From Akkermansia muciniphila (lineage in GTDB: Bacteria > Verrucomicrobiota > Verrucomicrobiia > Verrucomicrobiales > DEV007): DNA of 64,000 bases. The notes below the pieces were generated by a model. That model was not told where the DNA came from and made no database searches. It saw only the letters and a program-made list of their open reading frames with translations. Where the stretch lies: contig CAMCXS010000018.1 of the NCBI GenBank assembly GCA_945883495.1, positions 1 to 64,000 on the forward strand, written 5' to 3'. The stretch's first letter is position 1. The number at the start of each line of letters is the position of its first letter. Below, one piece after another: positions 1 through 64,000 of the stretch. Both the position numbers and the translations under genes were made by a program.

Positions 1-213
1 TCGATGACCGAGGATCAGCTCATCGAAGAAGCGGAGCGAATCGCCAAACGCGTCATCAACACCGGCCAGCCCGCCAAGCTCCATCCGCTCAACTCCTACC
101 ACCGGCGCATCGTCCACAATCACTTCGCGGACCACGCCCAAATCAAAACCTGGAGTCCCTCTGACGAGGCCCGCTACAAGCAGATCACAATTTCCCTGAA
201 ATCCGCCCCCTGA
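1..213 (+). CDS. C-terminal part of an R3H-domain nucleic-acid-binding protein (KhpB/Jag-like), cut by window edge
   Basis: The frame is open to base 1, so the ATG at 4 is probably internal and only the last 70 residues are visible. The segment around NSYHRRIVHNHF matches the R3H fold, which binds single-stranded nucleic acid, with the Arg and two His residues of the R-x3-H type motif. In KhpB/Jag proteins an R3H domain follows a KH domain and the protein binds many transcripts. The KH part would lie left of the window. A lone R3H protein is also possible. The stop codon falls 7 bases before a long heptanucleotide repeat. Confidence 0.6.
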   Translation, partial: SMTEDQLIEEAERIAKRVINTGQPAKLHPLNSYHRRIVHNHFADHAQIKTWSPSDEARYKQITISLKSAP

Positions 214-220
214 TCCACCG

Positions 221-374
221 CACTCCGCACTCCGCACTCCGCACTCCGCACTCCGCACTCCGCACTCCGCACTCCGCACTCCGCACTCCGCACTCCGCAC
301 TCCGCACTCCGCACTCCGAACTCCGAACTCCGAACTCCGAACTCCGAACTCCGAACTCCGAACTCCGAACTCCG
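221..374. repeat. 22-copy tandem heptanucleotide repeat
   Basis: There are 14 perfect copies of CACTCCG (221-318) followed by 8 perfect copies of AACTCCG (319-374), with no interruption. The two blocks differ by one base in the unit, so a single variant seems to have spread through one half of the tract. The repeat fills nearly all the space between the R3H gene and the start codon of the iron-sulfur carrier gene at 383, where the upstream promoter or ribosome-binding region would be. Open reading frames through it on the other strand only spell a short repeated peptide and are not taken as genes. Confidence 0.97.
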
Positions 375-382
375 CCACCGCC

Positions 383-763
383 ATGGACACCACAACCCGC
401 TACCCCGGAGTGACCTTCAAATTGGGGAACGAAAAACTCATCAAGGTCCTTCCCCGAGCTTCGGAGAAGCTCACCGGTCTCCTCCGCAAACAGGGCCGCC
501 TGGATCACGGCGCCCTCCGCGTCGCCGTCGTGGGCGGCGGCTGTTCCGGCTTGCAGTACAAGATGGACCTCGTCGATGGCCCGGCGAACCGCGATCTCCT
601 CGTCGAAACCGCCGGCGTCCGCGTCGTCATCGACCCCAAAAGCGCCCTGTTCGTGAGCGGCTCCGAACTCGACTTCAGTGACGATCTCCAGAGCGGCGGA
701 TTCAAAGTCACCAACCCGAACGCCACCGTGACCTGCTCTTGCGGGGAAAGCTTCGCGGCCTGA
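383..763 (+). CDS. A-type iron-sulfur cluster carrier (IscA/SufA/ErpA family)
   Basis: This 126-residue protein has the three conserved cysteines of A-type carriers: Cys54 in GGGCSGLQY and the C-terminal pair Cys118/Cys120 in CSCGESF. Such proteins accept Fe-S clusters from the ISC or SUF scaffold and pass them to apo-enzymes in the cytoplasm. lipA, about 3.7 kb downstream, encodes an enzyme with two 4Fe-4S clusters and would be a typical client. The ATG at 383 is the only start that keeps the usual length. No Shine-Dalgarno motif is visible because the heptanucleotide repeat ends 8 bases upstream. Which subfamily it belongs to cannot be decided from sequence alone. Confidence 0.9.
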   Translation: MDTTTRYPGVTFKLGNEKLIKVLPRASEKLTGLLRKQGRLDHGALRVAVVGGGCSGLQYKMDLVDGPANRDLLVETAGVRVVIDPKSALFVSGSELDFSDDLQSGGFKVTNPNATVTCSCGESFAA

Positions 764-848
764 GAACGGCAGCCTTCCGGGGCCCTGCGCCCTCGGTCCT
801 CCACTTCGACTTGTCGGCGCCCCCCTTCTCGCCGATGCTGTTCCTTAC

Positions 849-2471
849 ATGGATAAAGGAGATGATCGGTCTGGCTCGCCGGAGGAGCTATCCCGGAAGT
901 TGGCGGACTTTGTGAAGGCGAATTTTCCTGGCGCGGTGGCATTTGCCCCGTTCGATGCCGCCTTCGGGGCGAAAGCCCCCGAATCCGAAGCGGATGAGGA
1001 ACCAGTGGCGTCCGCGCCGGGGCGCAATGCGATCTTCGAATTTCAGTTCCGGCCGCGGGACATCAAAGCGCACTTGGACCGGTACGTGATCAAGCAGAAC
1101 GAGGCCAAAAAGGCCCTTGCGATCGCGGTTTGCGACCACTACAACCACGCGAAATACCTGAAGCGGCTGGAGGAAGAAGATCCCGCGTTGGCCCGCCAGG
1201 TGGAGATCGCCAAGCAGAACGTCATCATCGTCGGCCCCACCGGAGTGGGCAAAACCTACCTGGTCAAGCACATCGCCGACCTCATCGGCGTCCCCTTCGT
1301 GAAGGCGGATGCCACCAAATTTAGCGAGACCGGCTATGTCGGCGCCGACGTGGATGACCTGATCCGCGAACTCGTGCAAAAGGCGCAAGGGGACGTGGCC
1401 TTAGCGGAATACGGAATTGTCTACATCGATGAGATCGACAAGCTGGCGACACGAGGCTCAATGATCGGCCGGGACGTCAGTGGGCGGGGCGTGCAGACCA
1501 CCTTGCTTAAATTGATGGAAGAGACCGAGGTGCCGTTGCGCAGTCCGATGGATATCCAGGGGCAGATGCAGGCCATGTTCGAGCTCAGCCGCGGCCGGAG
1601 CGGAGGCCCGACAACGGTGAACACGCGCAACATCCTCTTCATCGCCAGCGGTGCTTTTTCCGGCTTGGAAACGGTGGTGAGCGAGCGGCTCCGCAAAGGG
1701 ACGATGGGCTTCGGGGCGGAGCGGCGCACCGTGGTGCTCGACAACGAATTGTTCCGGCACGTCACGACCCAGGATTTCTTGGAGTTCGGGTTCGAAGCGG
1801 AGTTCATTGGCCGTCTCCCCGTTCGCGTGGTGTGCGAGCCGTTGCAGGCGGATGACCTGTTCGCGGTGCTCAAGGATTCCGAGGGGAGTCTGGTTCATCA
1901 GTACGAGCGGGACTTCGACGCGTTTGGCATCCGGGTCCGTTTCGAGGAATCCGGGCTTCGCGAAATCGCCGCCCAGGCCGAGCGCGAGCAGACGGGCGCC
2001 CGGGGCTTGGTGACGGTTTGTGAACGGCTGCTCCGGGACTTCAAATTTGAACTGCCGGGCACTTCCGTCAGCGAGTTGGTAATCGACGCCGCCCTGGTGC
2101 AGAACCCCGCAAAAGCCCTGGAGCACCTGCTCGCCGAGTGCCAGAGCGAATTTCACCGCCAAGCCGCGGCCGAGGTCGATCTGTTCTGCCGCGATTTTCA
2201 AGAGAAGCACGGACTCACGATCGTCTTCGAAGACGACGCCGTGGACGCACTGGCCGCGATCGCCCGGGAGGATTGCGTGAACGCCCTCCAAGTCTGCAAA
2301 CGGCTCTTCCGGGATTATCAATTCGGCCTCGGCCTCATCCAGAAGAACACCGGGCAGTCCGAATTCCGCATTCCGGCGTCGGCGGTGGCAAATCCTTCGC
2401 CATTCATCAGTGATCTTGTCGTCCAATCCTATCGCCGCTCCGAGTCTTTGATGGACGGTGCGGGGAATTAA
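849..2471 (+). CDS. ClpX-like AAA+ unfoldase with a second C-terminal small domain
   Basis: This 540-residue protein has Walker A GPTGVGKT (129-136), Walker B VYIDEIDK (191-198), the ClpX-type segment TGYVGADVDD, an EFIGRLPV segment, a GFGA sequence where ClpX has its IGF loop for ClpP docking, and sensor-2 GARGL. These point to a ClpX-type protein unfoldase. Two things are unusual. The N-terminal four-cysteine zinc-binding domain of ClpX is absent, replaced by about 60 unrelated residues. After the normal small domain (about 345-430), a second segment of similar pattern follows (about 450-520, ending in CKRLFRDYQFGL, compare CERLLRDFKFEL in the first). It may be a specialised unfoldase beside a standard ClpX elsewhere in the genome. 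Confidence 0.85.
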   Translation: MDKGDDRSGSPEELSRKLADFVKANFPGAVAFAPFDAAFGAKAPESEADEEPVASAPGRNAIFEFQFRPRDIKAHLDRYVIKQNEAKKALAIAVCDHYNHAKYLKRLEEEDPALARQVEIAKQNVIIVGPTGVGKTYLVKHIADLIGVPFVKADATKFSETGYVGADVDDLIRELVQKAQGDVALAEYGIVYIDEIDKLATRGSMIGRDVSGRGVQTTLLKLMEETEVPLRSPMDIQGQMQAMFELSRGRSGGPTTVNTRNILFIASGAFSGLETVVSERLRKGTMGFGAERRTVVLDNELFRHVTTQDFLEFGFEAEFIGRLPVRVVCEPLQADDLFAVLKDSEGSLVHQYERDFDAFGIRVRFEESGLREIAAQAEREQTGARGLVTVCERLLRDFKFELPGTSVSELVIDAALVQNPAKALEHLLAECQSEFHRQAAAEVDLFCRDFQEKHGLTIVFEDDAVDALAAIAREDCVNALQVCKRLFRDYQFGLGLIQKNTGQSEFRIPASAVANPSPFISDLVVQSYRRSESLMDGAGN

Positions 2472-2498
2472 GCGAGGATAGCGACCCAACCCTCCCGG

Positions 2499-3803
2499 AT
2501 GCGCAGGTATCTTTTCATCGCCCTGGTGATTGGCGCGATTGGCGTTTTGACCACGTCGTTGCTCTTCGAGTTTGGCGTGCTCAGCCGGTTCGCCGGAAAG
2601 CTGTCCACGTACTACGCGAACGCAGGCTGGATCAGCCCGGGACAACGCGTGGACCGGGTCTGGCACACCATCGCTTTCGTCCTCTGCTCGTTCGGCACGG
2701 CATGGGTGGTGGTGGATGTCCCCCAGTTGCTCCACAAAGGGATTGTCGTGATCGGCAGCTCGTTGCTGCTGCTGTCCCTGTCGTTTACGCTGGCGATCTT
2801 CGGGATTTTCTTTGAGCCTTTCTCATCCATCGTAGCGATCCTGGTCGCCACCGGATTGGGCTTGGTCTATTCGCTGACGGAGCCTGGGAGCCGCAAGCGC
2901 CGGCTTCATCATTACCTCGGTGGCCGAATCTCTGAATCCACCTGCGCCCGGCTCATGGAAGAGCCAAACCTGCCGTTTCTCCGGGGCCAGAATCTCCAGG
3001 TCACCGCCGTCACTATCCGCATTTTCAACCTGGCGCAGCTCCGGGAAGAGTTGAGCGCCCCCAACGTGTTGGAGGTCACCAACCTCTTTCTTCGCAATTC
3101 CGGTGAATTCCTAGCCGGCCGGGGCGGCTACCTGGATGAATCGAGCCCTGAATGCGTTCGCGTCTACTTCGGCATTTTGTCCCACGGCGGCAACCACGCG
3201 GCGACCGCTTGCCAAGCCGCTTTGGAGCTGCGCCAACGCCTCAGCAATCTCAACCAACTGCTGGAAAGCCGCTATTTCCAACGGATCGATTACGGGATGG
3301 CGATCAACACCGACGCCATGACGGTCGGGATCTACGCATCCGAGAACGCCGCCCGCCTCAGCGCCACGGGCGAACTCATCGAGTACACCCGCCGCCTGGC
3401 CGGAGCCAACCACGACTACGGATCCGCCGTCCTCCTGGGAGGCGCCACGTATGCTTTGGTGCGCAACGAGTTCGCCGCCCGGCCCATGGAGCTGATCTAC
3501 GATGCCCGTCGCGACGTCATGTCCGAGGTTTACGAACTCATCGACCGCCAAGACGCGCTCCCGCAGGAGGACGACCAAGCGATCAAGGATTTCTGGCAAG
3601 CCGTGATCTACTACCGCGAAGGCCGGGCTGAAGAAGCTCTCCTCATGTTCAGTCAGTTGCGTTCCAAGCGGCCCTCGGATCGGCCGCTTCAGTATTTCAT
3701 TGAACGCGCCCAAGCCCGCCTTTTGGAAACCAGCGACAAATCCGGCCCAGACGGGGACATCTTCATGCGGCACGGCCACGCCCGCATCCTCCAATCCCTC
3801 TGA
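2499..3803 (+). CDS. Membrane protein with degenerate class III nucleotidyl cyclase domain
   Basis: This 434-residue protein has hydrophobic segments at about 5-25, 55-75 and 82-115, then a cytoplasmic region of the class III adenylate/guanylate cyclase fold (about 165-345). The framework is recognisable: the region around AINTDAMTVGIY matches the conserved second half of the domain. The metal-binding aspartates are missing. The first site reads VTIRIFN where an Asp is expected, and the GD motif is replaced by SPECVRVYFG. It is therefore probably not catalytic and may act as a sensor or regulatory partner. The C-terminal 90 residues look TPR-like. It starts 27 bases after the ClpX-like gene and is followed by recR on the same strand. 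Confidence 0.65.
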   Translation: MRRYLFIALVIGAIGVLTTSLLFEFGVLSRFAGKLSTYYANAGWISPGQRVDRVWHTIAFVLCSFGTAWVVVDVPQLLHKGIVVIGSSLLLLSLSFTLAIFGIFFEPFSSIVAILVATGLGLVYSLTEPGSRKRRLHHYLGGRISESTCARLMEEPNLPFLRGQNLQVTAVTIRIFNLAQLREELSAPNVLEVTNLFLRNSGEFLAGRGGYLDESSPECVRVYFGILSHGGNHAATACQAALELRQRLSNLNQLLESRYFQRIDYGMAINTDAMTVGIYASENAARLSATGELIEYTRRLAGANHDYGSAVLLGGATYALVRNEFAARPMELIYDARRDVMSEVYELIDRQDALPQEDDQAIKDFWQAVIYYREGRAEEALLMFSQLRSKRPSDRPLQYFIERAQARLLETSDKSGPDGDIFMRHGHARILQSL

Positions 3804-3833
3804 GCCGTTCTCGAATTCGATGTTCGATCTCCG

Positions 3834-4448
3834 GTGAATCTCGACTACCCCATCGCCCTCCAGTCTCTCATCCTGCATCTGAAACGCCTCCCCGGCATCG
3901 GATCACGCAGTGCGGAGAGGATGTCGCTGTGGCTGCTGCAACAGCCCACCGGCGCGCTGGCCGCCCTGGCCGAGGTGCTCGTTTCGGTGGAGAGGGAGAT
4001 CCGCCCCTGCCCCTCGTGCGGGTTCTTCGCCACTCCGGAAGGCTGCGCCATCTGCTCTTCCCCGGATCGCGACGCCCGGCTCCTCTGCGTCGTCGAGCAG
4101 CCCACTGATATCTTGCCGATTGAGCGGACCGGGGCCTTTCGCGGCCACTACCACGCGCTCGGCGGCCGGCTCGCCCCATTGGACAACGTCGGTCCAGAGG
4201 ATCTGCGCATCGGGGAACTGATGGAACGCCTTCGCGCCGGAGCTTTTGAAGAAGTGGTCCTCGCCACCAGCGCGGATGTCGCGGGCGAAGCCACGGCGAA
4301 TTATCTGGCGGAAATCCTCCGTTCGTCGAAGGTGAGGCTGTCCCGGCTGGCCCAGGGAATGCCAGTGGGAGGAGGCCTGGATACTGCGGATTCCCTCACT
4401 CTGCACCGCGCTTTTCAACACCGCCGTCATCTTTCTACCGATGCCTAA
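3834..4448 (+). CDS. recR: Recombination mediator protein RecR
   Basis: This 204-residue protein has an N-terminal helix-hairpin-helix (LKRLPGIGSRSAERM), a four-cysteine zinc finger (Cys59, Cys62, Cys71, Cys74), and a Toprim domain with VVEQPTDILPIE. Length and domain order match RecR, which works with RecO and RecF to load RecA onto SSB-coated gapped DNA. The start is GTG at 3834, placed just before the conserved N-terminal helix. The 3' end overlaps lipA by 8 bases, so the two are probably co-transcribed and translationally coupled, although their functions are unrelated. Confidence 0.95.
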   Translation: MNLDYPIALQSLILHLKRLPGIGSRSAERMSLWLLQQPTGALAALAEVLVSVEREIRPCPSCGFFATPEGCAICSSPDRDARLLCVVEQPTDILPIERTGAFRGHYHALGGRLAPLDNVGPEDLRIGELMERLRAGAFEEVVLATSADVAGEATANYLAEILRSSKVRLSRLAQGMPVGGGLDTADSLTLHRAFQHRRHLSTDA

Positions 4449-5340
4449 AGCCACGATCGATCCTCAACTGCACCAGCAGCGCAAGCCGGAATGGATCAAG
4501 GTCCGCTTGCCGAACAATCCGGTATTCTGGTCCACGAAAGCCCATGTCGCGGACCTGCGGCTCCACACCGTTTGCGAGGAAGCGCAATGCCCGAATCGAT
4601 GGGAATGCTGGGGCCAAGGGACTGCCACCTTCATGATCGCCGGGGATCGCTGCACCCGGGCCTGTGGATTTTGCGCCGTCAAGACCGCTAAGCCTTTCCC
4701 CTTGGAAGCGGACGAGCCCGAACGCGTGGCCGAGGCAACCAAACGTCTCCGCCTCAATCACGTCGTCATCACGGCCGTGGCCCGCGATGATGTTTCCGAT
4801 GGCGGCGCGGAGCACTTCGCCCGCACCATCGAAGCCGTGCGCCAGGCCAATCCGGGAATCGTCATCGAGGTTCTCGTTCCCGACTTCAACGGCAAGAACG
4901 ACGCGCTCCAAACCGTCATGGACGCCCGGCCGCACATCTTCAACCACAACCTGGAGACGGTGGAACGCCTGACACCGTTGGTTCGGTCCCGAGCCCGTTA
5001 TCAACGCTCCCTCGAAGTGCTGGCCAAGGCCAAGGAAATGGTCCCCAGCGTGGCCACAAAGAGCGGGCTCATGCTCGGTTTGGGCGAACAAGAAGAGGAA
5101 CTGTTCCAAGCCATGGACGACCTCCGGGCCCATCGCGTGACCGTTCTCACCCTGGGCCAATACCTCCGCCCGTCGCAAAATCACCTTCCCGTGGTCGCCT
5201 ACGTCCACCCGGACAAGTTCGCCGAATACAAGCTGGTCGCCGAATCAAAGGGATTCCGCCACGTCGCCTCGGGGCCGCTGGTGCGCAGTTCGTATCACGC
5301 CGCGGATTTCCGCCCGGAGCTGGACGTAGAGCAGGAGTAG
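4441..5340 (+). CDS. lipA: Lipoyl synthase (radical SAM)
   Basis: This 299-residue protein carries both cysteine sets of lipoyl synthase: the auxiliary cluster ligands Cys45, Cys50 and Cys56 (CEEAQC, then ECW) and the radical-SAM CxxxCxxC at Cys71, Cys75 and Cys78. A terminal RSSYHA motif supplies the serine ligand of the auxiliary cluster. The enzyme inserts two sulfur atoms into octanoyl groups on lipoyl carrier domains, giving lipoate for pyruvate and 2-oxoglutarate dehydrogenases and glycine cleavage. The gene overlaps recR by 8 bases. A hairpin follows directly downstream. Confidence 0.97.
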   Translation: MPKATIDPQLHQQRKPEWIKVRLPNNPVFWSTKAHVADLRLHTVCEEAQCPNRWECWGQGTATFMIAGDRCTRACGFCAVKTAKPFPLEADEPERVAEATKRLRLNHVVITAVARDDVSDGGAEHFARTIEAVRQANPGIVIEVLVPDFNGKNDALQTVMDARPHIFNHNLETVERLTPLVRSRARYQRSLEVLAKAKEMVPSVATKSGLMLGLGEQEEELFQAMDDLRAHRVTVLTLGQYLRPSQNHLPVVAYVHPDKFAEYKLVAESKGFRHVASGPLVRSSYHAADFRPELDVEQE

Positions 5341-5343
5341 AGT

Positions 5344-5372
5344 GAATCCCTGGTGGTCCGCCCAGGGGATCT
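5344..5372. terminator. Candidate bidirectional hairpin terminator between convergent genes
   Basis: ATCCCTGG at 5346-5353 pairs with CCAGGGGAT at 5362-5370, apart from one bulged G, around an 8-base loop. It lies in the 33-base gap between the convergent lipA and SHD1-protein genes. There is no clear T-tract, so it is a plausible but unproven terminator. Confidence 0.4.
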
Positions 5373-5373
5373 C

Positions 5374-6258
5374 TCAAGGAGCGCCGCTTGGCTTCGTGTC
5401 ACCTTGGCCTAGCAAAGAGCGCACCCACTGAAGAAAGGCGTTGGGCGCAGGGGACGGGGGCGCACTCACGACTGGAGCCTCCGGACTCTTTTCTGGTGGT
5501 TCTTCGGTGGCGGCCATGGGGGGAGATGGCTCAGGGGGGGAAGCGAGCGCGGCTTGCGTGGCTGCTTCCTCCAGCTTGCTCAGGTATGCCGCAAACGAAC
5601 GCGAAGCCGGGGAGTTTCGAGCCTTGCGGACCTCCACTGGATCCGCGAGACCCAAACCTGCCACGTCGCGTGAGTCGATGCGCACTTGGATCGTCACCGC
5701 CTGGCCCACCCTCAACAACTCGGTGTCTTTCTCCTTGCTCTTGCCCGGCCACACGAGAGTCACCCGGTCTGGAGAAATTCGGAGTTCGGTCTTACCCGGC
5801 ACTCCGTAGCTACTGAAATCAACCATCGACACGGTCCCGAGCGCCAATTCAAGGCGGGGTTGCGTACTCGTGATCGAGCCGGGCTGAAGTATCTTCGCTA
5901 CTTGGCCATTGACGAAAAGATGCTTTCCGATGAGAGGCTGCCGATTGAACTTCAGCAACTCTACGAGAACCTCCTCGGTGAGCAACGGCTTGAGCACCTC
6001 CTCAGCCGCCCATTCGGTCTTCTTCTCGTGAAGACGCAAGGCTTGCTCCCGAGACGCTGGGCTCAAACGGCTCAGCTCCACCTCGTAAACCTTGCGGTCC
6101 TGCTGGATCACGACGGAATTTCCGGCCAGACTCAACCGCACAAACGAAGCTTCGATCGTCTGTCCCTCAGTATTGATCCATTGCTGAGAGCCGTAGACCT
6201 CACCAAGCACCATGGCGCTCCAGCTCAATAGCAACGATAGGCCCAACCTTGCCCTCAT
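5374..6258 (-). CDS. Secreted SHD1-domain protein of unknown function
   Basis: This 294-residue protein starts with a signal peptide (MRARLGLSLLLSWSAMVLG). An SHD1-like module follows (about 25-75: QQWINTEGQTIEASFVRL through VELSRLSP), a small fold common in planctomycete and verrucomicrobial secreted proteins. A middle beta-rich region has no family I recognise. The last 80 residues are rich in Pro, Ala, Ser and Glu. It is probably periplasmic or surface-exposed, and its role is unknown. It is transcribed towards lipA, and its promoter must lie in the 217-base gap upstream. Confidence 0.7.
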   Translation of the reverse strand: MRARLGLSLLLSWSAMVLGEVYGSQQWINTEGQTIEASFVRLSLAGNSVVIQQDRKVYEVELSRLSPASREQALRLHEKKTEWAAEEVLKPLLTEEVLVELLKFNRQPLIGKHLFVNGQVAKILQPGSITSTQPRLELALGTVSMVDFSSYGVPGKTELRISPDRVTLVWPGKSKEKDTELLRVGQAVTIQVRIDSRDVAGLGLADPVEVRKARNSPASRSFAAYLSKLEEAATQAALASPPEPSPPMAATEEPPEKSPEAPVVSAPPSPAPNAFLQWVRSLLGQGDTKPSGAP

Positions 6259-6475
6259 ACCTTTTTCTATTGCACCCTGCTAAAGTGTCAAGAGACGATG
6301 GGCGTGAATGATTATGATGGACGCTGGAACGGAATTCTTGGGAATTCCGCTACTCAGAATTCATTCTCGTAGCGGAATCGCCCACGCATTCCGCCCTTTC
6401 TGACCCTCAGTTCCATTCACCCCCAGAGACGATATGGGTGAGAGGAAGTGAGGAATCGGCGGGCGGTCTTTCTGA
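6259..6475. other. Intergenic segment with a 10-bp inverted repeat
   Basis: This gap lies upstream of the SHD1-protein gene and downstream of the PVC cytochrome operon, all on the minus strand. ATTCCGCTAC at 6344-6353 and GTAGCGGAAT at 6369-6378 form a perfect 10-bp stem with a 15-base loop. GGAATTC also recurs inside the region, which allows an alternative fold. A short sequence similar to AGAGACGATGGG appears on both sides (near 6291 and 6424). The stem could terminate the operon. No T-tract is evident. Confidence 0.5.
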
Positions 6476-9451
6476 TCAGAGCCGCAACTCCTCAATGAAA
6501 CTCAGAAGATCCGCCATGTCTTGGACGCTCATCCCCGCCTCCAGCCCCTCCGGCATCAGGCTGGTTCCGGCCGAGGCGCTGCCCTTGATCGTGGCTCGCT
6601 CGATCCGGCGTTCGATCCCGCCCGGCAGGCGCAGCGTCATCGCCGTCGCGTTGTCCTCCACGATCAGCCCGGCCAGCGTCTCGCCTTCTTTGGTGGTGAC
6701 GGTGTAAAAGACGTAGGCTGCGGCCACTTCTTTCCCTGGATCCAGGATCGCGGTGAGCAGCGCTTCGCGTCCCTTGGTTTTCACGGAGATGAGGTCGGGA
6801 CCAACGGAGAAGCCTTCCCCGCTCGCGCGGTGACAGCTCAGGCAGCGTTGTTGGAAGTGGATCTTGCCTTTGGACGACTCGCCGTTTCTGCGGGCCGCTT
6901 CTTGGTATTGCGCAATCACCTCGGCACGCGACGGCGGGATTCTCGCGGCAAGCACTTGCCGGGCCTGGCCCACGAGTTTGGCATCGGGACTTCGCAGGAC
7001 GGCTTGCAACTGACTCGCGGAGAGCGATCCATTCGAAATCGCGCCCCGCTCGATCGCTTGCAGCAAGGCGGACAATCGCTCCGGGCGAGCGACCAGGAGA
7101 TCCAACGCGACCGTCTCGACCTCAGGCGCTTCGTAATCATCCCAATGATCGAGGATCATCCGGGTGACGTCGTCGCCGGACTGCGCCGCGAGGAGCTTGA
7201 GGGCGGCGGTTTGGACATCGGCCTCGTTCCGGGCGGCGAGGCAGACACCGGCCGGTCCGCGCCACCAATTAGCCGGAGCCAAGCTGAGGATCTCCAACGC
7301 CGCGATCCGGACATCGGCGGCGGCCATCTCATCCGAGGCCCGCGTTGCTGCCTTCCCAAAGAGACCGTCCAGCTTTCCCTGCGGATCGGCGCTGCGAACG
7401 CGAATCTTGGCCCGGCGCAGCCCTTCGCCAAAACTGCGAATCCAGAGCGGCTGAGGCTCCCCCTGAACGAGGAATTCAATCACGGCAGCCGGCTCCAACG
7501 CCGCCCCGGTCTCAATCAATCGCGCCACGAAGGGAGCCGCGTCCCGGGCCAAACCGGCGTCCCCGAGGAAGGGTTGGAGAAGCACCTTGGTCACGGTTTC
7601 CGGGGCATGACTGAGAATGGCCGGACCGATCCACGGATGCGCATGGTCGCGCAGGGCCAACCGAAGCAGAATCTCAGAGTTGAGCACGGCATGCCGGCTC
7701 AGTCCCAGTTGGAAACGGACACGAGGATCGGGATCCGCGGTGAGGGAGGCAAATTTGGCGATGATCGCTTCACTTGGTCCCGCCCACTCCACGGCGCGCG
7801 CCCGGACGATTGCGTCCCGGTCCTCCAAGGCGTTGAGAACGACGGCTTCCCGAAGCGCCCCCAAACCTCGCAGCGTGCCCAGAGCGTGCAATTTGGCGAC
7901 CACCTCGCCGTTGAGGGCCAAGGCTTCCAATGCGGGCACCGCCGTGCGGTCTTGACGTTCGCAGAGCAGCCGTTGCGCGGTATCGCGATGCCAACCATTC
8001 GAGTGTTCCAGAGTGCCCACCAACTCGCCAAGAGTGGCCTCCGCCAAGTTGACCGGCTTGCCGATCCGGGGAGCCCAGCCGGCCGGAACGATCCGGTAGA
8101 TCCGGCCCCGATCGTTGCCGTGATTGAGGTCGAGATGCGCTTTGATTTCGTCCGGAATGCTCCAGGGATGCTCGATCACCTCGCGATACATGTCGCAAAC
8201 GTGGAGACAGCCATCCGGGGCATTCGCGAAATTCACGACTCGCACCCAAGTGTCCCGGCTCGCCGCGAACTCCGCCGTGCGCTCATCGGCCGGGCGTTCG
8301 CCCTGCAAACTGACGCCGTCAGGGGCGATGCGGATCACTTTGCGATGGATCAACTGCCCGCCGGCATCCCCGGTGAAGCTGTTGTTCACGAAGTCCGGCC
8401 CATACGCGTCGCCGCGGTAAATCGTCGTCCCGGTCGCCCCCGTGAAGTAGCCGCTAACCCGTCCCCCGCCTTCGACCACTCCCGGCACGGTTCCGGCAAT
8501 CCGCCAACGCGTGCGAATGATGCGCCACGGTTCATCTGGACTGATGCGAAACACTTCGGCGGCGCCCCCGTCCATCGCGATGCTCTGACGCGCCGGCGGC
8601 ATCCCCGGAGCGGTCGTCGAGGCGGTGTAGACCCAATGCTGCAGGTGATCCGAGTTCGAACAGCCGATTTTGCGGCCAACGTCGTCGAAGCTCATGCCGT
8701 ATTGCGCCCCGCCCGGCTCCAAACCGAATTCATGGGTGCGCGGGTCGAACCAAAAGTCGTTGCCGCCCAGTTCTTGGCCCGGAAGATCCGCCCGCAACGG
8801 CGAGGTGATCACGCCGCGATTTCCTCCCCCGGCCAGCACGTGAACGCGATTGTCCTGGCCCCATTGGAAACTGTTGAGGAGCCCCTGGACGTTGAGCCGC
8901 TTCAAGCCCGTCCCAAATCCGGTGAACGCCCGGGTCCGCACCTCGGCGCGGCCATCGCCATCCTTGTCTTCGAAACGCCAGATGTCGGGAGTGGCGCCCA
9001 CGTAGAGTCCGCCGTTCGCCCAAATCAGCCCGGTCGGCCAGGGCAGATCATCCGCGAAGACTTGGGAGGTCTCGTAGCATCCGTCTCCGTCCTTGTCCTC
9101 CAACACCGAGACCCGTCCCAGGTGCGGCGAGGCATCGCGCATCTCCGAGTAATCGATCATCTCGCAGACGAACAGCCGTCCGCGCTCATCGAAACAGATC
9201 GCCACCGGATCGCGAACCTGCGGCTCGTGCGCCGCGAGTTGGAGGGCGAACCCCGGCTTGATCTCCCACGTCCCGATCGCCTTGTCCGCCGACACCGCCG
9301 GATACCGCGGAAGATCCTTGGCGGGGTCCACGGCCACGGCGTTCTTGGTTTGGCCGTAAGCCTCCGAATAGGTGGTTTTCGATACCAACGAATCGGCCAC
9401 TGCAACCGCAGGAAGGCCGGACACAAGAGCCAGGAGAAGCCGCAGATTCAT
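6476..9451 (-). CDS. PVC-type heme-binding beta-propeller/HEAT protein (copy 1)
   Basis: This 991-residue protein has a signal peptide, a glucose/sorbosone-dehydrogenase-like beta-propeller (about 60-440, with repeated DKDGDG loops), a helical HEAT-like middle, and a C-terminal cytochrome c domain with the heme motif CLSCH (Cys870-His874) and MPEG supplying a possible Met ligand. This architecture is typical of the large PVC-type cytochromes, probably periplasmic dehydrogenases for sugars or alcohols. The exact substrate is unknown. Its ATG overlaps the TGA of the paralogue upstream (ATGA, 9448-9451), so the two are translationally coupled. The long plus-strand open frame over it is a shadow. 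Confidence 0.88.
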   Translation of the reverse strand: MNLRLLLALVSGLPAVAVADSLVSKTTYSEAYGQTKNAVAVDPAKDLPRYPAVSADKAIGTWEIKPGFALQLAAHEPQVRDPVAICFDERGRLFVCEMIDYSEMRDASPHLGRVSVLEDKDGDGCYETSQVFADDLPWPTGLIWANGGLYVGATPDIWRFEDKDGDGRAEVRTRAFTGFGTGLKRLNVQGLLNSFQWGQDNRVHVLAGGGNRGVITSPLRADLPGQELGGNDFWFDPRTHEFGLEPGGAQYGMSFDDVGRKIGCSNSDHLQHWVYTASTTAPGMPPARQSIAMDGGAAEVFRISPDEPWRIIRTRWRIAGTVPGVVEGGGRVSGYFTGATGTTIYRGDAYGPDFVNNSFTGDAGGQLIHRKVIRIAPDGVSLQGERPADERTAEFAASRDTWVRVVNFANAPDGCLHVCDMYREVIEHPWSIPDEIKAHLDLNHGNDRGRIYRIVPAGWAPRIGKPVNLAEATLGELVGTLEHSNGWHRDTAQRLLCERQDRTAVPALEALALNGEVVAKLHALGTLRGLGALREAVVLNALEDRDAIVRARAVEWAGPSEAIIAKFASLTADPDPRVRFQLGLSRHAVLNSEILLRLALRDHAHPWIGPAILSHAPETVTKVLLQPFLGDAGLARDAAPFVARLIETGAALEPAAVIEFLVQGEPQPLWIRSFGEGLRRAKIRVRSADPQGKLDGLFGKAATRASDEMAAADVRIAALEILSLAPANWWRGPAGVCLAARNEADVQTAALKLLAAQSGDDVTRMILDHWDDYEAPEVETVALDLLVARPERLSALLQAIERGAISNGSLSASQLQAVLRSPDAKLVGQARQVLAARIPPSRAEVIAQYQEAARRNGESSKGKIHFQQRCLSCHRASGEGFSVGPDLISVKTKGREALLTAILDPGKEVAAAYVFYTVTTKEGETLAGLIVEDNATAMTLRLPGGIERRIERATIKGSASAGTSLMPEGLEAGMSVQDMADLLSFIEELRL

Positions 9452-12288
9452 CGCAAGGAGCGCAGGTAGGCCACGAGATCGAGCAACTCTGGCTCGCTGA
9501 GGGTCCCGTCGAGCCCCATCGGCATCAAACTCATGGGCAAGACGGTGTTGGAGAGAATCTGCTCGTGCGCGACGTTGATTTCCTGCCCAGCGGCATCCAC
9601 CAGGAGCAATCCTTCAGCGGTGTGGCTCCGGATCACCCCAGCCAGCGTCTGTCCGCTGATAGTCTCCACGATGTGGGCCTCGTAGTCGCGCGCCAAGGTG
9701 TTGCTGGGAAAGAGAATGCTCTCCAGGAGATCCCGCTCGGTGCGGATCGCGCCAATTCGGGAAAGGTCCGGACCAATCGCCCGGCCGGTATCGCCCACTT
9801 TGTGGCAGGCGATGCACGTGCCCTTGCCCGCTTCCCAATGCGCCCGTCCGGAAGCCGCGTTCCCCTGGGCAAGCGCTTTCTCCGCCAGCGGTCCCAACCG
9901 GCGCTTCTTGGCGTCCACTTCCGCCTCGGCCGCGCGCAAGGCCGGCAGGAGAACTCCTTCCATCAGCTCGGGCGCTTGGCCGCTAAAAACGGTGCGGTAA
10001 ACACTTTCCTGCTGGCTGCCGAGCGCGGGATTCATCGCGAGTTGCGCCGCCACCTCGCGCGCCACGGCAGGATCCTTGACGGTGCGCACCAGGCGAAGCA
10101 ATTCCTTGAGCTCCACCGGCCCCGCGCTGGCGAACGACGGCGCCAAGCTGGTGAGTTGCGCCACGCTGAGACCGCCGTTGCCCAACATCGTAGCCGCCTG
10201 TATGCGAGCAGCGGCCGAGGGATCGCTCGCCAGCGTCGTCGTGAGAAGCCCGAAAGTCTCTGGAGTCATCTGTCGGCTTTGCATGGCGTCGAGAGCTTTC
10301 AGCCGCAACGCGGACGGCCGCGCCGGGTCATTGGCGATCGCCTGAAGCGCGGAATCGAGCGCGCTGACCTTGGCCTTTTTGATGGCGTCCAGAAGGATGG
10401 GAGACGGTCCGCCAGGCTCCGCCAAAGCCGCTTGCAACGCGGGCAGCCACGCTGCGTCCGGAACCACGGATGGCCGGGACGCCAGCGATTCCCAAGCAGT
10501 CCGCCGCACGTCTCCCGACGGATGCCCCAGCATCGCGGTGAGCACTTCATCGCCCGCCGAAGCGCACACGCCTCGCAACGCAGTCAAACGCGCCGCGGAG
10601 ACGCTGGGTTCCTTCAGCCAGCCTTGGAGCCGAGCGGTCGTTTTTGGATCGACGGTGAGAACCCGCAACGCCGTCCGTGCCAAGGCCGGATCCTCCGAGT
10701 CGAGATGCTCCCGGGCAATTGCCTGAACCGCGTCTCGCTCCGCTGCATCATCCGATTGAAAGGCGATCAAGAAACGCCGCAGAGCAACCGGTGAAGAAGC
10801 GTCACGCAAGGCCGCCGCGGAATCCACGATCCGCCACTCCCGGGCCGCAAACAGCAAAGCGTGCTCGAGCGGATCGTCGGCAGGCTCCGCCAGGAGTTCC
10901 AGCAAGCGGCGCTTCACCGCCTCGTCTTGTTGCTTGCTTTGGGCCACCGCCGCCAACGTGCGCAGTTTTCCCTGCGGATCGGCATCCGCTAGCCCCTTCA
11001 ACCACGCTTCCGGCGTGGTTCCCGGTTCCTTCCAGGCGGCGCGCCAAGCCTTGTCAAAACCGGGAGCCACCGGCCGGGCGGGCCGAATCCGGTAAACACT
11101 GCCGAGCACATCAGGCTTCGCCAGCAAACTGGAGGGACAGCCGATGCGGAACCAGCCGCCCGTGTTCAGGACCAGCAACGAGCCGTCCGCCGCTTCGATG
11201 ACATCGGTGAGATGAACGTCGGGATCGTGAATCTTGAGAAATTCGTTTTCGCGAGCCTGGAAGCTGGAACCGTCCCGAGTCAGTTCCATGCGCACGAGGC
11301 GCTGGGTATTGAAGTGCGTCACCAAGAACGGCAACGCACCTGACTGCGGATAGCTTTTCCAAAAGCAGCATCCGCTCACCGCGACGTGCCCGAAGTTGTG
11401 CACCACCGGCATCCGCTCCAGCGTGCGGGGCAGCCCCTGGAGGACCTTCATCATGTCGGGCCGTTCATAGACACCGCCGTACAACCAGTGAACCAGCGTA
11501 TCCCCGCGCGGCTGGCTGTGGTAGATGTTTTGCACGCCGATCACTTCCCCTTCCGGCGTGAAGTCCACCTCCACCGGGTTGTCCCCCGCCAAAAGCGAGT
11601 GCCACTGCACATCCGTCCCGTCCGGAAGCGCGCTCCAAATGCCTGAGCTCGTCCCCTCGTGGAGCACCTGGCCGCTCGCGTCCGTGACCCGATACCCTTT
11701 CCGGCCGTGACACCAATACAACCGGCCGTTCGGATGCAAGAACGGTCCGTGGATGTCGGCGGCGTTCCCCGTGTAATCGAAGCCGGAAACGATCATCTCA
11801 CGCTCTTCGGCCACGCCATCCCCGTCGCGGTCCGTGAACCTCCAAATGCCGGGCGGCGAACCAACATAGAGGCTGCCGTCGAGCCATTGAGCCCCCTGCG
11901 GAAAGGTCAGTTGGTCCGCGAAGATGGTGCTTTTGTCGTAGGTGCCATCCCCGTTGGCGTCCTCCAAAAGGAGAATCCGATTCGGCGGAGCGGCTTCGAG
12001 TTGCGCCTTGTTCCAATTCACGCCGACCGCATCACCAACAAACAGACGTCCCCGGTCGTCCAGACAGCCCATGACCGGATGAGTCACCAACGGCGGTGCG
12101 GCGGCGACGCTGAGGACATAGCCATCGGGAAGATCCGCCCGGGGAACGGGGACATCGGCTCGACCCGTCAGAACAACCGGACGGCGGGCCGATTCCGGCA
12201 CCGGTTCCGGTTCCACTGCGGCAATCGCCAGGCCGAGCGGCACAAGGCAAGGGGCGACACGCGACAAGGAAGCAAGCGAAAATGGCAT
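9448..12288 (-). CDS. PVC-type heme-binding beta-propeller/HEAT protein (copy 2)
   Basis: This 946-residue paralogue of the next gene in the operon has the same order: signal peptide, propeller with DANGDG and DRDGDG loops, HEAT-like helical repeats, then cytochrome c with CIACH (Cys825-His829) and a C-terminal MPMG segment. The ATG at 12288 was chosen because a good signal peptide (MPFSLASLSRVAPCLVPLGL) starts there. A longer frame to 12360 adds a non-hydrophobic leader. The pair may be two subunits, or two enzymes with different substrates. The malectin/kelch gene lies immediately upstream on the same strand. Confidence 0.87.
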   Translation of the reverse strand: MPFSLASLSRVAPCLVPLGLAIAAVEPEPVPESARRPVVLTGRADVPVPRADLPDGYVLSVAAAPPLVTHPVMGCLDDRGRLFVGDAVGVNWNKAQLEAAPPNRILLLEDANGDGTYDKSTIFADQLTFPQGAQWLDGSLYVGSPPGIWRFTDRDGDGVAEEREMIVSGFDYTGNAADIHGPFLHPNGRLYWCHGRKGYRVTDASGQVLHEGTSSGIWSALPDGTDVQWHSLLAGDNPVEVDFTPEGEVIGVQNIYHSQPRGDTLVHWLYGGVYERPDMMKVLQGLPRTLERMPVVHNFGHVAVSGCCFWKSYPQSGALPFLVTHFNTQRLVRMELTRDGSSFQARENEFLKIHDPDVHLTDVIEAADGSLLVLNTGGWFRIGCPSSLLAKPDVLGSVYRIRPARPVAPGFDKAWRAAWKEPGTTPEAWLKGLADADPQGKLRTLAAVAQSKQQDEAVKRRLLELLAEPADDPLEHALLFAAREWRIVDSAAALRDASSPVALRRFLIAFQSDDAAERDAVQAIAREHLDSEDPALARTALRVLTVDPKTTARLQGWLKEPSVSAARLTALRGVCASAGDEVLTAMLGHPSGDVRRTAWESLASRPSVVPDAAWLPALQAALAEPGGPSPILLDAIKKAKVSALDSALQAIANDPARPSALRLKALDAMQSRQMTPETFGLLTTTLASDPSAAARIQAATMLGNGGLSVAQLTSLAPSFASAGPVELKELLRLVRTVKDPAVAREVAAQLAMNPALGSQQESVYRTVFSGQAPELMEGVLLPALRAAEAEVDAKKRRLGPLAEKALAQGNAASGRAHWEAGKGTCIACHKVGDTGRAIGPDLSRIGAIRTERDLLESILFPSNTLARDYEAHIVETISGQTLAGVIRSHTAEGLLLVDAAGQEINVAHEQILSNTVLPMSLMPMGLDGTLSEPELLDLVAYLRSLR

Positions 12289-12370
12289 CGGGGGCGGATG
12301 GGTGGGTCCACTCCCCTTCACGCCCCTCGCCTTGTATCGCTTGCAGTGGAATGCCGGCAAGTGCCGCCCG

Positions 12371-14395
12371 TTACGGCTTCGACTGAATTACGGAAATGTT
12401 GTCAATGAGATTGGCCGCTCCCATTTGATTGAAGGCGGCCGCAATCGGCACGAGGACGAATCGTGTCTGAGTCTGCCCGGCCGGAACGGTGTATTGCCCT
12501 TCGTATTTTACCCAGGCGGTGTTCGCCGTAGAAAACGTATTGAAACGGACAAGTTTGCCGGGAGCCCCCATCTCCAACGCCACCGTATCAATCCCCTGGC
12601 GGCCTCGATGATGAAACGACCACCTCAGCAAGGAGCCTGGCGAGGTGGACAACGTCTGTTCCACGGAGAAACCATCCAGCTCCACAAGTTTCCCTCCGGA
12701 TGGCGCGGGAACGCCCAAATACCCGCTCTTCCAAACCTCAATCCGGCCTGAGGGGTTGTTCGTGAACCAACCCGGCAAGTCTGAAACAAGCATCTTGAGA
12801 AAGGAGGCCGGTTCCTGAGTAGTGGTCTCGAAATCGCCATTTGCGATCAGTTGTGTCGTTGTTCCTCCCGGTGGCATCGGCGTAGCGCCGGAGAGCGCGC
12901 GCGGCGGCAACAGCATGGTCTCCAAATTGGCGTTCGCCGCCCCTTGTCCACCGCTGACGTAAAGATTGTTTCCGTGGGCCGCGGCCAACGCCGGACCATT
13001 TCGCTTTTGCTTAAGAGCAGGAAACGTCCGCCAACTGCTCGTAAGCACATCAAACGCATCCACATTCGCAAGATGGCCCGAGGCATCCTCACCGCCCAAC
13101 ACAATCAAGTCGCGGCCATGAACGATCAGTCCGCATCCTGCGCGGGGCTTGGGAATTCCGCCTGAGATCACCTCCCATTTGCCGGTCGCAAAATGATAGG
13201 CCTCCACCTCTTTGATGGTGTTCCCCGTTGTCCCACCTGCTGCTCCATAACTGGAACGCCGTCCCGAGACCAAGTACAATTTGCCTTGCACCACCGCAGC
13301 CCGGTGATGATCTCGTGGCTGTGGAGCATCCGCCAGGACTTTCCACGTATTGGCCGCCGGATCAAATTCATCAAACCACGCCACCCAGCCATCCCGGTGC
13401 CCCTTCGTATTCCCGCCTGCTATGTAGATTTTATTCTGATACACTCCCGTGGCCGCTCCGCCACGCCGCCTGCTGGCGGGAATCACCGGACCTTTGGCCC
13501 ATAATCGCGTCGCCGGATTATAAATGTAGATTTCCGGAACGGACGTCTCATCGGGAAATGGTCCAACCATGGCGCCAATCACGTAGACGAGGCCATTCAC
13601 GTAGGCCGCTTGAAAGTGACTAAACGTGAGCGGCGCCGGCCCCGTCTGCGCCCAAGTGCGAGCCACGGGATCGAAGTACTCGACGGCATTCGTCTCCCGG
13701 CCACCAAGCACCATGACCTTGTCGTTGATCTTCAGGCTGTCCGCTTCATGCCGGTTGAGCGGGGTCGATCCGTTCGAACTGGAGAGCAGTTTCCAGCCCC
13801 CGTTAAAAGGATCCGACGGCGCCGGATCTACGCCATCCGCCAACCCATCCCCATCCGAGTCGTTCGGAGTCGTCGAGTTCGCCGGGAGGATCACGATCGC
13901 CGAGACCTTTGCCTCGTTCGCAACCGCACTGAAAGCAATCGCAATGGCACCCGCTGAAGTCGCCGCCGCGGTCACCGATTCTACAATCGCTTTGTTGGCG
14001 CCCCCAGCCTTGACGAAGATATCGTAGTTTTTCAGCACTTGAGCTCCATTGACCGATACATTGAACAGCCGGCTTCCAGAACTATTCCAGAAGATCTCCG
14101 CGAAGTGGAACTGGACTATATAGGACGCATTCGCTTGCAACCCGTTCACCGTGTAGGAAAAAGCGCCTCCCGATCGTTCCGTTTGATACACAGCTCCAGG
14201 AACGGAACCGGCATTTCCAATTCCCGAGGTAGTGCTGTAGGACTTGCCGCCCGAAAAATTTGCGTCGGCGGAGAATGGAGCCACGGCCGCGCCTCCACAA
14301 TTGATGCGGATCTCGGATTGGGCAGCTCCCGCGAGGGCTAGCAAGAAGCTCAACAAAAGAATGGGGGCATGCCGGGATAAGAACAATGGGAGCAT
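12371..14395 (-). CDS. Exported malectin-kelch protein
   Basis: This 674-residue protein has a signal peptide (MLPLFLSRH...LLALAGAAQS), a malectin-like carbohydrate-binding domain (about 28-170), a short calcium-loop segment DSDGDGLADG, five to six kelch repeats forming a beta-propeller (about 200-500, with repeated LGG/GG-x-W patterns), and a C-terminal jelly-roll-like domain that begins at about residue 520 near ANGDFE. It probably binds or recognises glycans outside the cytoplasm. The start at 14395 is preferred over 14434 because the signal peptide begins there and a palindrome covers the upstream start. It is likely first in an operon with the two PVC cytochromes. Confidence 0.78.
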   Translation of the reverse strand: MLPLFLSRHAPILLLSFLLALAGAAQSEIRINCGGAAVAPFSADANFSGGKSYSTTSGIGNAGSVPGAVYQTERSGGAFSYTVNGLQANASYIVQFHFAEIFWNSSGSRLFNVSVNGAQVLKNYDIFVKAGGANKAIVESVTAAATSAGAIAIAFSAVANEAKVSAIVILPANSTTPNDSDGDGLADGVDPAPSDPFNGGWKLLSSSNGSTPLNRHEADSLKINDKVMVLGGRETNAVEYFDPVARTWAQTGPAPLTFSHFQAAYVNGLVYVIGAMVGPFPDETSVPEIYIYNPATRLWAKGPVIPASRRRGGAATGVYQNKIYIAGGNTKGHRDGWVAWFDEFDPAANTWKVLADAPQPRDHHRAAVVQGKLYLVSGRRSSYGAAGGTTGNTIKEVEAYHFATGKWEVISGGIPKPRAGCGLIVHGRDLIVLGGEDASGHLANVDAFDVLTSSWRTFPALKQKRNGPALAAAHGNNLYVSGGQGAANANLETMLLPPRALSGATPMPPGGTTTQLIANGDFETTTQEPASFLKMLVSDLPGWFTNNPSGRIEVWKSGYLGVPAPSGGKLVELDGFSVEQTLSTSPGSLLRWSFHHRGRQGIDTVALEMGAPGKLVRFNTFSTANTAWVKYEGQYTVPAGQTQTRFVLVPIAAAFNQMGAANLIDNISVIQSKP

Positions 14396-14428
14396 TTCGT
14401 GATGGGTGTCGATTGGGTTTGATGGAGT

Positions 14429-14451
14429 TATCAAATCTATATCTTTTGATA
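14429..14451. promoter_or_regulatory. Candidate operator palindrome in a divergent promoter
   Basis: TATCAAA (14429-14435) and TTTGATA (14445-14451) form a perfect 7-9-7 inverted repeat in an AT-rich stretch between the divergent malectin/kelch and Gfo/Idh/MocA genes. The position fits a transcription-factor site controlling one or both promoters. The binding protein is unknown. Confidence 0.45.
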
Positions 14452-14483
14452 GAACCCATAGCTTTTGGTTTGACTAGATTCTC

Positions 14484-15581
14484 ATGATCAACCTCAGAAT
14501 TCCCCGCCTTGCCGCCCCTAGGCCCTCCTATGCCATTTCTCGTCGTGCCTCTCTGCGCCACTCCTTAGCCTTGGTTCTGGGATCCCCCCTCGTCAGTGGA
14601 CTTGCCGTTCCGGCTGCGCCCCTCCGCATCGGCCAGATCGGCACCCAGCATGCGCACGCCGCCGGAAAAATGACCTCAATCCGCCAGCTTCCGCACCTTT
14701 GGGAGATCGCGGGCATCGTCGAGCCCAACCCTACTCGCCGGACGGGCCCGTTCGCCGGGCTCACCGCCCTGAGCGAGGATCAACTTCTCGCGGATGCCTC
14801 CGTCCGTGCCGTGGCCGTGGAAACCGCCGTCGAGGATTCCTGCGCCACCGCAGCCCGCTGCCTCCAGGCCGGCAAACACATCCATCTCGACAAGCCGGGC
14901 GCGCTCAACCATCAGGAGTTCCGCGCCATGCGGCTCGACGCCGAAGCACGAGGTCTGACCGTGCAAATGGGTTACATGTTGCGCTACAATCCCGCCTTCG
15001 AGCTTCTCTTCCGAGCCGTCCGGGACGGTTGGCTCGGGGAAATCACCGAAGTTGACGCCGCCATGGGCAAGCTCGCCCCTCCAGCCCTCCGGGCGCAGCT
15101 CGCCAAGCTGCCTGGCGGAGGGATGTTTGAACTGGCTTGTCATGTGATCGACGCCGTGGTCACGATTCTTGGGAAACCCGCCAGCGTGCAGGCCTTTTCC
15201 ACTCCTACTGGCGAAGACGGTTTCCAGGACAACCAACTCGCGGTGTTCACCTATCCGAAAACCACCGCCACGATCCGATGCAACCACGCCGATCCGTTTG
15301 GAGGACCGCGGCGCCGTTTCAGTATTGCCGGGACGCTCGGCGCCATGGAGATCTTGCCTCTGGAGTCCGGCACGGTGACGCTTTCCCTTTCCGCTCCGCA
15401 AGCCAGCTTTGGCAAGGGGACTCAAAAGCTCCAGCTCCAGCCGCCCGCGGACCGCTATCTTGGGGAATTCATCGATCTTGCAGCCGTGGTGAGCGGCAAA
15501 AGGCGTCTGGAATGGGACGCCGCCCACGACATCGCGGTCCACGAAACGGTGCTCCGCGCCGCCGGACTTTCCCCTGATTGA
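14484..15581 (+). CDS. Tat-exported Gfo/Idh/MocA family oxidoreductase
   Basis: This 365-residue protein has a twin-arginine leader (ISRRASLRHSLALVLGSPL, about 18-38), a Rossmann-like NAD(P) domain (LRIGQIGTQHAHAAGKM), and the conserved segment HLDKPGA, where most family members have EKP. The second half is the usual alpha/beta substrate domain. Such enzymes oxidise or reduce sugars and related compounds. Exported versions are numerous in planctomycetes and verrucomicrobia and fold with cofactor before export. Divergent placement from the malectin/kelch and cytochrome genes suggests shared control of an extracytoplasmic sugar pathway. The substrate cannot be predicted. Confidence 0.82.
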   Translation: MINLRIPRLAAPRPSYAISRRASLRHSLALVLGSPLVSGLAVPAAPLRIGQIGTQHAHAAGKMTSIRQLPHLWEIAGIVEPNPTRRTGPFAGLTALSEDQLLADASVRAVAVETAVEDSCATAARCLQAGKHIHLDKPGALNHQEFRAMRLDAEARGLTVQMGYMLRYNPAFELLFRAVRDGWLGEITEVDAAMGKLAPPALRAQLAKLPGGGMFELACHVIDAVVTILGKPASVQAFSTPTGEDGFQDNQLAVFTYPKTTATIRCNHADPFGGPRRRFSIAGTLGAMEILPLESGTVTLSLSAPQASFGKGTQKLQLQPPADRYLGEFIDLAAVVSGKRRLEWDAAHDIAVHETVLRAAGLSPD

Positions 15582-15687
15582 CCCGCAGCCAGCCGAGAAA
15601 CGCCAACGATCACTCGACTTTGTGTTGCCTTCCTCCCCGGCTTCAGGTTGGGATGTCGGGGCGTCCGCAAAATGCCCCTCGCCCTTG

Positions 15688-16620
15688 ATGAAGCGCTTTC
15701 TTGACTGGTTCAACGACCTCTATCCGGTCTGGCTCATTAGCTTGGCCATCATCGCCTTTGTCCGGCCGGAGAGCATGCTCTGGTTCGGCAAGGAATGGAT
15801 CTTTTGGGCCTTGGCGACCTCCATGTTGGGCATGGGACTGACGCTGAGCCTAGACGATTTTCGGCGCATCGGCTCCATGCCGGGCAGCGTGGCGCTCGGT
15901 TTTGCCTGCCAATACACGCTCATGCCCCTGGGCGGCTGGCTGGTGGGCAAGATACTGAAGCTTCCCACGGACATGGCGGTCGGCATCATCTTGGTGGCGA
16001 GCTGCCCAGGCGGCATGGCTTCCAACGTCATTAGCTATTTGGCCAAGGCGAATGTCGCGTTGTCGGTGGCCTTGACGCTTGCTTCGACCTTGTTGGCCTT
16101 CTTCTTCACTCCCGCGTGGACCAGCGTCCTGGCAGGCAAGCACGTGCCCGTGGATGCGATCGGGATGTGCCTTTCCGCTCTCAAACTCACCGTGGCTCCC
16201 GTCCTGCTCGGCGTCTTGATCCGTTGGACTCGCCCCAAACTAGCCGACCAGATCGGCGCCTACGGCCCCACGGTGGCCGTTCTTGCGTTCACGCTGGTCA
16301 CCGGTGGAATTGTCGCCGCGAGCGCCAAAGACATCGGCGCGAACTTTGCCCAGCTGACCCTCGCGGCCGTGCTGCTCCACCTCCTCGGCTATGCCTTAGG
16401 CTACACCGTCCCCAAGGTGCTGCGGTATCCGGAATCCTTCTGCCGCACGGTCAGCATCGAGGTGGGTATGCAGAACGGAGGTTTGGCGGCCTCCTTGGCC
16501 CGACAACATTTCCCGGCCATGCCCCTCGCCGCCGCCGCCGCCGTGTTCAGCGGAGTGCTGCAGAATCTCTTGGGAGCTCTCCTCGCGGCGTGGTGGAAGC
16601 GAAGACCGCCAAACGCCTGA
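15688..16620 (+). CDS. Bile acid:sodium symporter (BASS) family transporter
   Basis: This 310-residue integral membrane protein has about nine to ten hydrophobic segments. The family signatures are LGMGLTLSLDDF in the third segment, SCPGGMASNVISYLAKANVALS, and EVGMQNGGLAASLA. BASS proteins couple sodium to import of organic anions such as bile acids, 2-keto acids or pantothenate. The bacterial substrate here is unknown. The ATG at 15688 was chosen because the family N-terminus begins at MKRFLDW. The longer frame from 15622 adds a non-conserved leader. It follows the Gfo/Idh/MocA gene on the same strand by 106 bases, so a functional link is possible. Confidence 0.87.
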   Translation: MKRFLDWFNDLYPVWLISLAIIAFVRPESMLWFGKEWIFWALATSMLGMGLTLSLDDFRRIGSMPGSVALGFACQYTLMPLGGWLVGKILKLPTDMAVGIILVASCPGGMASNVISYLAKANVALSVALTLASTLLAFFFTPAWTSVLAGKHVPVDAIGMCLSALKLTVAPVLLGVLIRWTRPKLADQIGAYGPTVAVLAFTLVTGGIVAASAKDIGANFAQLTLAAVLLHLLGYALGYTVPKVLRYPESFCRTVSIEVGMQNGGLAASLARQHFPAMPLAAAAAVFSGVLQNLLGALLAAWWKRRPPNA

Positions 16621-16700
16621 TCCCGGATCGGTGGAGAGGGCTTTCGAGCCCTCATGCAAGCCGGTTCCACGGCTCGAAAGCCGTGGCCACGAGGGAAACC

Positions 16701-17012
16701 GCGAAAATTCTTTCGCAACGTCCCCTCACGCGTGAGTGCGCCTCCGAAAACTTGTTCGGAGGCGAGATCATCGATGAGTGCGGGTCCGAACAACTTTCGC
16801 AACGTCCACGCATCGATGAGTGCGGGTCCGAACAACTTTCGCAACGTCCGCACATCGATGAGCTCGGGTCCGAACAACTTTCGCAACGTCCGCACATCGA
16901 TGAGCGCGGCTCCGAACAACTTTCGCATCGGCGGCGCATCGATGAGTGCGGGTCCGAACAACTTTCGCAAGGCGACTTCATCGATGAGTTCACCTCCGAA
17001 ACGTTTTTCAGC
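16701..17012. repeat. 42-bp palindromic repeat array 1 (inverted orientation, one end decayed)
   Basis: Palindrome centres recur at exactly 42 bases: one terminal CTCACGCGTGAG (ACGCGT at 16728), then TCATCGATGA-type sites with ATCGAT at 16770, 16812, 16854, 16896, 16938 and 16980. Between palindromes each unit has a second imperfect hairpin of the form CCGAA-N5-TTCG. The first unit has a perfect 10-bp stem, CGCCTCCGAA pairing with TTCGGAGGCG. A hairpin GCGAAA-ATTC-TTTCGC (16701-16716) marks the left end. Relative to the other arrays it is reversed, and the expected second terminal palindrome near 17022 is not recognisable. It lies between two convergent genes. No spacers are present, so it is not a CRISPR array. 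Confidence 0.95.
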
Positions 17013-17098
17013 AGACAATCCACGGCGCGCGGAAGTGGAACGGAGAGTAACTTTTCGGCTCCCGGGCCCGCAGGTTAGCCTGGAGGTTCAACGGTGTT

Positions 17099-17205
17099 TC
17101 GATTACGAGCACGAGCACCGCTTCGCTGAGCACGAGGGTAGAAACGAAGATCTGGTGGAAGAAGACGAAGTTCGTTTTCAATCTCGTGCTCGTGCTCGTA
17201 ATCGA
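17099..17205. repeat. Long inverted repeat with perfect 20-bp arms
   Basis: TCGATTACGAGCACGAGCAC (17099-17118) is the exact reverse complement of 17186-17205. The 67 bases between are purine-rich and partly self-complementary near the base of the loop (GAAACGAA against TTCGTTTTC). The arms contain the GAGCAC hexamer twice. It sits in the convergent gap between the BASS transporter and tcdA, right of repeat array 1. The remaining 17206-17377 holds nothing I can identify. It could be a terminator or a mobile-element relic. Confidence 0.85.
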
Positions 17206-17377
17206 GTTTAAATCGGTTCATCAAAACTCCGACTCCACCAAGCTTGGTCCCGTCGCTCCCGCCCCGTAAACTGGATCGAGCTAGTCGGGAGAGGTGAACT
17301 GTCGCTTGAGGGGACTCCAATCCCGCTCGACGCGAGATTGTCCGCATCTCGCAGCGGTGGATCGCCGCGCCTCCCAC

Positions 17378-18208
17378 TCAGACACCAGTGACGATCCGGC
17401 GGATCGCTTCCGAGGCCGCTACGAAACCGAACGTTCCCGTCATGTGGGTCACCGTGCCCAGTCCGGCGTCGCAGTTGAGGCGGAGTTGACTGCCGAGCTC
17501 GACTTCCGCGCAAACCGTTCCATCGGATTGCGGATAAACGGAGTGTTCTGCGGCGAATACGGCTGGGACGCCGAACGGATGGCCCTGCCCCTGCCCCTCC
17601 AGGTCTCCGGCGGCCCAGCCATGCTCACGGCGGAGGACCTTGCGCACTTGTTTGAGCAGCGCGTCGTGGGTGGTGTGGGCCAAGTCGGCCACTCGGATCT
17701 TTGTGGGATCGCTCTTCCCACCAGCGCCCCCGCAGGTGATCACCGCTTGGCCGCGCCGATGGCATTCGTGCAGCAACAAGGCCTTATCGCGAACCGTATC
17801 GATCGCATCCACCACAACATCGCAGCCCATCGAAAGAATGTCCTCGGCCGAAGCCGAAGTAAAAAATCGCTCCACCGCCGTGACGGCACAGTGCGGAGCA
17901 ATGGCGGCTACACGTTCCGCCATGACGCCAGTCTTGGAGCGGCCGATGTTTCCGTTGAGCGCGTGGAGCTGCCGGTTCACATTGGTGACACAGACTTCGT
18001 CGAAATCCACTAACACCAGCCGCCCCACGCCGGTGCGGGCGAGCGCCTCTACCGTCCAGGATCCAACTCCACCGACGCCGATCACCATCGCTGATGCCGC
18101 CTGAAGCCGTTCCCAAGCAGCCAGACCGTAAAGCCGGCCAATTCCGCCGAAGCGGCTTTGATCATCGCGCGACCGCTCCGCTTGTGGGTCCGAAATCCGG
18201 TTTGTCAT
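17378..18208 (-). CDS. tcdA: tRNA threonylcarbamoyladenosine dehydratase (ThiF/E1-like)
   Basis: This 276-residue protein has an E1-like adenylation fold: nucleotide-binding GVGGVGSWTVEALARTG, then VDFDEVCVTNVNRQ with the conserved Asn and Arg. The order and length match TcdA/CsdL, which uses ATP to cyclise t6A to ct6A at position 37 of ANN-decoding tRNAs. The ATG at 18208 begins just before the conserved RFGGIGRLYG segment. The frame open to 18265 is longer than the family. A generic ThiF/MoeB protein is less likely because the sulfur-transfer domain is absent. Confidence 0.85.
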   Translation of the reverse strand: MTNRISDPQAERSRDDQSRFGGIGRLYGLAAWERLQAASAMVIGVGGVGSWTVEALARTGVGRLVLVDFDEVCVTNVNRQLHALNGNIGRSKTGVMAERVAAIAPHCAVTAVERFFTSASAEDILSMGCDVVVDAIDTVRDKALLLHECHRRGQAVITCGGAGGKSDPTKIRVADLAHTTHDALLKQVRKVLRREHGWAAGDLEGQGQGHPFGVPAVFAAEHSVYPQSDGTVCAEVELGSQLRLNCDAGLGTVTHMTGTFGFVAASEAIRRIVTGV

Positions 18209-18251
18209 TCGCCGCCATTCTGTCGTAGAGGAGAGCGGCTTTCCAGTCCCA

Positions 18252-18575
18252 ATGCCGTACACCATCCATCTCGCGGAAACCCTGAGCGAGGCGAGCGACT
18301 CCGACGCCGCCCTCAGCCTGGACTACAAATTGCACCAGACGATCTTCCAGGAGACCGAGGAGTCGCTGCACGATTTGACACTCTTCTACAATCTTTCGGA
18401 CTACTACCAGAACGCGGCGTTCATCGACAGCCAGGTGCTCGGATTGCGGGTGGAAGTCGAACTGGCACGGCAGCGGATCCACCATCCCCAGGCGACCGCC
18501 GCCGTGAGTGAACTTGGGAAACTCTGCGACGTCGCCGTGGCCAAGCGGCTCAACCTTTTTGCGTTTGGCGAGTGA
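18252..18575 (+). CDS. Small hypothetical protein
   Basis: This 107-residue acidic, mostly helical protein has no signal peptide and no recognised motif. It is divergent from tcdA, with 43 bases between the start codons. Its end overlaps the convergent methyltransferase gene by 26 bases. A regular helix pattern (AALSLDYKLHQTIFQETEES) and normal codon use support it as a real gene. No function can be assigned. Confidence 0.55.
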   Translation: MPYTIHLAETLSEASDSDAALSLDYKLHQTIFQETEESLHDLTLFYNLSDYYQNAAFIDSQVLGLRVEVELARQRIHHPQATAAVSELGKLCDVAVAKRLNLFAFGE

Positions 18576-19167
18576 GCTTGGGCAAAAGGCGCCCCGTGTG
18601 CGCGCGATACCGGCGGTAGGCATCGCCGAAATGGGCTTCCATCATCCGTTCCTCAACGTCCGTCCGGGAGCAAAGGACGGCGGCCAAGGCCACGGCCGGC
18701 GCGAGGATCAAAAGGTTCGCGGCGACGAGCGAGGACGAGACGAAAAAGGCGCACAATGCCGAATACATGGGATGCCGAATCCGCGCATACCAGCCATTGG
18801 TCACCAGGGGATGGTTCTCGCGGACGAGCAGTTGGACGCTGAACGCCTCTCCCAAATCGCAATGAACTTGGTGGAGCATCGCCAGGCTCGCCAGAGCACC
18901 AAGGCTTCCGAGCCAACGGATCCAGGAAGGGAACGGCAGCGAGAACGAGGCGAACCAAGAGAAAAGACCAAAAACGTGGTGAAATCCGAAGATAATGACC
19001 GCCAGGCTAAGGAGAGCGGTCAGCAGCCGTCGGATTGAATCCAGACGGCGCCCCTCAAGATGGACGTGGGCCGACGGGATCCCGTTTGTCTGGAGCGGCC
19101 TCCGCTGGTGCAGGGCACGCAGAACCGCCAAAGACACGAATAGGCCAAGAAAGATCACCGGGAGCAT
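18550..19167 (-). CDS. Membrane methyltransferase of the ICMT/PEMT type
   Basis: This 205-residue protein has four to five transmembrane segments and the C-terminal signature of isoprenylcysteine carboxyl methyltransferase-like and phospholipid methyltransferase proteins: NGWYARIRHPMYSA, then a Glu-containing segment ERMMEAHFGDAYRRYRAHTGRLLP. Such proteins use S-adenosylmethionine to methylate lipids or other membrane substrates. The true bacterial substrate is unknown. The ATG at 19167 starts at the first hydrophobic helix. The frame is open up to 19200. It overlaps the convergent small gene by 26 bases. Confidence 0.75.
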   Translation of the reverse strand: MLPVIFLGLFVSLAVLRALHQRRPLQTNGIPSAHVHLEGRRLDSIRRLLTALLSLAVIIFGFHHVFGLFSWFASFSLPFPSWIRWLGSLGALASLAMLHQVHCDLGEAFSVQLLVRENHPLVTNGWYARIRHPMYSALCAFFVSSSLVAANLLILAPAVALAAVLCSRTDVEERMMEAHFGDAYRRYRAHTGRLLPKLTRQTQKG

Positions 19168-19256
19168 GCGCAATCGTAGTCTTAGTCCTTTCGCGCCCAA
19201 TTCACCACGGCTAGTTTACGGTAGTCCTCCCAATCTGGACGGTTCGTAATTGGATT

Positions 19257-20063
19257 ATGCGCTCTATTGTTCTAGCTCTGACTTTCATGGCCTCCCTCTG
19301 GGCGGCCCAGCGAACGGCGACCGGCCCCGCGGAGAATTACCTCGGCGCTACGGAGTTGATCGACACCGGACATCCGGCGATCCAGGCCACCGCCGCCCGC
19401 CTGATCCTAGGGAAATCCACCGATCGAGAAAAAGCCGTGGCGATCCATGACTTCGTCCGGGACGGCATTGCCTACGGATTCGGCCCCAAGTTTTACGACC
19501 ACAAAGCGTCGGATGTTCTGCGGAGCCGCCGCGGCTTTTGCAACCCAAAAGGGACGCTGTTCATCGCCTTGCTGCGGGCGGCCGGCATTCCCGCCCGGCA
19601 ACACTTCGTGGAGATCTCTCCGGAGATTTTGCATGGCATCGTATCCCCACGGACGGAATGGCTGGATCACAGCTACACGGAAGTCTGGCTGGGCGGAAAC
19701 TGGGTTTCGGTGGATAGCTACATAGTCGATCCTCTTCTCTTCGCGGGAGCCCAAAAGCGCCTTCAAGAGAACGGCCGGGAAGTTGGCTACGGCGTCCATC
19801 GCGCCGGAAAACTGGTGTGGGATGGCCAGAGTTCGAGCTTTTCCCAATTTGTGCGAGGTTCTGGCGGGACACGTATTGGCAATCGAGACTTTGGAGTGCA
19901 TGCGGACGTGGTGAGCTTTTATGCAGAAACGCCCACCGCATCCAACCGCATGAATTCCCAGATGCGTGCCTTTTTCCGCCTGGCTACCAGCACACTGAAC
20001 GGCCGGATTTACGAACTCCGCACCGAAGGCAAGACCTTGAGCCGGACCGTAGCGGGGCACTGA
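19257..20063 (+). CDS. Exported transglutaminase-like protein
   Basis: This 268-residue protein begins with a signal peptide (MRSIVLALTFMASLWAA). The transglutaminase-like core has all three catalytic positions: Cys in RRGFCNPKGTLFIALLRAAG, His in LDHSYTEVWLGG, and Asp in VSVDSY. Family members act as cysteine proteases or protein-modifying enzymes, often on the cell envelope. The target is unknown. No operon partner is obvious: the next gene starts 69 bases downstream after an AT-rich stretch that could hold its own promoter. Confidence 0.8.
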   Translation: MRSIVLALTFMASLWAAQRTATGPAENYLGATELIDTGHPAIQATAARLILGKSTDREKAVAIHDFVRDGIAYGFGPKFYDHKASDVLRSRRGFCNPKGTLFIALLRAAGIPARQHFVEISPEILHGIVSPRTEWLDHSYTEVWLGGNWVSVDSYIVDPLLFAGAQKRLQENGREVGYGVHRAGKLVWDGQSSSFSQFVRGSGGTRIGNRDFGVHADVVSFYAETPTASNRMNSQMRAFFRLATSTLNGRIYELRTEGKTLSRTVAGH

Positions 20064-20132
20064 CCTAGGCTTCTTGTAAAATTTCCAGATATCTTGATGA
20101 TAAATACCAGAACGAGTGAATAGTATTCAGGC

Positions 20133-20681
20133 ATGACCACTTCCTCGGGCGTCTGGCGAATCTTCGCGGCACTTTCTCTCAGCATTTGTGCGGTCTCCCT
20201 CGGGCAACAGGAACCCGCATCTTCGTCTTTTGCACCGGTCCACTCCTACCCTTTGGATCGATACGAGCCCTTGTGGACGACCCCACTGTTTTCCCAGCCC
20301 ACCCCGCCAGAAGTAGAACCTCCACCGCCGCCTCCTGCGGCCACTGTCTACCGGCTACTCGGCATGGGGACCACCCCAGAGGGAATCGAACTCGCCTACG
20401 TGCAGCCGCTCCACGGCGGACGCATTCTCGAAGTGACCCGGACCGCGACGTCTGGTCCCCTACTCATCGGAGTCGAACGGACGTTCGACGGCCGCGTCGA
20501 TGCCGTCGTGTTCCGAAATGGAAATGAGGTGATCCGCGCGGTGGCCAGTGCCGGTCCAGTCCAAAGTGGGGACTACCCGCTCCCCCCCCGGGACGAGGAA
20601 TCGGTTTTGGAGGAAAGGGACAATGTGGTTCGGGTTCCGGTACGGATACGGAGTCGCGCCGTGGCGTTGCCCAGTGAGTAA
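20133..20681 (+). CDS. Exported proline-rich hypothetical protein
   Basis: This 182-residue protein has a signal peptide (about 1-24), a proline-rich stretch (PPEVEPPPPPPAA, about 57-69), then a beta-rich domain of about 80 residues with YRLLGMGTTPEG and YVQPLHGGRILEV. I know no family for it. It is probably periplasmic or a surface structural protein. A run of eight C residues lies inside the gene near 20582-20589. It is convergent with the large unknown gene that ends at 20696. Confidence 0.6.
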   Translation: MTTSSGVWRIFAALSLSICAVSLGQQEPASSSFAPVHSYPLDRYEPLWTTPLFSQPTPPEVEPPPPPPAATVYRLLGMGTTPEGIELAYVQPLHGGRILEVTRTATSGPLLIGVERTFDGRVDAVVFRNGNEVIRAVASAGPVQSGDYPLPPRDEESVLEERDNVVRVPVRIRSRAVALPSE

Positions 20682-20695
20682 TCTGCGACTCCCGG

Positions 20696-22132
20696 TCACG
20701 AACCCGAGGGAGCCGTCTCCTCCGGACGCTCGACCAGCCGTCCATCGGCAAACTCGTAGTTCAACTGCCGGAGACGAGTCAAAATCGAGGGGGCCTGCTC
20801 AAACAATAGGCGCACCGATTCCACCCGGCGGTTGAGCACCTGCCGGTCCCGCTCCGGCACTTGGAACCAAGTTGGAGAGTGGCAGATGAGCTCCTTTCCG
20901 CACATCGCGGCTTTCGGATCCCCCTCCCTGGACTCTAAAGCGAGGAATGCGGCCACCGGGTCAGGTTGCGCCAAGAGCTTGGCGACCCGCTTGCGGTAAT
21001 CAATTCCATCGTTCCAAAAGAGAATCACCGCAGCCACGGCGGCGGCGTCGGCGCGGATCTCGGCTTGCGGCAAGGCCAGTTTGCGCAAGGTCCGCTCGAC
21101 GTTGTGGCAGGTTGGCTCGACCTGGGCAGCGCGCATTTTGGGCGAGAGCGACCACATGAGCCAGCGCGCGGCAAAGTGAAGTTCCGCTTGGTCAATGACC
21201 TTGAGATCTGGATTGCAAAAGCGGACGAAATCTTCCCGGTAGTACGCCCAACCGGGAGAACGGGAGAATCCTTCATTGGAATTGCGCACCGCGGTAATGG
21301 CCTCCAGGGAACAAGGCTCCCCGCTTTGCTCCAGCGAGGCCCGGTAGCTCAGGCGCCCGTCCGTGGTGACGGCCAGTTCGGGGAACCAACGGCGTGGATC
21401 GGCATAGGAATCGGCCCGGAGGGTTTCGTCCTGGATGAGATGCTTCATCATCTCCACCAGATCATCGGGCGTATGGGCAGCCATCTGGGAGAAACCAGCC
21501 GTCATGCCCGCGCGGTCAAAGGCATTGAGGACCATGAAATCTCCCGACCCCTCGGCCGCCACCAGCGGCATCAGCAGGCGTTGGCGATCCGACTCCGGGG
21601 AGCTAGGGTCCACCCGGAACAGCGGCACGCGCAGCGGCTCGGCATCGATTCCCCCGAACTGATCGGCGATGACGTACTGGCGGTAGAGCCCCCGCTCCCC
21701 GGTCCAGCGGCGATATCGGGCAGCGAAATCATAAAAATCCCATCCAAGAAAGACCGGTTTGGGGTGCGCCTCCATCCCCGGAATGGGCGGCCCTCCGGCT
21801 TTCAGGTAGTCCGCGTAATCAAAATGGAGGAGGAAGAGGTCTTCATCGACGCCCTTGAGACAAGGGTTCTGCCGGGTGGGAACGCCGTTGGCTTTGCGCT
21901 CCCGGCCGCTCTCGCGCAGAAAGACCTCGTGGGTCCCCTTGGGCACCCGTTCGATGCGCCAACCTTGAATCGGCGCATGCTGAGTCCAGAGCGGATAACG
22001 AGGCGAAGCCGGCCACTTGTAGGGCGGCTCCGAGGGATCTTCCCCGGAACGGATGATTTGAGGAAATAGCCCCGAAAGCAGGGCAATCGCCACCGTCACG
22101 AACCCGGAAATAGAAGAAGGACGAACATCCAA
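20696..22132 (-). CDS. Large exported hypothetical protein
   Basis: This 478-residue protein has an N-terminal hydrophobic segment (SSISGFVTVAIALLSGLFP) that may be a signal peptide or membrane anchor. The rest is soluble, rich in Trp, Arg and Asp, with isolated Cys residues (CNPDLK, CHNVERTL, CGKELICHS). No catalytic motif or known domain was recognised. Codon use is like its neighbours and it is clearly coding over its full length. It is followed by a convergent gene and preceded by about 295 bases, in which I see nothing beyond a possible promoter for mntA. Confidence 0.6.
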   Translation of the reverse strand: MDVRPSSISGFVTVAIALLSGLFPQIIRSGEDPSEPPYKWPASPRYPLWTQHAPIQGWRIERVPKGTHEVFLRESGRERKANGVPTRQNPCLKGVDEDLFLLHFDYADYLKAGGPPIPGMEAHPKPVFLGWDFYDFAARYRRWTGERGLYRQYVIADQFGGIDAEPLRVPLFRVDPSSPESDRQRLLMPLVAAEGSGDFMVLNAFDRAGMTAGFSQMAAHTPDDLVEMMKHLIQDETLRADSYADPRRWFPELAVTTDGRLSYRASLEQSGEPCSLEAITAVRNSNEGFSRSPGWAYYREDFVRFCNPDLKVIDQAELHFAARWLMWSLSPKMRAAQVEPTCHNVERTLRKLALPQAEIRADAAAVAAVILFWNDGIDYRKRVAKLLAQPDPVAAFLALESREGDPKAAMCGKELICHSPTWFQVPERDRQVLNRRVESVRLLFEQAPSILTRLRQLNYEFADGRLVERPEETAPSGS

Positions 22133-22427
22133 AACGGCCCAATCGTAGCAATTTCAATCCGTTCCGCAATGAAGATCCGGCTCTCAAACCTGATTGATGG
22201 CGGATCGTATCCCAGTGCTCGCTTAGCCCTTTCCATGCGGGCAGAGTGTCATTGGATTAGCGTTGGGCGCAGCCTTGGTCCAGATTCTCCCACCACAAAT
22301 CGCTGATCCCTGCGCCCACCAGCGGCCTGACTGAGCCCCCCCTCAACCATCAACGATCACCATTAGCGCTTCTCGCCCCTGGTTGACGGCAACGGGAATC
22401 CGGCGAGAATCTGACAAGGAAGTTCTC

Positions 22428-22757
22428 ATGCTCGATCTCCTTCAATCTCGCGATGCGGAGCGGCGGCAATCCCGGGAATGGCTACGGGAACACGTCAGGA
22501 CGGAATTGCGTCGTCACTTGGCGGAATTGCTCCCAGGCGTGCCGGTTTTTGTGTTCGGCTCGCTGACCCAGAGCGGCAAGTTTCATGCGGAGTCGGATAT
22601 CGATATCGCCTTCGACTCCATTCCTCCCTCGACAACGCTCTACCGGCTGACCGGCGAACTCATGGAACGGTTGAACCGGCCCGTGGACGTGATTGATCTG
22701 AGCGAGTCCCGGCTGGCCGACAAGATCCGGAGGGAAGGAGAGCGATGGATGCCGTAG
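22428..22757 (+). CDS. mntA: MNT-domain antitoxin nucleotidyltransferase (MntA-like)
   Basis: This 109-residue minimal nucleotidyltransferase has Gly44-Ser45 in FVFGSLTQSG and the acidic pair Asp57/Asp59 in ESDIDIAF, with a third acidic position near VDVIDL (about 87-90). In characterised MntA/HepT pairs the nucleotidyltransferase adds AMP to a tyrosine of the HEPN toxin and silences it. The ATG at 22428 is supported by AAGGA seven bases upstream (22416-22420). The frame from 22383 is longer but lacks this. The gene overlaps the HEPN gene by 13 bases, the usual tight coupling of this module. Confidence 0.85.
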   Translation: MLDLLQSRDAERRQSREWLREHVRTELRRHLAELLPGVPVFVFGSLTQSGKFHAESDIDIAFDSIPPSTTLYRLTGELMERLNRPVDVIDLSESRLADKIRREGERWMP

Positions 22758-23215
22758 GCTTGGCTACCCTGGAGAGCGAAATGCGCCAAGATGCGCGAGT
22801 CATGGCGGACGCCTTGCACTGCGCCCTGGACCGGATCGAGCAACCTCATCCGGCCGGGTTGGAGGCTTGTGCCCACCACCTCCACCGTTTCTATAACGCA
22901 TTTGAGCAAATGGGGCTGCGCTTGGCCAAGGCGTTCGAAAACCATATTGATGGCGACTCTGGCTGGCACTCGTCCGTTCTCAACCGCCTTGCGCTTGAGA
23001 TCCCCGGGGTTCGGCCCGCGTTTCTCCCTGAGGAGGCCCGGCGGCCGCTCCATGAACTCCGTGGCTTCCGTCACGTGTTTGTCCACGCTTACGAATTAAC
23101 ATTCCAAGAGCCACGGATCCGCGCTTTGTTAGCAAACGCCATCGCGGTTGATTCCAGCCTGGAAGGTCTGATCCGGGATTTCTTCGCTCAGGTCCGGCGA
23201 GAACTTGGAGTCTGA
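22745..23215 (+). CDS. hepT: HEPN-domain toxin ribonuclease (HepT-like)
   Basis: This all-helical 156-residue protein has the HEPN active-site motif R-x4-H-x-Y at Arg109, His114 and Tyr116 (RHVFVHAY). In studied systems Arg and His cleave RNA and the Tyr is the residue that MntA-type enzymes AMPylate. All parts are present, so the pair looks intact and regulated by modification. It is longer than many HepT proteins. It overlaps mntA by 13 bases and is followed by repeat array 2. Confidence 0.85.
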   Translation: MDAVGLATLESEMRQDARVMADALHCALDRIEQPHPAGLEACAHHLHRFYNAFEQMGLRLAKAFENHIDGDSGWHSSVLNRLALEIPGVRPAFLPEEARRPLHELRGFRHVFVHAYELTFQEPRIRALLANAIAVDSSLEGLIRDFFAQVRRELGV

Positions 23216-23276
23216 GGCGATCCGGGCCTTCTCTACGGAAGCTCATCGGCAAACACCGGTCAGACCTTACGGCCTC

Positions 23277-23618
23277 GGGCCGGACAGAAATGCAATCCCG
23301 CACTCACGCGTGAGAACACCTCCGAACAACGTTTCGGACCCGCACGCATCGATGAACCCACGCTGCGAAAGTTGTTCGGCCCCGCACTCATCGATGAACC
23401 CGCCCCGCGAAAGTTGTTCGGACCCGCACTCATCGATGAACCCGCGCCGCGAAAGTTGTTCGGACCCGCGCTCATCGATGAACTCGCTCCGCGAAAGTTG
23501 TTCGGACCCGCACTCATCAATGAACCCGCCCCGCGAAAGTTGTTCGGACCCGCACTCACGCGTGAGGGGACGTTGCGAACGGATTTTTGGGCTTGCGGCG
23601 ACCAAGCGCCGGATTTTT
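23277..23618. repeat. 42-bp palindromic repeat array 2, with flanks shared with array 3
   Basis: Seven palindromes are spaced exactly 42 bases apart: CTCACGCGTGAG at both ends (ACGCGT at 23306 and 23558) and five internal TCATCGATGA-type sites (23348, 23390, 23432, 23474, and a variant ATCAAT at 23516). Each unit also has CGAAAGTTGTTCG, an imperfect hairpin. Left flank GGGCCGGACAGAAAT and right flank ending CCAAGCGCCGGA-TTTT recur at array 3. It lies between the convergent hepT and higA genes. 23619-23821 shows no gene I can support. Confidence 0.95.
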
Positions 23619-23821
23619 CCAGGGCCGTGACATAGCCGCTTCCGTATTGGCGTTGCAGCGCTGTGGGCGAACTGGCAGTTAACAGGGTTGGTGTTCAGGC
23701 ACGGAAAGCCTGGCGCGACCGTTCCTTGAACCCTGCAGCCAGCACGTCACAGTCGACCCGGGGATGGGTGTGCAGCATCCCAACGTCGGGGCTGCACATT
23801 GTGGCCAAGTCCGCCCTCGAC

Positions 23822-24112
23822 TCACCGGTGGAGCGCATCCAGCACGGCTTCCGGGTGGCATTCGGCGACGCGAAGGAGAGCGCGGGCGGTACCCTCGGGG
23901 TGGCGGTGGCCTTGCTCCCAGTTTTGCAGGGTCCGGGGACTAATGCCGATGAGCGTGGCGAACTGGGTCTGACTGAGGCCCAGTTTTTCACGGATGGCCC
24001 GAGCGTCGGGCGACTGCAGTGTGGTGGTGCGGGAGGCTTCCCTTTCGCCGTGCAGAATCGCACCGCCTTCTTTGAGGCTGGCAGCGAGTTGTTGGAAGAG
24101 TTCGTCTTTCAT
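23822..24112 (-). CDS. higA: HigA-like XRE-family antitoxin
   Basis: This 96-residue protein has a helix-turn-helix (IREKLGLSQTQFATLIGISP, about 40-60) followed by RTLQNWEQGHRHPEGTARALL, characteristic of HigA/NadS-type antitoxins. It probably neutralises the toxin encoded immediately upstream and binds the operon promoter to repress it. The ATG overlaps the toxin stop by 4 bases (24109-24112). The order toxin first, antitoxin second is the normal higBA order. No defect is visible. Confidence 0.85.
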   Translation of the reverse strand: MKDELFQQLAASLKEGGAILHGEREASRTTTLQSPDARAIREKLGLSQTQFATLIGISPRTLQNWEQGHRHPEGTARALLRVAECHPEAVLDALHR

Positions 24113-24432
24113 GGGTATTCAGTATCGATGATGGATTTAAGGATTTTCAGTTGCTCCTGAGTGAGGTTGTCTTGTTCGCTTTTCGGGTAGGCGAGGAGAA
24201 GGAGGATGGTGTCGCCAGGTACGTTCCAATAGTAGATGACGCGCAGACCTCCCCGTTTTCCGCGTCCGGAACCCGCCCAACGCATCTTTCGAAGCCCGCC
24301 AGAGCCGCGGATCAGCTCACCGCAGGTGGGATCGCCCATCAACGCCCATTGCAAGGCATTCAATTCATCGTCAGAGAGAAGTCCTGTGGCTTGACGGGTG
24401 AAGACGGAAGTTTCGCGGAAGACAAACCGCAT
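24109..24432 (-). CDS. higB: HigB/RelE-superfamily mRNA interferase toxin
   Basis: This 107-residue protein has the RelE/HigB pattern: FTRQATGLLSDDELNALQ, GDPTCGELIRGSGGLRKMRW, GKRGGLRVIYYW, and a final helix with LTQEQLKIL. RelE-type toxins cut mRNA in the ribosomal A-site. The basic segment and the YYW aromatics are kept, so it is probably active. A promoter with an overlapping palindrome lies just upstream (24440-24468). Arrays 2 and 3 bracket the pair. Confidence 0.85.
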   Translation of the reverse strand: MRFVFRETSVFTRQATGLLSDDELNALQWALMGDPTCGELIRGSGGLRKMRWAGSGRGKRGGLRVIYYWNVPGDTILLLLAYPKSEQDNLTQEQLKILKSIIDTEYP

Positions 24433-24439
24433 GCGGAAT

Positions 24440-24468
24440 TTGATACGTCATTGACGGACCATCGTCAA
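24440..24468 (-). promoter_or_regulatory. Promoter and overlapping operator of the higBA operon
   Basis: On the minus strand, TTGACG (24463-24468) and TATCAA (24440-24445) are spaced by 17 bases, a good match to a housekeeping sigma promoter. The inverted repeat TTGACG-N6-CGTCAA (24451-24468) covers the -35 box, the expected place for autorepression by HigA. The higB start codon is 8 bases after the -10 box, so the transcript may be nearly leaderless. Confidence 0.6.
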
Positions 24469-24575
24469 TTCACCGATTCCTCGATTTCGAACGCTTCTGC
24501 AATCGATCCGAGATGGCCACTTGACACGCTCGGCAGTATCCTTTGACCCGCCGGTGAAAATCCGGCACGGAGGAA

Positions 24576-24749
24576 GGGCCGGACAGAAATCCAATCCCGC
24601 ACTCACGCGTGAGAACACCTCCGAAAAACGTTTCGGCCCCGCACTCATCGATGAACCCGCCGCGCAAAAGTTGTTCGGAGGCGCACTCACGCGTTAGGGG
24701 ACGTTGCGAAGGGATTTTTGGGCTCCCGGCGACCAAGCGCCGGACTTTT
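24576..24749. repeat. 42-bp palindromic repeat array 3 (minimal form)
   Basis: Only three palindromes are present, again 42 bases apart: ACGCGT at 24605, ATCGAT at 24647 and ACGCGT at 24689. The last is imperfect (CTCACGCGTTAG). The flanks match array 2 almost base for base on both sides (GGGCCGGACAGAAAT on the left, CCAAGCGCCGGA-TTTT on the right) and the orientation is the same. The right flank ends exactly where the 3' end of the neighbouring Rpn-like remnant loses similarity to its intact homologue. It appears to be the shortest complete form of the element. Confidence 0.93.
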
Positions 24750-25137
24750 CATGGAGATCGGTGACCTAGCGGAACTCCAGCAGAGCGAGGGCGAGTTCTT
24801 CCGCCTTTGCGAGACGCAACGCTTCCACTTGAACCCGGAGCCCAGCATCCAAAGCGCCGCAGACCCGATCGAGTTGGGCCAAGGTGATTTGCTCCCCCCC
24901 ATGCTCGAAGCCTCGTTCGATCAATTCACGGCCCGCTCGGGTTTCTTCCATTGGCAGCAATTCTCCGATCATGGGTTTGAGTTCTTCCGGACTCTTGGAT
25001 CGAAAGCGTTGTATCAAGAATTGCGTCGTGGAAAAGCAAAGGCCGGCCACCTTCGGCTTGGACACTTTGGGATGCGCGAAAGCGGTCAGTGGGGATTCCC
25101 TCCCCGCGACCAACGCCAGCCAATCCCAGGATCTCAC
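24750..25137 (-). pseudogene. Decayed Rpn-like nuclease gene
   Basis: The residual frame (about 123 codons) aligns with the intact homologue at 28762-29634. WLALVAGRESPL and KPKV at the start are followed directly by LCFSTTQFLIQRFRSKSPEE, so about 135 residues holding the PD-(D/E)xK core are deleted in frame. The N-terminus is missing. The Ser codon TCG in FRSVADL has become TAG (24766-24768), and similarity then stops at the flank of array 3. It cannot encode an active nuclease. Confidence 0.8.
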
Positions 25138-25223
25138 CTCAATCCGGCGACGAACGGCTCCCTCCTTGCTTGTTCATTCATCCAGCATCTTGACGTCACG
25201 CTAAATGATACTTTGATGCCTTT

Positions 25224-25505
25224 ATGCGTACCACCGTCACGTTGGCTCCCGACGTCGAGGAGCTGATTCGTGATCAAGTCCGCAGGACCAAACGCCCGTT
25301 CAAGTTCGTATTGAACCACCTCCTGCGCACCGCGCTGCGCGGCAACTCCGGTACAGATCCGGTCGCTCCCTTCCGTATCGAAGCCCGCCCGCTCGGCCTG
25401 CTCTCCGGCCACGACCCGCGTGGATTGGCAAAAGCTGCCGACGACATCGAAGCGGAGGCGTTCCTCTCCCTCACCCATCGGTTGGAGGAGGCGCACAAGT
25501 CGTGA
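25224..25505 (+). CDS. VapB/CopG-like ribbon-helix-helix antitoxin
   Basis: This 93-residue protein has the pattern MRTTVTLAPDVEELIRDQVRRTKRPFKFVLNHLLRTAL, a ribbon-helix-helix DNA-binding fold, followed by a C-terminal tail that would bind a PIN toxin. Its TGA overlaps the GTG of the next gene by 4 bases, the usual VapBC coupling. That toxin gene is broken, so this antitoxin may be an orphan, useful only against related VapC proteins. TTGACG at 25190 may be part of its promoter, though no good -10 box follows. Confidence 0.7.
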   Translation: MRTTVTLAPDVEELIRDQVRRTKRPFKFVLNHLLRTALRGNSGTDPVAPFRIEARPLGLLSGHDPRGLAKAADDIEAEAFLSLTHRLEEAHKS

Positions 25506-25780
25506 TCATTCCTGACGCAAACCTCCTCCTTTACGCCTACGACTCGTCGAGCCCGTTCCACCTCGCCGCCAAAGCGTGCGAGTCTAAAGAAGGCCACCCA
25601 TCCGGGCTTTTCGGAAACACTCTCCCGCTAAGGAAATACCTCGAGCCCTTCCATGGCAGCGGCCTTGCGCTGGCGATCGTCGAAACTCAGGAATGCCGTC
25701 GCCTCCAAGAGCATGGCGGCACCGACATGCATCAGGTCCAGGCTGCGTGTGCCCAGGCTGGCGCTGTGCCGGTCCGATAA
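25502..25780 (+). pseudogene. Truncated VapC PIN-domain toxin
   Basis: The first 26 residues (MIIPDANLLLYAYDSSSPFH...) are a typical PIN-domain start with the first catalytic Asp. After AAKAC the frame no longer resembles a PIN domain and the rest is antisense to the intact VapC gene that ends at 25628. Only about 75-80 bases of the toxin are left. It looks as if a second TA module replaced its 3' part. Confidence 0.75.
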
Positions 25781-26062
25781 CTCCCCCGCCAACGCAAACC
25801 AGGCCAAAAGGGGAACCGATCGAATCGCGAAAACTCCCTTCCCGGCGTCCTCTCGGAACAACTTCCATTTCAGGGATGCCTCGTCCGCACCGATCTCCTT
25901 ACGAAACACCGCCAACTGAATCGCGTTGCGCAACTCAAGCTCGACCAACGGCGACAGCCAAACGGGCCCGGTCAGCCCCTGCATGACCGCAGCCGCCCTC
26001 GCGCTGGTGCTTTCCACCTTGTAGAGGGAAACGACAAACCCGGTGTCGGCGTAGGTGATCAC
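25628..26062 (-). CDS. VapC-like PIN-domain toxin
   Basis: This full-length 144-residue PIN protein has acidic residues at the expected places: YADTGF near the start, VELELRNAI, SLDLMHVGAAML and LSFDDRQRKAA. PIN toxins of this family cut RNA in a metal-dependent way, often tRNA. The start is GTG at 26062, overlapping the antitoxin stop by 4 bases. No damage is visible, so with its antitoxin it is probably a working module. Its 3' end abuts the truncated VapC relic. Confidence 0.8.
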   Translation of the reverse strand: MITYADTGFVVSLYKVESTSARAAAVMQGLTGPVWLSPLVELELRNAIQLAVFRKEIGADEASLKWKLFREDAGKGVFAIRSVPLLAWFALAGELSDRHSASLGTRSLDLMHVGAAMLLEATAFLSFDDRQRKAAAMEGLEVFP

Positions 26063-26307
26063 CGGTCACCGCGGTCATAATCCACCACGGAACCGGCCTC
26101 CGGCGCTGCGGTTTCAGCGGGGAACAACCGGTGGAGCCGGGCGAGGAAGTCCGGCATCACCACCTCAGGGGCCACGGAATGAGGAACAGGAGAGAGGTGC
26201 GCGAACGCCTTGCCGCTCCGGGTGATCTCCACGCATTCCCCTTCCTCAATCCAACGGGCCACCTTGGGGAAGTCGTTGCGCAGATCGCGAACTGTCGCGG
26301 TTTTCAT
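26059..26307 (-). CDS. Phd/YefM-family antitoxin
   Basis: This 82-residue protein starts MKTATVRDLRNDFPKVARWIEEGECVEITRSGKAFAHL, the standard N-terminal DNA-binding fold of Phd/YefM antitoxins. The C-terminal part (FLARLHRLFP...) would wrap the toxin. The ATG at 26307 was chosen over an upstream extension to 26505 because the conserved fold starts here and a perfect palindrome lies just before it. It overlaps the PIN gene by 4 bases. Confidence 0.8.
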   Translation of the reverse strand: MKTATVRDLRNDFPKVARWIEEGECVEITRSGKAFAHLSPVPHSVAPEVVMPDFLARLHRLFPAETAAPEAGSVVDYDRGDR

Positions 26308-26308
26308 G

Positions 26309-26328
26309 GTGAGACCATTGTGTCTCAC
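26309..26328. promoter_or_regulatory. Autoregulatory operator palindrome of the Phd/VapC operon
   Basis: GTGAGAC (26309-26315) and GTCTCAC (26322-26328) form a perfect 7-6-7 inverted repeat ending two bases before the antitoxin start codon. The position suggests binding by the Phd-type antitoxin, with block of transcription or of ribosome access. Confidence 0.6.
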
Positions 26329-26449
26329 GCCTTGTTCGGAGTCAAAAGGATCCGGCACCTCCGGTCGCAGGCCTTCGATTCTTCCCAGTTCACAGGCGAC
26401 GCGACTGGTGTACTCCCAGACCGGCAGGCGGCGGCCCAGCAACGGGGTT

Positions 26450-27730
26450 CTACGGTTGAGGGGCGGGAGTTCCGACTTCCAGGACGACGCGGAAGCCCTG
26501 TCCAAAGTCCCCAGTCGAAGGTGGTCTAAAGCCGCGATACGATGACATCAGCATAGACTCACGTGACGACCAGCAGGCACCTCGCAGAACACGGAATGTC
26601 TGCGCCGAATCCCACCAATCCGCGCACCACTCCCAAGTGTTGCCTCCTAGGTCAAATAACCCGAAGCCGTTCGCAGTAAATTTTCCAACTGGTGAAGTAC
26701 GGTCAAATCCGTCGTCGTAGCCCGAAATCCCAGGTTCATCTCCCATCGGATTCCGTTTGCATTCTTCCCCGTAATAATTGCCCTCTTTCTTCTGCGGTGG
26801 GAAACTTTCTCCCCAAGGATAGCCTGCAACCTTCATGTGCAGACTTCGAATCGGCGCTGCTGCATCCTCGTCCTTGCCGATTCCCACTGCGCAACTCCAC
26901 TCGTGGTCCGTTGGAAGGCGGTAAACATCCTTTGCTCCGATTTTCCTACGCTTCTGCTCGGCTACCGTAAGCCAGGCGCAGAAGGTTTTCGCGTCATCCC
27001 AAGTCACCCGCACCGCCGGGTGATCGTCCCCTTGAGGGAAGCCGGCCTTCTTTAACTCCCGCTTCGTATCCTCCACAAACGCCGCATAATCCTTCACCCG
27101 GGTCTCCCAAATGCTAAACCGGATCGTCTTCCCTTCGCTCGGCCCGCCCGTGATCGGCACCGGGACAAACCGCATCCCAAGCGTGTTTTCGAACGGTTTG
27201 TCCGGGGCGGCCTTGGTGGCGGTCAGGCTGATGGCGTCTCCGGTCAGTTTTTGGAATAGGCCCGCCTCCCGTTAGGCTTTTACGTCCAGGGCTTCGTCCA
27301 GTTTCCCGGCTTTCGTCAGTTCCTCCTGATACGCGGTCAAGGCGACGCCGAACTTCTCTATGATCGGAGCGACGGCCTTTTGCCTGGCGGCGAGGAGCTT
27401 GCCCGCCTGTTCCCGGTAAGTCGCCCGCAACTTGGCCAACCCCGGCGCCACGCCATCGTCCTGCTCCGGCAACGGCCCCTTGTCCTTCACCCGCTGAATC
27501 TCTTCACGCAAGACCAGGGCATCTTCCAGCTTCCCACCCTGCGAGGCCGATTGCATGGCCCGTTCCAGCGCCCCGAGATACTTGGCGTCCAAGGCCGCGA
27601 CTTCCTCCCGGAACTGCTTGCCCACGTGCAACTCGTAAACGGACCGGAACTGGCTCTCGATTTCCGCGACATCCGCCCGGGCGATGCCGAGCAACAGCAG
27701 ACAGGTGAGGACGGTGATTGTTGGTTTCAT
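26450..27730 (-). pseudogene. Exported SUMF1-domain protein gene interrupted by one in-frame TAA
   Basis: The 5' part starts at ATG 27730 with a signal peptide (MKPTITVLTCLLLLGIARA) and a helical coiled-coil-like region of about 130 residues ending LDEALDVKA. A TAA at 27272-27274 follows, and the same frame continues through REAGLFQKL and DKPFENTLGMRFVPV into a complete SUMF1/formylglycine-generating-enzyme-like domain ending at 26450. Joined, they give about 426 residues, a common verrucomicrobial architecture. The domain has NTWEWCADWW and RVLRGACW but lacks the catalytic cysteine pair of true sulfatase activators. It could be a pseudogene, or the 3' part could restart internally, for example at 27175. 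Confidence 0.75.
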
Positions 27731-27847
27731 GGGACGGCCAAGTGAGCCTAGCGGGCCACCTAGGGACTGGCAATGGAGATTTTTGGGGGATCCGGTGCCG
27801 AATGGATCGCCCCTTGGCAAGCCCGGCTGCCCGCCCTACACTGTGGC

Positions 27848-28114
27848 ATGGAATCCCAGGAAGAGATCGACCGGCTCGCGGACGCCATTTACCGGGACAA
27901 GGTATTGCGGGCGCGGGCCGAAGATCCGGCGGAGAAGTTCTTGGACGGCATCCGGCTGTTTGAATCCGCCCTGCAATTCACCCGGGCGGGAGTGGCGGCG
28001 GAACTCGGCACGCAGGATGAGGTGGCGATCTCGGAAGCCGTGCAACGCCGGTTCGACCGGATGCGCAAGTTGGAGGAACACGGCCTCTATCAACCGCTCC
28101 CGTCGCGCCCGTGA
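27848..28114 (+). CDS. Small protein coupled to a nucleotidyltransferase
   Basis: This 88-residue helical charged protein (ESQEEIDRLADAIYRDKVLRARAE, then FDRMRKLEEHG) has no known motif. Its TGA overlaps the GTG of the nucleotidyltransferase gene by 4 bases, so the two are translationally coupled, a layout typical of two-gene TA modules. The ATG at 27848 is followed by the regular helix pattern. The upstream extension to 27773 is not convincing. Whether it is an antitoxin, a toxin or a substrate is unknown. Confidence 0.55.
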   Translation: MESQEEIDRLADAIYRDKVLRARAEDPAEKFLDGIRLFESALQFTRAGVAAELGTQDEVAISEAVQRRFDRMRKLEEHGLYQPLPSRP

Positions 28115-28671
28115 AATTGGAGGAAATCGCCGGGGTCATCATCGCGGTGATCCAGGAGGCCGGCTTGCCGTTCATGGTGGTGGGAGGGCTTTCGAGCAAT
28201 GTCTACAGCATTGCCCGATCGACCAAGGATGTGGATATCGTGATTCGCCTAGAGTCGCCGGGGCAGTTGCGCCGGATCGAAGAACTCCTTCCCGCGCGGT
28301 TTCGCTTTGATCCGCAAGTGACGTTCGAGGGGATCACGGGGGACATCCGGCATATCATCCACGTAGAGGGAACGCCCTTCGTGATCGAACTCTTTGAACT
28401 GCCCGGGGACGATGCCTTTCAACTTCAGCGTTTTGACCGCCGCCGGGAGATTGTCCTGGCCACTCTGAATGTCACCGCACCGATCCCCACCGCGGAAGAC
28501 GTGGTTGTGCAAAAGCTTCGGTGGGGACGTCCGAAAGACATCGAGGACGTGCGCGGCATCCTCACCGTCCAAGGCCCCGCCCTCGATTACGCCCACATCG
28601 AAGCCTGGTGCGGGAAGCTGAACATACTCGACCGCTACCACGCCGTCCGCGCGACGGTGCCGGAGATTTGA
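28111..28671 (+). CDS. Nucleotidyltransferase-fold protein (AbiEii/MNT-like)
   Basis: This 186-residue protein starts at GTG 28111. The nucleotidyltransferase core is visible: GGLSSNVYSIARSTKDVDIVI, with the Gly-Ser loop at about 25-29 and Asp40/Asp42 as the metal-binding pair. A later FVIELFELPGDDAF may hold the third acidic residue. Similar proteins appear as AbiEii-type toxins or as minimal nucleotidyltransferases of TA pairs. The substrate (tRNA, protein or nucleotide) is not predictable. The 4-base overlap with the preceding small gene and the TA-rich context support a two-gene module. Confidence 0.65.
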   Translation: MKLEEIAGVIIAVIQEAGLPFMVVGGLSSNVYSIARSTKDVDIVIRLESPGQLRRIEELLPARFRFDPQVTFEGITGDIRHIIHVEGTPFVIELFELPGDDAFQLQRFDRRREIVLATLNVTAPIPTAEDVVVQKLRWGRPKDIEDVRGILTVQGPALDYAHIEAWCGKLNILDRYHAVRATVPEI

Positions 28672-28761
28672 TTGCGGGAGCTTGGCCCGTCCGGGATGGC
28701 GATCAATTCCAAGCGGGCGGACAACCTGTCCACCTTACGGAAGTTGATCTCTTAGCCCGGG

Positions 28762-29634
28762 TCAGGCGTGGGTGGCCAGCCAGGCTTGGAGATCGGCGAC
28801 CGACCGGAAATCCAGCAAAGCGAGGGCGAGTTCTTCCGCCTTCGCGAGCGGCAACGCCTCCACCTGGACCCGGAGCCGAGAATCCAAACCGCCGCAGACC
28901 CGCTCCAACAAGGCCAAGGTAACTTGCTCAACCCCGCGTTCGAAGCCACGTTCGATCAATTCACGTCCGGCACGGGTCTCTTCCACTGGCAGTAATTCTC
29001 CGATCATGGCTCTGATTTCCTCCGGACTTCTGGATCTGAAGCGTTGCATCAAGAATTGCACGTAGATCGCGGAAAAGCAAAGGCGGTCCTCTTCTTCCAG
29101 ACCGGCGTGGCCGCGCAAGGCGTGGTAGTCCTGAGGGGCCTTTGTTTCCACCTCCGTGTCGGAGTCCGCCACGACCGGGCGCAGGAGTGCAATGATGGGG
29201 CAATCCGGTGCCTCCCGCTCCAGCTCCGCAAGGCGCTCCCCGAGAAACGCGTGATGGATTTGCGGGAACCGGTCCGCTTCCGTCGGCAGATGGCCGCGAT
29301 CTCCAAAGAGGATAAACGCCTCGACCCGCTGCGGCACGTAATCCCGCTTCCGGCACTCCTCCACGGGATTCACCCGTCGCCACTGGGAAAGCCGGGCGAT
29401 CTCCGTGCGCGGGAAGATGGAGTGATCGTGGTAGAACTGGAACTCGCAAACCACATGGGGATCCGCCACGCCGGACGGTTCGAGCACCAGGTCACATTCC
29501 ACCTTCGGCTTGAACACTTTGGGCTGCGCGGAAGCGGCCAGCGGGAACTCCCTCCCAGCGACCAACGCCAGCCAATCCGGCCGGTGCCCAAAAATCTCCG
29601 CGAAGGCGCGATCCGTTTCCATGCGGATGGCCAT
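28762..29634 (-). CDS. Rpn-like PD-(D/E)xK nuclease family protein
   Basis: This 290-residue protein starts METDRAFAEIFGHRPDWLALVAG and has KPKVECDLVL, then VVCEFQFYHD, compatible with a PD-(D/E)xK core of the Rpn/DUF2887 type in which E-x-Q replaces E-x-K. A C-terminal helical part (LPVEETRAGRELIERGFERG, then AEELALALLDF) is typical of these proteins, which are abundant and variable in copy number. Rpn nucleases have been linked to recombination and phage defence. A second ATG lies at 29622. A decayed copy lies at 24750-25137. Confidence 0.7.
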   Translation of the reverse strand: MAIRMETDRAFAEIFGHRPDWLALVAGREFPLAASAQPKVFKPKVECDLVLEPSGVADPHVVCEFQFYHDHSIFPRTEIARLSQWRRVNPVEECRKRDYVPQRVEAFILFGDRGHLPTEADRFPQIHHAFLGERLAELEREAPDCPIIALLRPVVADSDTEVETKAPQDYHALRGHAGLEEEDRLCFSAIYVQFLMQRFRSRSPEEIRAMIGELLPVEETRAGRELIERGFERGVEQVTLALLERVCGGLDSRLRVQVEALPLAKAEELALALLDFRSVADLQAWLATHA

Positions 29635-29828
29635 TCGGACGGAATGGCTTGGGCGGCAAGGCGAAAGTTAGTTGGCGGGGGCGACTTCCAGAGAGCGCAT
29701 TGTGCCAGGCAAAATGCGCCACGACATCTGTGCTCGGCTAGGGGTCAACGGATAGCGAGATTGCACCAAAAAACCTTTGTCGTGAACATGGCTTTTGCAG
29801 GGACTCAGCGATGGCGATGAACTCGTCC

Positions 29829-30238
29829 CTACGGAGACAGGGAGGAAAGGAGTTCCTCTGGAGTTTTGACGGTGACGGCGGCGCCAGTGAAGTCAGCGAC
29901 ATTGCGGTCACAATGACATCGGCGGCGAGGGATTCCGCGACCACCGCTTGCATCGCGTCCTCAGTGTCTCGAAAGCCGAGGGTTAGGGCGCGGCGGGCTA
30001 GGAGGGTGGAGGCGGGGCCAACGTCGACTTGGTCGATCAAATCGAGGAGAAATGCGTTGGCGGAAGCGTGGTCGATCGCTTTGGAGAGGAGATAGTTGAG
30101 AGTGGCGAGGGAGTGCCAGGCGATAAAGCCGGAATTCCCCGGTTCCGTGCAAAGTTCGAGCACTTTTTGGCTGGAGGCGGAGCCGGGGCGCTGGAGCGGA
30201 ACGTCGAGGATGACGTTGATATCCAGAAAGATTCGCAT
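29829..30238 (-). pseudogene. PIN-domain toxin with a one-base deletion near its 3' end
   Basis: The frame begins MRIFLDINVILDV and keeps PIN features through RDTEDAMQAVVAESLAADVIVT. At about 29904-29907 one base is missing (GTGACCGCAAT where GTGACCCGCAAT is expected). Shifting the frame there restores RNVADFTGAAVTVKTPEELL and a stop at 29829-29831, giving a normal length of about 137 residues. Unshifted, the frame runs on to 29738 with unrelated sequence. The lost part holds the last acidic residue (the Asp of NVADF), so the toxin should be inactive unless the shift is a sequencing error. Confidence 0.75.
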
Positions 30239-30242
30239 CGGC

Positions 30243-30491
30243 CTACTTCACGTGCTTTGCGATGATGCCGGCGAGCCGGGCATCCCCTTCCGTCTGCGGC
30301 ACGGGGAATTTCCCAGCCCACTTGTCGAGGAACTGCCGGGTGGTAAGCGCGGATGAGCGCTCGGAAGTCCGCCGGGCGAGGGACACCGTGACCAAGTCGT
30401 CATGCATCTCATCGACCATGATGGTGTCACCAGGTTGGAGGCCCAGTGACTTGAAGGGCGCCGAGGATGAGATGGTAGCGGTGGAGGTCAT
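30243..30491 (-). CDS. Antitoxin of the broken PIN module
   Basis: This 82-residue protein has LQPGDTIMVDEMHDDLVTVSLARR in its first half, a possible AbrB-like or swapped-hairpin element, and RQFLDKWAGKFPVP in the second half, which could bind the toxin. It precedes the PIN gene on the same strand with a gap of 4 bases. The family is not certain. Its partner appears inactivated while this gene is intact, which fits loss of the toxin before the antitoxin. Confidence 0.6.
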   Translation of the reverse strand: MTSTATISSSAPFKSLGLQPGDTIMVDEMHDDLVTVSLARRTSERSSALTTRQFLDKWAGKFPVPQTEGDARLAGIIAKHVK

Positions 30492-30674
30492 GGTTCGATT
30501 TGAGAAAGTAGTCTACCAAAGATCGGGCCAAATCCAAGTGGCGTTACGGGGGGGTGAGGGGCAGGCTTTCCGTGTGTTGCCCAGGGAGGCCAAGCAGCGA
30601 AGATTCGGGCGGGCAAAAGTGCCCACTCTCCGTCATGGCGACGCCGAGCCTCAAAACTCCGTCGGTAACCCGCA

Positions 30675-30938
30675 CTCACGCGTGAGAACACCTCCGAAAA
30701 ACTTTTCGGACCCGCACTCATCGATGAACCCACGCTGCGAAAGTTGTTCGGACCCGCACTCATCGATGAACCCGCGCCGCGAAAGTTGTTCGGACCCGCA
30801 CTCATCGATGATCGCGCTCCGCGAAAGTTGTTCGGACCCGAACTCATCGATGAACCCACGCCGCGAAAAGTGTTCGGACCCGCGCTCATCGATGATCTCG
30901 CCCCCGAACACTTTTTCGGAGGCGCACTCACGCGTGAG
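30675..30938. repeat. 42-bp palindromic repeat array 4
   Basis: Seven palindromes lie at an exact 42-base spacing: terminal CTCACGCGTGAG with ACGCGT at 30678 and 30930, and internal ATCGAT at 30720, 30762, 30804, 30846 and 30888. The copy number, end types and orientation match array 2. The right flank begins GGGGACGTTGCGAAGGA, as at arrays 2 and 3, and then diverges. The left flank differs from array 2. It lies upstream of the PIN-module antitoxin and 42 bases from the end of the next gene. Confidence 0.95.
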
Positions 30939-30980
30939 GGGACGTTGCGAAGGAATTTTCGCGCTTTCGGCGGGGTGAGG

Positions 30981-31664
30981 CTACTGGCCGGCCGCCGGCT
31001 CCTTGTCCGCAGGGGCTCCCTCGGCCTCCGCTTTCTTGCGGGCGGCCAGATCTGGGAACAGGTTTTCAGCCACCAAACGGCCGAACTTTTCCCGAGCCGC
31101 GAGGCAGTTGCTTTCGTACTGACGGCGCAACGCGGTGCGCGCGATCTCCTCCTCCGCTTCGGCGATTTTGTGGGCGATGATGCTCTTCCCGTGCGCGGCG
31201 ATGGCGTCCCGCACGGCCTTGGCCCGGGCTTCCAATCCCTCCGCCGCCGGGCGCATCGGATGCTCCGCGGGCAGGGTCCGGATGCGGCTGGCCAGCATAT
31301 CCACGGTATCCGGCTGGCGAGAGAGCGATTCCCGGACGATCTCCCCGAAGGTGGCCTCGGGGAAAATCAAGGAGAGCACCGGAGCGGTGGGATGCGCCAA
31401 ATCGTGCTGCGTGGCCGCAGCGAAGACCTTGCGCACTTCATTATCCTGCTCGAAGTCAGCGGCGACGATGTAGTCGTAGGCGCAATCTCGCTCCAATTCC
31501 TTCTCATCGGAAACAGCTGCCTTTTGCGCCAGCGCCTCGTCCAACGGGGAAATGGCAGTCACAAACCCCTCCGTTCCGGGGACGCGGCGCAGCAGACGGA
31601 TGTGGCGTTGGGTCGCTCGGCGGCAGTAGACCGTAGAATCCTTATCGTAAAGTAGTCTGGGCAT
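30981..31664 (-). CDS. Hypothetical helical protein
   Basis: This 227-residue protein starts MPRLLYDKDSTVYCRRATQRHIRLLRRVPG at ATG 31664. The frame upstream to 31895 is not convincing. It is largely helical and highly charged, with a long coiled-coil-like region (about 120-210) and a low-complexity C-terminus rich in Ala, Glu and Lys. No enzyme motif is visible. It ends 42 bases from array 4. Confidence 0.55.
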   Translation of the reverse strand: MPRLLYDKDSTVYCRRATQRHIRLLRRVPGTEGFVTAISPLDEALAQKAAVSDEKELERDCAYDYIVAADFEQDNEVRKVFAAATQHDLAHPTAPVLSLIFPEATFGEIVRESLSRQPDTVDMLASRIRTLPAEHPMRPAAEGLEARAKAVRDAIAAHGKSIIAHKIAEAEEEIARTALRRQYESNCLAAREKFGRLVAENLFPDLAARKKAEAEGAPADKEPAAGQ

Positions 31665-31803
31665 TCCGAATCCTAACAGGGAACTCGCAGTTGGCAAATC
31701 CGCCCCAGCTTCTTCCAGGTGACATTTTCGGCACAATGACCCGAGGCTTGCCGCCTCAGGCTGAAGCCAGTTTTTCCCTGCACACCAACGTTCTTGCGGC
31801 ACA

Positions 31804-32640
31804 GTGGCGCCCGTGAAGATGCTGGATTTGCTCTTGCCAGGCTTGGCGACGCTCGTCGGGCTCGCCGGGACCGGGTTGTATTTGTTCCAAGACAAGCTGA
31901 TTTACTTCCCCCGCCCCTACGCCAAGGAGGATTTGGAAGGATTCGCCGGACGAGGCGGGCTCCTGCTCCCTTTTGCCGCGCCACACGGGCAGCAGGTCGC
32001 CTTCTATCTGCCCGGCGCGGGAACGCCGCGTCAAATCTGGTATTGTTTCGCCGGAAACGGGGGCCAAGCCCTGGCCTGGGAGGACTTCGCCCGCGCCAAC
32101 GCCGCCGAGGGGCGCTCCTTTCTCTTCGTGGAATGGCCCGGTTATGGCGCGAGCGAAGGTTCGCCACGGCCTGCCACGTTGCGAGATTCCGTCCGGGGCG
32201 CCACGGCGGCGCTCGCCAATCATCTCGGAACCTCCGAAGAAGCCCTGCGCCCCAGGTGCGCGGTGATCGGCCATTCCCTCGGTTGCGCCGGCGCCCTCAT
32301 CGCCGCGGGAGAATTAGGCGCCCGCCAAGCCATCCTTTTCGCCCCGTTCACCAGCCTGCGCGACATGGCCGTGCTCCGCAAAGGTCCGCTGATCGCCCTG
32401 TTGCTGAAGCACGATTACGACAATCGCGCGGCGCTGGCTGGCCTCGTCGCCCAACCCGGCGCGCGGGTCACGGTGTTTCACGGCACGGCGGACCAGGTGA
32501 TCCCGATCCGCATGGCGCGGGAATTGCAGGCCCGCCATCCCGAATCCGTGACCTTGATCGAACTCCCCGGCCTGGGCCACGGCGGCCTGTTCGCGGCGGC
32601 GGAACAGGAGCTGGCGGCTGCGATGGCGTTGCAACCATGA
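31804..32640 (+). CDS. Membrane-anchored alpha/beta hydrolase
   Basis: This 278-residue protein has an N-terminal hydrophobic helix (about 6-28) and an alpha/beta-hydrolase domain with nucleophile elbow GHSLG, a catalytic Asp in HGTADQVIP and His in LGHGG. It resembles the ABHD13/FrsA-like group found near membranes. The start is GTG at 31804 or ATG at 31819. Its TGA overlaps the ATG of the fused oxoprolinase gene (ATGA, 32637-32640), so the two are made together. A shared pathway in amide or ester breakdown is an inference. Confidence 0.8.
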   Translation: MAPVKMLDLLLPGLATLVGLAGTGLYLFQDKLIYFPRPYAKEDLEGFAGRGGLLLPFAAPHGQQVAFYLPGAGTPRQIWYCFAGNGGQALAWEDFARANAAEGRSFLFVEWPGYGASEGSPRPATLRDSVRGATAALANHLGTSEEALRPRCAVIGHSLGCAGALIAAGELGARQAILFAPFTSLRDMAVLRKGPLIALLLKHDYDNRAALAGLVAQPGARVTVFHGTADQVIPIRMARELQARHPESVTLIELPGLGHGGLFAAAEQELAAAMALQP

Positions 32641-35600
32641 CGGCTCCTTGGCAAATCCGCATCGACACCGGAGGCACGTTCACCGATTGCTGGGCCCTCC
32701 CGCCCGGCGCCACAGAACCGGTTTTCCTCAAAGTCCTCTCCTCCGGCCGGCTTCGGCTGAAGCGCCATCCTGAATCCGGCGAGCCGGTCCTTCCCGAGGA
32801 GTGGAACTTGCCGCCGACCTTCCTCGATGGCTGGCGAACCGAACCGCTTGGGGAACTCGCCATCGATTGCTTCACGGGCGAGGAAGCGCCGGTCATCGCG
32901 ACGCGCGTCGTCACCGGCACCCGGCTGGATCAGGCGTTTCCGGAGATCGATCTGCGGCTCGCAACTACTCGTGGGACCAACGCACTCTTGGAAGGCAAAG
33001 GCGCGGCGGTGGCCTTCTTCGTGACCCAAGGGTTTGGGGATCTGCTCCGCATCCGGGACCAGCGGCGGCCTGATCTGTTCGCGCTGCGGCATGACGTGGC
33101 TGCGCCGCTCTACCGCGCAGCCGTGGAGGTGAGGGAACGGCTCGAAGCCTCAGGCGACGTCCTTGAGCCGTTGGCGTTCGACGAAGCTTTAGCCGCCAGC
33201 TGCCGCGAATTGCTGGATCGGGGGATTCGTCATGCGGCGGTCGCCTTGTTGCACAGTTACCTCAATCCGGCGCACGAGCTCGCGTTGCGTCGCCATCTTC
33301 TGGAAGCGGGCTTTGCCTCCGTCAGCCTTTCCTCGGAGTTGGCGCCGATGATCAAACTGCTGCCTCGCGCGGAAACGGCGGTGGTCAATGCCTGCTTGAA
33401 GCCGGTTTTGGAGGACTTCTTGGATCAGGTGGGGCGGATTTCCCCCCGGCGTTACCTCGTGATGGCGAGCGCGGGGGGATTGACCTCCCGCGAGCGGTTC
33501 GCTCCGAAAGACAGCCTGTTTTCCGGACCGGCAGGAGGAGTGGCCGGAGCCGCCGCCGTGGCCAAGCGGGCCGGATTTTCCCGGATCCTCACCTTCGATA
33601 TGGGAGGCACCTCCACGGACGTGGCGCGTTACGATGGCCGCTTCCTGTATCAGTTCCAGCAACGCGTCGGCGCCGCCCAACTGCTCGCCCCGGCCCTCCG
33701 CATCGAAACCGTGGCGGCGGGAGGCGGTTCGATTTGCCAGTGGACGGAAGCCGGCCTGCGAGTCGGCCCGGAAAGCGCGGGCGCGGATCCGGGACCGGCC
33801 TGTTACGGGCGGGGCGGGCCGCTGACCATGACGGATGTGAATCTGCTGCTCGGGCGGATCGACCCGGCTCGCTTTGCGCTGCCGATGGGCCCCGATCAGA
33901 TCCAAGCGGCGCGCGACCGGCTCGCGGAGTTGGCCACCCGGGCCGGGGTGAACGATCCGGAAAGCCTGCTCCCGGGTTTGGTGGAAATCGCCGTGGAGCA
34001 GATGGCGGACAGCATCCGGGCGATTTCGGTGCGCGAGGGAGCAGATCCGTCGGAACATGCCCTGGTGGCCTTCGGCGGAGCGGGACCGTTGCATGCCTGT
34101 GATTTGGCGGAGAAGCTGGGCATCGGCACCATCCTTGTTCCAGCCGAGGCCGGTGTCCTCAGCGCCTTTGGGCTGCATCACGCCGTGGAGGAACGCTTCG
34201 CCGAACGGCAGATCCTGCGCCCGCTGGCGGAATGCACGGAGCTGCCGGTCTGGTTGGCTGAGTTGCGCGCGGCCGCTGCTTGGGACGAAGGACGCACCAT
34301 GCGTCGAGCGCTCGCGGAGCTCCGGGTGCAGGGACAAGAGGCCACGCTCACCGTGGAGTTCGCACCGGACGGCTGCCCTGGCCTGGAGGAATTGACCCAG
34401 GGCTTCCTCGATCAACATCAGGCGATTTTTGGATACCGTCCGGATGTCCATGCGCGCATCGAGTTGGTGACCTTGCGCGTCGTCGCCGGAACCGAGCAAA
34501 CCGCCGAGGCGCCGATGCAGGCCGCAGAGTCTCAAAGCGTGACCGGCCCCCGAATCCTCCAAGACGGCTTCTTTACCTTGTATCTCAAACCAGGCTGGCG
34601 CGCCGACCTGGATCCGGGTGGGACCTGGATTTGCCAACGCGTTGACGTTCGCGAAACGCAGTCCACTCCCGTCTCCGCAGCCGTGACCAGTGAGCTGTTC
34701 CGGCATCGCTTCGAAGGCATCGTCCGGGAAATGGGCGCCATGCTGGAACGCACCGCCACCTCGACGAACATCCGGGAGCGGCTCGACTTCTCCTGCGCGC
34801 TGCTTGATGGCGGGGGAAACTTGGTGGTCAACGCCCCGCACATCCCGGTTCATTTGGGCGCGCTCGGCCTTTGCGTTCGCGAGGTGATGCGGGTTCTCGA
34901 CTTGCAACCCGGCGACGTGGCGATCACGAATCATCCCGGTTTTGGTGGCTCGCATCTTCCCGACGTGACCTTGATCGCCCCGGTCTATTGCGGCGACGAA
35001 CGGATCGGTTTTGTCGCCAATCGGGCGCACCATGCGGAAATCGGCGGCAAACGGCCCGGTTCCATGCCGCCAGACGCATCTTGCCTTGCGGAAGAAGGCA
35101 TCGTGCTGGCCCCGGGTTACCTCTTCCGTGGAGGCGAAAATCGGTTCGAATCCATCGTGGAGATTCTGCGTTCGGGACCTTGGCCCACGCGCAACCTGGC
35201 GCACAATCTCGCGGACCTTCTAGCGCAAGCGGCCGCGATTCGACGGGGCGTTGAGTCACTGCAAGCCCTGGTTGCGATCCACTCCGCCCCCGTCGTCCGG
35301 GAGCAACTCGCGGCCTTGATGGAGCTAGGCCGGCAATCGTTCCGGGAAGCTTGGTCTCGCCAGCCGTTCGCGCACACGGAAGCCCGCGAGGAGTTGGATG
35401 ACGGCACGGTGATCCAGGTCCAGGCGCAGCGCGAAGGCGAACGCCTGATCTTCGATTTCACCGGCACCAGCCCGGTGCATCCCCGGAATCTCAACGCCTC
35501 GCCCGCGATCGTCCGCAGCGCGGTGCTGTACGCCTTGCGGCTCTGGACGCAAAGCCGACTTCCGCTCAATGAAGGTCTGCTCGCGGACATCGAGATCCGG

Positions 35601-36215
35601 CTCCCTTCCGGTTCGTTTCTCAACCCCCATTTCCCGGCCGACCCATGTCTCTGCCCCGCCGTCGTCGGAGGCAACGTGGAAACCAGCCAACGCGTGGTCG
35701 ATACGCTGCTCAAGCTGTTCGGCATCCAGGCGGCCAGCCAGGGCACGATGAACAACCTCCTCTTCGGCGATGCCCGCTCCGGCTATTACGAAACCATCGC
35801 CGGTGGCGCCGGTGCCGGGCCAAATTACGACGGGGCCAGCGGCATCCACACCCACATGACGAACACGGCGATCACCGATCCAGAGATCTTGGAACGGCGC
35901 TACCCGGTGCGGCTTCGCCAATTCTCGCTCCGCTCGGGGTCAGGCGGCGCGGGTCTTCATCGCGGTGGAGATGGCGTGATCCGGGAATTTGAATTTCTCG
36001 CGCCGCTGGAGGTTTCCCTCCTCACCCAACGCCGGGTAAGCGGTCCCTACGGCTGGGACGGCGCTTCAGGAGGTTGCCCGGGGCGTCAAACCTTACTTCG
36101 CGGAGGAGGCGCGGAGCCTGAGGTCCTCCCCTCCTCGGCAGCGGTTTCCGTCAATCACGGCTGGCGCATCATTTTGGAAACACCAGGTGGTGGCGGCTAT
36201 GGGCGGGTTGAGTAA
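32637..36215 (+). CDS. 5-oxoprolinase/N-methylhydantoinase, fused A and B subunits
   Basis: This 1192-residue protein is a fusion. The A part (about 1-680) starts IRIDTGGTFTDCW and has TTRGTNALLEGKG, FDMGGTSTDVARY and GAGPLHACDLAE, all typical of the ATP-using HyuA fold. The B part (about 682-1190) has LERTATSTNIRERLDFSCAL, NHPGFGGSHLPDVTL, GGAGAGPNYDGASG and RYPVRLRQFSLRSGSGGAG. Eukaryotic and many bacterial 5-oxoprolinases have this order and open 5-oxoproline to glutamate with ATP. Hydantoin substrates are an alternative. The ATG at 32637 is fixed by the overlap with the hydrolase gene. Confidence 0.9.
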   Translation: MTAPWQIRIDTGGTFTDCWALPPGATEPVFLKVLSSGRLRLKRHPESGEPVLPEEWNLPPTFLDGWRTEPLGELAIDCFTGEEAPVIATRVVTGTRLDQAFPEIDLRLATTRGTNALLEGKGAAVAFFVTQGFGDLLRIRDQRRPDLFALRHDVAAPLYRAAVEVRERLEASGDVLEPLAFDEALAASCRELLDRGIRHAAVALLHSYLNPAHELALRRHLLEAGFASVSLSSELAPMIKLLPRAETAVVNACLKPVLEDFLDQVGRISPRRYLVMASAGGLTSRERFAPKDSLFSGPAGGVAGAAAVAKRAGFSRILTFDMGGTSTDVARYDGRFLYQFQQRVGAAQLLAPALRIETVAAGGGSICQWTEAGLRVGPESAGADPGPACYGRGGPLTMTDVNLLLGRIDPARFALPMGPDQIQAARDRLAELATRAGVNDPESLLPGLVEIAVEQMADSIRAISVREGADPSEHALVAFGGAGPLHACDLAEKLGIGTILVPAEAGVLSAFGLHHAVEERFAERQILRPLAECTELPVWLAELRAAAAWDEGRTMRRALAELRVQGQEATLTVEFAPDGCPGLEELTQGFLDQHQAIFGYRPDVHARIELVTLRVVAGTEQTAEAPMQAAESQSVTGPRILQDGFFTLYLKPGWRADLDPGGTWICQRVDVRETQSTPVSAAVTSELFRHRFEGIVREMGAMLERTATSTNIRERLDFSCALLDGGGNLVVNAPHIPVHLGALGLCVREVMRVLDLQPGDVAITNHPGFGGSHLPDVTLIAPVYCGDERIGFVANRAHHAEIGGKRPGSMPPDASCLAEEGIVLAPGYLFRGGENRFESIVEILRSGPWPTRNLAHNLADLLAQAAAIRRGVESLQALVAIHSAPVVREQLAALMELGRQSFREAWSRQPFAHTEAREELDDGTVIQVQAQREGERLIFDFTGTSPVHPRNLNASPAIVRSAVLYALRLWTQSRLPLNEGLLADIEIRLPSGSFLNPHFPADPCLCPAVVGGNVETSQRVVDTLLKLFGIQAASQGTMNNLLFGDARSGYYETIAGGAGAGPNYDGASGIHTHMTNTAITDPEILERRYPVRLRQFSLRSGSGGAGLHRGGDGVIREFEFLAPLEVSLLTQRRVSGPYGWDGASGGCPGRQTLLRGGGAEPEVLPSSAAVSVNHGWRIILETPGGGGYGRVE

Positions 36216-36224
36216 CGTGTGCAC

Positions 36225-37106
36225 CTACGGCGATTCAAGTCCGAGATGCTCCCTCAGCGAATCCACCACCATCCGGATCCGTTCATCATCGTAAAACTCG
36301 CTGCCACCATGCAACCCACCCGGCATGGTGACGAGCCGCACCGGAACGCCAGCGCCCCGGCAGGCGGTCTGGAATTCCTCGGATTGCGCGTAGGGCATCT
36401 GCGGATCGGCATCGCCATGAAGTAAGAAAACCGGCGGATCCTCAGCATCTAGGTGCGCCACCGGACTGGCGAGTTTGGCCAACGCGGGAACGTTGTCCGG
36501 CAAGTCTCCCAAGAAGAGCTGCAACACCGGGATCCGAGCTTCGCGGCCGGCTTCGGTGCTTTGGTCGAGGATGCTCCGCAAGTTCGAGGCCCCGAAAAAG
36601 CTGACGACGGCATCGACCCGGCTGCTTTGATCCAAGTGATCACCGATGCGCCCCTCCAACTCTTCATGACCGTTCGTCACCCCGCTCAACGCCGCCAAAT
36701 GCCCGCCAGCCGAGCTCCCGCAAATCACGACCCGCTGCGCATCGATCCCCAACTCATCCGCCTTGGCGCGCAAAAAGCGGATCGCGGCCTTGATGTCATG
36801 GATCTGGGCGGGAAACGGCGCCCGGGTGGAAAGCCGGTAGTCGACACTTGCGATCGCGAACCCATAGTCCAGCAAGCCCGTCACCGGCACATCCGCCCGC
36901 GAGCCCGCCCGCCAGCCGCCGCCATGCACATACACGACGACCGGCGGTTTCTTCACGAACGGCGGCAAATGCAGGTCCAACTCCAGCAAAACGCCCTCGG
37001 CATCGGCGAATGGGATGCCCATGATCGTCTCCGCCCGGACTGAAGCGGCCAGAAAGATCCAGGCAAAGGCGGCGAGGAGCCGGGGAACGGAAAGGGAAGA
37101 TATCAT
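36225..37106 (-). CDS. Exported esterase/lipase of the alpha/beta-hydrolase fold
   Basis: This 293-residue protein has a signal peptide (about 1-25), oxyanion motif HGGGW, nucleophile GSSAGG, Asp in HGDADPQMPY and His in PGGLHGG. It fits the BD-FAE/hormone-sensitive-lipase-like group that deacylates plant polysaccharides or other esters. It is convergent with the oxoprolinase gene, 9 bases between stops. The substrate is unknown. Confidence 0.85.
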   Translation of the reverse strand: MISSLSVPRLLAAFAWIFLAASVRAETIMGIPFADAEGVLLELDLHLPPFVKKPPVVVYVHGGGWRAGSRADVPVTGLLDYGFAIASVDYRLSTRAPFPAQIHDIKAAIRFLRAKADELGIDAQRVVICGSSAGGHLAALSGVTNGHEELEGRIGDHLDQSSRVDAVVSFFGASNLRSILDQSTEAGREARIPVLQLFLGDLPDNVPALAKLASPVAHLDAEDPPVFLLHGDADPQMPYAQSEEFQTACRGAGVPVRLVTMPGGLHGGSEFYDDERIRMVVDSLREHLGLESP

Positions 37107-37165
37107 GGGCGAACTCCGTCCATGTTTCCCGCCGGGCGCGTTTTTTTGACCTTTTCGGAGCCGGG

Positions 37166-40100
37166 CTATTCTTCTTCATCCCGATCCGTTCGGCTTCGCA
37201 TCCAGTCGCGCTCATTCTTCACGATCTTTGCGTAAAGCGGCCCTAAATCGGGATCCCCCGCATATCGATGAGCGAGCCGTTCCGCCGCTTCGAGGAGCAG
37301 GTTCCAGTTGGCGTCAGGCTTCCGGCTCTTGCGCCCCCGGACTCCCGGAACGCGCGCAAGTTGGCGCTGAATCCGTTGGACGGTGGGCATCCCATGCTCC
37401 CGGGCTTTGACGAGAAGCGCTTTTGCCAGAGGTGGCGGAACGAACCGGGATTCAGGCAACACCGGACTATTCATTGCCTCGGCTAAGTGCTCCAGCGATT
37501 CCGGGCTGGAGACTCGTTCCACCATGGCGATCAGGCGGGTTTCGAGCTGTTCGCCGCAAGTGACGACAAGCTTGGAGAAAAGCTGCGATGCTCGCCAAGG
37601 CAGTCCGCACTCCGTGGAGATCCCACATTCCACTGCGGTTAGGATGTCATCGATCCGAGGATCATCGGACATCGCCGCGAAGGAAATCCGGGAGAGATCC
37701 AAAGGAATGGGACGCTTGGCGATCTGCACCCGTCGCCAGAACAACAGAAACACTTCAAACGGATAGGACTTCGCGAGTTGGTGGAATCGATAAGCGATGC
37801 CGTGTCCATCCAAAGATTCGATTCGGTCCAGCTTCTGAAGCATCGAATCGATCAAATCGCCGCCGGGTAGAGATCCGCTGCGAATTGCGCACTCCATCCG
37901 CTCCAGATAGCTTTCGGCCACTTCGGGAAACTGTTCGACGGGCAAACGCGCAAGCAATTCCCAATCGCGAGCTACCAAGTGTTCCTGATTGAGCCACCCA
38001 AAATAGAGGAAGGTTCGAAGCAGCGGCAAAAGGGGAATGCCCGCCACGAGGAGCAACTGATCCCACGCAGTATCGGGAAGAGATCCTGTTTCCCGGCGCC
38101 AATAGGCAAATCCGTCAATTGCGCCTTCCTTGAGTTCGATCACGTCCGAGGCCAACGCGCTTTGCAACAGCTCGATCCGGGCATCAACCGACGTCGCCGG
38201 GACAACCAAGATCCCAATATTGCGGCCAAGCACAGTGTCTCCCGTCTCGATGAGACCTTGCGCCAGTTCGATCGCGGTTGCGGGAAATCGCTCAGCGATG
38301 ACGTGGAACAGCGGCCGGAGGTTCGGATGAAACCCGGTGGGAAAAACGGTGTCGTGCCAATCTGAAAGGTAGCACCGCAGTTCTTCCGCCGCCGGAAACC
38401 TCTCGATCAATTCGTTGGCCACCTCATCCAAGAACTCGCGCCACGAAGCCTCTCGTTCTGGTTCTTCGAATTCCTCAGCCCCGACGCTCAACGTCGCCCG
38501 GCAAAGGCGAACCTCCAGCGTGTCGGGAACTTCCCGCAGCATTTCCTCGCACTCGCTTCGCAAGGTCGCGAGCACCTGAGGGCCAAGTCGATTGCGCAAG
38601 AAGCGTCGTACCCGGAACAACACCACCGGCTGAATCTCCGCCCCAAGGAACTGACGGACCACGGCGAGCATGCCACGAGCTTCTGATTCAGCCCCTTCGC
38701 GCCAGAACCAAGTGAACGCGGCGCCTTCCAACAGATCCAAAACACCCAGCCGGAACCTCGCATCGCCCCACCGGATGAATCGTTCGCAGAGGCGCAGCAC
38801 CCGGTCTCGATAGGCCGAAGTCTTGGTAAGGCTCACGCGACGGGTCTGGAAAAACATTCTTCGTCCCAGCCATCCCGTCTCCTCCACTTCCGCGCGAAAA
38901 ACCGGGCCCAAGAGCGCTGGAATCCGGGAGACGGATTGAGAATCGCCTCCAAATGACTCGGGCGACGTGAACCGGTCTTCCATCCAGCTCAAGGCTTCGG
39001 CGGTGATCGCGACTGCTTTCTCGAACCGAAAACCGGCGATCTCACCGATGGCCTTGGCTTCACCGAGCTCCCACAACAGATCGAGACAATGGCGCACCGA
39101 ACGATCACTGATCTCGGCGGCGATTTTCAACAAATCTGGCAAAGCGCCGATCACTCGATCCGGTGTTTCCAATGCTTCGGTCCGAAACGAATCCGGCGGC
39201 GCCCCCGGCTGATCGCGCAGCTCCAGAGCCAGTTTCACCAAGCGGATCGTTCGCTCGGGCTGGAGGTGCGCGATGTTCGCCCACTCTTGAAGCTGCCTGG
39301 ATCGCTGCCAAAAACCGCTTCTCCGGAAACGCTCGGCGAACCAATGCCACGCGGGCTCCATCAGATTCCCGTCGGCTCCCAATTGCGCGGCGCGCCAATC
39401 GGCGGAGGCCACGTTTTGAACAAGCGTGGCAAACCGCTCATCCTGAAAGCACTCCAGCACCTCCTTGACGAAGCCACGGTCCCGCCCACGTGAATCACAA
39501 CAAGCGTCGTAGACCAGCTGATCCGACAAAAGGTCCGGAACAATCCGAGCCCCCGCATCCGTGGTCACGATAAGCCCCGCCTTCTCAAATGCCTCCGCGA
39601 GGTGACTGATGTCCGATGCACTCGTCCCTATCCCGGCAAACTTTGCCATCGCTTCGTAGAACGGCGCTTCCAACTTCACCGGAGCCAGCACCGCCAAAAC
39701 GCCGGCGAACTTGCGCAGCAGACCCGCGTTAAACTCCGTGGCCAGCTCCTCCAAGTCCTGGTGAAAACCGAGCTGCAAAACGCGCAACCGGAACTCATCC
39801 GTATCCCGGAAATCCCGTTCCGCCAGCTCTCCCCGCTTCAGCAACTCCGCCGCGAGAACCACAAACAGTGGCGAGTCCTTCGCCAGCCAGGTGAAGTGTC
39901 CCCGCAGCCCTGTCGTCAGGCGATCTCCGAGAGCCGCCTCCGCCAAACGCAGCGCCTCACCCGGCCGCAGCGGACCGATTGGCTTTGGTTGCGCGATTTC
40001 GGTAAGATCGAACCCAGCCTCGAGTAGCTCTCGCTGGATCGCATCCCCCGCTCCGGGCCGCAGCACGAGCACCAGATTGACTCCTTGGCGCTCCGCCACC

Positions 40101-40963
40101 AGCGGGAAAATGCGGTTCCGTATTTCGGGAAACCGATGGGCATCATCGAGCACCACCACCAACGGCCGCCCCTCCAGATCCAGTTCCTTTCCATAGTCCG
40201 CCGCCGAGCGAGGTGCGTCGGAAAGAAACCGCAACGCGTGGTCAGGATGCGATCGCTCGAACTCGCTCGCCCAGGCCAGCAAGAGTCGGCTTTTGCCAAT
40301 CCCGGCCCGCCCACGGAGCAGCAGGACGCGCTTCTTCGGCGACTCCGCGAACTCGTGCAACTCCTGGAGCAACCGGGTTCGGCCATACATCGGCAGCCGG
40401 TGGTGAAATGATCTCCCCTCCTCCAAGAGCTGGCGATACTTCGCTTCGCCCGCCATCAACGAGAAAGAGCCCGGAGCGTCAAAGAACTGCTCGGGCCAAC
40501 CCGGGCCGAAGTGTACATAAAGCAACCGAGCGGCGGTGGCGGGAAGTAGTCGAATGGAAAACTCGCGGGAAATCTTCCGGGAATCCCAAAGCTCCCAGTC
40601 AGGATGTTGGACGACGCATTCTAGCTCCCTAGTCACCAGCAAAAACTTGCGCTGCGCCGCGAAGTGACAGGCCTCGATGGCATCCCGGGTCTGCTTCGGC
40701 CCCCATTTCGCCTTCGGGTAATGCTTGCACTGAAACGCCCATGTTTCGCCTGCGTCCGTCTCTGCAATGATATCGATCCCATCCTGGCGATCTCCCTTTC
40801 GACCGTACGGCCGGGCGTTCCGGATCTTGACCTCGTTCCCGTCAGGTCCGAGCAAAACAGGCCCCGCCGCGAGGAAATCGCAGATAAAGCTCTCGAACGT
40901 CGACCAAGTAAACGCCGAGCCCTCGAACGGCAACACCGCGGATCTGGGAGAAACTGGCGGCAT
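37166..40963 (-). CDS. Mrr-type nuclease fused to a STAND-like NTPase and a long helical C-terminus
   Basis: This 1265-residue protein has three parts. Residues about 20-110 are a restriction-endonuclease (Mrr-like) domain with DGID (61-64) and QCK (78-80), the D-QxK active site. Residues about 190-500 are a P-loop NTPase with Walker A GRAGIGKS (218-225) and Walker B VVVLDDAHRF (about 267-277). The remaining 750 residues are helical and repeat-like, with no catalytic motif. Nuclease-NTPase-sensor order is the plan of Avs-type antiviral STAND proteins, so phage sensing followed by DNA cleavage is a reasonable inference. TTG at 40993 is an alternative start. It is divergent from the AAA+/DUF4143 gene. 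Confidence 0.75.
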   Translation of the reverse strand: MPPVSPRSAVLPFEGSAFTWSTFESFICDFLAAGPVLLGPDGNEVKIRNARPYGRKGDRQDGIDIIAETDAGETWAFQCKHYPKAKWGPKQTRDAIEACHFAAQRKFLLVTRELECVVQHPDWELWDSRKISREFSIRLLPATAARLLYVHFGPGWPEQFFDAPGSFSLMAGEAKYRQLLEEGRSFHHRLPMYGRTRLLQELHEFAESPKKRVLLLRGRAGIGKSRLLLAWASEFERSHPDHALRFLSDAPRSAADYGKELDLEGRPLVVVLDDAHRFPEIRNRIFPLVAERQGVNLVLVLRPGAGDAIQRELLEAGFDLTEIAQPKPIGPLRPGEALRLAEAALGDRLTTGLRGHFTWLAKDSPLFVVLAAELLKRGELAERDFRDTDEFRLRVLQLGFHQDLEELATEFNAGLLRKFAGVLAVLAPVKLEAPFYEAMAKFAGIGTSASDISHLAEAFEKAGLIVTTDAGARIVPDLLSDQLVYDACCDSRGRDRGFVKEVLECFQDERFATLVQNVASADWRAAQLGADGNLMEPAWHWFAERFRRSGFWQRSRQLQEWANIAHLQPERTIRLVKLALELRDQPGAPPDSFRTEALETPDRVIGALPDLLKIAAEISDRSVRHCLDLLWELGEAKAIGEIAGFRFEKAVAITAEALSWMEDRFTSPESFGGDSQSVSRIPALLGPVFRAEVEETGWLGRRMFFQTRRVSLTKTSAYRDRVLRLCERFIRWGDARFRLGVLDLLEGAAFTWFWREGAESEARGMLAVVRQFLGAEIQPVVLFRVRRFLRNRLGPQVLATLRSECEEMLREVPDTLEVRLCRATLSVGAEEFEEPEREASWREFLDEVANELIERFPAAEELRCYLSDWHDTVFPTGFHPNLRPLFHVIAERFPATAIELAQGLIETGDTVLGRNIGILVVPATSVDARIELLQSALASDVIELKEGAIDGFAYWRRETGSLPDTAWDQLLLVAGIPLLPLLRTFLYFGWLNQEHLVARDWELLARLPVEQFPEVAESYLERMECAIRSGSLPGGDLIDSMLQKLDRIESLDGHGIAYRFHQLAKSYPFEVFLLFWRRVQIAKRPIPLDLSRISFAAMSDDPRIDDILTAVECGISTECGLPWRASQLFSKLVVTCGEQLETRLIAMVERVSSPESLEHLAEAMNSPVLPESRFVPPPLAKALLVKAREHGMPTVQRIQRQLARVPGVRGRKSRKPDANWNLLLEAAERLAHRYAGDPDLGPLYAKIVKNERDWMRSRTDRDEEE

Positions 40964-41005
40964 ATCCTTGAAAAAATAGGATGACGCTCCCAATCTTTCA
41001 AGGAC

Positions 41006-42172
41006 ATGGATGCATTTCTTCCGCGAACAACGTTGATGGACGCTGTGGAAGCCTCATTGCGCCGCAATCCGGTCACCGCCTTGCTCGGTCCACGCCAAGT
41101 CGGCAAATCGACCCTCGCCCGCCTCTTCGCGGATCGCCCCGAGAATCGCTTTGATCTGGAGAACCCAATCGACTTGGCCCGTTTGGCCCCAGACTCCTAC
41201 GGACTGCTGTCCAGCCTCCAGGGCGTGGTCGTGATCGACGAAATCCAGCAAGCTCCAGAACTCTTCCCGCAACTGCGCGTGATCGTTGATGAGCCGACCT
41301 GTCGCTGTCGATTCCTCGTGACTGGCAGCGCCTCACCCGCTCTCACCAACCACACCGCGGAAACCTTGGCGGGTCGCGTGCGCCTCATCGAGATCGGGGG
41401 ATTTGATCTCCAGGAAACGGGCGGGGATCGTTGGGAAGAATTGTGGTTCCGTGGCGGCTTCCCCCGGGCGTTCTTGGCGGCCAACGACCGGGATGCCCAC
41501 GACTGGTTGGACGACTTCCTCAAAACCTACGTGATGCGCGACGTCCAGGCCTTGGCGGGAGGAGGCTTGAGCCCGCAAACCCTGGCCCGGCTCCTCCTCA
41601 TGCTCGCCCACTACCACGGTCAGTTCTGGAATCAGAAGGAGGTGGCAGCCGCTCTGGGAATCGATACCAAGACGTTGCAGCGCTATCTTGATGTCTTCGT
41701 GGGGGCCTATTTGATCCGGATGTTGCCGCCTTTCGAGAAGAACATCGGCAAGCGCATCCGCAAGGCGCACCGGCTTTACTTCCGGGACTCAGGCTTGCTT
41801 CATCGATTGTTCCGGATCGGAGGGATCGCCACCCTCCGCAGCCACGACCGGCTCGGCGCCTCATGGGAAGGGTTCGCCATTGAACAGCTGACACGCCTCC
41901 TGGGCGCCTCAGAGCACTGTTTCTTTTGGCGGACCCATGCAGGCTCGGAAATCGACCTCGTGGTGCCGCAAGGAGATCGCGTCCTTGGTTTCGAGTTTAA
42001 GGTGTCCTCGGCTCCAACGATCAGCAAGGGCACGCACGAAGCGATGCGAGACCTTGGAATCCAGGAACTCTACGTCATCCACTCCGGCCCGAATGAGTTT
42101 CGCCTGGGTGAAGCGATACGCGCCGTGCCAATCAGGGGCCTGGCCAAGCTGGTCGAAGAGCTGCTGCGGTAG
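41006..42172 (+). CDS. AAA+ ATPase with C-terminal DUF4143 domain
   Basis: This 388-residue protein has Walker A LLGPRQVGKST (about 26-36), Walker B VVVIDEIQQAPELF, and a sensor segment FLVTGSASP. The C-terminal DUF4143 domain has a PD-(D/E)xK-like pattern GSEIDLVVPQG...FEFKVSS. Proteins of this type are very common in bacteria and archaea, often in accessory regions. Their biological role is unresolved. The start ATG is 42 bases from the start of the nuclease-NTPase gene on the other strand, so the two may share a promoter region. It is convergent with argF. Confidence 0.85.
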   Translation: MDAFLPRTTLMDAVEASLRRNPVTALLGPRQVGKSTLARLFADRPENRFDLENPIDLARLAPDSYGLLSSLQGVVVIDEIQQAPELFPQLRVIVDEPTCRCRFLVTGSASPALTNHTAETLAGRVRLIEIGGFDLQETGGDRWEELWFRGGFPRAFLAANDRDAHDWLDDFLKTYVMRDVQALAGGGLSPQTLARLLLMLAHYHGQFWNQKEVAAALGIDTKTLQRYLDVFVGAYLIRMLPPFEKNIGKRIRKAHRLYFRDSGLLHRLFRIGGIATLRSHDRLGASWEGFAIEQLTRLLGASEHCFFWRTHAGSEIDLVVPQGDRVLGFEFKVSSAPTISKGTHEAMRDLGIQELYVIHSGPNEFRLGEAIRAVPIRGLAKLVEELLR

Positions 42173-42175
42173 AAT

Positions 42176-43078
42176 TCACCCCGCCGCAACCGCCCGCAGA
42201 ATCGCCTTTTGCGCGTGGAGACGGTTTTCCGCCTGTTCGAAAATGAGATCGGCGTGCGCCTCCAGCACTTCAGCGGTGATTTCTTTTTCGCGATAGGCCG
42301 GCAGGCAGTGCATCACCAGAGGCGCTTTGCCCGTGGCTTGGACGAGACTCTGGTTGAGCTGGTAAGGCTGGAGGAGTTGGAGGCGCTGCGTGCTTTCCGC
42401 CTCCTTGCCCATGCTCACCCAGACGTCTGTGTAAAGCACATCGCACCCCGCGACCGCGGCCGTGACGTCATCGGTGACGGTAATGCCGCCGAAGCCGGTT
42501 TCTTGAACCAGCGCGGCGGGTGGTTGGAACTCTTTGGGCGCGGCAATGACCAGTTCGAACCCGAGCCGGGCGGCGGCCCAAATCCAGCTCCGCGCCATGT
42601 TGCAATCCCCGTCGCCCAGGAAGCAGACGCGGGCTTCCCGCCAATTCGCCATCCGCTCTTTGATCGTCAGCAGATCGGCCAAGACCTGGCACGGGTGTTC
42701 CATATCGGTCAGGGCATTGATGGTAGGGATGCCGCTGAATTGGGCGAATTCTTCGAGATCCACCTGGGAATCATTGCGAATAATTGCCCCATCCACCATC
42801 CGGCCCATGACGCGAGCGGTATCGCGAATCGGTTCGCCGCGGCCGAGCTGCAAGTCGTTGCCGCTGAAGAACATGGCGTGCCCTCCGAGTTCATGAACGC
42901 CCACCTCGAAGCTAACCCGCGTACGGGTAGACGACTTGGTGAAAATCATCGCCCAAGTCTGGCCGGCCAGCGGCTGCACGGAACGATCCTTGCGATTCGC
43001 TTTGAGCCAAGTGGCGTCGTCGAGCAACCCCACAATGGTAGCCTCGTCGAGGGATTGGATGGAAAGAAAGTGTTGCAT
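42176..43078 (-). CDS. argF: Ornithine carbamoyltransferase
   Basis: This 300-residue protein has the family signatures STRTRVSFEVG (carbamoyl phosphate binding), HPCQVLADLLT, FLGDGDCNMARSW and HCLPAYREKEI. It makes citrulline from ornithine and carbamoyl phosphate in arginine biosynthesis. It is the last gene of an argB-argD-argF operon: argD ends 6 bases upstream. Length and motifs are normal. Confidence 0.97.
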   Translation of the reverse strand: MQHFLSIQSLDEATIVGLLDDATWLKANRKDRSVQPLAGQTWAMIFTKSSTRTRVSFEVGVHELGGHAMFFSGNDLQLGRGEPIRDTARVMGRMVDGAIIRNDSQVDLEEFAQFSGIPTINALTDMEHPCQVLADLLTIKERMANWREARVCFLGDGDCNMARSWIWAAARLGFELVIAAPKEFQPPAALVQETGFGGITVTDDVTAAVAGCDVLYTDVWVSMGKEAESTQRLQLLQPYQLNQSLVQATGKAPLVMHCLPAYREKEITAEVLEAHADLIFEQAENRLHAQKAILRAVAAG

Positions 43079-43084
43079 GAAAAC

Positions 43085-44368
43085 TCAAAGGCTAGCGAGC
43101 GAACTCTTGAGGATGGCCAGGGCTTGATCGATCTCTTCGCTGGAAACATTCAGCGGCGGTAGCAGACGGACGACATCGGAACCGGCCGGCACCACGAGTA
43201 GGCCACGGCTCATGGCCGCTTCGGTGAGACGAGCGCCGGGCGTCGGCGTAGCCCCGGGCTCACCGGGTTGCAGAACGATGCCGAGCATGAGGCCGATGCC
43301 GCGAACTTCGCGAACCGCCGGAAGGTTCCAAGATAGTATCGTGTTGACGATCTGCGCGCCGAGTTCTGTCGCCCGGGGAATGAGGCCACGGCGCTCAATC
43401 TCGGAGAGCACGGTCAGAGCCACGGAAGCCACCAACGGTCCGCCACCGAACGTGGAACCATGAGTTCCCGGCCCGAGCACATCGCTGAGTGGCGTGGCGC
43501 CTGGTTCCGCACTGATCGGGCGCGCTGAAATCCAGGCGGAACCAATCGGCAAACCGCCGCCCATCCCTTTGGCCCAGCTGACGGCATCGGGGACAATGGA
43601 CTCGGCTCCGGGAATCGCCTTCCAACCGGCGAAATGCCCCAGTCGGCCGATCCCGCATTGCACCTCGTCGAACATGAGGAGCAAATCGTGCTCGCGGCAC
43701 AAATTGGCCAAGCCCTGCAGAAATGCACCGCTGGCGGGGCGGATGCCTCCCTCCCCTTGCAAGGGTTCGAGCAAGATCGCGGAGGTTTCAGGACGGATCG
43801 CGGCTTTAACGGCTTCCAAGTCGTTCCATGGAAGATGACGAAATCCTTCGAGCAACGGCGCGAACCCGGCTTTCACCTTGGCCTGCCCCGTCGCGGAAAT
43901 CCCTGCCATGGTGCGGCCGTGAAACGAGCCTTCGAAGGTCAGCACCTCGAATCGCGGTCCCGCTGAGCCTGGGCGCACGGAACCAAACTTGCGCGCCAGT
44001 TTGATGAGCGTCTCGTTGGCCTCGGCCCCGCTATTGCAGAAGAACACTTTCCCGGGCGCTCCCATCATGCGCTCGCTGATGAACTGGGCCAGCAAACCTT
44101 GCGGGCGATTGAGGTAAAGGTTCGAGCAATGGAGCAACGTTTGCGACTGCTCGAGAATCGTTCGCATCAGCTCGGGATCGCGATGCCCCAACGGGCAAAC
44201 CGCGATGCCGGTGGCGAAGTCGAGATAGCGCTTGCCCGCTTCGTCCCAAACCCAGGAGCCGTCCCCACGCGCGATCGTGATGGGAAACCGCCCGTAGTTG
44301 GGCACCACGTATTGAGCGAACAATTCAGAAGTGGCCATGCCGGCCAAAGGCTGGGTCAACGGATGCAT
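43085..44368 (-). CDS. argD: Acetylornithine aminotransferase
   Basis: This 427-residue class III PLP-dependent aminotransferase has NSGAEANETLIKLARK, SFHGRTMAGISATG, LLMFDEVQCGIGRLG, the PLP-binding Lys in SWAKGMGGGLPIG, and GTHGSTFGGGPL. With argB and argF on the same strand, the acetylornithine role is much more likely than GABA or ornithine transamination. ATG 44338 is an alternative start and no clear Shine-Dalgarno helps to decide. Gaps to argB and argF are 12 and 6 bases. Confidence 0.95.
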   Translation of the reverse strand: MHPLTQPLAGMATSELFAQYVVPNYGRFPITIARGDGSWVWDEAGKRYLDFATGIAVCPLGHRDPELMRTILEQSQTLLHCSNLYLNRPQGLLAQFISERMMGAPGKVFFCNSGAEANETLIKLARKFGSVRPGSAGPRFEVLTFEGSFHGRTMAGISATGQAKVKAGFAPLLEGFRHLPWNDLEAVKAAIRPETSAILLEPLQGEGGIRPASGAFLQGLANLCREHDLLLMFDEVQCGIGRLGHFAGWKAIPGAESIVPDAVSWAKGMGGGLPIGSAWISARPISAEPGATPLSDVLGPGTHGSTFGGGPLVASVALTVLSEIERRGLIPRATELGAQIVNTILSWNLPAVREVRGIGLMLGIVLQPGEPGATPTPGARLTEAAMSRGLLVVPAGSDVVRLLPPLNVSSEEIDQALAILKSSLASL

Positions 44369-44380
44369 CCTGGAATCAGA

Positions 44381-45286
44381 TTAGTCGCGGCGAGAGACCA
44401 ACTCGGTCCCAATCCCGCGATCGGTGAAAACTTCGAGGAGCACGGAATGCGGAATCCGCCCGTCGATCATGTGAACTTTGCCGACTCCGGCGTGCAGGGC
44501 CTCGATGGAAGAACGCACTTTGGGGATCATCCCGCCGTGAATCACGCCTTCGCCGATCAAGGCATCGACCTCTTGGGGAGTCAGGGAGGGAATCAACGTG
44601 GAGGGATCCTTGGCGTCCCGCATCACGCCGAGGACATCGCTGAGGTAAACGAGTTTCGCGGCGCGCAACTCACGGGCCAAAGCACTGGCGGCGAGGTCGG
44701 CGTTCACGTTGTAGGGAATCGGCCCGCCCAAGGCATCGGCGGCCACGGGAGAAACGACCGGGACCACCTCTTCCCGGCATGCCTCGCGGACGATCGCGGC
44801 GCGGACGTCGCTGACGCGGCCCACGTAGCCGAGATCAATCTCTTTTCCCTGAGCGTCACGGCCCGGGGTGCGCACGGCGGAGAAGACTTCTTGGCCACGA
44901 ATCCCCACGGAACGGCCCCCCATGTCACGAATCATGGAGGCGAGCCCGGGATTGATTTCTCCGTTCAACGTGGACTCGACCAGTTGGATGGAGGCTTCGT
45001 CGGTGACGCGTTGGCCATCAATGAACTCCGCGCGCAGGCCGGATCGCGCCATCGCCGCCGTGATCGCTTTGCCGCCGCCGTGGACGACGACCGGATTGAT
45101 GCCGCAGATTTCCAGAGTGACGACGTCCCGCATCACGGCGCGGACGAGTTCTTCGTCCTCCATGGCGCTGCCGCCCATTTTGATCACGAAAATCTGCCCG
45201 CGGAATCGTTGCAGGTAGGGCAAGGCTTCGACCAAGACGGCCGCTTTGGCAATCTTGTCTTGAAGATCCTGGATGGGGTAACTCAT
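44381..45286 (-). CDS. argB: Acetylglutamate kinase
   Basis: This 301-residue protein has FVIKMGGSAMEDEEL (phosphate-binding Lys and Gly loop), NPVVVHGGGKAITAAMARSG, and VNADLAASALARELRAAKLVYLSD. It phosphorylates N-acetylglutamate, usually the feedback-controlled step of arginine synthesis. The ATG at 45286 matches the family start. The frame to 45358 is longer. It is the first gene of the argBDF operon. No ARG box was recognised upstream. It is divergent from the DUF1080 protein gene. Confidence 0.96.
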   Translation of the reverse strand: MSYPIQDLQDKIAKAAVLVEALPYLQRFRGQIFVIKMGGSAMEDEELVRAVMRDVVTLEICGINPVVVHGGGKAITAAMARSGLRAEFIDGQRVTDEASIQLVESTLNGEINPGLASMIRDMGGRSVGIRGQEVFSAVRTPGRDAQGKEIDLGYVGRVSDVRAAIVREACREEVVPVVSPVAADALGGPIPYNVNADLAASALARELRAAKLVYLSDVLGVMRDAKDPSTLIPSLTPQEVDALIGEGVIHGGMIPKVRSSIEALHAGVGKVHMIDGRIPHSVLLEVFTDRGIGTELVSRRD

Positions 45287-45412
45287 GGGCACCGCGCCGG
45301 GAATAAGTGGAAGGGCGGACCATCGCAGACCCTGACGATTCGGCAAGCGAAGAATCATTCACCCAACTCCCTCCGGCAGTTGCATTCCCACCAGCCCCAT
45401 TCATGATGCGGC

Positions 45413-46369
45413 ATGATTCAATCCCCACTCCTTCGCGTGCTGGCGGCCCAGGCCATGCTCGTGACCCTCGCTTCCGCCGCGGAAGAGAAACCGGCCGCGC
45501 CGCAAAGTCCCGCGAAACCCGCGACGTCCGCCCCAGTGGCCGCCGCAGCCGCCGCCCCCAAAACGACGGCCGCCGCCGCTCCCGCGTCCCCTGCCGCTCC
45601 GGCCGTCCCCAAAGCCACGCCCACGGGCTACACCGATACCCCGTTCATCCCCGGCCAAAAGTGGCGGGTCCATGACGACGCCCGTCCGCGTCCGGCCGTC
45701 GTCACTCCGGCGGAAAGCTTCAGCCACGGTGCGGGCGCCCCTGCGGATGCCGTGGTCCTCTTCAACGGAACGGATCTTTCTAAGTGGCGCATCAGCGGGG
45801 ACAGTGACGGCCCGGCTCCGTGGAAGGTGGAGAACGGCTACATGGAAGTGGTGCCGAAAAGCGGCGCGATCCGCAGCAAGGATGAATTCGGCGATTTCCA
45901 ACTTCACCTCGAATTTGCGACTCCGGAAGTGGTCACCGGAAACAGCCAAGGGCGCGGCAACAGCGGCGTGATCATCTACGGGCGTTACGAAATCCAGGTC
46001 CTCGACTCCTTCGAAAACCCGACCTACGCCGACGGGCAAGCCGGCGCCATCTACGGGCAATATCCTCCGTTGCGCAATGCCGCCAAAGCCCCCGGCCGTT
46101 GGCAGACCTACGACATCATCTTTGAAACCCCGCGGTGGGAAAAGGGCGAACTCGTGAAACGCGGCAACGTCACCGTCATCCACAACGGAGTGGTCCTGCA
46201 CCACAAACAAGAAATCATCGGGGCCGTGGCGCACAAAAACGTGCCCAAATACACCCCGCACGATCCGCACGGGCCCATCACCCTGCAGGATCACGGCAAT
46301 CCAATGCGCTTCCGCAACATCTGGATCCGCCCGATCGGCGGCTACGACGAAACGTCGTCTGCCAAATAA
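45413..46369 (+). CDS. Exported DUF1080 (3-keto-disaccharide hydrolase-like) protein
   Basis: This 318-residue protein has a signal peptide (about 1-23), a low-complexity Ala/Pro linker (about 24-70), and a DUF1080 domain (about 105-310) with LFNGTDLSKWR, RSKDEFGDFQLHLEFATP, GNSGVIIYGRYEIQVLDSF and GPITLQDHGNPMRFRNIWIRP. DUF1080 proteins have a concanavalin-like fold and are expanded in planctomycetes and verrucomicrobia, where some cleave 3-keto-glycosides. The substrate is unknown. It is probably periplasmic. Confidence 0.88.
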   Translation: MIQSPLLRVLAAQAMLVTLASAAEEKPAAPQSPAKPATSAPVAAAAAAPKTTAAAAPASPAAPAVPKATPTGYTDTPFIPGQKWRVHDDARPRPAVVTPAESFSHGAGAPADAVVLFNGTDLSKWRISGDSDGPAPWKVENGYMEVVPKSGAIRSKDEFGDFQLHLEFATPEVVTGNSQGRGNSGVIIYGRYEIQVLDSFENPTYADGQAGAIYGQYPPLRNAAKAPGRWQTYDIIFETPRWEKGELVKRGNVTVIHNGVVLHHKQEIIGAVAHKNVPKYTPHDPHGPITLQDHGNPMRFRNIWIRPIGGYDETSSAK

Positions 46370-46434
46370 TCAATCCTCATTCTCCGCTGGGCGCCGAGGA
46401 ATAGATCGCGCGCCCAGCTCCCCTACCGCGCCTT

Positions 46435-46794
46435 TCAGAGCCCGGGAAAACTCACCGTGTTGCGCACGTCTTCTGGCTCGGCGGCGTTGCCTGCCAACTC
46501 ATCCGCAAAGAGGTGTCCTGACGCATCGCGCAGCCCTCGCTGAATTCCTTGGATCCGGCGGCGGGACTCCGGCCGGTTGATGATGCGCAGAGCTGCATCC
46601 ACGACCAACGGTAGAGCTGCGGCGGCGGCCAGAGCGAAGAGCGTTCCGGCGGCGGCGTTTCCGCTGCGGCTCCGGAGGCGTTGGCCAATGAGAATCCCGG
46701 CGGCGCAACCAATCGCGGCAGGCGCAACGGCAAGCGCGGTGATGGTTAGCGGTTGGGGCACTTCGGTGACTGAGTCGGAATCGGGGGCTGGCAT
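46435..46794 (-). CDS. Small membrane protein of unknown function
   Basis: This 119-residue protein has two hydrophobic segments (about 18-38 and 48-68: ALAVAPAAIGCAAGILIG and AAAGTLFALAAAAALPLVVDAAL) and a polar tail rich in Arg, Asp and Asn. No domain was recognised. It is divergent from manC, 73 bases apart, in an AT-rich gap that probably holds both promoters. Confidence 0.55.
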   Translation of the reverse strand: MPAPDSDSVTEVPQPLTITALAVAPAAIGCAAGILIGQRLRSRSGNAAAGTLFALAAAAALPLVVDAALRIINRPESRRRIQGIQRGLRDASGHLFADELAGNAAEPEDVRNTVSFPGL

Positions 46795-46867
46795 GATTCA
46801 CTAAAATTTCTGGAAAATGAAAATTTCGCCAGTGATTTCTTCAAAAACCGTGGGATAGCTTCCCTTG

Positions 46868-47947
46868 ATGGATCTTTCTCCGAAGCGTTACGTCCTCATT
46901 CTCGCTGGCGGCAGTGGCACCCGCTTCTGGCCCTTGAGCCGCAACGCCACGCCCAAACAGCTGCTGCAATTGTTCGATGACGAGACGTTACTTGAGAAAA
47001 CCATCCATCGTTTGGACGGATTGGTTCCGCACAAGCAAATCCTCATCCTAACCAGCTCCCTGCAAGAATCCGCCGTCCGCCGCATTGCCTCCATGCTCCC
47101 GCCGGAGAACATTCTGGCCGAGCCGGAAAAGCGCGACACCGCGCCGGCCGTGGCCTTGGGAATCGGCTGGATCGCCCGCCGGGATCCGCAGGCCGTCATG
47201 GCCGTCCTTCCGTCCGATCACTTGATCCAGGATGAATCCAAATTCCGCGAAACGCTCGGCTCCGCCATGGAGATTGCGGTGAAATCGGGGAATATTGTCA
47301 CCATCGGCATCAAACCGACTTGGCCCTGCCCCGGCTACGGATACATCGAACGCGGAGAAGCGGTGGCCGAAGAAACAGCCTCCTCCGGCGTGACTCCCCA
47401 CCGGGTGATTAAGTTTCAGGAGAAGCCGAGCATGGAGGTGGCCCGTCATTACCTCGCTCAAGGCAACTTCGCGTGGAACGGAGGCATGTTCATCTGGCAT
47501 CTCCCGGCCGTGCGTCAGGAATTGGCCACCTATTGCCCGGAACTCGCGGACTTCGTGACCTGCATCGAGCAAGCGGAGGATCTCACCACCGCGATGCGCC
47601 AGGAATTTGGCAAACTGAAACCAACCTCGATCGATTACGCCCTAATGGAAAAAACGACCCGGACGCGCAACGTCGAAGCCGATTTTGATTGGGACGACGT
47701 CGGCGGCTGGCTCTCCGTGGCGAACTACCTGCCTGCCGATGCCCACGACAACCGCTCGCGCGTCGCCGCCTCGCACGTGGATGCCTCGGGGAACGTGATT
47801 TTCTCGACCACGGACCAGCACATCGCGCTGCTCGGAGTCAGTGACCTCATCGTGGTGCAAACTGGCGATGCGTTGCTCATCGCGAAGAAGGAATCCGCGG
47901 ACGACATCAAGAAACTGGTGGCGCAGGTGCCGCCGTCGCTGCATTGA
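46868..47947 (+). CDS. manC: Mannose-1-phosphate guanylyltransferase
   Basis: This 359-residue protein has the nucleotidyltransferase signature LAGGSGTRFWPLSRNATPKQ, followed by VLPSDHLI, GIKPTWPCPGYGYIERG, FQEKPSMEVARHYL, NGGMFIWH and FDWDDVGGWLSV. It makes GDP-mannose for glycan synthesis. It is a single-domain enzyme without the C-terminal isomerase. A TTG at 46865 is an alternative start. Its 3' end, encoding KKLVAQVPPSLH, recurs in diverged form at two places downstream. Confidence 0.93.
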   Translation: MDLSPKRYVLILAGGSGTRFWPLSRNATPKQLLQLFDDETLLEKTIHRLDGLVPHKQILILTSSLQESAVRRIASMLPPENILAEPEKRDTAPAVALGIGWIARRDPQAVMAVLPSDHLIQDESKFRETLGSAMEIAVKSGNIVTIGIKPTWPCPGYGYIERGEAVAEETASSGVTPHRVIKFQEKPSMEVARHYLAQGNFAWNGGMFIWHLPAVRQELATYCPELADFVTCIEQAEDLTTAMRQEFGKLKPTSIDYALMEKTTRTRNVEADFDWDDVGGWLSVANYLPADAHDNRSRVAASHVDASGNVIFSTTDQHIALLGVSDLIVVQTGDALLIAKKESADDIKKLVAQVPPSLH

Positions 47948-47972
47948 GCCTGGGATGGGGCGAGCGTTGGGG
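47907..47972. repeat. manC-3'/ruvX-5' junction, copy 1 (at the manC end)
   Basis: This stretch holds the last codons of manC (KKLVAQVPPSLH, stop at 47945-47947) and then a relic of a ruvX start, ATGGGGCGAGCGTTGGGG (47955-47972, reading MGRALG, compare MARALG of the real ruvX at 50283). Similarity to the real ruvX ends right after this point. Two related copies lie downstream. Confidence 0.8.
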
Positions 47973-48080
47973 CGCCGTTTTGCAGTCCCGGTCCCTCATC
48001 GCCTTGTTCGAGCCTAGAGAACCGGTGACGTGACACGAAATGGTTCGCCGAATACCATTTTCAATGCCATTTTTCATCCC

Positions 48081-48350
48081 ATGGCGACCATTCTTTCCTT
48101 GGACAAGGCGGGACGCATTATCATTCCGAAAGCGATCCGCGAAAAACTCCACCTGAGGCCGGGGACTTCCCTCCAGGCCGAAGTCATCGGTGACCGGATT
48201 GAGCTTACCCAGTTGCCGCCGGAGATCCGGCTCGAAAAGAAAGGCAAACGCCGGGTGGTTGTCGGGACGGGTTCCTTCAACGCAGTCGAAGCCGTTACCG
48301 AGGCTCGCGAGGACTATCTTTCCAGGCTAGAGAATCCACGCTCCAAGTGA
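48081..48350 (+). CDS. vapB: VapB/AbrB-type antitoxin
   Basis: This 89-residue protein has the swapped-hairpin AbrB/SpoVT start MATILSLDKAGRIIIPKAIREKLHLRPG, and a C-terminal toxin-binding tail (GTGSFNAVEAVTEAREDYL). The ATG at 48081 is supported by the conserved N-terminus. AAATGG (48038-48043) and CCATTT (48055-48060) form an inverted repeat upstream that may be the operator. Its TGA overlaps the toxin GTG by 4 bases. It lies in the inserted segment between manC and ruvX. Confidence 0.85.
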   Translation: MATILSLDKAGRIIIPKAIREKLHLRPGTSLQAEVIGDRIELTQLPPEIRLEKKGKRRVVVGTGSFNAVEAVTEAREDYLSRLENPRSK

Positions 48351-48775
48351 CGGGGTTGATCGACACCTCGGTCCTAGTGGCGGCAATCTACGCGGATGAG
48401 GTCCATCACAGCGCCTGCTCGGATCTCCTCGATCAACCGGGGCTTGCTCTCTACGCTCACGGAATCAACGAAACCTTCTCCACCCTGACCGGCGGTCGTC
48501 AATCGATCCGGATGTCCCCCGGGACCGCCATGAGTCTCCTCGAGAACGACTATCTCCCGGACTTGAAGCTCGTCACGCTTCCCCTCACCCGGCAGCTTGC
48601 GGCGCTGCGCGAAGCTGAACAGCGGGGAGTCCGCGGAGGAGCCGTTTTCGACTACATGCACCTCGTGGCCGCCCGGCATGCCAAGGCGCCAAGGCTTTAC
48701 ACGCTCAACCTTTCCCACTTCAAAGCCTTTCATCGCGAAGGAGACCCCGAGATTATCTCTCCCGTTGCGCACTGA
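48347..48775 (+). CDS. vapC: VapC PIN-domain toxin
   Basis: This 142-residue intact PIN protein has LIDTSVLVAAIYADE (first Asp), INETFSTLTGG (Glu), GAVFDYMHLVAARH (Asp) and TLNLSHFKAF near the end. VapC toxins cleave RNA such as initiator tRNA or rRNA loops. The start is GTG at 48347, overlapping vapB by 4 bases. No defect is visible. A copy of the manC-end repeat begins 76 bases after its stop. Confidence 0.85.
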   Translation: MTGLIDTSVLVAAIYADEVHHSACSDLLDQPGLALYAHGINETFSTLTGGRQSIRMSPGTAMSLLENDYLPDLKLVTLPLTRQLAALREAEQRGVRGGAVFDYMHLVAARHAKAPRLYTLNLSHFKAFHREGDPEIISPVAH

Positions 48776-48851
48776 GGCTTCGGATCCGCCGAGACGGCCA
48801 GATCCTGGTGCCTCGCGCTTCCCTGAAAGACTGGACGGTCCCGGGAACAAC

Positions 48852-48905
48852 ACCAAAAAACCGGTGGCGCAGGTTCCCTCGGCATTGCACTGATCAGGGA
48901 TGGCC
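48852..48905. repeat. manC-3'/ruvX-5' junction, copy 2
   Basis: These 54 bases match copy 3 at 50235-50288 with two mismatches. They encode TKKLVAQVPSALH and a stop in the manC frame, then TCAGGGATGGCC, the first two codons of ruvX. Differences from the manC end are mostly synonymous. It separates the VapBC segment from the next segment. Confidence 0.9.
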
Positions 48906-48925
48906 AGTCCGGTGACGAAGGGCGC

Positions 48926-49477
48926 TCACTGCCGAGCCTGGGCGAAGATGCTTTCGGGCGCGCCCGGAAAGTAAATCAACAGCGGAGGCCCAAACCAGGC
49001 CTGCATTCCAGTCTTTTCTAACTCATACAACCAGCCTTCGTATTCCTCCCTGGCCTTTGCCAAGTGAACCGTCCACCCCGGGAACGGCCGATCACTGAAC
49101 TGAAGGGTGAATCCGTGTTCCGCCCCGTCTAGATCGTCGGTCAGCTCATCGAACATATTCTCCGTCTCGCCCACAAACGGCTCCCGCTTCAAACCGCGAT
49201 CCTCGTCGTCGAAAACCCAGTGCCCCTGGTACTTGTAGGGCCGGATGATGAACATGGTATTCTCCAGCCCGGATTTGCGCCGCAGTTCTGGATGGAACTC
49301 CAATTCCCATTCCTTTCCGCTCATTACCACTTTCCGCCCCTCGTCCAACGCCGTGAGCAACCGGAGGAGCAGACGTGTGCTCGGGTTTGTGGGCGATTTG
49401 TAGCGCAACTGCTCCAAGGACCGTTCCGTCCCCCCCAGGGCGTCCGCCAGGCGTTGATTGGTTGTCTTCTGATCCAT
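48926..49477 (-). CDS. DUF6717-like hypothetical protein
   Basis: This 183-residue protein starts MDQKTTNQRLADALGGTERS (49477) with a helical N-terminal part, then a conserved-looking domain MFIIRPYKYQGHWVFDDEDR, DRPFPGWTVHLAKAREE and MQAWFGPPLLIYFPGAPE. The second half resembles proteins I know as DUF6717, without assigned function. The frame upstream to 49756 is not convincing. It lies between two copies of the manC-end repeat, inside the inserted region. Confidence 0.6.
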   Translation of the reverse strand: MDQKTTNQRLADALGGTERSLEQLRYKSPTNPSTRLLLRLLTALDEGRKVVMSGKEWELEFHPELRRKSGLENTMFIIRPYKYQGHWVFDDEDRGLKREPFVGETENMFDELTDDLDGAEHGFTLQFSDRPFPGWTVHLAKAREEYEGWLYELEKTGMQAWFGPPLLIYFPGAPESIFAQARQ

Positions 49478-49610
49478 TGTCGGATACCAATCACGCGGCG
49501 CGGGGACGTTTTGCAACCATCCGCTCGCCAGCCAAGCAGAACGAGTCCTCGAGGGGCGCCAAAATGAAGATAGGCCGGAACTTCCCGAAGTCCCCAGATC
49601 CGCCCACTGT

Positions 49611-49781
49611 TCACTCGCCCAAAAGGTGACTTCCGCCGCCGTCTTTTTCGTCGCAATACGCCGCGAGCTTCGCCGACGCTTCCACGGTGAGGCGGCGCCC
49701 CTCAAACCACTACTCAAGCCGCTTTTGATCGGCTTCGAAAAGTTGATCGATGGCATGCTCGATTTCGAGAACGGTCGTCAT
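49611..49781 (-). pseudogene. Small antitoxin-like gene with an in-frame TAG
   Basis: From ATG 49781 the frame reads MTTVLEIEHAIDQLFEADQ and KRLE, then TAG (49710-49712), then WFEGRRLTVEASAKLAAYCDE to a stop at 49611-49613. Without the TAG the product would be about 56 residues, with the look of a small addiction-module component. It starts 10 bases after the end of the gene upstream. It may be a pseudogene, or the short 23-residue product may be all there is. Confidence 0.45.
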
Positions 49782-49791
49782 GAGAGGGAGC

Positions 49792-50178
49792 CTATCGCGG
49801 AGCCGCTGGAAACGAAGCATTTCTCCCCCCCCCATCTCTTCCGCCTTGGGTGCGCTCAACGATCTGGTCTATGAGGCGGCTCAGTTGCGGGCAATGCTCC
49901 CGGATGTCCTCCTCCAAAGAGCGTGTCCTTTCCTCTTGCCGCCCCTCACACGGCTGAGCATCGGTCAATGCCCCGTGGCTCAGCCAGGCCGATCCCCCTT
50001 CGATTTGCTCGTCTGGCGTCCAGGTGAATCCTCGGAGTTCTTCGAGTAGCCAGACCGCCTCCATCGGATTCGCCTGCCCCATCCGGAACCGCCAGTGCCA
50101 CTGGTGGAGGCGTTCCTGCATAGGGTGGCGCGTGTGAAGGTCGGTTTTGAGCCGGATCAGTTCTTTTGGATAGCTCAT
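49792..50178 (-). CDS. Hypothetical protein with a G9 tract near its 3' end
   Basis: This 128-residue protein starts MSYPKELIRLKTDLHTRHP at 50178. Several Trp residues (HQWHWRF, EAVWLLEELRGFTWTP) and a helical second half are visible, with no known domain. The last 14 codons contain a run of nine G (plus-strand C at 49825-49833). With eight G the frame would continue into EMLRFQRLRDRLPLMTTV, the frame of the small gene downstream. The present C-terminus (GGGRNASFPAAPR) looks artificial. The frame to 50541 is a shadow over ruvX. Confidence 0.5.
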   Translation of the reverse strand: MSYPKELIRLKTDLHTRHPMQERLHQWHWRFRMGQANPMEAVWLLEELRGFTWTPDEQIEGGSAWLSHGALTDAQPCEGRQEERTRSLEEDIREHCPQLSRLIDQIVERTQGGRDGGGRNASFPAAPR

Positions 50179-50234
50179 AAAGGCTCCCCGGGCGCCACCC
50201 GGCAACATTTGATGTATTCCAGTTCCATTAATCG

Positions 50235-50288
50235 ACCAAAAAACTGGTGGCGCAGGTTCCCTCGGCACTGCACTGATCAGGGATGGCC
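50235..50288. repeat. manC-3'/ruvX-5' junction, copy 3 (at the ruvX start)
   Basis: These 54 bases match copy 2 with two mismatches. They include a manC-like end (TKKLVAQVPSALH and stop) and run directly into the real start of ruvX (ATG at 50283). A manC tail with no manC gene before it is strong evidence that manC and ruvX were once adjacent and that the DNA between 47973 and 50234 was inserted. Confidence 0.9.
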
Positions 50289-50744
50289 CGCGCGTTGGGG
50301 ATTGATCATGGGGAAGTCCGGATCGGGTTGGCGTTGAGCGACAGTTTGGGGTTGTTCGCGCAACCGTTGGAAACGATTCACGTGACGGAGACGGAGCCTC
50401 TGGCCCGGATCGGGGCACTCGTCCGCCAGCATTCCGTGACCACGGTCGTGCTCGGCTTGCCCCTCCGCCTCGATGGCAGCGAAGGGACCGCGACCCGCAA
50501 AGTTCGGACGTTCGCCCGCGAGTTGGCGCCCTTTTTGCCAAAAGGCGTGGCCTTGGTGGAGAGCGATGAGCGGCTCAGCACCGTGACGGCCCAGGAAAAG
50601 CGGGCACAGTCCTCGAAGAAAGGCAAAGGCAATCCCCCGCCGATCGATCAGGTGGCAGCGGCGGTGATTCTTCAAGATTACCTCGATGCGCAACGTCCGC
50701 CGGAAGTCTTGCCCGATCCCTGGGACGAGGAGGGTGGCCAGTGA
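50283..50744 (+). CDS. ruvX: Putative pre-16S rRNA nuclease / Holliday junction resolvase-like YqgF
   Basis: This 153-residue RNase H-fold protein starts MARALGIDHGEVRIGLALSD, with the first catalytic Asp. GLPLRLDG, ESDERLSTVTA (Glu) and PIDQVAAAVILQDYLD (Asp) follow. YqgF matures the 16S rRNA 5' end in E. coli and was first described as resolvase-like. Its stop overlaps the GTG of truA by 4 bases, so the two are coupled. The first codons are part of the repeated junction. Confidence 0.93.
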   Translation: MARALGIDHGEVRIGLALSDSLGLFAQPLETIHVTETEPLARIGALVRQHSVTTVVLGLPLRLDGSEGTATRKVRTFARELAPFLPKGVALVESDERLSTVTAQEKRAQSSKKGKGNPPPIDQVAAAVILQDYLDAQRPPEVLPDPWDEEGGQ

Positions 50745-51502
50745 GCCGCTATCGTTTGACGATCGCCTACTGCGGCGAGTCCTTTGACGGCTGGCAAAGC
50801 CAACCCACCGGGAACGCCGTTCAAGATCACCTGCTCCGCGCTCTCCAGGAGGTTCAACCGGGGATCACCACGGTGCAAGGATCGGGCCGGACCGACGCGG
50901 GCGTACATGCCTTCGCGCAGGTGGCGCACTTCGATGAAGCGGAGAAGACGCGGATGAACGGACGCGCTTGGAGGGAAGCCTTAAACAACCGGCTGCCCGA
51001 GACGCTGCGGATCATGGAAGCAGAGGTCGCACCTCCAGACTTTCACGCTCGCTACAGCGCCAAGGGCAAAACGTATCGTTACGAAATCTTTCAGGGACCG
51101 GTTCTGCCTCCGTGGCGGGCTCGTCGCGCTTGGCACTTGCGGCGCCAGCTCGACATCGACCGATTGCACGAAGCGATCGCCTGCTTCGAAGGCCGCCACA
51201 ATTTTTCCGCCTTTGCGGCGAACCGGGGAGATCCGGCCTCGGAGCCAAAAGATCCGCACCGGACCATTTTCCAAGCACGCGCCACGATCGAGGGCGAAGA
51301 GATCCGCTTGGAATTCACCGGGGACGGTTTTCTCTACAAAATGGTCCGGATGATCACCGGAGCGGTGATTCGAGCGGGGGAGTCCGCCCTAGCCATCGAA
51401 GACATCCAGGAATGGCTGGCCGCTCCGACTCCCTGCCGCAAATCCCCTCTGACTGCCCCTGCGGAGGGTTTATATCTGGTCCGCGTGCATTACGGCGATT
51501 GA
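50741..51502 (+). CDS. truA: tRNA pseudouridine synthase A
   Basis: This 253-residue protein has the catalytic motif GSGRTDAGVHAFAQVAHF, with the Asp, and FEGRHNFSAFAA and FLYKMVRMITGAVI typical of TruA. It converts U38-U40 of the anticodon arm of many tRNAs to pseudouridine. It starts at GTG 50741, overlapping ruvX by 4 bases. The gene ends before a strong hairpin. Confidence 0.95.
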   Translation: MSRYRLTIAYCGESFDGWQSQPTGNAVQDHLLRALQEVQPGITTVQGSGRTDAGVHAFAQVAHFDEAEKTRMNGRAWREALNNRLPETLRIMEAEVAPPDFHARYSAKGKTYRYEIFQGPVLPPWRARRAWHLRRQLDIDRLHEAIACFEGRHNFSAFAANRGDPASEPKDPHRTIFQARATIEGEEIRLEFTGDGFLYKMVRMITGAVIRAGESALAIEDIQEWLAAPTPCRKSPLTAPAEGLYLVRVHYGD

Positions 51503-51515
51503 GCTCGTGCTTGAA

Positions 51516-51550
51516 GGATTCATCCCATCCACGCAGGACGGGATGAATCC
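51516..51550. terminator. Bidirectional hairpin terminator candidate
   Basis: GGATTCATCCC (51516-51526) and GGGATGAATCC (51540-51550) form a perfect 11-bp stem with a 13-base loop, placed between the convergent truA and DUF1003 genes. No run of T follows, so transcription stop may depend on other factors. Confidence 0.6.
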
Positions 51551-51581
51551 TCCGAGCCAAGAGTGAAGCTCGTGAACGCCC

Positions 51582-52106
51582 TCAATCAAGCGAATCGGGA
51601 GAGTCAATCGCTCCCTTGCTCCGTTCGATGGAGTCCAAAGCTGCTTCCGGAGCGATGTCCTTTTTCAGCTCTTCGAGCCCTTCCTCTTCGGCAATCCCCA
51701 GCCGCCCAGCGATCAAACTCACCATCTGCACCAGCCGCGTGACTTCGTGTTCGGCCACTAAACTGATTTGCAAATCCAAGTCCGCGCGTTCTTCCGCCAT
51801 TGCCGACATCCGCTGCTGGGTGATGAGCACAAAGGTCGATAGGATAATCGCTTCCACGGAGGCAAACATCGCGAGCACCACGTAGGTCGGGTCGAACTTG
51901 GGCAGCGGCGACCAAGGCTGATTCCAGAGGATCCAGCTCCCGAAGAGGGCCAAATGAAGAAATACAAAGCGCACGCTCCCGCTGAATTGGGTGATCCGGT
52001 CCGCTAGCCGGTCCTGCCAGGGCCGCCTCTGTTCCTGCCACAGCCGCCGCTCGATCAGAGCAGCGATGTTCCGTTCCAAGATCGGCGCCAACTCGGGATC
52101 CGACAT
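51582..52106 (-). CDS. DUF1003 membrane protein
   Basis: This 174-residue protein has a basic N-terminal part (RRLWQEQRRPWQDRLADRIT) then the DUF1003 core: two transmembrane helices (about 45-62 and 74-96) separated by NQPWSPLPKFDPTYVVL, followed by QQRMSAMAEERADLDLQISL. The family is widespread and its function is not established. The helical tail (VQMVSLIAGRLGI) may be cytoplasmic. It is separated from ddl by 121 bases. Confidence 0.85.
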   Translation of the reverse strand: MSDPELAPILERNIAALIERRLWQEQRRPWQDRLADRITQFSGSVRFVFLHLALFGSWILWNQPWSPLPKFDPTYVVLAMFASVEAIILSTFVLITQQRMSAMAEERADLDLQISLVAEHEVTRLVQMVSLIAGRLGIAEEEGLEELKKDIAPEAALDSIERSKGAIDSPDSLD

Positions 52107-52227
52107 GACCCAGTCAACCTCGCTTCCCGGCGAGCCAAGGCTATTGCCAGTTTGCAGTAGTTCACTCGTCGGGGATCCCGCAATGAGCGAGACCGCTACG
52201 GTCCAACTTGCCGATCATCCCGCCAGA

Positions 52228-53154
52228 TCAAGCGCCGCGCAACTTCAGCGAATCCATCGCAATCCGGGCGCAAAGTTGATCAAATTCAATCCCTACCGCC
52301 CTAGCCGCTTTCGGCAGCAGGCTGGATGAGGTCATCCCGGGTATCGTGTTCACCTCCAGCACCACGATGCGCCCGGTGGCGTCGTCCAGGAGCACATCGA
52401 CCCGGGAATAGATTTCCACGTCGAGCGCTTGGTGCGCTTTCAAGGCTTCCGCCCGAACCGCTTCGCTGACGGAGTCCGGCAGATTCGCGGGACAGAAGTA
52501 TTGCGTGGAGCCCTTCTGGTTCAGCCAAGGATACTTGTTGTTGATATCGTAAAAGCCGTCTTGTGGCTGAATGTGAATCACCGGCAGCGCTTGGTCTCCA
52601 AGGATGCCAACGGTCAGCTCCTTGCCCCTCACATATTCTTCGACCATCAGCGTCGCGCCATAGCGGCCCGCGTCCGCCACGGCGGCTGTCCATTCGGAAG
52701 CGTCTTGGAGAATGTGGACCCCCACGCTCGAGCCCTCGCACGGAGGTTTGACCACGCAGGGAAAACCGATCGGCGAAGGCAGGGCCGGGTCAGCCGGAAT
52801 GACTTCGTGATGCGCCACCAACACGCCGCGCTCGATGAACCGGTCCTTACTGGCGATCTTGTTGAACGCGAGGCGGCTGCTGGCGACTCCCGCTCCGGTG
52901 TAGGGCACGCCCCGGCGTTCCAACTCCGCTTGCAACTCGCCGTCCTCTCCGAAGGTGCCGTGGATCACGTTGAACACCAGATCGGTGCCCGAGGGGAGCT
53001 CGAAATCCCGCCCTTCCAATTCCAGCAGTTCCACCGCCTGACAACCGGGACGCAACGCGTCCACCACGGCTTTGCCCGACGCCAGGGAGACGAGCCGTTC
53101 CGACCCGGGTCCACCCGCCAACACCACAATCTTCATTTCCGCCAACGGCTTCAT
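52228..53154 (-). CDS. ddl: D-alanine--D-alanine ligase
   Basis: This 308-residue ATP-grasp enzyme has GGPGSERLVSLASGKAV at the start, VIHGTFGEDGELQAELE, PCEGSSVGVHI, EEYVRGKELTVGILG, VLEVNTIPGMTSSS and the terminal DQL. It joins two D-Ala for the peptidoglycan stem peptide. It is the last gene of the mur operon. Possible starts are GTG 53157, ATG 53154 and ATG 53136. An AGGAG lies just after the murC-murB stop. Confidence 0.95.
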   Translation of the reverse strand: MKPLAEMKIVVLAGGPGSERLVSLASGKAVVDALRPGCQAVELLELEGRDFELPSGTDLVFNVIHGTFGEDGELQAELERRGVPYTGAGVASSRLAFNKIASKDRFIERGVLVAHHEVIPADPALPSPIGFPCVVKPPCEGSSVGVHILQDASEWTAAVADAGRYGATLMVEEYVRGKELTVGILGDQALPVIHIQPQDGFYDINNKYPWLNQKGSTQYFCPANLPDSVSEAVRAEALKAHQALDVEIYSRVDVLLDDATGRIVVLEVNTIPGMTSSSLLPKAARAVGIEFDQLCARIAMDSLKLRGA

Positions 53155-53175
53155 CACGATCTCTGCTTTGCTCCT

Positions 53176-55482
53176 TCAGCCCATCCGGGCTTCCTCTCCG
53201 AGGATCTGCACTTCGGGTTCTAACTCGACTCCGCGTTCGTTCCGTGCTTTCGCTTGAATCTGCGCGATAAGTTCCAAGGCCTCCGCCGCCGTGGCTCCGC
53301 CGTCGTTGACGATGAAATTCCCATGCACTTCGGACACTCGGGCCCGGCCCACGGAGGTGTTTTTCAGGCCCAGTTCATCGACCAGTTTGCCGGCACCGCA
53401 AATCTCCGGATTCTTAAAGATGCAGCCAGCGCTGGCTGCCGCCGGTTGGCTCTCCTTGCGCTTCCGTTTGGAAGCTTCCATCAGGTCGCGAATCCCCTCC
53501 TCCGTCCCGGGGTGTCCTTTGAAGACGGCGGAGACCACGTAGTTGTCCGTGAATTCCGGCACATTGCGGTAGGCATGGGCAATCTCGTCCGCGGTTTTGG
53601 TGCGCAGCTGCCCTTCCGCGTCCACGAAGGTAACGCTGACCACTTGATCAAAAGTTTCCGTGCCCATGGCTCCGGCATTCATGCGGATGCCTCCTCCGAC
53701 GTTCCCCGGAATTCCTTCCATCCATTCGAATCCCGCGATTCCGGCTTTTTGCGCGGCGGACGCCAGCTTCTTGAACCGCGCTCCGGCCCCGGCTTCGATC
53801 CAGTTTTGGCGAATGTCAACCCGCTCAAAGTCGCCTCCAGACGGATGGATGACGACTCCATCGATCCCACCGTCCTTAACCAAAAGATTCGAACCCCGGC
53901 CGATGACCCGGACCGGCAGGCCCATCTCCCGACAGCCCGAAATGAGGCGGGCGAACCCCGCGATGGTGGATGGCTCAACCCAGTAACGCGCCGGCCCGCC
54001 AATGCGGATGGTGGTATGGCGGCTCATCGGTTCATAGAGCCGAAGCACAGAGTCCTCTTCGTCGAGCACTGCGCGGAGCCGGTCGAGCACTTCCAAATCG
54101 GCCGAGATGGCAGTGGCCACTTCGTGAACGTCGCCAGCGCCCAGACTGATAACGAGATCTCCTTTGCGGATCAAGTTGCCCAAGACGAAGCGGGCTTGAT
54201 CCTTGCGCGGGGTGGATTGGACCTGCGCCTTCCCAAACTCCCGGACGGCTTCGCAAATCGTCTCGCCAGAAATCCCCGGGATCGGCGATTCGCTCGCGGC
54301 GTAGACATCCGTCACCAGGAGGTGATCGACATCGTCAAAAGCGCGGCCGAACTCGTTGCGCAGGAGTTGGGTGCGGGTGAAGCGGTGCGGTTGGAAAACG
54401 CAGAGAACGCGCTTTGGTTCCAACGAACGCGCGGTGGCCAAGGTGGCTTGCACTTCCGTCGGATGATGTCCGTAGTCGTCGTAGACTAGGCAATGCTCGG
54501 AGCGATACTTCGCCTCAAACCGGCGTTTGGCCCCGCGGAACGTCCCCATCGCGGCCCGGATCACCGGAAAGCCGACGCCGAGCTCGGTCGCCAAGGCCAC
54601 GACCGCCAAGGAATTGAGGACGTTGTGCCGACCGGGAATGCCCAATTCGATTTCTCCCAAATCTTCCCCCCGGCGCAACACGTGGTACGACGAGGTGCCC
54701 CGGCGTTCCCGGATGTTCACCGCCGCGTAATCGCTGCTACGGTTCCAACCGTAAGAGACGGCCCGTTCATGCTTGGAGCCGACGGAATGGCTCCCGGGAT
54801 CGTCCCCACAGTAAATGAAGAATCCGGAAGTCTGCCGGATGAGCTGCTCGAAGACCTCTTTGATCTCATCGAGGTTCTTATAATAGTCGAGGTGCTCGGG
54901 CTCGATGTTGAGGATGATGGCGTGCTCAGGATGAAACAGCGCCAGCGTGCCATCGCTCTCGTCGCCCTCGGCCACCATGTAATCGGTTCCCGGCTCCCAG
55001 TGGGCATTGGTTCCGAGCAACGGAATCTCCGCGCCGACGTAGTGGGACGGCTTGAGACCGCCGCTGCGCAACACGTGGGAAGCCATGGAGGACGTCGTCG
55101 TCTTCCCATGCGTCCCGGCCACGATGATGCCCTTTTTTTGCTGCATGATCGCGGCAAGCGCCTCAGCCCGCCGCACCATCGCCGCGCCCTTGGCCCGAGC
55201 GGCGTCATAGGCCACGTTCCCCGGCTTGATGGCCGAGGAATAGATCACGAGATCCGCGCCCTCGATCTCACTGGGCCCTTGCGGAGAAAAGAATTTCAAT
55301 CCGGCCCCAGCCAACCGGTCGGTTTCCACGGTGCGAACCTTATCCGACCCGCTCACTTGGTGGCCGATGCCCATGAGCAGCGACGCCAAACCGCTCATCC
55401 CTGAACCCGCCACCCCGATGAGATGGACCCGAAGCGGGGCGCTCTTGGGGTCACGCAGCCGTTGCAGAATCTCGACACTCAC
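53176..55482 (-). CDS. murC-murB: MurC-MurB fusion (UDP-MurNAc--L-Ala ligase and UDP-MurNAc dehydrogenase)
   Basis: This 768-residue protein is two enzymes in one chain. The MurC part (about 1-455) has HLIGVAGSGMSGLASLL, the ATP loop VAGTHGKTTTSSM, EGDESDGTLALF and the ligase C-terminal domain (YDDYGHHPTEV). The MurB part (about 465-768) has HTTIRIGGPARYWVEP, GRGSNLLVKDGG, GIPGNVGGGIRMNAGA and SAGCIFKNPE. MurB makes UDP-MurNAc and MurC adds L-Ala to it, so the fusion links two consecutive steps. Chlamydia fuses MurC to Ddl instead. Here Ddl is a separate gene directly downstream. Confidence 0.95.
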   Translation of the reverse strand: MSVEILQRLRDPKSAPLRVHLIGVAGSGMSGLASLLMGIGHQVSGSDKVRTVETDRLAGAGLKFFSPQGPSEIEGADLVIYSSAIKPGNVAYDAARAKGAAMVRRAEALAAIMQQKKGIIVAGTHGKTTTSSMASHVLRSGGLKPSHYVGAEIPLLGTNAHWEPGTDYMVAEGDESDGTLALFHPEHAIILNIEPEHLDYYKNLDEIKEVFEQLIRQTSGFFIYCGDDPGSHSVGSKHERAVSYGWNRSSDYAAVNIRERRGTSSYHVLRRGEDLGEIELGIPGRHNVLNSLAVVALATELGVGFPVIRAAMGTFRGAKRRFEAKYRSEHCLVYDDYGHHPTEVQATLATARSLEPKRVLCVFQPHRFTRTQLLRNEFGRAFDDVDHLLVTDVYAASESPIPGISGETICEAVREFGKAQVQSTPRKDQARFVLGNLIRKGDLVISLGAGDVHEVATAISADLEVLDRLRAVLDEEDSVLRLYEPMSRHTTIRIGGPARYWVEPSTIAGFARLISGCREMGLPVRVIGRGSNLLVKDGGIDGVVIHPSGGDFERVDIRQNWIEAGAGARFKKLASAAQKAGIAGFEWMEGIPGNVGGGIRMNAGAMGTETFDQVVSVTFVDAEGQLRTKTADEIAHAYRNVPEFTDNYVVSAVFKGHPGTEEGIRDLMEASKRKRKESQPAAASAGCIFKNPEICGAGKLVDELGLKNTSVGRARVSEVHGNFIVNDGGATAAEALELIAQIQAKARNERGVELEPEVQILGEEARMG

Positions 55483-55503
55483 TTGCTTGTTTCTTTGCCT
55501 TAC

Positions 55504-56661
55504 TTACTTCCTTGCCTTTCCTTTTCCAGCGGCCGCCGCCTTGTCCAAAGACACTTCCTCGATCAAATCGCCAATCGTCAACGCGGAGCGAGACGGCGCC
55601 AGGGCAAGCATGGCTTCGCGCATCGCTTGCATTCGCTCGGAGTCGGTCCCTAACTCCGCCACAAGGTGCGCCAAGTCCAGCGAATTCAGCTCTGTTTGTG
55701 ATCGAACCAAGCAGGCCCCAGAAGCGGCGAAAACTTCGGCGTTGCGGGTCTGGTGATCGTCGGCGGCGTGCGGATACGGAATGAGAATCCCGGGCAACCC
55801 CGCAACCGCCATTTCATTTAGGCTCGACGCACCGGAACGGGTGATCCCGAGATCGCTGGCCGCGTAGACCCGGCCCATGTCGCTGCAAAATTCCGCCACG
55901 TACGACTGAATGCCCGCCGCTTCATAGGCATCCCGGACGCTGTCAGCGTTCCCCGGCCCGGCAAGGTGGAGAAACTGGACCAACTCGGGATCGAAGTGTT
56001 CCAACATGCCGGTGACCGCGTCGTTGATCCCCTTGGCGCCCTGACTGCCGCCCATCACCATCACCGTGAAACGGTCCGGGCGGAGCAGGAAATAAGCGCG
56101 AGCCTCCGCCACGCTTTCGCCATTCGCCACCGAGGGACGGACGGGCGTCCCCACGACCTTGGTCTTGCCCGGCGGAAAGTAGCTTTGGCAAGCCTCCCAA
56201 CCGACCAATGCGTAATCGGCAAACTTCGCGTTGAGCAGATTGGCACGGCCGGGGATCGCGTTGGATTCATGGATAAACGAGGCGCACCCGCTGGTCCTGG
56301 CCGCCACCAACGGCGCGGTGGAGGTGAAGCCTCCCATCCCGAGCACGGCCTTGGCGCCAATCTCATTGATCCACTTCCGGCAGAGCAAAACCCCCCGGAA
56401 AAACGCGATCAAAAACGGAATCATCTGCGCCGAAAACGGCTTCGGCATCGCGAAGCTCGGAATTTTCTCGAAACGGTAGGTGGGATAGGCCGACGCCGCG
56501 ATGGCATCGATCTCCTTTTCCGATATCACGAAAATCACCTGATGCCCGCGCCGCATGAGGACCTCGCCAACGGCAATCCCAGGAAAGAAATGCCCTCCGG
56601 TGCCCCCGCAAGCGATGAGGACTCCAGGGGAATTGAGTGGAGGAAGAATGGACGACTCCAT
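55504..56661 (-). CDS. murG: UDP-GlcNAc:lipid I N-acetylglucosaminyltransferase
   Basis: This 385-residue GT-B glycosyltransferase has VLIACGGTGGHFFPGIAVGE, ESNAIPGRANLL, VMVMGGSQGAKGIND and GITRSGASSLNEMAVAGLPGILIPYPHAADDHQ. MurG converts lipid I to lipid II at the inner face of the cytoplasmic membrane. It lies between ftsW and murC-murB, with 6- and 21-base gaps, in one operon. Confidence 0.96.
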   Translation of the reverse strand: MESSILPPLNSPGVLIACGGTGGHFFPGIAVGEVLMRRGHQVIFVISEKEIDAIAASAYPTYRFEKIPSFAMPKPFSAQMIPFLIAFFRGVLLCRKWINEIGAKAVLGMGGFTSTAPLVAARTSGCASFIHESNAIPGRANLLNAKFADYALVGWEACQSYFPPGKTKVVGTPVRPSVANGESVAEARAYFLLRPDRFTVMVMGGSQGAKGINDAVTGMLEHFDPELVQFLHLAGPGNADSVRDAYEAAGIQSYVAEFCSDMGRVYAASDLGITRSGASSLNEMAVAGLPGILIPYPHAADDHQTRNAEVFAASGACLVRSQTELNSLDLAHLVAELGTDSERMQAMREAMLALAPSRSALTIGDLIEEVSLDKAAAAGKGKARK

Positions 56662-56667
56662 GAGGTC

Positions 56668-57825
56668 TCAGAGGCGATTTGGCTGCGATTCCGGATCTTG
56701 ATGCCACCAGGGTTGAGCCTCCACGGTGGCACGGGTTTGGCGACGGGCGAGATTCACGAGAAGTCCGGCCGCCACCAGGGAAGCAAGCAAGCTGGACCCT
56801 CCATAACTGACGAACGGCAGCGGGATCCCCGTATTCGGAAAAACCCCTGTCGTCACCGCGATATTGAGCACTGCCTGGCCCGAAACCATGACGGTCAAGC
56901 CCACCGCGAACACTTGGCTGAACCGGTCGGGAGCCGATTGCGCGATGCCCAGCCCCGCCAACGCGAACACCGCGAAGCCGGCCAGCACGAGCAACGTGCC
57001 CCCCAGTCCAAGTTCCTCACCGATCATCGGGAAGACGAAGTCCGTGTGGGCGAACGGCATGTAAAGCATTTTCATGCGTCCAGCCCCTAATCCCATCCCA
57101 TGGAGTCCCCCACTCCCCAGGGCGATCTCGGCAATCCGCTGCTGCAAGCCCACTCCCTGCGCGTGCGCTTCCGGGTGGATCACCGCCCAAACACGATCCA
57201 TGCGGCCTGGCACCAAAATGACGAGAGCGGCAAACGCCCCCACCGCCCCGAGCGCCCCGGCCGTGAGCCAGCGCCGCTCGACTCCAGCCGCGAGAAACAT
57301 CGCGAACGTCATCGCCGCCAACACCCCGGTCGTGCCGATATCCACCTCCAGCGCCACCGGAACCAACACGGCGGCAGCGATCCCCAACGGAACCAGAACG
57401 GATCTCCCAAAACTGAAGCTCCCATTCCGCACCCGGCCATACCAAGCCGCCAACGCCAGCGCCAACACCGGTTTCGCGAACTCCGATGGCTGGAAGCGGC
57501 CCCCCAGATTCACCCAGCGCCGCTCTCCGTTGATCTCTCGGCCTATCCCCGGTACGAAGCAGAGCAAAAGCAAAACGACCGCCACCGCCAGGACGATCCC
57601 CGCAAAACGCCGCGGCCACTCCAAATCAATTAGTGCCGCGTAAATTCCCAAAGGCACGCCGAGCGCCAGCCACAGCACCTGACGTTTGCCATCAAAGTAA
57701 AGATCGCCAGGGTCCGCCCCCGCGCTGAAAACGCCGGTGGAAAAGAGCATGACCACGCCCAAGACGTTCAGCAAGAGCACGGACAGAGCCAATGCGAGAA
57801 CGTTGGCCCGGATTTCGTGAAACAT
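56668..57825 (-). CDS. ftsW: Lipid II polymerase / cell-division protein FtsW (SEDS family)
   Basis: This 385-residue protein has about ten transmembrane helices and SEDS signatures: PGIGREINGERRWVNLGG, FQPSEFAKPVLAL, HTDFVFPMIGEELGLGG and TTGVFPNTGIPLPFVSYGGSSLLAS. SEDS proteins polymerise glycan strands with a partner transpeptidase. The position in the mur operon favours FtsW over RodA. No partner PBP gene lies in the window. Confidence 0.95.
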   Translation of the reverse strand: MFHEIRANVLALALSVLLLNVLGVVMLFSTGVFSAGADPGDLYFDGKRQVLWLALGVPLGIYAALIDLEWPRRFAGIVLAVAVVLLLLCFVPGIGREINGERRWVNLGGRFQPSEFAKPVLALALAAWYGRVRNGSFSFGRSVLVPLGIAAAVLVPVALEVDIGTTGVLAAMTFAMFLAAGVERRWLTAGALGAVGAFAALVILVPGRMDRVWAVIHPEAHAQGVGLQQRIAEIALGSGGLHGMGLGAGRMKMLYMPFAHTDFVFPMIGEELGLGGTLLVLAGFAVFALAGLGIAQSAPDRFSQVFAVGLTVMVSGQAVLNIAVTTGVFPNTGIPLPFVSYGGSSLLASLVAAGLLVNLARRQTRATVEAQPWWHQDPESQPNRL

Positions 57826-57849
57826 CGGGAGGGAGGCCGCACGGGCCGC

Positions 57850-58743
57850 TTATGGGATGCGAATGACCTGATCCGCGCGAAGCTGCCGGGGATCGGTCAT
57901 GCCGTTGACCCGTAGCAGCTCTTGCCAATCCACGTTGTGGCGGCGCGCGATGGAATACGCGGTATCGCCCTTAGCCACCCGGTAGGTTTTCACGGCGATG
58001 GCTTTTGGCGGCCGTGGTTGCATCTGATCCGCGGTTGCAGGCTTGGGCTCCGGAGTTTCCACGTTTCGAACCGGCGGGCGCTCCACCTGTTTCGGCGGCG
58101 TCACCGGGGCTGGCGTTGGTTCCGGCTTGGTCGCTGACTTCGTTTCCACCACGCTTGGCTTCACCGGCTTGGGCGCGGCTTTGGGAGCCACCACCTTAGC
58201 CTTGACCGGCGCCGCTTCCTCTCCGGCGGGCAGCGGCATCCCGTGGCCCGTGTTGTCGGGAATGGTCAACCATTGGCCGGTCACCAACGATTCCCCCGGT
58301 TTGAGGCCGTTCAGTTTTTCGACTTCCGCCACGCTGGCGTGAAACTGGCGGACAATTTCCACCAGCCGCTCCCCTTCCCCCACCCGGTAACGCTTGCACC
58401 CGGGCATCTCCGGATGATCCAGCACCATCGGCGTCGCCGTCGTCCGGCGTGGTGCCAACAAATCATCGACGTCCAGCCTGCTGGATGACTTTGGGCGATC
58501 CTTGGGCTTCGCGGTTTCCGAGGCCCCGGCCGCCGCTGGCTTTGTCTGGGCTACCGGCTCGTCCGGATTGATCCATTTGTACGCCGCGAACCCGCCAATC
58601 CCGATGGCATGAAGTAACAGGAACACGAAAATCACTCGTCCAAAGCCCGGTCCCTTCTCGACCTCCATCCCGAACGGATCATCACGGGCGATGGCGGCGG
58701 CGAGCCGCGCGGAACGGGCGGGACGTCGGGATTTCGATTTCAT
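57850..58743 (-). CDS. Membrane-anchored protein with two LysM domains
   Basis: This 297-residue protein has a basic cytoplasmic N-terminus, one transmembrane helix (about 36-58), a Pro/Ala/Lys linker, a LysM domain at about 116-162 (YRVGEGERLVEIVRQFHASV) and a second at the C-terminus (YRVAKGDTAYSIARRHNVDW). LysM binds GlcNAc in peptidoglycan. No peptidase or amidase domain is present. Chlamydial genomes have a LysM/NlpD-type gene at the same place between murD and ftsW, so a division-site role is a fair inference. Confidence 0.82.
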   Translation of the reverse strand: MKSKSRRPARSARLAAAIARDDPFGMEVEKGPGFGRVIFVFLLLHAIGIGGFAAYKWINPDEPVAQTKPAAAGASETAKPKDRPKSSSRLDVDDLLAPRRTTATPMVLDHPEMPGCKRYRVGEGERLVEIVRQFHASVAEVEKLNGLKPGESLVTGQWLTIPDNTGHGMPLPAGEEAAPVKAKVVAPKAAPKPVKPSVVETKSATKPEPTPAPVTPPKQVERPPVRNVETPEPKPATADQMQPRPPKAIAVKTYRVAKGDTAYSIARRHNVDWQELLRVNGMTDPRQLRADQVIRIP

Positions 58744-58767
58744 GGTCGGAAAATTAGGTAAGAAATC

Positions 58768-60129
58768 TTAAACGATTTCCCGCCCCGCGCCACCAGAGGT
58801 TTGCCTTCGCTGCACTTCCCGGCGGAAAGAGTCGCCCCGATCCTCGTAGCTCGTGAACATGTCGAACGATGACGTGCCCGGCGAAAGCAGGATGGTCTGA
58901 CGAGGCCGGGCCCGGCGTAAGGCTTCTTCAATGGCGTCAGCCAGAGTTCCGGCCAGAGAACAAGGCACGACGCCGTCCCAGTCCCGTGCGATTTTCTCCC
59001 GAATCTCGCCGATGAGGACAGCGTGACTCACTTTCCCCGGAAGCGCGTCCCGGATCTCGGTGAAGTCGAGCCCTTTGTCCTTGCCGCCCGCGATCAAAAT
59101 GACCGGTTCCAGCTGGCCCCGCAGGCTGCTTTCCAGCGCATGCAGATTCGTCGCCTTGGAATCGTTGATGAATTCGTGCCCGCCGATTTCGCCCACCAAC
59201 TCGCAGCGATGCGACGGAGCGCAATAGTCCCGCAGCGCCGCCGCCACGGTTTCCGGGGTGATCCCAAGCTCCCGGACCGACGCCAAGACGGCCATCACGT
59301 TTTCCGCGTTGTGGACACCGCGCAGACGAGTCGCCGCGAAGTCGAAGATGCGTTCCCCGCGAAAGAAAATCCAACCATCCGCGTAGGTGTAGTCGCCATC
59401 GCCAAACGCGCTGAAGGTCACTTTGGGCGCCGACAATCCATCAGCAAACGAGGCGATCGGCGTCTGGATGACGATCCGGTCCTCGGGGCCCATGTTCGCG
59501 AAGATTCGCGCCTTGGCCGCCCGGTATTCTTCAAGCGTCTCGTAGCGATCCATGTGATCTGGCGCAAAATTGAGCCAAATCGCCACCTTGGGGCGGAAGC
59601 GCTCGATCAATTCCAGTTGAAAGCTGCTGACCTCCAGGGAAACGGCGTCGTGAGGTTCGTCATGCAGGACGATTTCAGAAAAGGGCACGCCGTAGTTCCC
59701 GGCGCACTCCACCCGCAAGCCCGCATGGCAGAGGACGGCGCCGATCATTTCCGTGGTCGTCGTTTTCCCGTTCGTCCCCGTGATCGCGATGATGGGAGCG
59801 CTGAAGTGCCGGTAAGCGAACTCGATTTCCCCGATCACCGGGACTCCCCGGTCCAAAAACTGCCGCACGATGGGCAGGCGCGGGTCAATCCCTGGACTCT
59901 GCACCACGTAATCGACTGCCCCCTCGAAACGGTCGGCCGCCGGTCCGAAGACGGTCTCCACCCCCATCTCGTGAAACCTCGCAGCGGCTTTCGCCAGTTT
60001 CGCCGGATCACCGCCATCGAGAACCACCACACGTGGAGCCAGTTTCAACGACAAGGCGGCAGCGGCGACTCCAGAGCGGCCTGCTCCCAACACCGCGATG
60101 CATCCGGCCTGTTCCCGCTGATCGATCAT
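58768..60129 (-). CDS. murD: UDP-MurNAc-L-Ala--D-Glu ligase
   Basis: This 453-residue Mur ligase has AVLGAGRSGVAAAALS, IAITGTNGKTTTTEMIGAVL, EVSSFQLELIERFRP, APDHMDRY, FINDSKATNLHALES and GGKDKGLDF. It adds D-Glu to UDP-MurNAc-L-Ala. The ATG at 60129 fits the family start, 5 bases after the mraY stop. The frame to 60192 overlaps mraY and is not favoured. Confidence 0.95.
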   Translation of the reverse strand: MIDQREQAGCIAVLGAGRSGVAAAALSLKLAPRVVVLDGGDPAKLAKAAARFHEMGVETVFGPAADRFEGAVDYVVQSPGIDPRLPIVRQFLDRGVPVIGEIEFAYRHFSAPIIAITGTNGKTTTTEMIGAVLCHAGLRVECAGNYGVPFSEIVLHDEPHDAVSLEVSSFQLELIERFRPKVAIWLNFAPDHMDRYETLEEYRAAKARIFANMGPEDRIVIQTPIASFADGLSAPKVTFSAFGDGDYTYADGWIFFRGERIFDFAATRLRGVHNAENVMAVLASVRELGITPETVAAALRDYCAPSHRCELVGEIGGHEFINDSKATNLHALESSLRGQLEPVILIAGGKDKGLDFTEIRDALPGKVSHAVLIGEIREKIARDWDGVVPCSLAGTLADAIEEALRRARPRQTILLSPGTSSFDMFTSYEDRGDSFRREVQRRQTSGGAGREIV

Positions 60130-60134
60130 GCCGC

Positions 60135-61283
60135 CTATCGGATCTTGAGCGTCGCGAGCCCTGCCAGGGCAAACATGATGGCGAGAATCCAAAAGCGCGT
60201 AATCACTTTGGTTTCCTTCCAGCCCATCAACTCAAAGTGGTGATGGATCGGCGCCATTCGAAAAATCCGTTTCCCGGTGAGCTTGAAGCTGCCCACCTGC
60301 AAAATCACGCTCATCGCCTCAATGACGAAAACGCCACCGATGATCACCAATAAGAGCTCCTGACGGCTACAAATCGCCATCATCCCGAGCAAACCGCCGA
60401 GCGAGAGCGATCCCGTGTCTCCCATGAACACGCGTGCCGGGTGACAGTTGAACCAGAGGAAGCCCGCCCCGGCACCCACCGTCGCCATGCAGAAGACGGA
60501 GACTTCGCTGACCCGGCTGTGATGCGGCAAAAGCAGGTATTTAGCAAATTCGGCATTCCCGGTCACATAGGCAAAAATCGCATAGGACATGGCTGCCACC
60601 ATCATGCAACCGATCGCCAAGCCGTCCAAACCGTCGGTCAAATTCACCGCGTTGGAACCGCCCACCATCACCAAGAGGAAGAACGCCAGCGCCACCCAAA
60701 ACATCACCTCGGGAGCCAACGCAAGGACCGGCTTCACCCCGTCCACATCCACGCCAATCACCGGATTCTTTAAAAACGGCACGTAGATGGACTGCAAATA
60801 GTTCCGCGTTTCGGTGTCGTGAAGCAGCAGGAACGCCGCAGCGCCGCCGCAGAAGAGCAGTTGCAACAGCAGTTTGCCCTTGGCGCTCACTCCCGCCGTG
60901 TTGCGCTTCTTCACCTTGCGGTAGTCATCGAGAAAGCCGAGAAAGCCAAGGCCAAGCAAAACCATCGTCAAGGCGATGATAAAGGGGTTGGTCGGAATCG
61001 CCCAAAGGAAGACCGCGCCCAAGATCGAAGCGAGGATGAGAACGCCTCCCATGGTCGGAGTCCCGCCTTTCCCTTGGTGCAGCTCGTGCAGCTTGTGGAC
61101 TTCCTCCGCCGTGCGGATCGGTTGCCCAAACTTCATGGAGGTCAGCTTGAGGATGACCCGGTTGCCAAACAGCATGCTGATCAAGAATGCCGTCAGACAC
61201 GCCCCGCCGGCCCGTGGAGTCACGTTTTCCAGAACCCGCAGCGGGCCGAAGTATTCGCTGAATTGCGATAAGTAGTAAAGCAT
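60135..61283 (-). CDS. mraY: Phospho-MurNAc-pentapeptide transferase
   Basis: This 382-residue protein has ten predicted transmembrane helices and MraY signatures: KGGTPTMGGVL, LGFLDDYRKVKKRNTAGVSAKGKLLLQ, NAVNLTDGLDGLAIG and VFMGDTGSLSLGGLLG, plus the HHHFE segment near the C-terminus. It makes lipid I from UDP-MurNAc-pentapeptide and undecaprenyl phosphate. Its ATG overlaps the murF stop by one base (TGATG at 61283). Confidence 0.97.
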   Translation of the reverse strand: MLYYLSQFSEYFGPLRVLENVTPRAGGACLTAFLISMLFGNRVILKLTSMKFGQPIRTAEEVHKLHELHQGKGGTPTMGGVLILASILGAVFLWAIPTNPFIIALTMVLLGLGFLGFLDDYRKVKKRNTAGVSAKGKLLLQLLFCGGAAAFLLLHDTETRNYLQSIYVPFLKNPVIGVDVDGVKPVLALAPEVMFWVALAFFLLVMVGGSNAVNLTDGLDGLAIGCMMVAAMSYAIFAYVTGNAEFAKYLLLPHHSRVSEVSVFCMATVGAGAGFLWFNCHPARVFMGDTGSLSLGGLLGMMAICSRQELLLVIIGGVFVIEAMSVILQVGSFKLTGKRIFRMAPIHHHFELMGWKETKVITRFWILAIMFALAGLATLKIR

Positions 61284-62656
61284 CAGATGCCTTCGTTAAG
61301 GTAACTCAAGACTGTCTCCATCCGGGCGGAACGGCTCCCTTTCAGCAACACAAGATCCTCCCCAGCCGCATGCTCACGGAGGAAGGCCGCCACCTGTGCC
61401 TGATCCGCAAACACATGGGTGTCGACCGCGCCCGCCGCGCCGCTTGCCAACTGAGCCCCCTCTTCACCGATTCCTACCAGGATGTCAATGCCATTCTCCG
61501 CCGCCGCTCGCCCCACCAGCACGTGCTGTTCCAACGCGTGATCGCCAAGCTCCGCCATCCGCCCCAGCACCGCGATCCGGCGTCCCGCGACGGGCAATTG
61601 CCGCAAGGTCCGCAATGCCGCTTTTACCGATTCCGGGTTCGCGTTGTAGCTGTCGTCAATGAAGGCGATCCCGGCCACGGTTTTGCGTTGCAGACGGCCG
61701 CCGGTCAGCTCGATTTGGCTCAACCCTGCCGCCGCTTCGCTCAGCGAAAGCCCCATCCGCAAACCCGCCGCCGCCGCCAAGGTCGCATTGCGCACCATGT
61801 GCTCCGCCGGCACCGGGATGAAGGAGGGAACGCTCTCGCCGCCGAAACTGAGGTCAAACTTCACGCCGTCCCAGCCGATCTCCAGATTGCGCGCCTGAAC
61901 GTCGCCTGTTTCCACGCCGCCGGTGAGCACTTCCGCCCGGCAGCGCGCCCGGATCGATTCCGTAAAGTCATCTTGGGCCGGAAGAATCACCCAGCCCCCC
62001 GGCTCGATGGCTTCCGCGAGCATCCCTTTTTCAAGAGCGATCGCCTCTCGACTCCCCAGGTTTTCAATGTGCGCCACGCCGACGTTCGTGATGATCGCCC
62101 CATCCGGCGCCGCGATTTCCGCGAGGACTTCGATCTCGCCCGAGTGATTCATCCCCATTTCCACGACCCCAGCCTCGGTGGTCGCGTCCATCGAGAGCAA
62201 AGTCAGGGGGACGCCGATGTGGTTGTTCAAGTTCCCCTTAGTCGCAAGGACCCGCCAACGTTGCGCCAAAACTCCGCGCACCAGATCCTTCGTCGAGGTT
62301 TTCCCGCTGCTTCCGGTGATCCCCACGATCGGAATCCCCAGCTCCCGGCGGTAATGACGCGCCAAATGTTGCAGCCCGCTCAGCGTGTCCTTCACCCGGA
62401 CGATGGCTCCGCGGAAACTCTCCGTCTCCACCGGAAGATCATGCAACAGCATCCCCGCCAAGGGCGCCGGAGCCTGCAACGCTTGCTCCAAAAACTCGTG
62501 CGCGTCGAACTTCTCGCCTTTCAAGGCCACGAAAAGCTCGCCCCCTTTGAGCGAACGGGTATCGGTCGACAACGCGGCAACGGTCTCGGCGGGCGTCCCT
62601 TGGAGGAGCAATCCTCCGGACCATTCGGCAATCTGGCTCCAAGTCAGCGGTTTCAT
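61283..62656 (-). CDS. murF: UDP-MurNAc-tripeptide--D-Ala-D-Ala ligase
   Basis: This 457-residue Mur ligase has LSTDTRSLKGGELFVALKGE, GITGSSGKTSTKDLV, NLNNHIGVPLTLL, VVEMGMNHSGEIEVLA and FIDDSYNANPESVKAAL. It adds D-Ala-D-Ala to complete the stem peptide. The ATG at 62656 (MKPLTWSQIAEWSGG) is the natural family start. The frame to 62884 runs into murE. The gap to murE is 13 bases. Confidence 0.96.
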   Translation of the reverse strand: MKPLTWSQIAEWSGGLLLQGTPAETVAALSTDTRSLKGGELFVALKGEKFDAHEFLEQALQAPAPLAGMLLHDLPVETESFRGAIVRVKDTLSGLQHLARHYRRELGIPIVGITGSSGKTSTKDLVRGVLAQRWRVLATKGNLNNHIGVPLTLLSMDATTEAGVVEMGMNHSGEIEVLAEIAAPDGAIITNVGVAHIENLGSREAIALEKGMLAEAIEPGGWVILPAQDDFTESIRARCRAEVLTGGVETGDVQARNLEIGWDGVKFDLSFGGESVPSFIPVPAEHMVRNATLAAAAGLRMGLSLSEAAAGLSQIELTGGRLQRKTVAGIAFIDDSYNANPESVKAALRTLRQLPVAGRRIAVLGRMAELGDHALEQHVLVGRAAAENGIDILVGIGEEGAQLASGAAGAVDTHVFADQAQVAAFLREHAAGEDLVLLKGSRSARMETVLSYLNEGI

Positions 62657-62669
62657 CAAATAAGCGACC

Positions 62670-64000
62670 TCAGAGTTCGTGCCGGAGATCGCGAATCGCA
62701 AATCGAGCTTCCTGCCGGTCGTCGAAATCGAACTTCGTCTCCCCAATTTGCTGATACGTCTCGTGCCCCTTGCCCGCGATGAGCACAATATCGCGCGGCT
62801 CCGCCAACCCGATCGCCCGCCGGATCGCTTCTCGCCGGTCCGCAATCCGTTCCGAGGCCACGCCGCCCAACCCTTTGGCGGCATCGTCGAGAATCCGTTC
62901 CGGATCTTCAGTGCGCGGGTTGTCGGAAGTCAGAATCACAATATCGCTATGCCGGGAAGCCGTCTCCGCCATGAGGGGACGCTTGTTCCGGTCCCGGTCG
63001 CCACCGCAACCAAACACCGTGATGAGCCGCGCCGGCTTCAGTTCGCGCAGGGTGACGCACGCTTTTTCTAGTGCATCAGGCGTGTGCGCATAATCCACAA
63101 AGACCCGGAACGGCATCTTCTCGCCCACGTCCTCCATCCGGCCTGGCACTTGCGGAGCCTCGGCCAAATTCGCAATCGCTTCGCGCAGATTGAGCCCCAT
63201 CACCTGCACCGCCGCCAAGGCCCCCAAGGCGTTGGCCACGTTGAACCGGCCGATCAACGGCAGTCTCACCAAAATTTGCCGCCCCGCCGTGTCGAGCTGG
63301 AACGTGGTCCCCTCAAACGCCGGCCGGAAATTCGTGGCCCGGTAATCGTTGCGCGCTCCGAAGCCAAACGAGACCAGCTTCACTCCTTCGATTTCGTCCT
63401 TAAGCAAGCGTTGCCCGTAGGAATCGTCCCCGTTGATGACCATCACCGGCTTCTTCCCAGCCCCAGAAGGCTGGTCGCCCAGGTGGAACAAGAGCCGCCG
63501 CTTCGCCTGGAAGTAGTTTTCCATCGTCCCGTGGTAATCGAGGTGGTCCTGGGTCAGGTTCGTGAAGATCCCCACATCAAACTCCACGCCGCCCACCCGG
63601 TGCTGATCCAGCCCGTGGGACGACACCTCCATCACCCCCGCCCGACACCCAGAATCCCGCATCTCGGCCAGCAGGGAATGGATATCGACCGACTCCGGGG
63701 TCGTGTTCGCCGCATCAACAACTCGGGCGCCCGTCTCGTGGCGCACCGTGCCGATCAATCCGCACTCGCGCATCGCCGCCCGGTTGAGGTGCTGGATCAG
63801 AAACGCCGTGGTTGTTTTCCCGTTCGTCCCAGTCACCCCAGCCACCTTCAAACCGCGTGAAGGATGCCCATGAAAATTCGCCGCGATCCGGCCCATCGCC
63901 TCGCGCGCGTTCGCGACCCGCACCCAACCGATGTCCGTCCGCACCGTCTCGGGTGCATGTTGGGCCACGATCCCACTTGCGCCCGCCTCAATGGCCCGGG
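62670..64000 (-). CDS. murE: UDP-MurNAc-L-Ala-D-Glu--diamino acid ligase, 5' end outside the window
   Basis: About 443 codons are visible and the frame is still open at base 64000. Motifs are VTGTNGKTTTAFLIQHL, TTPESVDIHSLLAEM, EVSSHGLDQHRVGGVEFDV, NLTQDHLDYHGTMENYF, FVDYAHTPDALEKA, the signature TSDNPRTEDPERIL (DNPR binds the diamino acid and favours meso-diaminopimelate) and GKGHETYQ. The GTG at 63968 is internal: the preceding codons (RAIEAGASGI) belong to the N-terminal domain. Confidence 0.95.
   Translation of the reverse strand, partial: RAIEAGASGIVAQHAPETVRTDIGWVRVANAREAMGRIAANFHGHPSRGLKVAGVTGTNGKTTTAFLIQHLNRAAMRECGLIGTVRHETGARVVDAANTTPESVDIHSLLAEMRDSGCRAGVMEVSSHGLDQHRVGGVEFDVGIFTNLTQDHLDYHGTMENYFQAKRRLLFHLGDQPSGAGKKPVMVINGDDSYGQRLLKDEIEGVKLVSFGFGARNDYRATNFRPAFEGTTFQLDTAGRQILVRLPLIGRFNVANALGALAAVQVMGLNLREAIANLAEAPQVPGRMEDVGEKMPFRVFVDYAHTPDALEKACVTLRELKPARLITVFGCGGDRDRNKRPLMAETASRHSDIVILTSDNPRTEDPERILDDAAKGLGGVASERIADRREAIRRAIGLAEPRDIVLIAGKGHETYQQIGETKFDFDDRQEARFAIRDLRHEL

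Follow-up and report, generated by a model that had tools for sequence, protein, structure and literature searches.

Within the 64,000-nucleotide stretch of Akkermansia muciniphila DNA that we analysed (the window, taken as a whole), the locus consists of two divergently transcribed genes whose starts lie 42 bp apart. One encodes an Mrr-STAND protein with a long helical C-terminal part and the other an AAA_14-DUF4143 protein, here called the partner. The coordinates of all features are collected in Table 1. The ATG start of the STAND gene is supported because the 38%-identical relative L018 begins at the same point, because a sigma70-like promoter lies downstream of, or overlaps, an alternative TTG start at 40993, and because the divergent neighbour begins so close by. 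A paralogous copy of the STAND gene is present on another contig of the same genome.

Table 1. Features of the locus (residues are numbered on the encoded protein)
Feature	Position	Strand	Basis or remark
Mrr-STAND-helical sensor gene	37166..40963	-	Intact ORF, 1265 aa; ATG start at 40963, stop at 37166
Mrr-type nuclease domain, residues 1-165	40469..40963	-	Mrr_cat_2 match, invariant site, model
Mrr active-site codons	E24 40892-40894; D64 40772-40774; Q78 40730-40732; K80 40724-40726	-	
STAND NTPase core, residues 170-330	39974..40456	-	nSTAND_NTPase5 and AAA_16 matches; fold matches
P-loop GRAGIGKSR; Walker B region VLDDAHR; sensor R302-P303	40286-40312; about 40133-40156; 	-	
Helical lid and winged helix, residues 331-500	39464..39973	-	Alignment, model; NLR alignment spans residues 170-500
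Putative sensor, mostly alpha-helical HEAT-like array, residues 501-1265	37169..39463	-	Model, fold matches, divergence
Inverted repeat between both start codons, TCCTTGAAAAAATAGGA-tgacgc-TCCCAATCTTTCAAGGA	40965..41004	.	
Promoter-like site of the STAND gene, TTGAAA-N17-TATTTT	40973..41001	-	Within the inverted repeat
Partner gene: AAA_14 ATPase, HTH-like segment, DUF4143 C-terminal nuclease-like domain	41006..42172	+	388 aa; PADLOC candidate PDC-S01
Partner PD-(D/E)xK-like motif E315-x-D317 ... E330-x-K332	41948..42001	+	Invariant in 11 aligned partners

The two genes adjoin argF-argD-argB, with no recognisable defence island and no sign of foreign base composition (GC 0.60-0.61 vs 0.616 for the window). 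Genome G074, of the same genus, is colinear over argB-argD-argF as far as the 3' end of argF, with no module beyond it; the gene of the other flank is on a different contig there, and the site is therefore a synteny breakpoint. A simple insertion beside argF was considered and set aside, as no empty site is demonstrable with the G074 flanks split across contigs.

The N-terminal domain matches Pfam Mrr_cat_2 at 22.5 bits, just above the cut-off of 22 (Mrr_cat reaches 41 bits in the relative L036), and in the predicted model its structural elements follow the order expected of the Mrr-type PD-(D/E)xK alpha/beta fold. The initial annotation had described D64, Q78 and K80 of the nuclease and K224 of the P-loop as present and intact. 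All four were read correctly and are invariant in the alignment of 24 Mrr-bearing relatives, as are E24 and C79. E24 completes an Mrr-type site of the form E...D...QxK.

In the predicted structure the NTPase is of the STAND type, with an AAA+-type core followed by a helical lid and a winged helix. The P-loop, Walker B and arginine sensor of this core are invariant or nearly so among the relatives. The nSTAND_NTPase5 model (PF25199) scored 32.9 bits against the whole protein (cut-off 34) and 37.5 bits in a six-frame search of the whole genome. The relatives scored 20.9-37.4 bits, and the PF25199 search across them was uninformative, with weak matches in every genome and every control. Fold comparison, which had been proposed as a check, places the NTPase within STAND: for residues 139-500 the VIA Z values range from 15 to 17.6 (NLRP9 17.6, NLRC4 16.9, Apaf-1 16.3, with NLRP3 and NOD2 also in this range). 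After a beta hairpin in the winged-helix region there is a conserved R473-x-x-P476-D477-L-L-x-D481, whose position may correspond to that of the MHD motif in NB-ARC proteins.

The predicted structures are confident (pLDDT 88 and 85 for the two models), and nearly all of residues 501-1265 (about 765) is helix, a short beta hairpin around residues 692-709 being the exception (model, pLDDT 85), and this agrees with the estimate of about 750 helical residues in the initial annotation. A phmmer search of the PDB with the single sequence gave nothing useful. The fold search with residues 170-1265 returned Avs4 first (E 1.3e-9) and then HEAT proteins, bearing out the helical-repeat fold anticipated for the C-terminal part. 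With the N-terminal half, the best Foldseek matches were EfAvs5 (9jap) and Avs4 (8dgf; E 5.6e-9), followed by plant NLRs and Apaf-1. This half has low TM-scores against Avs (0.31-0.33 on the query), and the likeness is therefore at the level of domains. The effector-NTPase-sensor order noted earlier as that of Avs proteins is the one found by both domain matches and models. The Mrr domain is 57% identical to that of L018, and the NTPase and winged helix 42-46%; identity falls from 33 through 30 to 20% across the helical array, and the C-terminal tail has 48%. The fastest-diverging stretch comprises residues 761-1200, and the final 65 residues are conserved.

A scan of the genome contigs with the single protein as query gave no matches; an alignment query gave 29 loci, and relatives are found in Verrucomicrobiota, Actinomycetota, Chloroflexota, Patescibacteria and Methanosarcina. 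The distribution of the STAND gene is patchy, with seven of 75 genomes of the family (one holding a short C-terminal fragment only) and three of 387 genomes of the phylum. The effector end has been exchanged on the same core: a Methanosarcina relative carries SIR2 (E 8.7e-15), two relatives carry HTH_3 together with Mrr, and two others are without the Mrr motif. Among the distant relatives, L040 adjoins HsdM and an ApeA-like HEPN gene, L121 adjoins a type III Res-like helicase gene, and others adjoin SIR2, HNH-TPR and PDC-S18 genes, all of these neighbours being hand-picked and given with no background rate. A STAND family that swaps Mrr and SIR2 and has its own sensor array, in bacteria and an archaeon, joins the bacterial kin of eukaryotic immune receptors.

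These data bear on the possibility of a type IV-like restriction system, in which the Mrr-STAND protein would recognise modified or foreign DNA directly through its helical part and cut it, with no sensing of a phage protein. Mrr itself is part of modification-dependent restriction and restriction genes adjoin some relatives, but we consider this quite improbable: the NTPase is STAND and not McrB/GTPase or helicase, the replacement of the nuclease by SIR2 on the same core in a relative misfits a restriction enzyme, and the helical array is similar to Avs4 and to HEAT arrays that bind proteins.

The partner scored 75.5 bits with AAA_14, 127.5 bits with DUF4143 and E 1.7e-84 with the PADLOC PDC-S01 profile, and its ATPase motifs are invariant in the 11 aligned partners, like its nuclease motif. 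An HTH-like segment at residues 195-229 matched Pfam HTH models below the cut-off (E 0.01-0.03). The head-to-head pair was found at 12 of the 14 assessable verrucomicrobial loci, including the second copy in this genome, whose sole two DUF4143 genes both sit in such pairs. The partners form one supported clade (100/99), apart from the other AAA_14-DUF4143 copies of the same genomes, and their tree mirrors the STAND tree. Pairing is not absolute: the verrucomicrobial STAND genes L019 and L039 have no adjoining partner, two members of the partner clade, in G284 and G080, have no STAND neighbour, and the STAND relatives outside Verrucomicrobiota are without a partner. The tblastn matches of L029 to partner genes were discarded as artefacts of a reading frame that extends too far. 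The initial annotation had placed the candidate in one chain; the three domains do lie in one ORF, but in Verrucomicrobiota this gene is half of a co-inherited divergent pair. Neither the partner nor the inverted repeat nor the second genomic copy had been mentioned in that annotation.

A housekeeping or mobile-element role unrelated to phage, for instance in the control of plasmids or transposons, with the AAA_14-DUF4143 gene as a selfish neighbour, has very little probability. AAA_14-DUF4143 genes are indeed abundant, with strong matches in 97 of 387 genomes, mostly genomes lacking the STAND gene. However, a selfish insertion would not yield a single partner clade with a tree matching that of the STAND proteins, and the patchiness, the rapid evolution of the sensor and the swapping of effectors are in keeping with conflict.

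The start codons are about 36-65 bp apart across the paired loci. The inverted repeat in this gap has p = 0.002 at the window locus and a combined p of 1.3e-7 over nine loci. A p of 0.05 was reached at six of ten paired loci vs upstream of three of 23 other AAA_14-DUF4143 copies; the latter is near chance, and a general operator of AAA_14-DUF4143 genes was rejected. The promoter-like site ends 9 nt before the ATG, which would make the STAND gene near-leaderless (one site found vs 0.0 +/- 0.2 in shuffles). The tight head-to-head arrangement with its inverted repeat, the HTH-like segment and the co-inheritance of both genes are what would be expected of a toxin-regulator pair, in which the partner would check a lethal Mrr-STAND nuclease, by repression of the shared promoter through the HTH-like segment or by binding the receptor, until the nuclease is freed by infection or by the partner's loss. 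This seems unlikely to us, since overlapping promoters, in place of an operator, could explain the inverted repeat and the invariant ATPase and nuclease motifs of the partner suggest catalysis over mere repression. Moreover, STAND relatives from other phyla do without a partner, as does L019 among the verrucomicrobial ones, so that the partner is not generally needed to survive the nuclease.

The protein is probably an anti-phage receptor that is NLR/Avs-like and has a nuclease as its effector, expressed in Verrucomicrobiota together with its ATPase-nuclease partner, and the locus presumably serves in defence. For this receptor we infer a phage trigger, oligomerisation, DNA cleavage and cell death. 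At rest, the helical C-terminal sensor would hold the STAND NTPase inactive; binding of a conserved phage component to the sensor would be followed by ATP binding and oligomerisation of the STAND core, and the clustered N-terminal Mrr domains would be activated, cut DNA and abort the infection. The AAA_14-DUF4143 protein, transcribed from the same gap, would work with the receptor as a functional partner, serving either as a second nuclease or co-effector or to restrain or license it. A stronger reading, to which we give somewhat less than an even chance, is a previously unlisted two-gene defence system in which the Mrr-STAND receptor and an AAA_14-DUF4143 ATPase-nuclease dedicated to it share a single self-complementary bidirectional promoter and function in the same pathway. 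We found no description of the DUF4143-STAND pair in the literature searched, nor of a mechanism for AAA_14-DUF4143 (PDC-S01) proteins, and none of the catalogues searched lists the two-gene module as such. If true, this reading would give the first functional context for a clade of PDC-S01, among the commonest uncharacterised candidate defence genes, and would suggest that other PDC-S01 proteins are likewise modules of larger sensor systems.

Among known systems, Avs1-4 have nuclease effectors that kill upon detection of a phage protein such as terminase or portal (PMC12931631). The window protein is not recognised by PADLOC; no Avs model matches beyond the P-loop (Avs2 model, E 0.063, residues 207-228 alone), and the best match of the Avs models among 24 relatives was to Avs4 (E 0.0005). 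The earlier impression of no obvious match to a named Avs subgroup thus holds. Assignment to Avs1-5 was rejected on these profiles, although architecture and fold resemble Avs4 and Avs5, and the STAND protein is best read as an unlisted subgroup whose NTPase is nearest to Pfam nSTAND5. Avs4 (AVAST type 4; 8dgf) shares the N-terminal nuclease, STAND NTPase and long helical C-terminal sensor, but its chain has 1541 residues vs 1265 here, where the NTPase is nearest to nSTAND5 and a divergent AAA_14-DUF4143 partner is added. Avs5 (SIR2-STAND; 9jap), reported to hold an nSTAND3 domain (PMC12931631), is similar over 190 NTPase residues (VIA Z 15.1), and the Methanosarcina relative bears SIR2 at the same place, whereas the effector here is Mrr. 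Animal and plant NLRs and Apaf-1 share the order of NTPase, lid and winged helix and possibly the hairpin followed by an MHD-like motif; they differ in that the effector here is a nuclease and the sensor is HEAT-like instead of LRR or WD40, and they show scarcely any sequence relationship outside the P-loop region. PDC-S01 reportedly ranks fourth by frequency among the defences of prokaryotes, and most PDCs still await experimental validation (PMC12988326). It is listed as a single-gene system, whereas here one clade is consistently paired with a STAND nuclease gene, and with pairing at that many verrucomicrobial loci the partner is not a stand-alone PDC-S01 gene. This co-inheritance with an NLR-like nuclease receptor offers a testable handle on PDC-S01 function.

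The STAND gene of the window keeps its frame throughout, and the residues named in the initial annotation (D64, Q78, K80 and K224) are correct. Pfam places Mrr_cat_2 at residues 59–84 and nSTAND_NTPase5 at residues 197–310, each near its own cut-off. Across 24 aligned relatives that bear Mrr, the columns without variation include E24, G57, G62, D64, Q78, C79, K80, G221, G223, K224, D274, R302 and P303. The models of residues 1–500 and 170–1265 reached a pLDDT of 88 and 85, respectively. With the N-terminal half, Foldseek returned EfAvs5 (9jap) and Avs4 (8dgf) on top, with archaeal ATPases, ORC, plant NLRs and Apaf-1 next, and VIA-align over the NTPase, lid and winged helix gave Z-scores of 17.6 for NLRP9, 16.9 for NLRC4, 16.6 for NLRP3, 16.4 for NOD2 and 16.3 for Apaf-1, so that the predicted structure places the NTPase among STAND proteins, as had been proposed. 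The TM-scores against Avs proteins are low because the relative placement of the domains differs. For residues 170–1265 the top match was Avs4, then CAND1, importins and other HEAT arrays, which agrees with the suggested helical-repeat-like C-terminal part. Residues 1–165, scarcely probed by the fold search, are assigned as a putative Mrr nuclease from Pfam and motif conservation. The architecture is real and well supported.

An alignment-query search of species genomes identified 29 loci carrying relatives, and one further relative lies on a contig of a viral collection; the hosts include Verrucomicrobiota, Actinomycetota, Chloroflexota, Ca. Shapirobacteria, an alphaproteobacterial MAG and Methanosarcina. 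Matches occur in seven of the 75 family genomes, one of which (G004) has a short C-terminal fragment only: the last 45 sensor residues, inside a 246-aa open frame, possibly a remnant or a conserved tail put to separate use. The source genome has a second, complete module (L017), whose STAND protein shows about 32% identity to that of the window and is closer to copies of other genera. A full module is also found on a contig labelled Akkermansia muciniphila MAG (L032); Akkermansia is a genus of gut bacteria with cultured strains, which could serve for testing.

The N-terminal module is swapped among the relatives. Mrr is present in most of them, SIR2_2 (E 8.7e-15) takes its place in the Methanosarcina MAG, where the STAND core and HEAT-like array are kept, and an extra HTH_3 precedes Mrr in L036 and L048; among the N-terminal modules checked, those of L044 and L047 gave no Mrr motif. 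Between the window protein and its relative at L018, identity is 57% in Mrr and 42–46% in the NTPase and winged helix; it declines from 33 through 30 to 20% over the helical array and recovers to 48% for the final 65 residues, with a similar profile in most other pairs compared. This profile is as expected for a conserved effector-switch and a fast-changing sensor, and falls short of proving positive selection.

The initial annotation described a candidate defence protein in one chain; its architecture stands, and the scope widens to a two-gene module, since a divergent AAA_14-DUF4143 partner (in the window 75.5 and 127.5 bits; PADLOC PDC-S01, E 1.7e-84) lies head-to-head with the STAND gene at 12 of the 14 assessable verrucomicrobial loci (the window, L017, L018, L020, L021, L029, L030, L031, L032, L035, L085 and L086). 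The other two, L019 and L039, the latter reading in two frames, have no adjoining partner, and L022, outside the 14, runs into a contig edge. The only two DUF4143 genes of the source genome are each in a STAND pair. Beside the relatives found by alignment query outside Verrucomicrobiota, the partner is absent throughout. Among 11 aligned partners there is no variation in Walker B D78-E79 or in the E315-x-D317...E330-x-K332 motif of the nuclease-like C-terminal domain, and hardly any in the P-loop. Because partner-less relatives exist and these catalytic motifs do not vary, we prefer a co-effector or licensing factor to an antitoxin.

Coordinates of the genes, repeats and fragments discussed
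Feature	Position	Strand	Remarks
STAND gene	window 37166-40963	-	1265 aa
Partner, AAA_14 + DUF4143	window 41006-42172	+	42 bp between its start and the STAND start codon
Near-perfect inverted repeat	window 40965-41004		arms TCCTTGAAAAAATAGGA and TCCCAATCTTTCAAGGA; p 0.002; fills gap between divergent start codons
DUF4351 / DUF2887 protein	window 28762-29634	-	
Second STAND gene (L017)	C19:12382-16377	-	
Second partner (L017)	C19:16411-17574	+	
C-terminal fragment (L008)	G004:C89:4747-4881		
SIR2_2 relative	L033:713-5050		Methanosarcina MAG
Akkermansia-labelled module	L032:6501-11701		
Region holding a half-repeat	L120:1585-1675		CTTGCAAATTAGA; upstream of G284 partner

In a tree built with the remaining AAA_14-DUF4143 copies from the same genomes and from one genome of the same genus, the partners that accompany STAND genes fall on one side of a branch (support 100/99). 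The clade holds (100/95) when the sample is widened by 27 more best matches within the phylum, and then takes in two members without a STAND neighbour, adjoining a purC-like gene in G284 and a hemC-like gene in G080. Upstream of the former remains a half-repeat resembling that of L032, which fits a STAND gene having been lost there. In the STAND tree all verrucomicrobial members share one branch (100/100), with the inner order (window, L018), L032, (L021,(L017,L020)), (L085, L086, L035, (L029, L030, L031)), and its main forks recur in the partner tree. Most simply, the partner would have been gained once, at the root of the verrucomicrobial clade, with a few later losses of one gene or the other.

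The start codons of the pairs are separated by about 36–65 bp holding an inverted repeat, which at L020 is perfect, with 15 bp per arm plus both start codons (GCTTGCAAAATAGAG-gtaatga-CTCTATTTTGCAAGC), and is recognisable in several pairs besides L020 and the window. With start codons left out, the combined p over nine loci is 1.3e-7, L018, L017, L085 and L086 not reaching 0.05 singly; 3 of 23 other AAA_14-DUF4143 genes reach that level upstream. The window repeat contains a promoter-like TTGAAA-N17-TATTTT ending 9 nt ahead of the STAND ATG, and transcripts would therefore be nearly leaderless. By eye, L020 reads TTGCAA-N17-TATTTT-N6-ATG on both strands; we infer two mirrored overlapping promoters, which the promoter scan did not list at its threshold. 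The repeat shape likewise suggests such promoters; alternatively, it may be an operator bound by an HTH-like segment of the partner. Many unpaired AAA_14-DUF4143 genes (L095–L119) seem to carry sigma70-like promoters that stop just short of the ATG, by a few bases, as though they were leaderless.

At the window locus, the module is flanked by an alpha/beta hydrolase gene and argF-argD-argB, with no recognised defence gene adjoining. In G074, a genome of the same genus, colinearity of the arg block (77% DNA identity) extends to the end of argF, no module follows, and the hydrolase orthologue sits on a different contig. Elsewhere in the window is a DUF4351 / DUF2887 protein, whose family commonly turns up as an Rpn or transposase-like nuclease. 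Among scanned neighbours of distant relatives, picked by eye and carrying no claim of enrichment, are HsdM and an ApeA-like HEPN gene and its relatives (flanking L040), PDC-S18 (L034), an HNH-NTPase-TPR gene (L036), a gene containing SIR2 near L037 and, from reading the viral-collection contig (L121), a type III Res-like helicase gene.

The architecture with its intact sites, the fold, the exchange of effectors, the diverging sensor and the gene pairing were shown computationally, and best support a probable NLR/Avs-like receptor with a functional partner: a phage component would be sensed by the STAND protein, which would oligomerise and cluster its Mrr domains, these would cut DNA, and cell death would follow, the partner presumably contributing. 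PDC-S01 is reported to rank fourth in frequency among prokaryotic defences, and validation of most PDCs is pending (PMC12988326). The literature searched, which left out most subscription papers, gave no description of the STAND and AAA_14-DUF4143 pair. In published work, the nuclease effectors of Avs1-4 respond to a terminase, a portal or some other phage protein, and Avs5 combines SIR2 and nSTAND3 (PMC12931631). The Avs analogy first drawn for the window protein holds, EfAvs5 and Avs4 being its top fold matches; we propose that it works like Avs4 and Avs5, although the profile search, as anticipated, puts it in no named Avs type.
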